This document shows, piece by piece, positions 1 through 30,362 of a stretch of DNA of 30,362 bases (positions within the stretch are counted from its first letter, which is position 1; every line of letters begins with the position of its first letter). The stretch spans positions 1 to 30,362 of IMG/VR virus record IMGVR_UViG_3300047386_000427. The stretch is one strand, 5' to 3'. Both the position numbers and the translations under genes were made by a program. The notes under the pieces are model-generated. The model did no database searches and was not told where the DNA came from. It worked only from the letters and a program-made list of their open reading frames with translations. The DNA comes from a virus.

Positions 1-424
1 TTACTTCTAAGCAATCCTTTTGGTTTCTTGGAACAAACAGGTCAGTTTTCCACCCATTAAGCTTTATATAGCGCTTAAAAAGCTTCCAGACAAGCGGAAA
101 ACGTTCGTTTGGGTTTCCTTTGCACTCCACTATGTAGCGTGGAGGTGCGGCAGGATCTACAAAATCAGGCGTGTAAGTGATGGGTAAAATCTTTTTGTGA
201 CCTCTGTCGTGTAGGTACTTTTTGGTTGGCGTTTTTTCGTAAGATGAAAAGTCTGCCTCAAAAGAGTCAATGATTGTGAACTTTGTGCCTTCGTATTCTG
301 CTGGTATTTTGTGAGCCTTAAACAACAAATACATGTGAGACTCTAGCTTTGACTGGAACTGTATGCCGTCAACAGTGGTTTTCTTGTGCCTGGTTATCTG
401 GCGCTTTTTACCATATCTCTTCAT
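1..424 (-). CDS. PD-(D/E)XK phage endonuclease (DUF1064-like), C-terminus cut by window edge
   Basis: The frame stays open to the left edge, so 141 N-terminal residues are visible. Motifs seen: VDGIQFQSKLE (residues 18-28, a conserved S-K-x-E start), TPDF with D87, and IVECKG with E100 and K102, which is the D...ExK metal site of PD-(D/E)XK nucleases. The layout matches the DUF1064 / phage Holliday-junction-resolvase-like group, which cuts branched DNA during replication or packaging; the exact substrate is inference. The ATG at 424 overlaps the upstream stop by 17 nt, indicating translational coupling; an ATG two codons earlier (430) is an alternative start. It is the last visible gene of the leftward replication operon. 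Confidence 0.7.
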   Translation of the reverse strand, partial: MKRYGKKRQITRHKKTTVDGIQFQSKLESHMYLLFKAHKIPAEYEGTKFTIIDSFEADFSSYEKTPTKKYLHDRGHKKILPITYTPDFVDPAAPPRYIVECKGNPNERFPLVWKLFKRYIKLNGWKTDLFVPRNQKDCLEV

Positions 425-863
425 CGACATCTTCTATGTACACAAAGTCACCCATGTATAGCTCATCTAGGTATCTAAGGGCTTCCGGCATGCTGTGAGC
501 GTAAACATTCATATCAGCGTACTCTTTGTTGTTTCCGTCATCTTCCTTTACGGGAACAAACTTCTTCATATTGTTTATGCCTGCCCAGTACAGGACGCTG
601 TTTATGGATTGCTCTATTTTAGTTTGGTATCTCAAGTATTCTATGGCCATTTTATTACTTACCCTCAGCTCTTTGGAGGCAAGGAACACCTGTTCGTTGT
701 CGACACTTATAATCTCCAGCCCCCCATCCTTTCTCATGTCTATATACAAGAAGGATTCTGAGAGGTAACTTTCGAAATCTATGCTGTGTAATATCTCTTT
801 TACAAGATATACTTCGTGGTCGGTTACATCTCTGCTTACGAATATTTTTTTGCTGAAGTCCAT
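408..863 (-). CDS. Hypothetical acidic protein, 151 aa
   Basis: Unrecognised. The product is acidic, with an Asp/Glu-rich C-terminus (ending DVDEEIW) and no signal peptide, membrane segment or cysteine pattern. I start at ATG 863 (MDFSKK); a TTG two codons earlier also lies in frame. A TAAATTTG promoter-like element lies 3 nt upstream of the ATG and a leftward terminator precedes it, so this gene may have its own nearly leaderless promoter. Its 3' end overlaps the nuclease start by 17 nt, so the two are probably co-expressed. Confidence 0.75.
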   Translation of the reverse strand: MDFSKKIFVSRDVTDHEVYLVKEILHSIDFESYLSESFLYIDMRKDGGLEIISVDNEQVFLASKELRVSNKMAIEYLRYQTKIEQSINSVLYWAGINNMKKFVPVKEDDGNNKEYADMNVYAHSMPEALRYLDELYMGDFVYIEDVDEEIW

Positions 864-866
864 AAG

Positions 867-874
867 CAAATTTA
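867..874 (-). promoter_or_regulatory. Putative Bacteroidota -7 element (TAAATTTG)
   Basis: On the minus strand TAAATTTG matches the Bacteroidetes -7 consensus TAnnTTTG, and is preceded by a T-tract that also forms the terminator tail. It would drive the 863 gene with almost no leader. No clear -33 TTG is seen, so this is a motif-based call. Confidence 0.45.
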
Positions 875-875
875 A

Positions 876-916
876 CGAAAAAACCCTCTGATATTTTAAC
901 CATAACGGAGGGCTTT
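876..916 (-). terminator. Rho-independent terminator, leftward
   Basis: CCCTCTG at 884-890 pairs with CGGAGGG at 906-912 (7 bp, one G-U). On the minus strand the stem is followed by a run of T (878-883). It would end transcripts arriving from the phosphoesterase gene and the 58-aa ORF. Confidence 0.65.
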
Positions 917-970
917 CCTAACATGAAAACAAAGTAACAAAGAATGTTGTGACAAAGCATCTTTGGTATT

Positions 971-978
971 CAAATTTA
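971..978 (-). promoter_or_regulatory. Putative -7 element (TAAATTTG) in a gene gap
   Basis: The minus strand reads T-tract then TAAATTTG just after the stop of the 58-aa ORF. Initiation near 965 and termination near 877 would make an RNA of about 90 nt with no convincing ORF, so the pair may define a small RNA. It is also possible that the element is chance in AT-rich DNA. Confidence 0.3.
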
Positions 979-984
979 AAAAAA

Positions 985-1161
985 CTATGCATAAGGAGAA
1001 TCACCATCTCCAAATTCGTATGATATAGTTATCAACATAAGGTGTAGTCTGAAAGCGTGATAGTTAACCTCTTCAGAGGCCTCCCAGATCTCATATCCAA
1101 TAATTATACCTTGGTGCGGCCAACGGAAGGCAAACGACACCATATCCCATTTTTTATTCAT
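985..1161 (-). CDS. Small hypothetical protein, 58 aa
   Basis: An ATG at 1161 starts 1 nt after the stop of the phosphoesterase gene, so the pair is coupled. The product begins MNKKWDMVSFAFRW and ends ISYEFGDGDSPYA; it is rich in aromatics and shows alternating hydrophobic stretches, which suggests a small beta-rich fold. No membrane segment or metal motif is seen. Function unknown. The tight junction and protein-like composition support it being real. Confidence 0.65.
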   Translation of the reverse strand: MNKKWDMVSFAFRWPHQGIIIGYEIWEASEEVNYHAFRLHLMLITISYEFGDGDSPYA

Positions 1162-1162
1162 A

Positions 1163-2260
1163 TTAAAATATATGTGTTAAACGTGCGACTTGACCTAGTT
1201 CGGGATGATGAATAAATCCCTCTACAGCCTTTGGGTTATGCTGATAACCCTTCCGGTGGTGCCAGGAATCTGCAGATGATGGGCTTCTCAAACTCTCTAC
1301 TGTTACACCTGCATAATCTTTTGCATTCTTATGATGCACGTGATGTGTGTATACATATCTGTGTTTAGAGCTACCCCATTCATCCTTTGCTTCAACGGCC
1401 ATAAGCAGAGGCAAGTCGTTAACCTTTGCTCCATCGCCATGCGTTGTGCCTATTAAGTTTTGTCCATACTGAAAATACTTTCTGTGAGCAATACTTGTGT
1501 CGAATGTTACATTCTTTGACTTTCGAAACCAAGATTTAATAACGTCAGCTAAAAAGAAACCGTTTGTATAGTCATGGTTTGAGGGGTTAAACGTTACATG
1601 GACATCTGCAAAATTAATTAGCTTTTCGATCACTTCTACATATAGTTTTTTTGCAATCAAAAAGTTTTCGTACCACATTCCATCTGTGTCTTGCGGAGTT
1701 CCTGACGTTGTTTGTCTTTTTGGGGTGTCTATATGAAGAATGTCATTACCTATAATAAGCAATATTTTATCCACACGAAATCCAGATGACTTTGTTAGTA
1801 TCCCCTCTATACCTTCGCGAACTCTTTGTACAGCTATTTGAGAATTATATTCCTCACCTGTTTCAAATGAACTTGCAAGTTTACCTATATGCACATCAGC
1901 TGGATCAACAACCAGAAGGTGGGGGTTTTTAGACGCAACCCTTTTTATTTTCTTGTAACTTGGAGAGTGTTTGTCCATCTCCTCCATAATCTGTTCAGAG
2001 ATGTCATTATATGATATAACATCCGGTCGAACTTTTACAGAGTACTCTTTAGTTTTATCCCAATACTCTTTTATTGAGGAAAAGTCTATACCCCTTTGCT
2101 TACAGTAATCGTAAACACCGCTATGCCTCATTTTACTTAACTCTAGTTGTTGGCCACCATCAAGCCACACTCTAAAGGTGTTTCTGCCTTTTTCTGTTGG
2201 CTTTTGATTAATGCTTAAAGCTGTTGCTTCGTCGGGTGTAATTCTGCAACGTTTATTCAT
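1163..2260 (-). CDS. Calcineurin-like metallophosphoesterase, 365 aa
   Basis: The metallophosphoesterase signature is seen in order: DVH (D122, H124), GND (171-173), SNHD (N228, H229, D230), HGD (H274-D276) and a His cluster THHVHH (305-310), all as needed for a two-metal site. The first ~110 residues form a separate, mostly helical region, possibly DNA- or partner-binding. Phage members of this superfamily include SbcD/Mre11-like nucleases and small phosphodiesterases; the sequence does not tell which. Placed between a 56-aa and a 58-aa gene with ATGA and 1-nt junctions in the replication/nuclease operon, so a DNA-end-processing role is plausible but inferred. Confidence 0.85.
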   Translation of the reverse strand: MNKRCRITPDEATALSINQKPTEKGRNTFRVWLDGGQQLELSKMRHSGVYDYCKQRGIDFSSIKEYWDKTKEYSVKVRPDVISYNDISEQIMEEMDKHSPSYKKIKRVASKNPHLLVVDPADVHIGKLASSFETGEEYNSQIAVQRVREGIEGILTKSSGFRVDKILLIIGNDILHIDTPKRQTTSGTPQDTDGMWYENFLIAKKLYVEVIEKLINFADVHVTFNPSNHDYTNGFFLADVIKSWFRKSKNVTFDTSIAHRKYFQYGQNLIGTTHGDGAKVNDLPLLMAVEAKDEWGSSKHRYVYTHHVHHKNAKDYAGVTVESLRSPSSADSWHHRKGYQHNPKAVEGFIHHPELGQVARLTHIF

Positions 2261-2427
2261 GATTCCATTGTTTTTTTGAGTTGTTTCAAATCGTAAATTA
2301 GTGAGTTAACTGTGTTTTTGCAGTCCTCAAAATCTCCATCATAAATAGTTTCGAAGGCATCATCAAGTTTGTCATGAAGCCTGTCAAATACATTGGTTAA
2401 GTATTTGTGACGTGTTTCTAGTGTCAT
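2257..2427 (-). CDS. Small hypothetical helical protein, 56 aa
   Basis: Starts with ATG directly after the TAA of the 76-aa gene and ends TGA overlapping the phosphoesterase ATG (ATGA), a classic coupled junction on both sides. The product is charged and predicted helical (begins MTLETRHKYL, ends LKQLKKTMES), with one Cys. No function recognised; it could be a small partner of the phosphoesterase. Confidence 0.65.
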   Translation of the reverse strand: MTLETRHKYLTNVFDRLHDKLDDAFETIYDGDFEDCKNTVNSLIYDLKQLKKTMES

Positions 2428-2658
2428 TTAATCCATCTGCCATAGATAATCTTTACCTTGATCATAATCAATTTCTTTGATCGCTCTGTAAATTGCCCTG
2501 GACTTTTTTTTGGTTTCTTCTTTTTGCGTTCTGGTCGAATCTGTACCGAGTCTCGTGTACATATTACAATCGTACTCCAGTAAAGAATCTATCTTACGCT
2601 TGTCACTCCAGGTTTTATAACCCAGCACCTTGTTTATGTGTCTTGTTACGTCTTCCAT
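2428..2658 (-). CDS. Hypothetical protein, 76 aa
   Basis: Unrecognised, highly charged (KEETKKKSR near residue 50) and without a membrane segment or signal peptide. It starts 2 nt after the stop of the MazG-like gene and ends directly before the next ATG, so it belongs to the same leftward transcript. Confidence 0.7.
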   Translation of the reverse strand: MEDVTRHINKVLGYKTWSDKRKIDSLLEYDCNMYTRLGTDSTRTQKEETKKKSRAIYRAIKEIDYDQGKDYLWQMD

Positions 2659-2660
2659 GT

Positions 2661-3056
2661 CTATAAGTATTGTTTTAAGTTAGGTCTGAAGTACTCCGAA
2701 CCCTTCATGACTTTACCATCATGCCTTCTCAACACCTTTCCGTTTTCTAGCTTACTCATATTGGAATTGTGTACCTCTGAAAACAGATCAGTAAAAATGT
2801 CATGCAACCCATGTGAAACAATAATGCCGTTGAGAATGTACATCATATCTACAACGGCATCACATACCTCAACTAGATCGTTACTACGACAGGCGTTGAG
2901 ATACTCACTCAACTCCTCCTTCATCAAGTCATATTTTAGTGAATAATCATCCTCTGATAGAAGTGTAGGGTTTTTTGATGTTGGTACACCAAATGTCTTG
3001 TTAAAGACCTTAACCATCTCTATTTTTGGATCATCGTTCGGTTTACCGGTAGGCAT
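2661..3056 (-). CDS. MazG/PRA-PH-like nucleotide pyrophosphohydrolase, 131 aa
   Basis: The all-alpha NTP pyrophosphohydrolase motif is visible: E47, E48 and E51 (KEELSEYL) followed by E63, D66 and D70 (VEVCDAVVDMMY), the EExxE...ExxD metal-binding pattern. Length fits a single-domain phage enzyme. Members hydrolyse (d)NTPs to NMP plus PPi, adjusting nucleotide pools or, as proposed for phage MazG, alarmone levels. The C-terminal 40 residues (SKLENGKVLRRHDGKVMKGSEYF) are a common tail in phage homologues. A promoter-like region lies just upstream. Confidence 0.8.
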   Translation of the reverse strand: MPTGKPNDDPKIEMVKVFNKTFGVPTSKNPTLLSEDDYSLKYDLMKEELSEYLNACRSNDLVEVCDAVVDMMYILNGIIVSHGLHDIFTDLFSEVHNSNMSKLENGKVLRRHDGKVMKGSEYFRPNLKQYL

Positions 3057-3072
3057 TTCCTATAATTTTTAG

Positions 3073-3103
3073 GAAATGTACAACATTTTTTTAAATAAAA
3101 CAA
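3073..3103 (-). promoter_or_regulatory. Possible leftward promoter (TTG-N20-TACATTTc)
   Basis: In the 70-nt AT-rich gap before the MazG-like gene the minus strand has TTG (3103-3101), a 20-nt spacer and TACATTTC (3080-3073), one mismatch from TAnnTTTG. CAACATTTT also occurs twice at 20-nt spacing (3081 and 3101). Tentative. Confidence 0.3.
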
Positions 3104-3126
3104 CATTTTAGGATTTTTTTTAATTT

Positions 3127-3348
3127 TTATTCCCTATTTGTTATATTTTTTCCAAGTATATTATAGATTTCTAGTATCTTATTTTTTAATAGTTTTTGTT
3201 CTGTACGCCATTTAAATATCTCTACTCCTCTTTTTTTTCTACCAGCATAATCTACCTCCACAGCAAAGTGATCCATGTCATGAACGACAGGATAAACTTT
3301 TATGTCATTGTGTATACATAGATACACGTAGTCTACTTCTTTATTCAA
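3127..3348 (-). CDS. Hypothetical protein, 73 aa
   Basis: Unrecognised small basic protein with an N-terminal beta-rich half and a Lys-rich C-terminal helix. It overlaps the 3D-domain gene by 8 nt, so it is translated with it. The stop is followed by the promoter-like gap before the MazG-like gene. Confidence 0.65.
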   Translation of the reverse strand: MNKEVDYVYLCIHNDIKVYPVVHDMDHFAVEVDYAGRKKRGVEIFKWRTEQKLLKNKILEIYNILGKNITNRE

Positions 3349-3679
3349 TTAGATATATCTTTACATTACCCCATTTACCTCCCTTTACTTCATAGTCTAC
3401 AAGAAAGTCAATTCTTTTTGTCCAGCGTTTGTTCATTCTGTCCTCTATAGTCCAAAGCCCATCCATATCTCCTGCTCCTTCTACGTATATTGTTTTACCA
3501 AAAACAAATCCATATTCCTCTAAATCTCTAGACACAGCTACCCACCTATGATCTCCAGGACACTGAGGATTTATTTTTTTCAAAGATGCAGTTGTCAAAT
3601 AGTCTGCATTGGTTTGTTTTGGATCAGCGTGGTAAATCGTCGCTGTAACAATGATTGTGAAAAATAGTTTACCCATCAT
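3341..3679 (-). CDS. Exported 3D-domain (double-psi beta-barrel) protein, 112 aa
   Basis: An N-terminal hydrophobic stretch (MMGKLFFTIIVTATIYHA) looks like a Sec signal peptide. The rest carries the 3D-domain pattern: AVSRDLEEYGFVFGKTIYVEG, then W-T-I-E-D80-R81 and R-I-D91, the three-Asp arrangement seen in MltA/YuiC/RlpA-like folds that act on or bind peptidoglycan. In this phage it lies downstream of the primase-helicase, not the lysis genes, overlapping its stop by 4 nt. A cell-wall role during infection is inferred. Confidence 0.65.
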   Translation of the reverse strand: MMGKLFFTIIVTATIYHADPKQTNADYLTTASLKKINPQCPGDHRWVAVSRDLEEYGFVFGKTIYVEGAGDMDGLWTIEDRMNKRWTKRIDFLVDYEVKGGKWGNVKIYLIE

Positions 3680-5436
3680 AATACTTGTTTTACATTTTCA
3701 AATTCTATGTCTAACGTCTTGCTGATATCAAAAGGATTTTTGTCAGACGTTATCCAGTTCTTGTTGTCCCACTTAGGGGCGCCGTGTTTAAGTGAGGTAT
3801 ATCTGCCATTGTTTACATTCCAACAGTAGTCTGCGTGCGCTTGGTTTTCACCAAGGTTGCCGAACTTTACTTTTAATACTTTTATTTTCACGGTGGCATT
3901 GTCGTAGTCTCTGTGTACAAGTAGTCCATGGGGGCTCATATCATAAAATTCACCTCCACCTTTGACATCGTAGAAGGTTGGCTCCAAAAGTTTACCCTTG
4001 TCGTTCTGCGGTTTTGTTGGGTGCGCAACTAACATGCATATTACGTCATTCTTTTTGCAGAAGTTATCTACTTTGTTGAGATATATGTTTGTGTAGTCTG
4101 TAATAGAAAGAGAAAGGTTTTTCTTGTCACGTATTTTATTGTATGGGTCTATCACTAAGCACCTGATGCCAGCACGCTTGACAAGTTCTTCTGCTTTGTG
4201 CAACACCTTATCGATATCGTAACCCTCTTCAAAATCTATGAAGTAAAAGTTTTTGTTCACATGATCAACACAGGATTTCCAATCGTCTTTTTGTGTGTCC
4301 GCATACTCGGGTGTTCTTCCGTATAGCTTTCTTACTAGCTTGTCGACGTGCAAGTACTGAGGGTAGTTTTCGGTAGAGGCATAAGCTGTCTTCCACCCAT
4401 ACATCATATTGTATCCGATAGTCATTTGATCAACAAAGTCGGATTTACCGCTTGAAGGAAACCCTGTTACTACAATAAATTGTTTTGTGTATGTAGAAAA
4501 TATGTCGTCAAAACCTTCTAGACCAATTTTGTATCCATTTTTTATGCCGTTTTTGTAGAAGTCGTCAAGGTCGTTGGCCATGTCTTCTACTCTCAACACA
4601 TTCTCTATTGGACACGGCGTCGCATCTTCAATCACTTTACGAAGAGAATCTTTACCGTATTTGATAAGATATTCGTTAGCGTCTTTCGTGTCTTTCAAAT
4701 CACACAGCCATACTTTATCACTGCCAAACCTACGGATCAACTCTTTTTTTCCGTTTTCTCCAGCTTCATCGTTGTCAACGCACAGATATATTTTTGTCTT
4801 GTCCTCAAAGTATGAATACAGATCCTCTAAATAGTCCATGTTTACTTGTCCTGTTGCAGTAAATCCATTTGGTACGCTTACAACATGCTTAATTCCTACT
4901 TCGTGGAATGACATCGCATCTACCTCTCCTTCAACAATGACACAAGATTCACTTCCTGCAATTGAATCTATGTTGTAAAATATTTTCTGTGCGCCCTTGT
5001 AAAGTTTAAAGTTCTTTTTTGAGTCTCGGTATTTTATATTTACAAGCGTGCCACGAAGATAGTAACCAAACATAATTGTGTTCACTTCTTTGCCTACTTG
5101 TGGCATGTACTCCTTTCCATTAGTGACCTGCAGATCTTGCAATGTCCTTTTACTTATGCCTCTATCCTCAAACCAACCAACAACATTATCTTTAATTGTA
5201 ATCTCTTGTATTGGTTCTGGCGTCACATAATTAGATTCTGATTTTCTTTCGTAGGTGTGGAGTTGAAGAACGACACCACAGTGCTGACAAGTCCCTAATC
5301 CTCTGTCCCAATCAAGCATTAAGCACTTTTGGCTCTTCTTTTTTCTTTCGTGAGAACACTTTGGGCATATCGATTGTTTGCTTTTTGTGTCAAGTTTATA
5401 TACGTTATACTCTTTTATAACGAAATCGTTATCCAT
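3676..5436 (-). CDS. Bifunctional DNA primase-helicase (T7 gp4-like), 586 aa
   Basis: Full two-part replication enzyme. A zinc-binding module has C24-x2-C27 and C50-x2-C53. The Toprim core has VIVEGEVDA (E169, D173) and CVDNDEA (D221, D223). A RecA-fold helicase domain begins near residue 300 with Walker A GFPSSGKS (325-332) and Walker B CLVIDP (D430), then a VAHPTKP motif and the glycine-rich DVKGGGEF loop typical of DnaB/Twinkle-type helicases. It would synthesise primers and unwind DNA at the fork. Length fits T7 gp4-type proteins. It overlaps the initiator-like gene by 8 nt and the 3D-domain gene by 4 nt. Confidence 0.92.
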   Translation of the reverse strand: MDNDFVIKEYNVYKLDTKSKQSICPKCSHERKKKSQKCLMLDWDRGLGTCQHCGVVLQLHTYERKSESNYVTPEPIQEITIKDNVVGWFEDRGISKRTLQDLQVTNGKEYMPQVGKEVNTIMFGYYLRGTLVNIKYRDSKKNFKLYKGAQKIFYNIDSIAGSESCVIVEGEVDAMSFHEVGIKHVVSVPNGFTATGQVNMDYLEDLYSYFEDKTKIYLCVDNDEAGENGKKELIRRFGSDKVWLCDLKDTKDANEYLIKYGKDSLRKVIEDATPCPIENVLRVEDMANDLDDFYKNGIKNGYKIGLEGFDDIFSTYTKQFIVVTGFPSSGKSDFVDQMTIGYNMMYGWKTAYASTENYPQYLHVDKLVRKLYGRTPEYADTQKDDWKSCVDHVNKNFYFIDFEEGYDIDKVLHKAEELVKRAGIRCLVIDPYNKIRDKKNLSLSITDYTNIYLNKVDNFCKKNDVICMLVAHPTKPQNDKGKLLEPTFYDVKGGGEFYDMSPHGLLVHRDYDNATVKIKVLKVKFGNLGENQAHADYCWNVNNGRYTSLKHGAPKWDNKNWITSDKNPFDISKTLDIEFENVKQVL

Positions 5437-6136
5437 TCTGTATTACTTTAAATTCAAATCCTGGTTTGTCAAACACTTCTTTGTCTTTTACAAGCATGTC
5501 GTAAGTGCCACTTTTCTCTAGCTGTCCTTTCCATTTCCACTTGTATGGGCCCTCGTCGTTCTTTACAGATCCCTTGTTATACTTAAGCCAGTTTACAAAG
5601 TGTGACTTAAAGTCACGTATGTTTTGTTTTTTCTCGTCTGTCATCAAAAGGTGATTGTTAAACACATCAAGCATTTTACTTAACTGAGTTTTACTAATGT
5701 TGTTTTGCATGCACACAACCTCTGTCCAACTTGGATCATGAAGGCACTTTTGTACATAATCTTGTACAACATTAATAACCTTTACTGTTTGTCTTTTGCT
5801 TGTCGCTTTTGGTTTCTTTGCTCTTTCTTCAACCTGGTAACTATCGTAGTTACAGATGGTTATCTTTGTGTACTTGTTTGTCGTTTGCATGTCGATTTCA
5901 CCTGTCTGCTTTAATCTTGTCAAAGATGTTCTCAGCTGACGTACAGGTATGCTCAGATCTGACGATAGTCTTGAGAGACTTGTCATGTACTCTCCTCTAT
6001 TTACTTTTTTACCCATGAATCTACAGTCGTCGTAACACGCATTGAGCAGTACATGTATAAATACGCTTTTGACGTTTGAGTCAGTGTACCATTCCCAATC
6101 AAGTATTCTTCGGTGTAGCTTTATAAATCCTTTCAT
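5429..6136 (-). CDS. Winged-helix replication initiator / helicase-loader-like protein, 235 aa
   Basis: The N-terminus MKGFIKLHRRILDWEWYTDSN followed by a helix-rich wHTH (residues ~15-95, including SLSRLSSDLSIPVRQLRTSL and LKQTGEID) is the usual start of phage DnaD-like/replication-organiser proteins, which bind the origin or load helicase. A Lys-rich linker (~130-140) and a second helical domain follow. I choose ATG 6136; the frame extends 37 codons further but that part only overlays the DnaA-like gene. The stop overlaps the primase-helicase start, as expected for a replication pair. Confidence 0.7.
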   Translation of the reverse strand: MKGFIKLHRRILDWEWYTDSNVKSVFIHVLLNACYDDCRFMGKKVNRGEYMTSLSRLSSDLSIPVRQLRTSLTRLKQTGEIDMQTTNKYTKITICNYDSYQVEERAKKPKATSKRQTVKVINVVQDYVQKCLHDPSWTEVVCMQNNISKTQLSKMLDVFNNHLLMTDEKKQNIRDFKSHFVNWLKYNKGSVKNDEGPYKWKWKGQLEKSGTYDMLVKDKEVFDKPGFEFKVIQNG

Positions 6137-6659
6137 ATTTCTCTTGTTGTGATTTTGCTCCGTTGGCAGAAGCGTGTGCAACGTCAAGCAGGTGTTGTTT
6201 TTTTCCTGAATAGATAAGGTTTGTAAAGTCCTCAAATTTTTGGACAAAGTTTACATCGTTCTCAGAGTATAATTTTTTTACTATACTTTTTTTTGAGCTG
6301 TTCAGCTGTGTGTGTATTTGAGTGTTGTAGTCAACGATTACTTTTATTTCATCGTCAAGTAAGTTAATTTTATTTCTTAAGTCAGAATCGTATTGACACC
6401 AGTCAATGATTTTGTTTACGCCATACAGTACAGTTGCATGATTGTGACCAGTTTTTCTACCCCATTTTTTTGAATAGTTACCAATCTTAGCAAGCGATAG
6501 GCTTGTGTACTTACTTGCGAAATAATGAAAGATCTTTCTTAGGTTCGTCACATCATGTTTCCTTGTGTCTCTAAATAGAAAACTTGTTGGTACTTTTTCA
6601 AAGTCAGCGATTTTGTTTGATATCACATCTAACGTGTAATAGTTTTCTTTATTCGTCAT
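6099..6659 (-). CDS. DnaA domain IV (DNA-binding) protein without AAA+ domain, 186 aa
   Basis: Residues ~30-90 match the DnaA C-terminal DNA-binding domain: DVTNLRKIFHYFASKY, then SLAKIGNYSKKWGRKTGHNHATVLYGVNKI, including the H-x-T-V signature (H74-V77) that contacts the DnaA box. No Walker motifs are present, so it cannot act as an ATPase initiator; it may mark the phage origin, recruit host DnaA or compete with it. C-terminal ~90 residues are charged helices. A strong terminator precedes it, and its end overlaps the initiator-like gene by 38 nt. Confidence 0.75.
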   Translation of the reverse strand: MTNKENYYTLDVISNKIADFEKVPTSFLFRDTRKHDVTNLRKIFHYFASKYTSLSLAKIGNYSKKWGRKTGHNHATVLYGVNKIIDWCQYDSDLRNKINLLDDEIKVIVDYNTQIHTQLNSSKKSIVKKLYSENDVNFVQKFEDFTNLIYSGKKQHLLDVAHASANGAKSQQEKYERIYKATPKNT

Positions 6660-6666
6660 AATTAAA

Positions 6667-6691
6667 TTTTAAAACCCCGCCGAAGCGGGGC
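6667..6691 (-). terminator. Rho-independent terminator with TTCG tetraloop, leftward
   Basis: On the minus strand CCCCGC-TTCG-GCGGGG (6690-6675) followed by TTTT. It sits directly after the SSB-tail gene and 8 nt before the DnaA-like ATG, so it would end or attenuate transcription between the recombination and replication modules. Confidence 0.85.
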
Positions 6692-6695
6692 GTTG

Positions 6696-7028
6696 TTAAA
6701 ATGGTAGATCGTCTAATTGTTCAGCAGATTTTTTCTCTACTGTTTTAAACGGCTCGCTATTTGTTGCGGGCTGATCCTTTTGGCCTTTAACTATATTTCC
6801 GTCAGTCCAGATAACAGAACCCTCACCTATGAAGTGCTTCTTCTCTTTCTTTTCTCTTTCTTCTGGGCTTTGTTGCACAGATATAGAGACGTTCTTTCCA
6901 AACCTTGATTGATCATTGATTGAAATAGTTATTGGAATATAGGTATCTTTTTTACCTACGATCACCTTAGTTTTGTCGATGTTTTTTAGCTCTGAGCCTT
7001 TAATCGACGCATTTATTAATGTTGACAT
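6696..7028 (-). CDS. ssDNA-binding-like protein with SSB-type acidic tail, 110 aa
   Basis: The C-terminus ends LDDLPF, the acidic-hydrophobic tip by which SSBs recruit partner proteins. The rest (residues 1-75) is beta-rich and could be a small OB fold, with a charged linker before the tip, but I cannot align it confidently to canonical SSB. It follows the RecE-like/annealing genes, the usual place for a phage SSB. A terminator lies just past its stop. Calling it SSB is inference from the tail and context. Confidence 0.6.
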   Translation of the reverse strand: MSTLINASIKGSELKNIDKTKVIVGKKDTYIPITISINDQSRFGKNVSISVQQSPEEREKKEKKHFIGEGSVIWTDGNIVKGQKDQPATNSEPFKTVEKKSAEQLDDLPF

Positions 7029-7032
7029 ATGT

Positions 7033-7128
7033 CTAGTTTATTAAAATTAATATTAATATAACAGCAAACACGAAGATGGCATCTGCTATTTGTTGATCTC
7101 TGTGACGTCCTCTATTAAATTTCGCCAT
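7033..7128 (-). CDS. 31-aa single-pass membrane microprotein
   Basis: ATG at 7128 overlaps the exonuclease stop by 14 nt, and the stop lies 4 nt before the SSB-tail gene, so it fills an otherwise empty gap in the operon. It has a basic N-terminus (MAKFNRGRHRDQQ) and a hydrophobic helix IFVFAVILILILI to the end, implying N-in topology. Function unknown; small membrane peptides in phage early operons can inhibit host or superinfecting phage processes, but that is only inference. Confidence 0.6.
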   Translation of the reverse strand: MAKFNRGRHRDQQIADAIFVFAVILILILIN

Positions 7129-7846
7129 AGATAGTAAAGTTTTCCACTGATTTACTTTTGTTTACAAAGTATTCACGGTAATTATCTTCTGCTTTACTAA
7201 CTTTTTCCCTGCCGTTGTCGTATGCTTCGTCAGAAACATCCATAAGTCCAACGACTTTTGTTGTTTTGTCTATTACCAAAAACTTCATGGGCTTTTGGAA
7301 TAGGGAGCTGTAAATGTAAGCTTGACTGTCATAATTCCATGACTTGCTGCTGTACTTAAAGCCCTTAATGGAACTTGTAGTCTTGATGTCAATGATACAG
7401 TCGCTCGACACGATGTCTGCTTTGCACTTCCACACTATGTCATCATCTATCAACGAACCAACGTTAGGCACCTCAAAGTTGTTTGATGCGTCCTTAACTG
7501 TTTCGCTAAAGACTTTGTTTTTGAAAGCACATTGAACAAGTGTATTGAGTTCATCCCATTCCTTTTTAAGAAACATCAATCCATTTTCTGCTTCTGCTTC
7601 TTTGTAGATTTTTGTGTTACGTGTAGACGCCTCTACGTAGTTGTCGTATTGAGTTGTGCCGAACATTACTAGTTCATGAAAAGCACGCCCATACATTAGA
7701 TTTATACTGTCTTCACGAGTATCCATAAACCCAGCAGGATTGTTTATGAGCGTGTCTATGTCAGAATTTGATAAAAATTGTTTACCATACTCTCCATAAT
7801 ACTTTTCGTCATTAGACAACTCTTTTAGTATTACTGACTTTTCCAT
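7115..7846 (-). CDS. RecE-like PD-(D/E)XK exonuclease, 243 aa
   Basis: Motifs of the RecE/DUF3799 exonuclease group: GRAFHELV (H57, E58), KCKADIV (K142, D144), IDIKTT (D153, K155) and SWNYDSQAYIY (Q175). These form the metal-dependent active site that resects 5' strands to leave 3' ssDNA for annealing. The length corresponds to the nuclease domain only. It overlaps the annealing-like gene by 16 nt; together they look like a phage two-component recombination system. Confidence 0.8.
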   Translation of the reverse strand: MEKSVILKELSNDEKYYGEYGKQFLSNSDIDTLINNPAGFMDTREDSINLMYGRAFHELVMFGTTQYDNYVEASTRNTKIYKEAEAENGLMFLKKEWDELNTLVQCAFKNKVFSETVKDASNNFEVPNVGSLIDDDIVWKCKADIVSSDCIIDIKTTSSIKGFKYSSKSWNYDSQAYIYSSLFQKPMKFLVIDKTTKVVGLMDVSDEAYDNGREKVSKAEDNYREYFVNKSKSVENFTIYGEI

Positions 7847-8238
7847 GCCGCATCCTTTCTTTTGAAGTCTTCACTTTCGTCTTCTCCGAACACGCCAAGT
7901 TCATAAAACCCTGTCAGTTTTAACACAGCTCTCGACATTGCACGTTTCTCTGCCATCTCCATAACATACCAGGTGTTGCAGTTGCCATCCCTGTGGTTTG
8001 TTCCTTTGAGTGCAGATCCAAACGTCTGAATGCTGTTGTCACCAACCTCAGCGTTTGCTTTTACAACTGCGAAATGTGATTCGCAATTCACAACGTCATA
8101 GTTTATTTTAATTTTCTCACTCGCCTGTATCTTGTCGATACCTGATCTTGTGATAATAATGTAGTGTTGATGTTTAAAGACATCGTCTTTTGAAAGCTCG
8201 TACTTTTCGTACAAAGCTTTGAGTTTCTCTGTTTTCAT
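7831..8238 (-). CDS. Putative single-strand annealing / recombination protein, 135 aa
   Basis: Lies directly before the RecE-like exonuclease (16-nt overlap), where phages keep the annealing partner. The C-terminal half MEMAEKRAMSRAVLKLTGFYELGVFGEDESEDF resembles the conserved MAE.RA..RA helix of Rad52/Sak-type annealing proteins, and the centre (VVNCESHFAVVKANAEVG) is beta-rich. It is shorter than usual SSAPs (~180-250 aa), so family membership is tentative. A promoter-like TAAGTTTG lies upstream. Confidence 0.55.
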   Translation of the reverse strand: MKTEKLKALYEKYELSKDDVFKHQHYIIITRSGIDKIQASEKIKINYDVVNCESHFAVVKANAEVGDNSIQTFGSALKGTNHRDGNCNTWYVMEMAEKRAMSRAVLKLTGFYELGVFGEDESEDFKRKDAAWKSQ

Positions 8239-8260
8239 TATATTAGATTTAACTTATTAA

Positions 8261-8291
8261 CAAACTTAGAAACTTAATTGTTAATTTCCAA
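8261..8291 (-). promoter_or_regulatory. Promoter for the recombination module (TTG-N20-TAAGTTTG)
   Basis: The 35-nt gap before the annealing-like gene contains minus-strand TAAGTTTG (8268-8261), matching TAnnTTTG, with TTG (8291-8289) 20 nt upstream at roughly the expected -33 spacing. Initiation near 8254 would leave a leader of about 16 nt. Confidence 0.5.
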
Positions 8292-8675
8292 GTATTCTTT
8301 ATAGTTTTTTATTTCATTCATTGCAATTTTGTAGTAGTACTCCTTTTCTTTGGAGTTCTTTTTTGCTATTGCAATGTGCATGAGATTTCGTGTGCCACGT
8401 ATTTTTTCTGTGTACGATTTCTCTACAAGTTTTTTGTTGAGTTCAATCTCGCCCAGCTCTGTAAGTAAAACCAATTCGCTTAACGAAAAAGGTCTGTATA
8501 TATCAGAGGAGGTGTCATATACTTCTACTTTGTCACCCACGAAAGTGACACATATTCGTTTGTAGTAGTAACTTTTTTCTCCGTTGTCAATCCTTTTAAA
8601 AAGTTTGCGTTTAAATTTTTTAGCATAGGATTGTAACAAGTATTTTCTAACCTGTTTTTTTTCTTTGTCTGTCAT
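8274..8675 (-). CDS. Hypothetical basic protein, 133 aa
   Basis: Unrecognised; Lys/Tyr-rich with basic helices at both ends and a central beta-rich stretch (YYYKRICVTFVGDKVEVYD). Overlaps the zinc-ribbon gene by 4 nt. No metal or catalytic motif is visible; nucleic-acid binding is possible from charge alone. Confidence 0.7.
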   Translation of the reverse strand: MTDKEKKQVRKYLLQSYAKKFKRKLFKRIDNGEKSYYYKRICVTFVGDKVEVYDTSSDIYRPFSLSELVLLTELGEIELNKKLVEKSYTEKIRGTRNLMHIAIAKKNSKEKEYYYKIAMNEIKNYKEYLEINN

Positions 8676-8866
8676 TTTAGTGATTTTGGATCAATAAATA
8701 CTTGATTTAGCATTTGGTGTGCTTTTTTTGCAAACTCTGCTGAATTGTACTCAAAATCTACCCTGCAGTTTTCGCATTCGTCTCTATCGTTACTCCAGTT
8801 GTATGTCACATTTGTAACCCAGTCGTCACATGCTAGACAGTGATACCTTCTTATTTCTTCATCCAT
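8672..8866 (-). CDS. Small zinc-ribbon protein, 64 aa
   Basis: Two CxxC knuckles, C10-x2-C13 and C31-x2-C34, form a likely four-cysteine zinc ribbon, followed by a helical tail. Overlaps its upstream neighbour by 16 nt and its downstream one by 4 nt. Likely binds DNA, RNA or protein; no more can be said. Confidence 0.7.
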   Translation of the reverse strand: MDEEIRRYHCLACDDWVTNVTYNWSNDRDECENCRVDFEYNSAEFAKKAHQMLNQVFIDPKSLK

Positions 8867-9150
8867 GATCCGTAACGATTATCTGTACTTGTTGTGTCAG
8901 GAGCATACCCTAAAATCATTATGTGTTGTTGATAAAGGTTTTTTCTTCCTCTTTTTCCAAACACAAGTTTTGTCTTTACGTTACTATCGTAGTACTTCCA
9001 TTCACAGAAGTCTGTGAACATTTGTTGCTGCCACGGCTCGCATTTAGCTAACTGTCTGAACGTTGGTGGCTTGAACGTCACATAGTTGCCACTAGTGGCA
9101 CATGATGTAAAAAGCGAGCAAATTAAAAGTGTTAAAATTATATTTCTCAT
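8851..9150 (-). CDS. Putative lipoprotein, 99 aa
   Basis: Short signal peptide with lipobox-like SLFTSC ending at C17, which would be lipidated; the mature part is hydrophilic and contains two further cysteines (C37, C49). It would sit in the periplasm or outer membrane. Early-region phage lipoproteins often block superinfection, but here this is only inference. Coupled by overlap at both ends. Confidence 0.65.
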   Translation of the reverse strand: MRNIILTLLICSLFTSCATSGNYVTFKPPTFRQLAKCEPWQQQMFTDFCEWKYYDSNVKTKLVFGKRGRKNLYQQHIMILGYAPDTTSTDNRYGSWMKK

Positions 9151-9341
9151 TTGATTAAAATTAAGTCTGTTGCTGTATTTACCTCCTCATTATTAAAGGC
9201 ATTTTGAAACCCTTCTAGTGAATACACAGAGCCAATTGCTTCTGCATATGTCATTATAGATTTGTGATTAGTTTCATCAAAGTCGTATGCTATTTCAGGA
9301 GCATTGTGATGGTCTACTACATATACTCTAATCTCTGCCAT
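9147..9341 (-). CDS. Hypothetical acidic protein, 64 aa
   Basis: I start at ATG 9341 (MAEIRVYVVDHHNAPEI) because the 12 codons before it only overlay the end of the upstream gene. Acidic, beta-alpha pattern, no known motif. Its stop overlaps the lipoprotein ATG by 4 nt. Confidence 0.6.
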   Translation of the reverse strand: MAEIRVYVVDHHNAPEIAYDFDETNHKSIMTYAEAIGSVYSLEGFQNAFNNEEVNTATDLILIK

Positions 9342-9591
9342 GTCTCTTGTGTCTTTTGTTGAATTTGTGTATCGCATAATTTACAAGCTCCACGATTTCA
9401 TCTGAGTACATCACTGCATTCATATTATCTAAGTCTTGCAGATGCTGTTTGTCTGTTATGTTAAACGCTGCAGCCATCATTTCAGTTTGTTTTTTTGCAA
9501 ACTTGTGTATGGTGTCGTATGTTTTTTGAAACACCATATCATTGTTTTTGTCACTCAAAAGATCTGAGTGCAAATAATCTTTTATCTTCAT
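9328..9591 (-). CDS. Hypothetical helical protein, 87 aa
   Basis: Unrecognised, mostly helical, with a Lys/Arg/His-rich C-terminus (HKFNKRHKRHGRD). Its ATG overlaps the stop of the 52-aa ORF (ATGA). A TAAATTTG match at 9612-9605 on the minus strand, inside that upstream ORF, could be an internal promoter. Confidence 0.65.
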   Translation of the reverse strand: MKIKDYLHSDLLSDKNNDMVFQKTYDTIHKFAKKQTEMMAAAFNITDKQHLQDLDNMNAVMYSDEIVELVNYAIHKFNKRHKRHGRD

Positions 9592-9746
9592 AATAATTTA
9601 AAATCAAATTTAACTTTACTTGTTTTAGTAAGCCTCTCTAATTCTTCAAAGCTTATTTCTGGTGTTTTGTATGGGGCTTCCCAATCGAAATTATTAAAGT
9701 GGTATCGATACATTGTACACCAATACACTAACTGGATCTTATTCAT
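9588..9746 (-). CDS. Small hypothetical protein, 52 aa
   Basis: ATG 9746 to TGA 9588, whose last bases overlap the next ATG. The product is aromatic-rich (begins MNKIQLVYWCTMYRYHF) with a charged second half (FEELERLTKTSKVK). The coupled junction and balanced composition support a real gene; it is the first gene of the coupled chain after the 9.75-10.1 kb gap. Function unknown. Confidence 0.6.
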   Translation of the reverse strand: MNKIQLVYWCTMYRYHFNNFDWEAPYKTPEISFEELERLTKTSKVKFDFKLL

Positions 9747-9812
9747 ATTCACATATTTATTACTAATTTATTAATAATTTTGTTCATAACCAAATTTTTT
9801 TATGTTTTTTTT

Positions 9813-9862
9813 CGCGTCACATCTTGGAGCGTCGCGTCACATCTTGGAGCGTCGCGTCACAT
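9813..9862. repeat. 2.5 tandem copies of a 20-bp repeat
   Basis: Unit CGCGTCACATCTTGGAGCGT is repeated exactly at 9813-9832 and 9833-9852, with a half copy at 9853-9862. It is far richer in GC than the flanking AT-rich gap. Such arrays can be iterons or operator arrays. Confidence 0.9.
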
Positions 9863-9892
9863 GGCACAACAATGATTGTGATTTTACGTTAC

Positions 9893-9936
9893 AAAAAAAA
9901 GGATGACTCTGGCACATTGTACCTTATCATCCTTTT
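9893..9936 (-). terminator. Long bipartite hairpin with T8 tail, leftward terminator
   Basis: AAAAGGATGA (9897-9906) pairs perfectly with TCATCCTTTT (9927-9936), and an inner GGCAC/GTACC stem (9911-9923) stacks above. On the minus strand eight T residues follow, giving a strong terminator right after the 25-aa micro-ORF. Confidence 0.75.
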
Positions 9937-9939
9937 ACA

Positions 9940-10017
9940 TTACGATATTATTATTGCAATTATTATACACAATATTATACCCATTATTGACCAATCTACT
10001 AAATCATATTTATCCAT
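9940..10017 (-). CDS. Possible 25-aa membrane micropeptide
   Basis: ATG 10017 follows the stop of the 36-aa ORF by 1 nt and its stop abuts the 9893-9936 terminator. Residues 1-9 are hydrophilic (MDKYDLVDW) and the rest is one hydrophobic helix (IMGIILCIIIAIIIS). AT-rich DNA readily yields Ile-rich frames, so this may be chance; the coupled spacing argues the other way. Confidence 0.35.
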   Translation of the reverse strand: MDKYDLVDWSIMGIILCIIIAIIIS

Positions 10018-10018
10018 A

Positions 10019-10129
10019 TTACATTATTTTAAAAGGGGGACTTCCGTCCCCCGTACATGAAAACACTATTATTAGCAATATAATTGCCCATAGTATTTTT
10101 TCAATTATAAAAATTATTATTCTATTCAT
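10019..10129 (-). CDS. Possible 36-aa lipoprotein-like/membrane micropeptide
   Basis: ATG 10129 overlaps the stop of the 601-aa gene. It encodes a basic start, a hydrophobic helix (ILWAIILLIIVFSC, lipobox-like) and a short hydrophilic tail. The strong hairpin at 10035-10052 lies inside its last third, so full translation would require read-through. Weak candidate. Confidence 0.35.
   Translation of the reverse strand: MNRIIIFIIEKILWAIILLIIVFSCTGDGSPPFKIM
10031..10052 (-). terminator. Rho-independent terminator, GGAA loop, leftward
   Basis: Perfect 7-bp stem GGGGGAC (10035-10041)/GTCCCCC (10046-10052); on the minus strand the loop is GGAA (GNRA) and TTTT follows. It ends transcripts of the 601-aa gene. 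Confidence 0.85.
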
Positions 10130-11927
10130 TTGTTTCTAATTCTATTCCTAATTCTTCTGCTAATTCTTCTAAGCTGACGTCATTGTGTATTATGTATTGT
10201 ATTCCGTCAATTTCTTCTGTTTTACTTTCACTTTCTCCAATGACACCGTTTACTTCGCAATCTACATATTCTTTGTAGTAATACCCATCATATTCTGAGT
10301 ATGCTACGTCATCAATATGGTGTATTGCACCTGTATCACAGGCTTCAACATAATCTTCATCATCATACCATACATATTCTCCATCATATGTTATTCTAGC
10401 ATCATCATTAACTATGTTTTCTCCATATATATGACTATACACAACATCATCTTCATTATAATATTCACCATATCTATCAATGTATACGTCTTCATCGTGG
10501 CTATAATCTTCCCATTTTCCTTCAGTACTTGTCAATACATAATTACCATATTCACTGGTACTTGAATATAATGTTATTTCATCTGCATAAACATCAGACG
10601 CTTCTTGCATTGTGTCCATATATGGGTACAATTCACGACTTGTATTATTTAGTTTAATATGGAAATCAGCTTCTTGTATTGTGCTATCTGGTGCAATTAC
10701 TTTATTTGAGTTATATGTTTGTTCATATTTATACCAGTACATATTATCTTTTGCATATTGTTTTAATTTTTCTATAATTATATCATTGCCATAAATTCTA
10801 TCCATAAACATATTGTTATTACTACCATTTGCATAATCGAGTCTCCACAATATAGCTCTTCCAATTAGTTGTCTATCATTGTTTAAAGCAATAATCATTT
10901 GTACTTTTTCAGGATTTTTTGTATATATATCAAAATAATCTTGTTGACTACTACCACGCATACATGAGTTATTTAATGTACCAGTATTATCTGCATATCT
11001 ACACCCATAATACCAAAACCTAATATTCTCACCATTTACTTCTTCTATATTTATTGTTGGGTTATATATTGCTTTTAGTTTGTTGACATATTGCTCTATA
11101 AATGTATCAGTATTTATTATGCTATACCAATCAATTTTGTTTTTCATTGTTAATGCAATGAACTGTAGAATACGTCGTAACCCTTTACCATATTTTATTT
11201 CTGTTCTGTTTTTAGGTGACCAGTTTCCATTTTCACTCATATAAGTGTTTTTGTTGTTTTCTAACATTGTCATTTTACTATTTGGTTTTATAGTAAAATT
11301 TGTGTTGCCATTTGGCAGATACATGTTCACCCAATCTATTGTTTTTATAAATTCCTCACATACATTTTGAGTCATTAAGTTGAGCGCTTGATCACTTACA
11401 CCTTGATTGATCCATTTTTCATCTTTTAGTATAAGATTTTTAAGTGATGTTTGTGTTGCTTTTGAGTAGAATATTCCAGCTGCATTACTTACTATTTTTT
11501 CATATAGTGATTGTGATAACAGTCTATACTCATTACTTACTTTTGTATGTATTGTTTTAACTTTGTATTCTTCAAATATGTCGTCACGTAGATAAATATT
11601 TTTTACGTTATAACTTGAATCGTTAGCCATTTTTACATTTTTTACTTTGTATTTACCATAAAATTTTCTTACAAATTTTAATAATAATTTTTTGCGTAAA
11701 TATCTTTCAAGTTCACATAATTCTATACCATACTCATTGTATTTTTTGTTTTCAGCATCATAGTCTTGTTTTGTTCTTCTTGCACACAAAAAATAATACG
11801 CAACATTTTCTACATAGTCTTCTGTATTTTTTTGATTACAATGAAACCCAAATAGATGTGCAGAAACTATGTTTGCATCTTTAGGTGTTAGTTGCATTGA
11901 TTGTGCATGTATGTATTTAGATTCCAT
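10122..11927 (-). CDS. Large orphan phage protein with Tyr/Asp repeat tail, 601 aa
   Basis: No enzyme family recognised. Around residues 315-365 it has a conserved-looking core: NNSCMRG...P.KVQMIIALNNDRQLIGRAILWRL, a Cys-Met-Arg motif followed by a predicted beta meander. The last ~130 residues carry imperfect repeats rich in Tyr and Asp (patterns like VYIDRYGEYYNEDDVVYS, then HIYGENIVNDDA), suggesting repeated acidic beta-hairpins. I recall similar CMRG-type proteins in other large phages but cannot name a function. Overlaps the peptidase gene by 11 nt; the DNA is more AT-rich than the replication genes. Confidence 0.8.
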   Translation of the reverse strand: MESKYIHAQSMQLTPKDANIVSAHLFGFHCNQKNTEDYVENVAYYFLCARRTKQDYDAENKKYNEYGIELCELERYLRKKLLLKFVRKFYGKYKVKNVKMANDSSYNVKNIYLRDDIFEEYKVKTIHTKVSNEYRLLSQSLYEKIVSNAAGIFYSKATQTSLKNLILKDEKWINQGVSDQALNLMTQNVCEEFIKTIDWVNMYLPNGNTNFTIKPNSKMTMLENNKNTYMSENGNWSPKNRTEIKYGKGLRRILQFIALTMKNKIDWYSIINTDTFIEQYVNKLKAIYNPTINIEEVNGENIRFWYYGCRYADNTGTLNNSCMRGSSQQDYFDIYTKNPEKVQMIIALNNDRQLIGRAILWRLDYANGSNNNMFMDRIYGNDIIIEKLKQYAKDNMYWYKYEQTYNSNKVIAPDSTIQEADFHIKLNNTSRELYPYMDTMQEASDVYADEITLYSSTSEYGNYVLTSTEGKWEDYSHDEDVYIDRYGEYYNEDDVVYSHIYGENIVNDDARITYDGEYVWYDDEDYVEACDTGAIHHIDDVAYSEYDGYYYKEYVDCEVNGVIGESESKTEEIDGIQYIIHNDVSLEELAEELGIELETNE

Positions 11928-12987
11928 AGTTGTTGCTTTGTTCTACGTTATTATCATATATTTCTTCTTCAATATCATCCCATATACATGTATGATATAC
12001 TTTATGTTTTGCATTTACATAGTCATTGCAGTTATAACAGTATATATCATGACATGTTTCATCATATAATAAATGATCATGTCCGCATTCTTCACATTTG
12101 TAATCGAATATATCACCATGTATGTCTACAATTTTGTTATCTTTTTTGTAGTTTATTGGTTTTTCGTCATAGTCATACCAATCATTATATAAACTATGTG
12201 TGTTTGCATATTTTATGTGATTACCATAATTATATTTTGGTCTATCCATTTCCCATCTTTGATATGATGTAACATTTAGAATTTGCTCACACATTTCTAG
12301 GGTATCATATACATCATCTATAACAATATATTCGTTATCTGAGTGTGGATCGTAGTAACCACACGACATGTTTGCAACCATTACGTTGTTGTTTTCAGCG
12401 ATTTCACCAACATCAGTTATCCCACCATGTACAACTTTGCGAAAGTGTTTGTCAAGTATACGTTGTATAGTTTTTTGAAACTTGTTATCAAACAGTTTAG
12501 TACCAGATATATTATTGACAAAGTCATCGATACCTTTTCTGTCACATTGTAATACACATGTGCTGTTATTGAAGAAGTCGAAGTTTGCTTGACCACTTCC
12601 AATACAACCATGTTCTTCATCTTTGAAGAATACTGCTTTGAAGTTGTCAAATCTTTCTAGCAATTGTAGTGTAATGAATATACCAACTTTGTCATCACCA
12701 CCAATACCATATCTTTCCATATTGTTGGTATCAATAGCAATTAGTTTGTTTCTTACTTTGATAACTTCAACGTTCATGTTTATTTTGTGAACTGTGTCTA
12801 TGTGACATACCATTGTAGGGTATAGATCTGCTTTACCTTTTGTCACATATATGTTACCATATGAATCCGTTTCATGTTTTAGATTCATTTTTTCTAACGC
12901 TTTGAATATAAAGCGTTGCATTTTAATGTCGTTGTACGTTGTTGTTTGTACACGCATTACATTGATTAATTTTTGTAGTGTTTCCAT
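11917..12987 (-). CDS. M20/M28-like zinc metallopeptidase with C-terminal zinc ribbon, 356 aa
   Basis: Di-zinc aminopeptidase/carboxypeptidase pattern: VCHIDTVH (H62, D64), GGDDKVG (D98/D99), DEEHGCIGS (E124, E125), QCDR (D149) and DPHSDNE (H215), in the order and spacing of M20/PepT-like enzymes. The usual M20 dimerisation lid appears missing or very short. Residues 298-320 add C-x2-C...C-x2-C, a likely zinc ribbon. It would cleave small peptides or amide bonds in the host cytoplasm; the substrate is unknown. Unusual cargo for a phage early region. Terminator immediately upstream. Confidence 0.75.
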   Translation of the reverse strand: METLQKLINVMRVQTTTYNDIKMQRFIFKALEKMNLKHETDSYGNIYVTKGKADLYPTMVCHIDTVHKINMNVEVIKVRNKLIAIDTNNMERYGIGGDDKVGIFITLQLLERFDNFKAVFFKDEEHGCIGSGQANFDFFNNSTCVLQCDRKGIDDFVNNISGTKLFDNKFQKTIQRILDKHFRKVVHGGITDVGEIAENNNVMVANMSCGYYDPHSDNEYIVIDDVYDTLEMCEQILNVTSYQRWEMDRPKYNYGNHIKYANTHSLYNDWYDYDEKPINYKKDNKIVDIHGDIFDYKCEECGHDHLLYDETCHDIYCYNCNDYVNAKHKVYHTCIWDDIEEEIYDNNVEQSNNYGI

Positions 12988-12996
12988 GTTATTAAA

Positions 12997-13017
12997 TAAA
13001 AAGGGGCCGAAGCCCCT
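12997..13017 (-). terminator. Rho-independent terminator with TTCG loop, leftward
   Basis: AGGGGC (13002-13007)/GCCCCT (13012-13017); the minus strand reads AGGGGC-TTCG-GCCCCT then TTTTTATTT. It follows the 134-aa gene directly. Confidence 0.85.
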
Positions 13018-13021
13018 ATGG

Positions 13022-13426
13022 TTATGTCACGTTGTAGTTTGTTACAATTGTGTTATACATCAGCGTTGCAACTTCTTCTGCTGTTAATGTATTGCCTTGC
13101 TTTCTTGCAATGTCGAAAGCATGTTCAATATTATCAGCTCTGAATACAGTTGTTATTGCTTTCAGTTTTGGCTTTGGCATTGAGACATTGAAATATTCTC
13201 TTGCATATCGCCATTGTTGTAAGTTGTTTTGAACATCTCTTGCTGATTTAGCATTTTTGATGTTGTTGAAATTACTTACTTTTTTTGCGTTCTTGTTTTT
13301 CAAGAACTGTCGTATTTGAGTTTGTATTCTGCTTGACGCACTAGCTACAGTAGTGTTTACTTTTTTAGCAACATCAGTTACTGATTGTCCGTCAATTACA
13401 TAATTTAACTCTCTGTAATTATTCAT
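13022..13426 (-). CDS. Hypothetical protein with HTH-like N-terminus, 134 aa
   Basis: Residues ~14-45 (SVTDVAKKVNTTVASASSRI) resemble a helix-turn-helix, followed by a basic Lys/Asn-rich stretch (KNKNAKKVSNF). Possibly a DNA-binding regulator; otherwise unrecognised. Overlaps the two-TM gene by 8 nt. Confidence 0.6.
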   Translation of the reverse strand: MNNYRELNYVIDGQSVTDVAKKVNTTVASASSRIQTQIRQFLKNKNAKKVSNFNNIKNAKSARDVQNNLQQWRYAREYFNVSMPKPKLKAITTVFRADNIEHAFDIARKQGNTLTAEEVATLMYNTIVTNYNVT

Positions 13427-13697
13427 ATCGAATTATTTTAATAAAATTAATAACTGCCAAAGTATATACTGTGGCTATAAACATAAAAAAGGGTGACATT
13501 AATAGCGACGATAACACATTGTTTTGTTGTATTAGGTCAACTATTAAGGTCAAAATACCTCCACCAATTAGCGCGAATAGCGCAATAAAAAATGCAGTGA
13601 GGATATTACGTTTGTGATTGTGAACAGTGATTCTGGTCACACCATTTATTTTGTGTTGTTTTACAACTACACCAGTTGATAGTGTTTTAGTTTTCAT
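13419..13697 (-). CDS. Two-pass membrane protein, 92 aa
   Basis: A basic N-terminal 30 residues (KHKINGVTRITVHNHKRN) are followed by TM1 (~32-54, glycine triplet) and TM2 (~64-87), with a short basic tail, implying both ends inside. Too far from the lysis genes to be called a holin with confidence. Lies directly downstream of tRNA-Glu in the leftward transcript. Confidence 0.65.
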   Translation of the reverse strand: MKTKTLSTGVVVKQHKINGVTRITVHNHKRNILTAFFIALFALIGGGILTLIVDLIQQNNVLSSLLMSPFFMFIATVYTLAVINFIKIIRYE

Positions 13698-13710
13698 GAC
13701 TATAATTTAG

Positions 13711-13782
13711 TAGCCCCTGCAGGAATCGAACCTACGTTACCACCGTGAAAGGGTGACGTCCTAACCATTAGACGAAAGGGCC
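13711..13782 (-). tRNA. tRNA-Glu (anticodon UUC)
   Basis: 72-nt cloverleaf on the minus strand. The acceptor stem pairs 13782-13776 with 13718-13712 (G-U at the end and near the base); the D arm contains GTCTAATGGTTAGGAC; the anticodon stem TCACC/GGTGG encloses CTTTCAC with anticodon TTC at 13749-13747; the T arm is GTAGG-TTCGATT-CCTGC; the discriminator is A. CCA is not encoded. It would read GAA/GAG, frequent in these AT-rich genes. Confidence 0.95.
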
Positions 13783-13877
13783 ATTAGAGCGTTACGTTCG
13801 CAACTCACTTGTTGTGTTGGTGTTTGTCCGGATAACGTTTTAACATGTCACACGATTGTTCCTCGTAACACTCTTTT

Positions 13878-14177
13878 TTAAAATGGTAGATCAGCGAGTT
13901 CTTTATCGCTGTACTTTAGATTTAATAAATCTTTTACACCGTCACTTGATGCTTGATTAGCTTCTTCATTGTAACGTTGTTCAAGAACCCATTTCTCTAC
14001 ATTTGCAGATATGAATCCATTGTCATCTGTTTTTGTCACATCAGTTTCAACTAACATCTTTGGTAGTACTGCTTCTGTGATATACGGCATGTTGCTTACG
14101 TGCAACTCCGTTACGATATATGCGCGTTCAGTCTCCATCTTGAGTTTGAACGTTACGGGTATACTTACTTGTATCAT
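13878..14177 (-). CDS. Hypothetical protein with SSB-type C-terminal tip, 99 aa
   Basis: Beta-rich body (MIQVSIPVTFKLKMETERAY) and helical C-terminal half ending KELADLPF, close to the SSB acidic-hydrophobic tip. It does not look homologous to the 6696-7028 protein apart from the tail, so the phage has two unrelated proteins with this docking peptide. May bind ssDNA or host SSB-partner proteins; unproven. Confidence 0.6.
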   Translation of the reverse strand: MIQVSIPVTFKLKMETERAYIVTELHVSNMPYITEAVLPKMLVETDVTKTDDNGFISANVEKWVLEQRYNEEANQASSDGVKDLLNLKYSDKELADLPF

Positions 14178-14179
14178 AA

Positions 14180-14254
14180 TTAATAATTTATAAAATGTTG
14201 CACGAAGTGCGTTAATAAAAACCAGAGAAACTCACAAAACTCTGGATGTCTCAT
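14180..14254 (-). CDS. Possible 24-aa micropeptide
   Basis: ATG 14254 to TAA 14180, ending 2 nt before the next ATG. Begins MRHPEFCEFLWFLL, amphipathic and aromatic. A terminator-like hairpin overlaps it. Weak but well-spaced candidate. Confidence 0.35.
   Translation of the reverse strand: MRHPEFCEFLWFLLTHFVQHFINY
14212..14245 (-). terminator. Terminator-like hairpin, leftward
   Basis: CCAGAG (14222-14227)/CTCTGG (14240-14245) with a 12-nt loop; TTTTT follows on the minus strand. It overlaps the possible 24-aa ORF. Confidence 0.5.
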
Positions 14255-14260
14255 AGTAAC

Positions 14261-14326
14261 CTATTTGAACCAATGATTGAGTTTTTTACAAAATGAAAAA
14301 ATCATAATGATAGGCTCGAAGAGCAT
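14261..14326 (-). CDS. Possible 21-aa hydrophobic micropeptide
   Basis: ATG 14326 starts at the end of the T-tail of the upstream terminator and runs to TAG 14261. Begins MLFEPIIMIFSFCKK and is followed 6 nt later by the 24-aa ORF. No independent support beyond the chain-like spacing. Confidence 0.25.
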   Translation of the reverse strand: MLFEPIIMIFSFCKKLNHWFK

Positions 14327-14349
14327 AAAAAAAGGGGGCGTTAGCCCCC
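14327..14349 (-). terminator. Rho-independent terminator, leftward
   Basis: GGGGGC (14334-14339)/GCCCCC (14344-14349), loop of 4, followed on the minus strand by seven T. It closes the 190-aa gene, the first of the leftward arm. Confidence 0.85.
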
Positions 14350-14353
14350 ATCT

Positions 14354-14926
14354 TTAAGAGTGTGTTGCGTACTCAGGATTGTCCTGTTCCCACTGACTTA
14401 AGTGATCAGTGTCAAACTCTGCTTGATACATGCTGTTTCTGTCGATGTAATCGAACTTTTCCTGCTGTTGGGAGTCATATGCAGTGCGTTCAATAACTGT
14501 TTCGAAGTCATCGTCGTTGTCAAAGTTGTCAACTTCTTCTTTGATTGTGAACCGTTCTTCGAAGCTGTTGATTAACCATTTTGGTATGAAGACGATGATT
14601 CGTTCAGTTAGCTGAAGGTATTCAACCGGCTTGTTGTTTACAAGACGTGTTGTGATGTTTGAACAGTTATCTGTGAAGGCATCAACCTGCATTGATTCTG
14701 TTACACGGCTCATTGGAAACTCAACAAGTGATTGTGAATCGAAGTCCCACTCAATAGAGATGCGTTGCTTGAGAACGTTGTCGTTCCACGCAGTTGGCAT
14801 CCATTTGTCTTTGTAGATGCGTTTACCATCCAATGAAGTGACATTGGTTAGGTACATTGCCTTGCGTGATTTGCTACCGATGATTGATGCGATAACTGGT
14901 ACTGAGTTGTAACTTGAAGTTTTCAT
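14354..14926 (-). CDS. Hypothetical acidic-tailed protein, 190 aa (first leftward gene)
   Basis: Unrecognised. The N-terminal ~110 residues are beta-rich (e.g. YLTNVTSLDGKRIYKDKW) and the C-terminal third is strongly acidic (VDNFDNDDDFETVIE). As the gene next to the divergent hub it is probably among the first expressed after infection. The higher GC and codon use differ from the very AT-rich genes further along. Confidence 0.75.
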   Translation of the reverse strand: MKTSSYNSVPVIASIIGSKSRKAMYLTNVTSLDGKRIYKDKWMPTAWNDNVLKQRISIEWDFDSQSLVEFPMSRVTESMQVDAFTDNCSNITTRLVNNKPVEYLQLTERIIVFIPKWLINSFEERFTIKEEVDNFDNDDDFETVIERTAYDSQQQEKFDYIDRNSMYQAEFDTDHLSQWEQDNPEYATHS

Positions 14927-15014
14927 AATGTATTAAATTTAAATTAGATGTAATGACTATCATTACTGTATGGCGAACACACCCAATTTATTTTGGCTTA
15001 TAGCTGGGGTGTAT

Positions 15015-15044
15015 GTCTGAAAATTACGAAGTATATTTTCTGAC
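15015..15044. other. Strong imperfect hairpin
   Basis: GTC-GAAAAT-TAC pairs with GTA-ATTTTC-GAC around a GAA loop (15028-15030): 12 base pairs with one T-T mismatch and one bulge. No T-tail, so it is more likely a structural or binding element than a terminator. Confidence 0.6.
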
Positions 15045-15064
15045 CGAATGGCCTTGAGCCACGA

Positions 15065-15085
15065 GCAAGCAAGGCTTGCGAAGCC
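15065..15085. other. Two mutually exclusive hairpins
   Basis: GCAAGC-AAG-GCTTGC (15065-15079) and GGCTT-GCG-AAGCC (15073-15085) share the GCTT segment and cannot form together, an arrangement typical of RNA switches or cruciform elements. Confidence 0.5.
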
Positions 15086-15292
15086 CCTTAGCAATAATGC
15101 AAAATACAATTGGATCTTGCAAATACAGTGATGAGATATATACACACCCTGACAATACACCATACCTTAGTATATAAGACCAACAGTTGGGGTGCGTTAT
15201 GTTTGGAATGTGAGTGGGTATAGGGTTGGCTATCGAATGATTGTGAACGTGCAAGCAAGATATTTTGCAAGGGGGTACCGAGACACGGCCTA

Positions 15293-15309
15293 GGGTTGGG
15301 TGGGTGGGG
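15293..15309 (+). other. Canonical G-quadruplex motif
   Basis: GGGTTGGGTGGGTGGGG: four G-tracts with loops of 2, 1 and 1 nt, predicted to form a very stable parallel quadruplex on the + strand. GGCC at 15287-15290 and 15308-15311 bracket it and could pair. Confidence 0.85.
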
Positions 15310-15494
15310 CCCAGACGTTGGATGGTTTAAGGTGTTTGTTGGATTCGGTAGACATAGTTTGTGTGAAACGTGTGGTGCATAAAAAAAAGGTGAAAGTTTT
15401 GCAGAAAAAAAGTTGAGAATGTACCCCCGTGGGTCTACAGAAAACAGTTTGTAATAGCGTGTATATTATAATATATATAGGTTACCCAAAACCT

Positions 15495-15508
15495 CCACAC
15501 ATGCGTGG
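15495..15508. promoter_or_regulatory. 14-bp imperfect palindrome with T7 tail
   Basis: CCACACATGCGTGG is a dyad with one mismatched pair, followed by CATTTTTTT. It may be an operator upstream of the rightward promoter or a weak + strand terminator. Confidence 0.4.
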
Positions 15509-15571
15509 CATTTTTTTGTAAACCAATAAGACACTTATATAGGTCACTATCTATTTACAGGAATCCGCCAC

Positions 15572-15587
15572 ATTTTTTGTATATTTG
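15572..15587 (+). promoter_or_regulatory. Rightward promoter (T6-G + TATATTTG)
   Basis: ATTTTTTG directly precedes TATATTTG (15580-15587), a match to the Bacteroidetes -7 element; the first rightward ATG is at 15593. The same T-tract plus -7 layout occurs at 19015-19031 and 26981-26995. Confidence 0.6.
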
Positions 15588-15592
15588 TAAAT

Positions 15593-15751
15593 ATGAAAGT
15601 TAAGTATAATCAAAAGCACATTCATTGGGCTTGGATAACAAATATGAGTTATGAGCAGATTAGTGACCAAACTCTGCATGGAGATCATTCGGCTCAAAAG
15701 CCGTCCTGGATCCAAAATTCTAGTGCAGAAATTACAACAAAAACTGGATGA
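15593..15751 (+). CDS. Small protein, 52 aa, or N-terminal half of a frameshifted gene
   Basis: First ATG after the rightward promoter. The first 26 residues (MKVKYNQKHIHWAWITNMSY, then EQISDQ) look protein-like, possibly the start of an HTH. The later part is less convincing and overlaps the 49-aa ORF in the +1 frame. Either the two are separate coupled genes, or a single gene split by a +1 frameshift (natural or sequencing). Probably a regulator by position; unproven. Confidence 0.5.
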   Translation: MKVKYNQKHIHWAWITNMSYEQISDQTLHGDHSAQKPSWIQNSSAEITTKTG

Positions 15752-15800
15752 AATCGAGCGACAAGCAAGTGACAAGCAAACGACAAGCACAACAACTTGA
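15651..15800 (+). CDS. Small basic helical protein, 49 aa, overlapping the previous ORF
   Basis: ATG 15651 to TGA 15800, in the frame +1 to the 52-aa ORF. It contains a helix-like stretch KILVQKLQQKLDEIERQASD after a basic segment LKSRPGSK. The composition is more protein-like than the overlapped part of the other frame, so translation probably moves into this frame. The tail is encoded by the 11-bp repeats. Confidence 0.5.
   Translation: MSRLVTKLCMEIIRLKSRPGSKILVQKLQQKLDEIERQASDKQTTSTTT
15760..15792. repeat. Three 11-bp direct repeats (GACAAGCAA core)
   Basis: GACAAGCAAGT, GACAAGCAAAC and GACAAGCACAA follow each other exactly 11 bp apart, about one helical turn. The CAAGCAAG core recurs at 15065 and 15251 in the hub. 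Could be iterons or a regulator array. Confidence 0.75.
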
Positions 15801-15842
15801 GTGTCAGTCGGTTAAACTGGTTTTATCATACATACTGTCTAA

Positions 15843-15867
15843 ATAGGCACAAAATCGACACGCCTAT
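15843..15867. promoter_or_regulatory. Inverted repeat upstream of groEL
   Basis: ATAGGC (15843-15848) and GCCTAT (15862-15867) are perfect inverted half-sites with centres 19 bp apart, in the 118-nt gap before groEL. Possible operator or leader hairpin; it does not match the CIRCE element. Confidence 0.4.
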
Positions 15868-15918
15868 ATAAAAAGAAGAGAAGAAGAGTAAGAATAATAA
15901 TTAAATTAAATACAAATC

Positions 15919-17526
15919 ATGATTGAAAAAAGTGTGATTTTCGGCGATGATAGCCGGGAAAAACTTAAAAAAGGAATAGATGTACTAGCAGAAGCAGTTT
16001 CATCTACCCTTGGTGCTTCTGGAAGAACTGTAATCATAGAAGACCAATTTGGAACCCCCCACATTACTAAAGATGGGGTGACAGTAGCAAATAGCATTAT
16101 ACTATCAGACCCGGTTGAGAATCTTGGAGCAAGCATTCTAAAGCAGGCGTCACAAAAAACCGCCACAGAGGCTGGGGACGGAACGACGACCTCGTGTGTT
16201 TTAGCAAAGGCTATTATCGACAACTGTTTTATGAATATAGACAAGATCGATAATGTAACTCAAGCAAAGGAAGGGATAGAAGCAGCAGCAAAAAAGCTTG
16301 TAAGTATTCTGGAGAAAATGAAAAAGGAAGTTACACCTGACACACTTGAGCAGGTGGCAACCATTTCAGCAAACGGTGACAACTACATTGGTAAAATGAT
16401 TTCAGATGCCTATAACAAGGTTGGAGTGGATGGCGTTGTAACAATGGACGAGTCCCCCACAGGCGAAGACTATACTGAAATTACCAACGGAACCAAAATT
16501 AAAAGAGGGTACGGAACTCCTTTTAGTGTAAATAATTTAAGGTCAAAGTCCGTTGAGTATCAAAATCCACTAATTGTGATAAGCGACACAAAGATAGATA
16601 TGCACGAGAGGCTTCACTTTGCCTTTGAGCAGTCAATCAAACAAAAACGACCGCTTTTGATCATTTCTGATTTAGATGACAGGGTAAAGCTATTCATTGC
16701 ACAGAATATAAATAAAAAGAATCTGACAGCAAACTTTATTCTTCCAGAAGGTATAGGGATTAAAAAGTTCGAACTATTGGAAGATTTGTGCGTTATGACA
16801 GGAGCAAAGATGATATCAGAGATGTCAGGAGATGCAAAAGAAAATATCGATGTGTCTTACCTTGGCACTTGTAGACAAATGATATCAAACTCTTCTGAAA
16901 CCGTGCTTGTCTTTGATGATGAGCCAAACCAAAAGAAACAAGAGATCATTGAGTGGGTTAGCAATGAGATTAAACTTGAAAAGAACAAGACTGAGAAGTG
17001 GCACCTGCAGGATAGACTGTCTAAGTTAGCGGGTGGGGTGGCCACTATAAAGCTTGCTGGTAACTCAGAAGTCGAACTCAAAGAGAAAAAAGATCGTGTA
17101 GATGACTCCATCCACGCAACTAAAGCTGCCCTTGAAGAAGGGATTGTTGCTGGTGGAGGTATTGCTCTACTAGATGCTTTCCAAAAAATCGGCGGAAACG
17201 CGCCTCGAGGCTGCTCCCCTTCTTTTGCGTTAGGCTATAAAATGATGCTCTGGTCTATACCAACAGTATGGGATAGAATCATCTCTAACTCTGGGCAGGA
17301 AATTGACCCACATAGCGAAAAGAAAATGGAGAAAAGACGTAAAGGCTATGGTATTGATGTCAAAACCAAAAAATTCGGAAACATGTTTACTATGGGTATT
17401 GTAGATCCATTCAAGGTCACAAAGAACGCAATACTTAATTCAGCATCTGTGGCCTCCACGATTCTGACAACATCATGTGTAATTTCTAATAAAAGAGTAA
17501 AAAAGACAGATGAAAGCAGTGGGTAA
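15919..17526 (+). CDS. groEL: Phage chaperonin GroEL (Hsp60), 535 aa
   Basis: Near full-length group I chaperonin. ATP-site residues are kept: LGASGRTVII, TKDGVTVA (D52), AGDGTTTS (D87-T91), and VDDSIHATKAALEEGIVAGGG with D396 equivalent to the catalytic D398 of E. coli. The C-terminal part GNMFTMGIVDPFKVTKNA is also conserved. The Gly-Gly-Met tail of bacterial GroEL is replaced by a charged end (KKTDESSG), as usual in phage versions. It would fold phage proteins, perhaps capsid or the long fibres. groES overlaps by 17 nt. No Shine-Dalgarno; the leader is A/T-rich. Confidence 0.95.
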   Translation: MIEKSVIFGDDSREKLKKGIDVLAEAVSSTLGASGRTVIIEDQFGTPHITKDGVTVANSIILSDPVENLGASILKQASQKTATEAGDGTTTSCVLAKAIIDNCFMNIDKIDNVTQAKEGIEAAAKKLVSILEKMKKEVTPDTLEQVATISANGDNYIGKMISDAYNKVGVDGVVTMDESPTGEDYTEITNGTKIKRGYGTPFSVNNLRSKSVEYQNPLIVISDTKIDMHERLHFAFEQSIKQKRPLLIISDLDDRVKLFIAQNINKKNLTANFILPEGIGIKKFELLEDLCVMTGAKMISEMSGDAKENIDVSYLGTCRQMISNSSETVLVFDDEPNQKKQEIIEWVSNEIKLEKNKTEKWHLQDRLSKLAGGVATIKLAGNSEVELKEKKDRVDDSIHATKAALEEGIVAGGGIALLDAFQKIGGNAPRGCSPSFALGYKMMLWSIPTVWDRIISNSGQEIDPHSEKKMEKRRKGYGIDVKTKKFGNMFTMGIVDPFKVTKNAILNSASVASTILTTSCVISNKRVKKTDESSG

Positions 17527-17788
17527 GTTTGTAATCGTCCGAGATGAGGAGGTTATACAGAAAAATGATTTAGGATTAATTATCACAGAAGAATCAGATC
17601 TGAACATTAGGTATACAATCGGTGAGGTTGTAAGCTGTGGTGATGATGTAAAAGAGGTAAAACCAGGTCAATACGTTTACTTTGATAAAGTGTCAGGCTC
17701 TGAGCTGCGCGTGAAAGGTAGTAAATACAAAGCCATCAGAGAGCAAGACGTGGTTGTAACTATGGATAATGTTGATTCCGTTATTTGA
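17510..17788 (+). CDS. groES: Phage co-chaperonin GroES, 92 aa
   Basis: GroES-like beta barrel: KFVIVRDEEV start, a mobile loop around residues 15-33 containing the hydrophobic LGLII contact (21-25), then IGEVVSCGDDVKEVKPGQYVYFD. The segment corresponding to the GroES roof hairpin is short, as in phage co-chaperonins. It lies directly after and overlaps groEL, so the phage carries its own complete chamber and lid. Confidence 0.88.
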   Translation: MKAVGKFVIVRDEEVIQKNDLGLIITEESDLNIRYTIGEVVSCGDDVKEVKPGQYVYFDKVSGSELRVKGSKYKAIREQDVVVTMDNVDSVI

Positions 17789-17810
17789 TTACGATAAACA
17801 TCGTATCATA

Positions 17811-18515
17811 ATGGAAACCTCATTTCGTTTTGAAGGTGAAAAATATATTTACTTTCCAGACGGAGTTAAGTTTTACTCTCTTTACCGGACAAAACGCAAG
17901 ATAAATTCTTTCTCAGAGCTAGAATATATAGCAGAAAAGTTTAACCACCTAAATCCAGAGTTCGATCCAGATTTAACTAAACGCCTGTTTTGTGAACTTG
18001 CAGACAGAGGATCTGGACACATCATAAGAACGTATGGAGAAGGCAGGGTCGAAGCTATGGTTGATAGGGTTATGGCCAAAAACAAAGAGCCATACTGCCC
18101 TAGACTGCGAAAAATCTTATTCAATCCAAACAAAATGCTATCTAGAACCCAGAAGATGCAAATAGTGGGATCGCTAATAAGTGCAAAAGAAAGGCCACCA
18201 GAAGAAGATATAGCAGCAGTAATTGAAGATCTATGGATTGGGCTTGAGAAAATAACCATTACAAGGGTCGCACAAGAGCTTAACACCACAAGACACCTTG
18301 TCAGGTGGTATTTTACAGACGAGATAATGATCTCAGTTAGAAGTGCAAATCAGGAAATCAGGCAAAAAAACATCATTGCTAAATGTATAGAGGCGATTGA
18401 TATTTTAACTGAAGGGGGTAACAGGCTGAAAATGAGGGAGTTAAAGAAATTAACATCAGTTAGAGATTATTTCTTGCTAAAAAAATCTATAGTTTACTAC
18501 CAGGATCGGATTTAG
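17811..18515 (+). CDS. HTH protein of unknown role, 234 aa
   Basis: I start at ATG 17811 (METSFRFEGEKYIYF); the frame is open 14 codons further but that part overlaps groES. A helix-turn-helix is visible at ~148-170 (ITRVAQELNTTRHLVRWYF). Otherwise basic and helical with no catalytic motif. It follows the chaperonins and meets the facing gene tail to tail with a 29-nt overlap. It could be a transcription regulator or a packaging/DNA-binding protein; a small-terminase role cannot be excluded. Confidence 0.65.
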   Translation: METSFRFEGEKYIYFPDGVKFYSLYRTKRKINSFSELEYIAEKFNHLNPEFDPDLTKRLFCELADRGSGHIIRTYGEGRVEAMVDRVMAKNKEPYCPRLRKILFNPNKMLSRTQKMQIVGSLISAKERPPEEDIAAVIEDLWIGLEKITITRVAQELNTTRHLVRWYFTDEIMISVRSANQEIRQKNIIAKCIEAIDILTEGGNRLKMRELKKLTSVRDYFLLKKSIVYYQDRI

Positions 18516-18981
18516 TTCTATTCATTTTTTCAATGATTTTTTTGTAAATCTTGTCTGTGTAGTTAGATTTTTTAAATATTGGGTTGGATCTTGGTTCCTC
18601 AGAGATTGGCTCCTCCATGAGGAGTTTTTTGTATGTTAACGAGCATATAGTCTTCCCTTTGTGAGAAAGCGTCCACAGTTTTGCTCTTGCAAATCTCTCT
18701 CCACCTGGCCTCCACTCTTTTATCAGATCCTTCGAAACCATCTCGTAAAACCTCTTTTTATCCCACGACATGGTGTTGCCGTAGTAATTGAAGTCATCTT
18801 TTCTAAAATGTGGCAGATCATAAAGATACAGAAGCATATCCAGCTCCATGGCTGATATATCGTACTTTCTTCTTATGTAATAACGAACAACCCTCCAATA
18901 CTTTAGAAAGTTGTGTTGACGCTCTCGTGGTTGTGTTTTTACTGTCTTTCTACCACCTCGCTTATATAGTTTAATGCTCAA
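18487..18981 (-). CDS. Winged-helix DNA-binding protein, 164 aa (only leftward gene in the right arm)
   Basis: A basic N-terminus (KLYKRGGRKTVKTQPRERQ) precedes a winged-helix core (DISAMELDMLLYLYDLPHF, then FYEMVSKDLIKEW and the wing RPGGERFARAKLWTLSHKGK), similar to MarR/PadR-type folds. I use the TTG at 18981 because a minus-strand TATTTTTG element lies 18-25 nt upstream; the ATG further upstream (19107) would sit before that promoter and inside the facing gene. Placed between chaperonin and late genes beside two divergent promoters, so a late-gene regulator is a reasonable inference. Confidence 0.65.
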   Translation of the reverse strand: MSIKLYKRGGRKTVKTQPRERQHNFLKYWRVVRYYIRRKYDISAMELDMLLYLYDLPHFRKDDFNYYGNTMSWDKKRFYEMVSKDLIKEWRPGGERFARAKLWTLSHKGKTICSLTYKKLLMEEPISEEPRSNPIFKKSNYTDKIYKKIIEKMNRTKSDPGSKL

Positions 18982-18998
18982 TCTGTAAAAGTTTATCC

Positions 18999-19006
18999 CA
19001 AAAATA
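18999..19006 (-). promoter_or_regulatory. Leftward -7 element (TATTTTTG)
   Basis: Matches TAnnTTTG on the minus strand after TTTTTCG, 17 nt upstream of the TTG start of the winged-helix gene. Confidence 0.5.
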
Positions 19007-19014
19007 CGAAAAAC

Positions 19015-19031
19015 ATTTTTTGGTATCTTTG
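19015..19031 (+). promoter_or_regulatory. Rightward late promoter (T-tract + TATCTTTG)
   Basis: ATTTTTTGG then TATCTTTG (19024-19031), 17 nt before the ATG at 19049. The 9-mer TATCTTTGC recurs exactly at 30257-30265. It opens the late structural operon. Confidence 0.65.
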
Positions 19032-19048
19032 CTAAAAATAAAACTGCT

Positions 19049-19711
19049 ATGCCTACAGGTAAATACAGAATGCGGAAAGCTCTTCGTCCGTATGTTCGAA
19101 AAGACATCCCAATGACTTTTTCACCAGACACACCACTTGATAAAGAAACAGCAGGTGGAATTTATTATAAAGGGATGATCAAAGGAGTCAAACAAGATGC
19201 TTTAAAGGTCGAGAAGGGAATTGAAAGAAGTTATAGGCTTCTGCAAAAAGGAACTGCGAAATCTGAAATGCTGAGACTTCAAGCGAAAGGTAAAGCTTCA
19301 AAGTTGCTTAAAAGAGTTGATGACAACCCAGAAATGAGCGACAAGCGAAAAGCTAGGCTCCAAAGAAGAGCAGGTCGTATTCAGGAAAGAGGACAAAGAA
19401 GATCAGCACGAGCACAGCATCGTTTGTACAAAAGAGCTGGTAAAGTTTATAGAACACAGCTAAGTAAAACAAGCACAGGAAGCGCAGTATCAGATTTGGG
19501 TAATTTTGCAGTACAGCAGTTTTCTGCTTTCGGAGATATGGCAACCCATTACAGAAAAACTTCAGACACTTATGGGAAGAAGAAAGATATAAATAAGATG
19601 AGTGGGTATGACGACTTAGTGAGGAAACGAGAATATCAAAAACAAAATAAGAAAAAAGTTTCTGACGCAGCTGTAAAAATGTTTACTAAAGGAATTAATT
19701 TAAATCCATAG
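19049..19711 (+). CDS. Highly basic helical protein, 220 aa, first late gene
   Basis: Very rich in Lys/Arg across its length, with long charged helices (residues ~60-150, e.g. RLQRRAGRIQERGQRRSARA) and little hydrophobic core. No family recognised. The charge fits nucleic-acid binding or an internal virion protein. The first gene after the late promoter, followed by further basic small proteins. Confidence 0.75.
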   Translation: MPTGKYRMRKALRPYVRKDIPMTFSPDTPLDKETAGGIYYKGMIKGVKQDALKVEKGIERSYRLLQKGTAKSEMLRLQAKGKASKLLKRVDDNPEMSDKRKARLQRRAGRIQERGQRRSARAQHRLYKRAGKVYRTQLSKTSTGSAVSDLGNFAVQQFSAFGDMATHYRKTSDTYGKKKDINKMSGYDDLVRKREYQKQNKKKVSDAAVKMFTKGINLNP

Positions 19712-19717
19712 AGTATT

Positions 19718-19882
19718 GTGGCAAAGGAAAGAAAGAAAAAGGGTAATAAGATTTGTTCTGCAGGTATAGCCTGGGCAAAGCGTACTTTTGACCGTTACCC
19801 GTCAGCATATGCGAATATGGCTGCAAGTAAGTATTGTAAAGATCCTAATTACGCTAAAGGAGCTAAAAAGAAAAAGAAATAG
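19718..19882 (+). CDS. Small Lys-rich protein, 54 aa, GTG start
   Basis: GTG 19718 to TAG 19880-19882. The product begins MAKERKKKGNKICSAGIAWA, has an aromatic middle (FDRYPSAYANMAASKYC) and ends GAKKKKK. The balanced middle with two Cys argues it is real. Similar small basic proteins occur in marine phage structural regions, by my recollection. The stop is 2 nt before the next ATG. Confidence 0.7.
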   Translation: MAKERKKKGNKICSAGIAWAKRTFDRYPSAYANMAASKYCKDPNYAKGAKKKKK

Positions 19883-19884
19883 TT

Positions 19885-20109
19885 ATGCCAGGAAAAAAAC
19901 CAAAACACATCAACGAGCAGCCAGTAAGCACAAACTACAACCCTTATCCAGGGGGCCCCATGACTAATCAGCAGTACAATGAATTTGGCTTTAAAAATAA
20001 GGATGTAGATAGAGTTTACAATCAGGAAAGTATAAAAGTAAACAAAAAAGGAATGCCGTACAACGAAAGTTTTATGGCAAAAATTAAAAACCAAAAAATA
20101 AAAGCTTAA
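19885..20109 (+). CDS. Hypothetical basic hydrophilic protein, 74 aa
   Basis: Rich in Asn, Lys, Pro and Gly (NYNPYPGGPMTNQQYNEFGF), so probably extended or disordered; no motif. Lies 2 nt after the previous gene in the late operon. Confidence 0.65.
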   Translation: MPGKKPKHINEQPVSTNYNPYPGGPMTNQQYNEFGFKNKDVDRVYNQESIKVNKKGMPYNESFMAKIKNQKIKA

Positions 20110-20112
20110 GTT

Positions 20113-20190
20113 ATGCCATACGGAGGAAAGATCAAGTACACGCTAAAAAAGAAAAAGAAAACAGCTGCTAAGAAGAAAAAGAAAAAGTAA
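20113..20190 (+). CDS. 25-aa poly-lysine micropeptide
   Basis: ATG 20113, TAA 20188-20190, with stop and next start joined as TAATG. The sequence begins MPYGGKIKYTLKKKKK and 11 of its last 14 residues are Lys. Its position in the coupled chain supports translation. Likely binds nucleic acid by charge; function unknown. Confidence 0.55.
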   Translation: MPYGGKIKYTLKKKKKTAAKKKKKK

Positions 20191-20549
20191 TGATTTTCAA
20201 AGATAAAGAGTTGCGAGGCTATATTGGAGCAGCAACAGTATTTGTCCTGGTTATGGGGCTTTTGCTGTTTTTAGCCTTTTTTGAGATTCCACAAACAAAC
20301 AACGACATCTTCAAGGTGATCGTTGGTATGCTTGTTGGCTCTTTGTCTGTTGTTATCTACACCTTCATTGGTAAAAACCCTGAAGAAGTAGAATCCCTCA
20401 AGTCAAAGAACGAAGCTTTAGAAGATAAGGTGATATCTATGGTTATCGAAAAAGATAAACTAGAAAAGCTGCTAAGAGACCTACAAACTGAAGTTATTGA
20501 TAAGCTTGCCGTTTCAGGTGAGAACTTTAAGTTTGATACAAAAAAATAA
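20190..20549 (+). CDS. Two-TM protein with cytoplasmic coiled coil, 119 aa
   Basis: TM1 ~11-31 and TM2 ~41-60 are followed by a heptad-rich helix (~64-105, NPEEVESLKSKNEALEDKV). Holin-like or membrane-anchored assembly factor; the long coil is unusual for a simple holin. Overlaps both neighbours by a single nucleotide (TAATG junctions). Confidence 0.65.
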   Translation: MIFKDKELRGYIGAATVFVLVMGLLLFLAFFEIPQTNNDIFKVIVGMLVGSLSVVIYTFIGKNPEEVESLKSKNEALEDKVISMVIEKDKLEKLLRDLQTEVIDKLAVSGENFKFDTKK

Positions 20550-20800
20550 TGGGAGAACTTAAAAAATGGCGTGAAGAAAAATGGGTGCGTATTGGTACGG
20601 ACGGTTCAATCCTTGGGGCTTGTGGTACAAGCAAGAACAAGAAGAATCCAGACAGATGTCTTCCACTAAAGAAGGCTCAGAGCATGAGCAAGTCGGAAAG
20701 AGCTGCTACTGCAAAGAAAAAGAAAAGAGAGGGCAGAAACCGTCAGTTTGTTGCCAACACAAAAAAAGGCAAAGTAACTAAAAAGAATACTAAAAGATAA
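20549..20800 (+). CDS. Small basic two-cysteine phage protein, 83 aa
   Basis: Core KWVRIGTDGSILGACG...NPDRCLPLKKAQSMSKSERAA with C25 and C37, then a Lys-rich tail. I recognise this core as recurring in marine phage genomes but know no function. Immediately precedes the long fibre gene. Confidence 0.7.
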   Translation: MGELKKWREEKWVRIGTDGSILGACGTSKNKKNPDRCLPLKKAQSMSKSERAATAKKKKREGRNRQFVANTKKGKVTKKNTKR

Positions 20801-20803
20801 CAA

Positions 20804-23800
20804 ATGGCTAGAATACATACATATGATCTAGACGGAACCATAGACCCAAACGATAGAATTATTGGTTCCGATGGAGCCGAAGGAGCAAACTTCGCAACTA
20901 AAAACTTTACAGTTAGTCAACTACAGTCATATATATCTGGTGGTTTGTCTAGCTTTTCTACAATTCAAGTAAACGGCCAGAGTGATGTGACAGCATCATC
21001 AGGTTCAGCACTAAAGTTTGTTGCAGGAGCAAACGTAACACTCTTGACAGACCCAAGCCAGAACTCTATTACCATAGCATCATCAGGTTCAGGAGGTAGT
21101 GGGGGAGGAACAGGAACAGTGACTTCAGTTACGCCTGCAGACACTAATCTTTTGACGATCACAAACCAAACTACAAACCCTGAAATTGCAGTAGTAACGG
21201 CAGCTCCAGTTAGTGGAGGAACAGGTCTTGTTACATCAGGAGATGTCTTCACTTATATTACCAATCAGTCTTTTACATCAAACGCAGGAACAGTAACTGA
21301 GATTACCACAGGCACAGGTTTGACAGGGGGACCTATAACAGCAACAGGTGAGATATCTTTAGTAGACACAGCGGTACAAGCAGGTAATTATACAAACGCG
21401 AATATCACAGTAGATGCACAAGGTCGTATTACTGCAGCAGAAAGCGGAACGGCGGGCTCTAGTGGTAGCTCAATGACTTTTACAGCAAATGCACCTTTAA
21501 CAGGGGGAACTATAGGTGATCAAGAAACTTTAGGTATCGAACAGGCATCATCAAATACAAATGGATTTCTTTCATTTGAAGATTGGAATACATTTAACAA
21601 CAAAGTTAGCTATCCATCTGCTGACCAAACAAAATTAGCTGGTATTGAAAATGGAGCTGAGGTAAACGTAAAAGCGAACTGGAATGAGTCAAATTCAAAC
21701 AGTGATGCGTTTATTCAAAACAAACCAACAATCCCAACAAATAACAATGAACTCACAAATGGGGCTGGCTATACAACAAACACAGGTACTGTGACAAGTG
21801 TTCTTGGTGGTGCAGGTTTATCTGGGTCTGTAACAACATCAGGAAGCTTAGCGATAGATTTAAATGACATTGCAGGTGATTCACTGGCTATATTGACAGA
21901 CTCTATTGCATTTGTAAATTCTACTAACGCAACAAGAAAGACAACTGTTAATTCGCTATTAACAAGTGTCGCGGGGTCAGGCCTTCAAGTAAACAGTACA
22001 ACAGGTCAATTAGAGACTACAGGAACAGGAAGTGGATCTGTTACATCAGTTGGATTAAGTTTTGGAACAATACAAGCTTTTACAGTAAGTGGAAGTCCAA
22101 TCACAGGTAGTGGAACATTGTCGGTTTCCATGGGAGGGGCTTCGTCACAAGTGGTGTTAGGAGATGGGTCTTTAGGTTCATATACTACGGGAACAGTAAC
22201 ATCTGTTGCTACGAGTGCACCATTGACCGGAACAGTAACAACGACTGGTACAATTGGAATAACTCAAGCAAGCACTTCACAAGATGGGTATTTATCAGCA
22301 TCTGATTTCCAAACTTTCAATAACAAAGGAACAGGAACAGTAACAAGTGTAAGTGGCGGAACAGGTATTTCTGGAACAGTTACAGCTTCAGGAAGCTTAG
22401 ATCTCGATCTAAACTCACTAGGCACTGAGGTGTCAGTCAAGGAAGACTTCTTTGTCTTTACTGATACAAGCGACTCAAACAATCCAAAAAAACAAGCGCT
22501 ATCTGGATTTTTATCAGGTATAGCGGGATCCGGATTACAATATAATTCTACGTCGGGAGAACTCGAAGGCGTGTCTGGTGGTGGAGGGACTGTTACAAAC
22601 GTAACTAGTGCCACAACCGGTCAGCTTACGGTTGCAAGCGGTAACTCAACACCTGCACTCTCAATTGTCACAGGCTCAGTTGTAGATTCAGGAACAGCTT
22701 TAGCGACAGGCGATCAAATCTATGATTTTGTAACTACACAAGGATATACAACAAATACAGGTACGGTCACAAGTGTAAGTGGTGGTACTGGACTGTCAGG
22801 AACGGTGACAGCGTCAGGAAGCATAGATTTAGATCTAAACGGATTATCACCTGTAGCTATAGATGTTGCAAACGACTTTATTGCTTTTGCAGACGCAAGC
22901 GACAGTGGAAATACCAGGAAGACAACAATTGCACTACTTGCAACAGCTATGGCGGGATCAGGTATTACTGCTTCCAATGGTGTGCTTAGCACCTCAGGTG
23001 GAGGATCAGGAGGAGTTACTAGTGTAACGGGTACATCACCTATTCTTTCATCAGGAGGAACAACACCAGCAATATCCTTAGCGAACTCAGGAGTTACAGC
23101 AGGGGCTTATACGAATGCAAATATTACTGTTGATGCATTTGGACGTATAACAGCTGCTGCAGACGGAACAGCTGGTAGTGGAAGTGGCGCGACAAGTCTA
23201 ACAGGGCTATCTGATGCTAATGTAGAAAATTCATCACTTTATGTAGGTAACGACCCATCTGGAATTACAACAAGTGCAGTAAACAACACGGTTTTAGGCT
23301 TGACTGCAGGTAGCACTTTGACAAGTGGAGATAGTAATGTTTTTATAGGTAATGATGCTGGTCTTACATACACAAATGGAGCCAGATCTGTTGCTGTTGG
23401 ATATCAAGCGGGATTAAATACAAATGCAAATGATATTGTCGTTATAGGAGAAGGTGCTGGTAAAAACGCCACAACATCATCCATTGCAATCGGTACTAAC
23501 GCTCTAGGACACACTCAGCTTACTGGAGCAAACAACATTGCTATAGGGTTTGAAAGCATGATAAGCTCACAAGCAGCCCACAGTAGTGTTGCCATTGGTT
23601 ACAGGTCTATGAGACAAACTGGTGGGGGCGCTAGAAATACCGCTGTTGGATTTAAATCTCTTACAACGCAGAGTGACGGAAATGACAATGTAGCAGTTGG
23701 GTTCGAAGTATTAGAGGATCTTACTACAGGATCTAAAAATACAGCTGTTGGCTCACAAGCAGGCTTAAATGTTACAACAGGCACAAACCTGACAATGTTA

Positions 23801-25003
23801 GGCTTCAACGCACAACCAAGCTCGAATACAGCGCAGAATGAAATTACTATTGGTGATGCGAATGTAACAAAACTAAGAATTCCTGGCCTAGCTGGCGTAG
23901 CAGGAGATGATGGCAAAATCTTAACATATAACAATAATGACGGCGGGTTTGTTGCAGTTAGCCCAACAGGATCTTCCGTTAGCTCTTTCAATGACCTAAC
24001 AGATGGCCAGGCTAATGCATCAGATAAATGGTTATTCTTGGGTGATCACCCCGCTTGGTCAACGAGCAATGCCAACGATAACTTAATCGGTATCGGGTAT
24101 AATCAGTTAAACAACCTAAATTCATTAGCATATAACCAAGGGCTTTTAATTGCTATAGGAAACCAAGTTTTTAATTCCATATCATCAACTAATTTTTATG
24201 GAGGCTTTGCCATAGGTCACCATGCAGGAGAAAATCAGGTTTCAAATGGTGCAATGACTTATGTAGGTCATTACGCAGGCAGGAATGTCACTACAGGTAC
24301 TTCAAACACTTTTGTTGGACAAGCTGCTGGTTACGGGGTGGGATCAGGTTCCTACAATACCACTTTAGGTAGAGCAACATTATCTTCCTCTGCCTTAAAA
24401 GACTGTGATTATAATATCGCTATCGGTGATAGTGTTCTAGGAGGCCCGGATCCTGGTGATCACAACATTGCAATGGGAACACTTGCTTTAAACGCGATAG
24501 ATAAGTCAATAAGCGGCGATAGTGAGAACAACATTGCAATTGGTTCGAGATCATCGACAGACCTAACGAGAGGTTATGGAAACGTTGCAATAGGTGTTAA
24601 TTCTGGTGGTAACATAACAACAGGATACAATAACACAGTTATTGGTCATGAAGCGGCATGGCAACATACAGGATCAAACTTAACGACTGGAAACAACAAT
24701 ATCGTAATTGGGTATCAGGCTAAACCAAGATTTTATAGCTCTGACAACGAGATTATACTTGGAAATAATGATAATGACATCCTGAGAATACCAGGTCTGG
24801 CAAGACTAACTGGAGATGAAGATAAAGTTTTGGCTTACAACCACGCAGCTGGAGGGTTCGTTGCTAATGATGATTTTGTAAAATCTTCTTCACCTAGTGG
24901 AACGCAGATTACAGAGATTGTCACGTTGTCGCAAACGGAGTACGACGCTTTATCCATAGGATCCAACACGCCTGATGCAGACAAATTATATATTATAGTG
25001 TAA
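20804..25003 (+). CDS. Long repeat-built tail fibre with YadA-head-like repeats, 1399 aa
   Basis: The N-terminal ~45 residues (MARIHTYDLDGTIDPNDRII) form an attachment module, shared with the gene at 30285. Residues ~90-790 are Gly/Ser/Thr-rich beta repeats; a ~95-aa unit with GTVTSVSGGTGLSGTVTASG recurs near 327, 510 and 652, and YTNANITVDA.GRITAA occurs twice. From ~820 come short YadA/trimeric-autotransporter head-like repeats (NNIAIG, NTAVGSQAG, TTGYNNTVIG). This array plus a cap (LRIPGLA..GD..K.L.YN...GGFVA) is duplicated, near 1011-1050 and 1314-1355. Probably a trimeric fibre for host adsorption. Confidence 0.88.
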   Translation: MARIHTYDLDGTIDPNDRIIGSDGAEGANFATKNFTVSQLQSYISGGLSSFSTIQVNGQSDVTASSGSALKFVAGANVTLLTDPSQNSITIASSGSGGSGGGTGTVTSVTPADTNLLTITNQTTNPEIAVVTAAPVSGGTGLVTSGDVFTYITNQSFTSNAGTVTEITTGTGLTGGPITATGEISLVDTAVQAGNYTNANITVDAQGRITAAESGTAGSSGSSMTFTANAPLTGGTIGDQETLGIEQASSNTNGFLSFEDWNTFNNKVSYPSADQTKLAGIENGAEVNVKANWNESNSNSDAFIQNKPTIPTNNNELTNGAGYTTNTGTVTSVLGGAGLSGSVTTSGSLAIDLNDIAGDSLAILTDSIAFVNSTNATRKTTVNSLLTSVAGSGLQVNSTTGQLETTGTGSGSVTSVGLSFGTIQAFTVSGSPITGSGTLSVSMGGASSQVVLGDGSLGSYTTGTVTSVATSAPLTGTVTTTGTIGITQASTSQDGYLSASDFQTFNNKGTGTVTSVSGGTGISGTVTASGSLDLDLNSLGTEVSVKEDFFVFTDTSDSNNPKKQALSGFLSGIAGSGLQYNSTSGELEGVSGGGGTVTNVTSATTGQLTVASGNSTPALSIVTGSVVDSGTALATGDQIYDFVTTQGYTTNTGTVTSVSGGTGLSGTVTASGSIDLDLNGLSPVAIDVANDFIAFADASDSGNTRKTTIALLATAMAGSGITASNGVLSTSGGGSGGVTSVTGTSPILSSGGTTPAISLANSGVTAGAYTNANITVDAFGRITAAADGTAGSGSGATSLTGLSDANVENSSLYVGNDPSGITTSAVNNTVLGLTAGSTLTSGDSNVFIGNDAGLTYTNGARSVAVGYQAGLNTNANDIVVIGEGAGKNATTSSIAIGTNALGHTQLTGANNIAIGFESMISSQAAHSSVAIGYRSMRQTGGGARNTAVGFKSLTTQSDGNDNVAVGFEVLEDLTTGSKNTAVGSQAGLNVTTGTNLTMLGFNAQPSSNTAQNEITIGDANVTKLRIPGLAGVAGDDGKILTYNNNDGGFVAVSPTGSSVSSFNDLTDGQANASDKWLFLGDHPAWSTSNANDNLIGIGYNQLNNLNSLAYNQGLLIAIGNQVFNSISSTNFYGGFAIGHHAGENQVSNGAMTYVGHYAGRNVTTGTSNTFVGQAAGYGVGSGSYNTTLGRATLSSSALKDCDYNIAIGDSVLGGPDPGDHNIAMGTLALNAIDKSISGDSENNIAIGSRSSTDLTRGYGNVAIGVNSGGNITTGYNNTVIGHEAAWQHTGSNLTTGNNNIVIGYQAKPRFYSSDNEIILGNNDNDILRIPGLARLTGDEDKVLAYNHAAGGFVANDDFVKSSSPSGTQITEIVTLSQTEYDALSIGSNTPDADKLYIIV

Positions 25004-26235
25004 TGGCAGATTTTAGAATTGGAGGAACACAAATTGCAAGCGGCAAAATAAAAGTCGGTGATTCTGATGTGTCTAAAATATACCAAGGATCGACTCTTGT
25101 GTGGCCTCCAGCTCCCTCTAATTGCGGCGCTAACACTACTATTGTTGATGATTTGTGTTGGACGACAGAAAATGAAACATCTACAACCGCAAGTTCTACC
25201 ACATTTGCCTTAAGCACAAGTGGGGCGTCACAAGGTACACCATCCGTTAACTATAAAGCAACCTATTCGAACACAGATGCAGTGGTGTTCACAGGTTTCC
25301 ATTTATCGGGTTATTCTCAAAACTATTCAGGAAGTGGATGCTTAAATATTGGTGACAAATATAAAATCACTCTTACAGATGGCACTAATACTTTTGATGG
25401 AGTGTGGGAGTTTCAGGGCAATCAAGCTAATATGCGCAAAGGTGTGTTTTGTAGCGTGCGATTCCCTAGTTATTATGAATGTACATCAAATACTAATGCT
25501 TTGTCACAATCGAACCAGTATTGGTTAATTAGTTTTCATGATGCAGATTTTAATGACCGCACAACTGAAATGAATCTAACATACAGCCAAACAGGGCCAA
25601 GCGGCCCTTCAAATCCTAATTACAGTGGAAACCAATGGACTATTACAGTAGGCGATCTTAATGATACTTCTTATACCTATTCCGCTCAAACTATTGTATT
25701 AGCTACCACCGCTGCTCAATTGGAAAGCTATATTGACGATTCAGTACCTGCAGCCTGCTATTGGGATTTCGATTCTAACAATAGTGGCCGAGGACTGTAC
25801 TATAATGGATTTGCAGCAAGAATATTACAGCCTCCTTCTGGTTACCGACTGCCAACACGACAAGATTGGGATGACTTATTGGATGACACTAAAGATACTA
25901 ATCTCCATAGTGCTGAATGTACAGCTTGGGTTACAGATAATCAAAACTCAGGTTGGCCATCAGATTTTTATAATTATAGTCATGCGGCCTCAAGTGGGAT
26001 GAATATATATCCATATGGTAGTGTTGTTGGTGATCAGGTATCTCATTTTCTTTTTTCAAATAGTGCTGACTTTTGGCATCAAGAAGCAGCAAATCCGTAT
26101 GTAGGTAATTGGGAAAATAGTATTGATGTCGGGATAGTGACAGCAAGTCATCCTGTGGCGTACGATTACGCAAAAAGGTTTATTAATGTAAATGATTACA
26201 AGTGGCAAAGTATAAGGTGGGTTAAAGACGTATAA
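25003..26235 (+). CDS. Tail fibre/receptor-binding protein with FISUMP (C-type-lectin-like) tip, 410 aa
   Basis: N-terminus FRIGGTQIASGKIKVGDSDV, then SKIYQGSTLVWP, is a common phage tail-appendage start. The middle (50-245) is Thr/Ser-rich beta sandwich-like. From ~250 a FISUMP/C-type-lectin-like domain follows: GRGLYYNGFAARI, PSGYRLPTRQDWDDLL, and the closing SIRWVKDV. Such domains bind receptors and are used as variable tips in some phages. Starts inside the previous stop codon, so it is made with the long fibre. Confidence 0.78.
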   Translation: MADFRIGGTQIASGKIKVGDSDVSKIYQGSTLVWPPAPSNCGANTTIVDDLCWTTENETSTTASSTTFALSTSGASQGTPSVNYKATYSNTDAVVFTGFHLSGYSQNYSGSGCLNIGDKYKITLTDGTNTFDGVWEFQGNQANMRKGVFCSVRFPSYYECTSNTNALSQSNQYWLISFHDADFNDRTTEMNLTYSQTGPSGPSNPNYSGNQWTITVGDLNDTSYTYSAQTIVLATTAAQLESYIDDSVPAACYWDFDSNNSGRGLYYNGFAARILQPPSGYRLPTRQDWDDLLDDTKDTNLHSAECTAWVTDNQNSGWPSDFYNYSHAASSGMNIYPYGSVVGDQVSHFLFSNSADFWHQEAANPYVGNWENSIDVGIVTASHPVAYDYAKRFINVNDYKWQSIRWVKDV

Positions 26236-26237
26236 TT

Positions 26238-26528
26238 ATGGCAGATAAAAGTAAAATGGCTTGTAACAAGCCTCGGCCTTCTGACAGAGCTGGAAAGAAA
26301 AAAATGGTCAAAGCATGCGAAGGTGGAAAGGAAAAACTAATCCACTTTGGAGCAAAAGGATATGGCCACAACTATTCAGACGCTGCCAGAAAATCATTCA
26401 AAGCAAGACACAAGTGCAAAACAGCTAAAAGTAAGCTTACAGCTCGCTATTGGGCTTGTAAGACCTTATGGGCTGGAAAAGGCGGCAGTAAGAAGAGTAG
26501 TCCGAAGTCAAAAAGAGGTAAATACTAA
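26238..26528 (+). CDS. Small basic Cys-containing phage protein, 96 aa
   Basis: Core KLIHFGAKGYGHNYSDAARK, then KSFKARHKC...KLTARYWACKTLW, with four Cys, flanked by Lys-rich ends. A recurring family in marine phages by recollection; function unknown. Lies 2 nt after the fibre stop. Confidence 0.7.
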   Translation: MADKSKMACNKPRPSDRAGKKKMVKACEGGKEKLIHFGAKGYGHNYSDAARKSFKARHKCKTAKSKLTARYWACKTLWAGKGGSKKSSPKSKRGKY

Positions 26529-26531
26529 AAT

Positions 26532-26966
26532 ATGGCAAAGAAAAAACTTATTGGGGAAGATGTGCTTTTCATGCCTTCTTTGGCTAACGACAAGCAGAAA
26601 CGGCAAGATATAAAAAACGTCAGAAGAAACAGGAGGTCTGCTATTAGAAACGCAGAAAGCCGCGAAGAAAAAAAAGAAATACGTCAGTCTGCAAGAAAAG
26701 ATATTAGAAACTTAAGAGGAGGTCAGACCCAGGTTTCTGAGATATTTGGTGATGTAAAGGATTTTAACAAACAGGTTAACCAACTGAAAGCCAATGTGAT
26801 GAGCACAACACTTGGGGGGATATATACTCTTGGAAAAGCTATCGTTGGCAACATAGCATCAGGTGATGTTCAGGGCTTAGCAGAGAATGCGATAAGCACT
26901 GTTAATTTTGTTAAAACAGGACAAAATCCAAGAGCTAAAAAGAAATCAAACAATAACTGCCCTTAA
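26532..26966 (+). CDS. Basic protein with hydrophobic C-terminal half, 144 aa
   Basis: Residues 20-65 are an Arg/Lys-rich helix (RRNRRSAIRNAESREEKKEI); 85-130 form a Gly/Ala-rich, moderately hydrophobic helix (LGGIYTLGKAIVGNIASG). Possible membrane-interacting virion or ejection protein; this is inference from composition. Confidence 0.65.
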   Translation: MAKKKLIGEDVLFMPSLANDKQKRQDIKNVRRNRRSAIRNAESREEKKEIRQSARKDIRNLRGGQTQVSEIFGDVKDFNKQVNQLKANVMSTTLGGIYTLGKAIVGNIASGDVQGLAENAISTVNFVKTGQNPRAKKKSNNNCP

Positions 26967-26980
26967 AATAACACTTTGTT

Positions 26981-26995
26981 TTTTTTGTAAATTTG
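26981..26995 (+). promoter_or_regulatory. Internal rightward promoter (T-tract + TAAATTTG)
   Basis: TTTTTTG then TAAATTTG (26988-26995) in the 47-nt gap, 18 nt before the next ATG; same layout as 15572 and 19015. Confidence 0.6.
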
Positions 26996-27013
26996 CAGAT
27001 ATATAACTGTAAT

Positions 27014-27166
27014 ATGGACAGGGGATTAGGAGATAGTGTTGAAAGAATAACAAAAGCTACCGGCATTAAGAAAGTAGCTGAAACTATTTCAAAGAAAATG
27101 GGTAAGCCGTGTGGGTGCTCTGAGAGACGAGATAGTTTGAACAGAATGTTTCCATACAATAAATAA
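27014..27166 (+). CDS. Small hypothetical protein, 50 aa
   Basis: ATG 27014 follows the internal promoter; TAA joins the next ATG (TAATG). Sequence begins MDRGLGDSVERITKATGIKK and contains CGC before a basic end (RRDSLNRMFPY). The conserved-looking pattern supports a real gene; function unknown. Confidence 0.7.
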   Translation: MDRGLGDSVERITKATGIKKVAETISKKMGKPCGCSERRDSLNRMFPYNK

Positions 27167-27411
27167 TGCTCAGTAGAACGGCAAAATATTACAGGGATAA
27201 CCCTGAGGCTAGAAAAAAGCACAGAAAGACAAGCGCAAAAGCCCAGAAAAAAAAAGAAGCTGTTCGCAAAAGAGTCGAGTGTAATTCATTTAACAAGAAA
27301 AACAAAAAGTCTAAGAAAGGCGATAAAATGGATTGTTCACACAAGGGGAGTAGATTGGTATTAGAAAACCAAAAAGCAAACCGAGCAAGAGGTGGAGGAA
27401 AAAAGAAATAA
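27166..27411 (+). CDS. Basic phage protein with two Cys, 81 aa
   Basis: RTAKYYRDNPEARKKHRKTS start, a central ECN...DCSHKGSRLVLENQKANRARG segment and GGGKKK end. Very basic; the Cys/His residues could bind zinc. Coupled to its neighbours by 1-nt overlap and a 1-nt gap. Confidence 0.7.
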   Translation: MLSRTAKYYRDNPEARKKHRKTSAKAQKKKEAVRKRVECNSFNKKNKKSKKGDKMDCSHKGSRLVLENQKANRARGGGKKK

Positions 27412-27412
27412 A

Positions 27413-27715
27413 ATGGCACAGGAGGTTTCAGAAAACACAAAGCTAACACTTGATCTAAAAACACTAGGCATGGTTGTCGGGTTTACTGTGAGCTTAGCAA
27501 CTATGTATTTTACTTTAAAATCAGAAATAGCTTTAGCTATGGACGAACCAAAGCCTGCAGTGACATCTGTAGAGTTTGAATACAAAGACAAGCTTGTCAG
27601 GAGCACAATAGAAAAGATTGACACAGACTTATCTTCAGTTAAGGGAGATGTGGAAGAGATTAAGGAACAACTCAACAAAATAGACGAGAGACTCTATGAG
27701 ATAAGCCAGAGATGA
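27413..27715 (+). CDS. Single-TM coiled-coil protein (holin/spanin-like), 100 aa
   Basis: I use ATG 27413, just after the previous stop; the 7-codon extension overlaps that gene. TM at ~17-35 (LGMVVGFTVSLATMYF), then a heptad-rich helix 60-98 (KGDVEEIKEQLNKIDERLYE). It resembles small membrane lysis or XhlA-like proteins in layout only. Stop overlaps the next ATG (ATGA). Confidence 0.6.
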   Translation: MAQEVSENTKLTLDLKTLGMVVGFTVSLATMYFTLKSEIALAMDEPKPAVTSVEFEYKDKLVRSTIEKIDTDLSSVKGDVEEIKEQLNKIDERLYEISQR

Positions 27716-28056
27716 AAACTTATTTATTTACTGGAATATTAGCAATGCTTTCTTTTGCGTTGCAAGCACAGGATTACAAAAACAACATATCAGTAGTACA
27801 ATTTAGCGCTTCATTTGTAGAAGAAAACGAAATATCTCTCAAAAAGTTTAGGGAGTACAATACATATACTTTTCGAATAGAAAACGACACAGACAAGTTT
27901 GTCAAAGAAGCTATTGAGTTTATACCAACACTTGTGTTGTATAATAACGGAAAAGAGATTGCTAGAATAGAAAGCGGCATTTCTTTGAAGTTGCCAGATG
28001 ATTGTGAACAGATCGTCATGGAAAAAATTGAGGAAATCATAGAAAGCAAATTTTAG
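27712..28056 (+). CDS. Exported thioredoxin-fold protein lacking CxxC, 114 aa
   Basis: Signal peptide MKTYLFTGILAMLSFALQAQ ends QAQ-D, typical of Bacteroidota. The mature part follows a thioredoxin fold: VVQF strand, helix, RIEND, then FIPTLVLYNNGKEIARIESG with cis-Pro P72. At the usual WCxxC site it has F35-V-E-E-N39, so it cannot do disulfide exchange. Likely a periplasmic binding or assembly partner; paired with the OM-type gene 2 nt downstream. Confidence 0.65.
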   Translation: MKTYLFTGILAMLSFALQAQDYKNNISVVQFSASFVEENEISLKKFREYNTYTFRIENDTDKFVKEAIEFIPTLVLYNNGKEIARIESGISLKLPDDCEQIVMEKIEEIIESKF

Positions 28057-28058
28057 AT

Positions 28059-29234
28059 ATGAAAAAACACTTACTGCTATCAATTATAATGCTTGTTTCA
28101 ACTCAGATTCAAGCACAATTTTTTAAGACCATATATGATGAGCTGTTTAAATATGGAACTCTTTATGTGGCTGGAGATGTAGAGAACGCAAGTGAAGCCT
28201 CTTACCCAGAGTATTTTGTTAGAACAAATCCAGATAATCTTTATGATATACCAGAAGTAGTTGATCAAACTATTTATCATCCCTACGATTACAGGTACTC
28301 TGTAGGAATAAGAAGATTAGCTCGATTCGATTATGAAATCAAATCAAAAAATTACTATGACGGCACAGAAAACAACAAAGCTTTATCGGCACCAACAGCA
28401 GCTGTAAAAGGTTTTGAGTACTTAATACACTTTGAAAAAGAAAGAGAAAGAGGTAGAGAGTTTACAAACTCTAGGTTATTTTTAAGACACACCGGTAAAT
28501 ATCATATTGCTAAAATTGAACAAAGAGAAGAAGGAAATGTTGATTTTAAATACAAATCAGGTGAAATTCGTTTGCGCTTACCTATCGGTAAAAAACTATC
28601 TATATCGGCTGGCGGAATTTACAGAACGCACGTTAAGGCTTATGGGTATAATCCAATAGAGTTATGGCTAAACGAGCAAGACGAAACAGGTATGGCAAAA
28701 AACCCGTGGTGGACTCTAGGATATCAGTACGGATACCAGGATGAGCTTGTGAGGCATACAAATGAAGCTACAGGAGAAGAAATGTGGCATTGGTGCTGGA
28801 GAGACCCTCAGGGTAATGTTGTAGCATATACAGATGAAGAGTTTAGGGATAACATCTTCGGAGATCTAATGAATGACTTTAATAAACAAAAATGGAGTGA
28901 ACTAGAGCCTTTTGCAGAAATAGCACCTATAGTCGGATTTGACTTTTATCACTACACACCTAATTTTTGGATGCATCTGTATGGAAACTGGATTTTACCA
29001 CACCACAAGTACGTTTCAGGTAACGTAGATTTTAGTTACCTCCACAGGGAAAGCTGGGGCAAAGGCGGTCATAACAACCTTCTAGGTGGCAAGCAATGGG
29101 AAGACTATCAAGCTGGTTTAATGCTTGGCGTGAAACTGTCAAAAAGATTTGGTATATTTATTGAAGGAGAATACGTAAGGTTTTGGGATTCTGAGATTTA
29201 CAACTCTTCTGTAGGTATAAACTTTAGATTATAA
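28059..29234 (+). CDS. Phage-encoded outer-membrane beta-barrel-type protein, 391 aa
   Basis: Signal peptide MKKHLLLSIIMLVSTQIQAQ followed by a mature chain with many alternating aromatic/polar strands (YDYRYSVGIRRLARFDYEI, YKSGEIRLRLPIGKKLSISA, AGLMLGVKLSKRFGIFIEGE) and a closing strand SSVGINFRL, typical of outer-membrane barrels. It could mask or alter the phage receptor, aid release, or be virion-associated; the sequence does not decide. Coupled to the thioredoxin-fold gene. Confidence 0.65.
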   Translation: MKKHLLLSIIMLVSTQIQAQFFKTIYDELFKYGTLYVAGDVENASEASYPEYFVRTNPDNLYDIPEVVDQTIYHPYDYRYSVGIRRLARFDYEIKSKNYYDGTENNKALSAPTAAVKGFEYLIHFEKERERGREFTNSRLFLRHTGKYHIAKIEQREEGNVDFKYKSGEIRLRLPIGKKLSISAGGIYRTHVKAYGYNPIELWLNEQDETGMAKNPWWTLGYQYGYQDELVRHTNEATGEEMWHWCWRDPQGNVVAYTDEEFRDNIFGDLMNDFNKQKWSELEPFAEIAPIVGFDFYHYTPNFWMHLYGNWILPHHKYVSGNVDFSYLHRESWGKGGHNNLLGGKQWEDYQAGLMLGVKLSKRFGIFIEGEYVRFWDSEIYNSSVGINFRL

Positions 29235-29245
29235 TTATGTGTGAA

Positions 29246-29267
29246 TTGTGTATATTTTGCGGTCTTT
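29246..29267 (+). promoter_or_regulatory. Possible degenerate promoter before endolysin
   Basis: The 38-nt gap has TTG, then TATATTTTG (one T longer than TAnnTTTG) and GGTCTTTGC, similar to the TATCTTTGC late element. Weak. Confidence 0.3.
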
Positions 29268-29272
29268 GCTAG

Positions 29273-29734
29273 ATGGAAAAAATTAGTAAACACATCAGTT
29301 ACTACGAAGCAACAAGATCGACAACAGCAAAAAGACTAGGTATAGAAAACAAGCCTAACGAATATCAGTTGACTAACATGAATGTTGTTGCTGAAAACAT
29401 ATTTGAGCCCCTACGAAAGTGGGTTGGCGGGCCTATACGTATAAACTCATTCTTAAGGGTTCCTGAGTTGAATACAGCTGTTGGAGGAAGTAGATTATCG
29501 CAGCACTGTGAAGGCAGAGCTATTGATTTGGATGATGCATACGGACACGCAACAAACAAAGAAATGTACCACTTAATAAAAGAAAACCTAGACTTTGATC
29601 AATTGATTTGGGAGTTTGGTGATGACAATAACCCTGACTGGGTGCACGTTTCATATGTTTCTCCGGAAAGAAATAGAGCGAGATGCTTGCGAGCTGAAAG
29701 AATCAGAGGAAAAGTACAATATAGAGAAATATGA
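29273..29734 (+). CDS. Peptidase M15-type endolysin, 153 aa
   Basis: M15A D-Ala-D-Ala carboxypeptidase/endopeptidase pattern: RINSFLRVPELNTAVGG, SQHCEGRAIDLD with H78 and D85, and WVHVSY with H125, the three zinc ligands. It would cut peptidoglycan peptides for lysis. No signal peptide, so it depends on a holin; the putative holin follows with a 4-nt overlap. Confidence 0.88.
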   Translation: MEKISKHISYYEATRSTTAKRLGIENKPNEYQLTNMNVVAENIFEPLRKWVGGPIRINSFLRVPELNTAVGGSRLSQHCEGRAIDLDDAYGHATNKEMYHLIKENLDFDQLIWEFGDDNNPDWVHVSYVSPERNRARCLRAERIRGKVQYREI

Positions 29735-30132
29735 AAAAATTACTACAACTTATTACTGGGGGGCTAGTGAAAGACCTAGGCGATGTTATCGATAAGGTAA
29801 CTACCACAGATGAAGAGCGGCTTGCGGCCAAACATAAGATCCAAGAGTTATTAGAGAAAGCGGATCAGGATGCGCAGAGCCAGGTAACTGAACGATGGAA
29901 GTATGATATGCAAAGCGATTCGTTCCTATCGAAAAACATCAGACCGCTTATTATGGTATTTCTTACGGCGATGTTTACCTTATTATCATTTACCGATGGG
30001 AACATTGGAGAGTTCAAAATACAAAAAGAATATATCCCAATTTTTCAAACATTGCTCGTTACAGTGTACGGCGCTTATTTTGTTGGAAGAACTTGGGAAA
30101 AAGGCAAGAAAAATGGCAAAGGGGATATATAA
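29731..30132 (+). CDS. Holin (3TM/GTA-holin-like), 133 aa
   Basis: An amphipathic N-terminal helix, then QSDSFLSKNIRPLIMVFLTA (61-80), the S-x-L-x-x-x-x-RP motif of the gene-transfer-agent-type 3TM holins, with TM segments ~72-88 and ~102-119 and a Lys-rich tail. Forms inner-membrane lesions to release the M15 enzyme. Overlaps the endolysin by 4 nt. Confidence 0.75.
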   Translation: MKKLLQLITGGLVKDLGDVIDKVTTTDEERLAAKHKIQELLEKADQDAQSQVTERWKYDMQSDSFLSKNIRPLIMVFLTAMFTLLSFTDGNIGEFKIQKEYIPIFQTLLVTVYGAYFVGRTWEKGKKNGKGDI

Positions 30133-30238
30133 CGCACCTATTTTAAAGCATAAAACAAGAAGACCTGGCGTTCACTCAAAAAACGCGTCAAGAGGGCAAA
30201 GTGGCTACAAGAAGGTTTACAGGGGTCAGGGACGTTAA
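30113..30238 (+). CDS. Small basic phage protein, 41 aa
   Basis: ATG 30113 lies inside the holin 3' end (20-nt overlap). The product begins MAKGIYNAPILKHKTRRPGV and ends YKKVYRGQGR, a short basic signature I recognise from marine phage structural regions. Probably binds nucleic acid or the virion interior; function unknown. Confidence 0.7.
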   Translation: MAKGIYNAPILKHKTRRPGVHSKNASRGQSGYKKVYRGQGR

Positions 30239-30256
30239 ACACGTTCTTTAAAATCT

Positions 30257-30264
30257 TATCTTTG
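30257..30264 (+). promoter_or_regulatory. Rightward late promoter (TATCTTTG)
   Basis: TATCTTTGC repeats exactly the element at 19024, 20 nt before the ATG at 30285. Confidence 0.55.
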
Positions 30265-30284
30265 CAATAATTATATACCCATAA

Positions 30285-30362
30285 ATGGCAAGAATAAGTT
30301 CATACCCCATTGATCTGGTTGTAACAGCTAAAGATAAGTGGATTGGCACAGATGCTGCTGGC
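30285..30362 (+). CDS. Start of a second fibre-like gene, truncated by window edge
   Basis: Only 26 residues are visible (MARISSYPIDLVVTAKDKWI, then GTDAAG). They align with the start of the 1399-aa fibre: shared MARI, Y..D, D..IG and D.A. This suggests a paralogous fibre or tail protein using the same attachment module. Confidence 0.6.
   Translation, partial: MARISSYPIDLVVTAKDKWIGTDAAG

Follow-up and report, generated by a model that had tools for sequence, protein, structure and literature searches.

A conserved non-coding region between divergent gene arms of uncultured phages anchors a one-strand, graded array of a nine-base word

The window analysed here is a stretch of 30,362 nucleotides, positions 1 to 30,362 of the IMG/VR virus record IMGVR_UViG_3300047386_000427, in which two gene arms diverge from a non-coding hub. 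On the left, the 190-aa gene p190 starts at 14926 and opens a leftward cluster of p190, tRNA-Glu and replication genes. On the right, the first rightward ATG is at 15593 and the rightward cluster consists of a 49-aa ORF, groEL (at 15919), groES, p248 and structural genes. The original prediction placed about 660 bp without genes at the point where the arms diverge, and this holds: the boundaries at 14926 and 15593 are exact, and the ORFs within are not conserved, their frames being broken by many indels in the aligned relatives. Across a group of uncultured phages, which probably infect Bacteroidota, the stretch is kept as a non-coding control region. The sequence to its right is not gene-free, as it carries the 49-aa ORF, which escaped the ORF listing with its cut-off of 50 aa.

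14927..15592, no strand assigned: non-coding hub between the divergent arms; its homologue in relatives is the interval that separates groEL from p190 or from the gene replacing p190
15651..15800, plus strand: conserved 49-aa ORF (MSRLVTKLCMEIIRLKSRPG...), which the relatives examined also have ahead of groEL

The predicted G-quadruplex is a single motif (15293-15309), the sole one in the 30 kb window, and the predicted repeated motif, GCAAGCAAG, has just two copies in the window, at 15065 and 15251. The plus strand had been described as unusually G/T-rich, which is true of 15180-15480 (98th percentile of the window, with GC skew at the 99.9th percentile) and not of the full 666 bp (66th percentile).

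Relatives were recovered from IMG/VR through p190, groEL and a conserved element of the hub, element A (given as GGGATAGGGTTGGCTATCGAATGATTGTGAAC), the core of which is the 9-mer TGATTGTGA. The two-arm plan is common to the long records G005 (60.9 kb, with a 123-bp end overlap), G010, G012 and G003. A DNA search found no isolate phage that shares the hub DNA. By protein the nearest isolates are Elemovirus (GroEL 40%) and the Cellulophaga phage phi10:1 (primase-helicase 44%). The Elemovirus phages, which infect Flavobacterium, have the same two-arm layout as the window, but neither they nor phi10:1 have a match to element A or the TGATTGTGA array of the window clade. Environmental genomes that carry GroEL and are attributed to putative Flavobacteriaceae phages are described in the literature (PMC5332604), and together with the nearest isolates by protein they suggest that a Bacteroidota host is likely. 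The primases of the clade differ by up to about 30%, and TGATTGTGA is kept throughout. One phage contig of the clade, L053 (NZMJ01000013.1, 64.6 kb), which came out of a genome-collection scan with GroEL, was binned in a MAG of Maricaulis (Alphaproteobacteria), probably in error; in the other contigs of this MAG TGATTGTGA is not polar.

The left half of the hub contains the following features.

14950..15149, no strand assigned: the only significantly structured part, multi-branched and closed by a long-range stem (z -6.1 on the plus strand, -3.6 on the minus strand)
14950..14966, minus strand: covarying palindrome GTAATGA-TAG-TCATTAC, about 23 nt upstream of the p190 ATG
14960..14971, plus strand: arm b of the long-range stem (TCATTACTGTAT), pairing with 15123-15134
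15123..15134, plus strand: arm a of the long-range stem (ATACAGTGATGA), a rival of the palindrome for arm b

The strong structure first described for the region is confined to 14950-15149, as the fold of the whole 666 bp is not unusual against dinucleotide shuffles (z -0.72 on the plus strand and -0.89 on the minus strand). The structured segment and the minus-strand leader of p190 overlap, and structured domains are found at the same place in L022, L023, L031 and L032. Across five lineages, 95% of the cells of the palindrome are paired and both sides have changed in five of eight pairs, a covariation score that was reached by none of 500 shuffles. An equivalent long-range stem of other sequence is formed in L021, L022, L023 and L031. 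The strand signal is mixed, with wobble pairs favouring the plus strand for the long stem and the minus strand for the palindrome. The p190 leader may be switch-like, and the palindrome may also be a palindromic operator. A hairpin-rich block around CGAGACGAGCAGAGGTTCCCTCGCAGAAATGAACGAAGTGAA, possibly a mobile structured element, lies between p190 and element A in L021, L030, L031 and L032 and is missing from the window.

Could the hub encode a large structured non-coding RNA? The significant fold, the long-range stem that four relatives build from different sequence and the covarying palindrome beside the p190 start speak in favour, but we regard this as quite improbable: the interior of the left structure varies between lineages, the global fold is not significant, and there was no Rfam match at the gathering threshold (one chance hit only). 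In addition, RNAalifold on the right half (12 sequences, both strands) gave five invariant pairs and no covariation, which shows conservation of the right half at the DNA level. The structured RNA of the original prediction is therefore upheld for the left approximately 200 nt and not for the right half, and the hub behaves as DNA rather than as a structured RNA.

The right half (15198-15590) is spanned by 12 sequences, the window among them. Their motifs are kept in order, namely element A, G-runs, the A-tract box AAAAAGSTAAAAA, GTTACCYAAAACC, GTGGC and TTTACA-N-GCGCCACAT, mostly followed by TATATTTG.

15198..15205, plus strand: TATGTTTG, a low-confidence candidate for a Bacteroidota -7 element, immediately ahead of element A; the GTTT columns are conserved
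15216..15249, plus strand: element A, GGGTATAGGGTTGGCTATCGAATGATTGTGAACG, proposed to mark the DNA end or packaging start; core TATCNNATGATTGTGAA in 12 of 12 aligned sequences, two of the contigs being cut just before or inside the element
15268..15278, plus strand: CAAGGGGGTAC, complementary to 15421-15431
15293..15309, plus strand: G-quadruplex motif GGGTTGGGTGGGTGGGG, identical in L027 and L029
15381..15396, plus strand: A-tract box C (AAAAAGSTAAAAA in relatives), from the alignment of relatives
15480..15494, minus strand: element E (AGGTTTTGGGTAACC on this strand), possibly the -7 element or start of a leftward promoter
15503..15522, minus strand: inverted TTTACA-N-GCCAC copy, the upstream part of the proposed leftward promoter, seen in relatives
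15554..15573, plus strand: TTTACAGGAATCCGCCACAT (consensus TTTACAnnnnTGCGCCACAT), which forms the upstream portion of the rightward promoter and recurs ahead of inserted genes in L021, L022, L024 and L025
15580..15587, plus strand: TATATTTG, -7 element of the rightward promoter, conserved in relatives

Most relatives have other G-runs on the same strand, and L028 has C-runs. Eight of the 12 sequences have about 335 bp between element A and the last GCCAC; this spacing is shorter in L030-L032 (282-285 bp) and longer in L028 (427 bp).

The original prediction of a promoter hub is borne out by the Bacteroidota-type -7 element TATATTTG (at 15580) and by the motif upstream of it, both of which are kept in relatives. 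The promoter consensus of the Bacteroidota sigma factor is TTTG at -33 and TAnnTTTG at -7. Gene cassettes upstream of groEL in L021, L022, L024 and L025 bring their own module of TTTACA-GCGCCACAT and TATATTTG. The recurrence of TTTACA-N-GCGCCACAT with a TATATTTG-type element before these inserted genes indicates that the two form a promoter module, and the facing inverted copy of the motif suggests a leftward promoter. Sigma-70 promoters were rejected, as matches were fewer than in shuffles.

A search for copies of the element A core gave an unexpected array of TGATTGTGA, which makes the hub special at the DNA level for a reason that the original prediction had missed. The copies in the window are as follows.

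271..279, plus strand: TGATTGTGA copy
3652..3660, plus strand: TGATTGTGA copy
6439..6447, plus strand: TGATTGTGA copy
9873..9881, plus strand: TGATTGTGA copy at the right edge of a GTCGC array, with the same placement in 5 of 5 genomes examined
11508..11516, plus strand: TGATTGTGA copy
13615..13623, plus strand: TGATTGTGA copy
14542..14550, plus strand: TGATTGTGA copy
14729..14737, plus strand: TGATTGTGA copy
15238..15246, plus strand: TGATTGTGA in element A, the anchor of the polar array
27999..28007, plus strand: TGATTGTGA copy, the only one to the right of element A in the window

The long genomes carry 8-19 copies each. There are 10 in the window, 16 in G003, 14 in G005, 19 in G010 and 11 in G012, all on the strand that reads towards groEL. 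For these five genomes this amounts to 70 copies on one strand (1.7 expected) and 0 on the other (1.1 expected), with expectations of about 0.3-0.4 per genome taken from a third-order Markov model. Twelve further records gave a strand ratio of 64:0, while the reversed word, used as a control, had 0-1 matches in each apart from the MAG chromosome. A further 76 left-arm contigs, which were found by primase and had not been counted before, gave 261:0. Some copies occupy homologous places in related genomes, so that the counts are not all independent events. In eight of eight clade genomes tested TGATTGTGA was the most strand-biased 9-mer. The core is exact, one-mismatch variants having no comparable strand bias, and the preceding base is A or G in 88% of contexts. 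Only sporadic copies and no array were found in 18 records with a related TerL and in nine Bacteroidota isolate phages, from which it follows that the array is not a signal shared by Bacteroidota phages at large.

The copies lie in all three frames of the leftward genes, which points to selection at the DNA level, and they also occur in the right arm on the same DNA strand, so that the word reads as sense in right-arm genes and as antisense in left-arm genes. A motif acting at the mRNA level was rejected on the latter ground. A KOPS-like (FtsK-orienting) motif was also rejected, since the orientation does not reverse at element A and a single strand is used on both sides. These data bear on the possibility that the hub does no more than provide divergent promoters and a leader, and that the TGATTGTGA copies bind a regulator of transcription or translation of the leftward mRNAs. 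The copies do reach their highest density close to where the leftward transcript is proposed to begin, and the promoter motifs are conserved, but given the strand of the right-arm copies and the use of all three frames within coding sequence we consider this highly improbable.

The density of TGATTGTGA falls leftwards from element A, from 1.43 per kb (0-2 kb) through 0.76, 0.51, 0.31 and 0.12 to 0.08 per kb (40-58 kb). The gaps between copies widen with distance in seven of seven genomes (Spearman 0.59-0.95), and within 10 kb of element A there are 49 copies to the left and 1 to the right (binomial p 9e-14). This analysis assumes that G010, G012 and the MAG contig are circular; the part of the gradient near element A is independent of this. 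The same polarity and gradient were seen in the 64.6 kb MAG contig (G016:C66), which was found after the idea had been formed. In our view the polarity and the gradient are beyond doubt. A word in one orientation that is densest at a single point, thins out from there and is independent of transcription on both arms fits selection by a helicase-nuclease that enters at a DNA end and responds to a Chi sequence. In its polarity TGATTGTGA corresponds to the Chi of E. coli for an enzyme that moves left.

The hub had also been put forward as the leading candidate for the replication origin, and this rank was not supported. The minimum of the cumulative GC skew is at 12,718 in the window rather than in the hub, and lies 0.7-5 kb from element A in G003, G010 and G012; GC skew follows gene orientation. 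A search of the hub for direct repeats of the iteron type found no array. A better candidate for an iteron-type origin lies to the left:

9812..9862, plus strand: iteron-like repeat array with a 20-bp unit (TCGCGTCACATCTTGGAGCG) in 2.5 copies, the rival origin candidate

Each of the five long genomes (the window, G003, G005, G010 and G012) has one such GTCGC-rich tandem array, 4.2-6.3 kb to the left of element A and ending in TGATTGTGA.

The same observations have to be weighed for the main rival to a packaging cut, in which element A would be the start of leftward recombination-dependent or rolling-circle replication, and so an origin in a broad sense, and TGATTGTGA would protect the free tail that leads from it. 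Such a start also predicts a leftward-facing double-strand end with the same polarity and gradient, and it would suit the G-rich, strongly GC-skewed plus strand, the divergent promoters and the AT-skew minimum at 15,018. The position of the GC-skew minimum, the dependence of skew on gene orientation and the more classical origin candidate in the GTCGC array count against it, and we think it rather unlikely.

Contig ends provide a second line of evidence on element A. Among 12 IMG/VR contigs with a genuine element A, four end no more than 40 bp from it: L027 (+2), L029 (-3) and L028 (-35) start at the element and run right, and L196 arrives from the left and stops 26 nt past it. The pattern was spotted after the fact, and assembly difficulty is an alternative cause. 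In a wider scan for element A, two of the newly named loci belong to the clade (L264 and L278), and both duplicate contigs that had been recovered before, L029 and L196.

The right arm of G005 encodes TerL (phrog_6681), a portal and a virion structural protein; an earlier search for TerL with phrog_2 had given no match. p248 (17769-18515), which directly follows groES and is conserved in 14 relatives (57-92% identity), is a candidate small terminase or regulator with an HTH-like C-terminal helical domain. It had no match in a family search, and its folded model (pTM 0.45) had no structure match at E<0.001. Among the phage proteins are one of the exonuclease VIII type, encoded in the window and compatible with recombination-dependent growth, and a 'DNA repair exonuclease' (phrog_704).

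We therefore propose a reading which, in our judgement, has about an even chance of being correct: the hub would be a control region with divergent promoters, element A a programmed double-strand end, most likely a terminase cut, and TGATTGTGA a Chi-like signal. In its first role the hub would drive both arms from divergent promoters, the replication genes leftwards and groEL with the structural genes rightwards, and would supply a structured leader for the first leftward gene. In its second, element A would mark the double-strand end, most likely where terminase cuts to begin rightward packaging. With packaging rightwards from element A, the exposed arm lies to its left. A host helicase-nuclease of the AddAB or RecBCD type would enter this free end and travel left, meeting TGATTGTGA in one orientation, first within element A and then at growing intervals. 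Each encounter could switch the enzyme from degradation to recombination, which would protect the unpackaged concatemer and feed recombination-dependent replication. The nuclease, the switch, the cut and the cutting enzyme are what we infer here. Element A extends well past the 9-mer, and this extension is left unexplained by Chi alone.

A more specific form of this proposal, in which TGATTGTGA is the Chi of the AddAB- or RecBCD-type enzyme of Bacteroidota hosts and is laid out as a one-sided graded array starting exactly at the packaging cut (element A), is tentative, and we would sooner expect it to need revision than to hold in full. Our literature search found no Chi described for Bacteroidota, and for Bacteroides fragilis it was given as unknown in 2014 (PMC4027173). 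A search for the TGATTGTGA string returned only unrelated papers among the matches listed. Instead of a host Chi enzyme, TGATTGTGA might be read by a protein of the phage itself, such as a nuclease, a recombinase or a DNA-organising or packaging protein. One motif is shared across a clade with such divergent primases and is missing as an array from relatives with a similar TerL and from other Bacteroidota phages, and the two phage exonucleases are at hand. On the other hand, polarity and a density graded from a single point are typical of end-entering nucleases with Chi, and no phage protein of such specificity was identified; we judge this reading unlikely.

An array strictly on one strand, graded and anchored on a single conserved element, points very strongly, as a sequence signature, to a machine that processes DNA in one direction. 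If TGATTGTGA is Chi-like, it would be a candidate Chi for Bacteroidota and would show how uncultured phages probably survive host helicase-nucleases, and packaging ends or phage DNA ends could be located from sequence alone.

The hub and its array can be set beside known systems. As in Bacteroidota promoters, TATATTTG stands beside the start of the rightward arm, with TTTG at N20 in some relatives, but the hub adds a conserved TTTACA-GCGCCAC block and a facing inverted copy. Like the Chi sites of RecBCD and AddAB, which form arrays in lambdoid, P1-like and T5-like phages, TGATTGTGA is short, exact, over-represented and strand-polar. It differs from the known arrays in being a different 9-mer, in keeping to one strand around the whole genome, in its probable Bacteroidota host and in a density that declines smoothly to one side of a single conserved element. 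The Chi sites of lambdoid phages are most frequent between the origin and the packaging site, and protection of free ends near the packaging site was suggested by the authors (PMC3784561). In the window clade the gradient rises towards element A and takes in the interval between the GTCGC array, a candidate origin, and the element, a candidate DNA end. In lambda, cutting at cos leaves only the right end open to RecBCD, as terminase covers the left end (PMC2082072). Unlike cos and pac regions, the hub comes with no identified small terminase and lies about 19 kb (from element A) from TerL, and a cut within it is a proposal from sequence. Like lambda cos and P1 pac, it is a non-coding block of several elements and conserved length between replication and structural arms, some of its contigs end at one element, and the proposed exposed end and the polarity of the motif would be as at lambda cos (PMC2082072).
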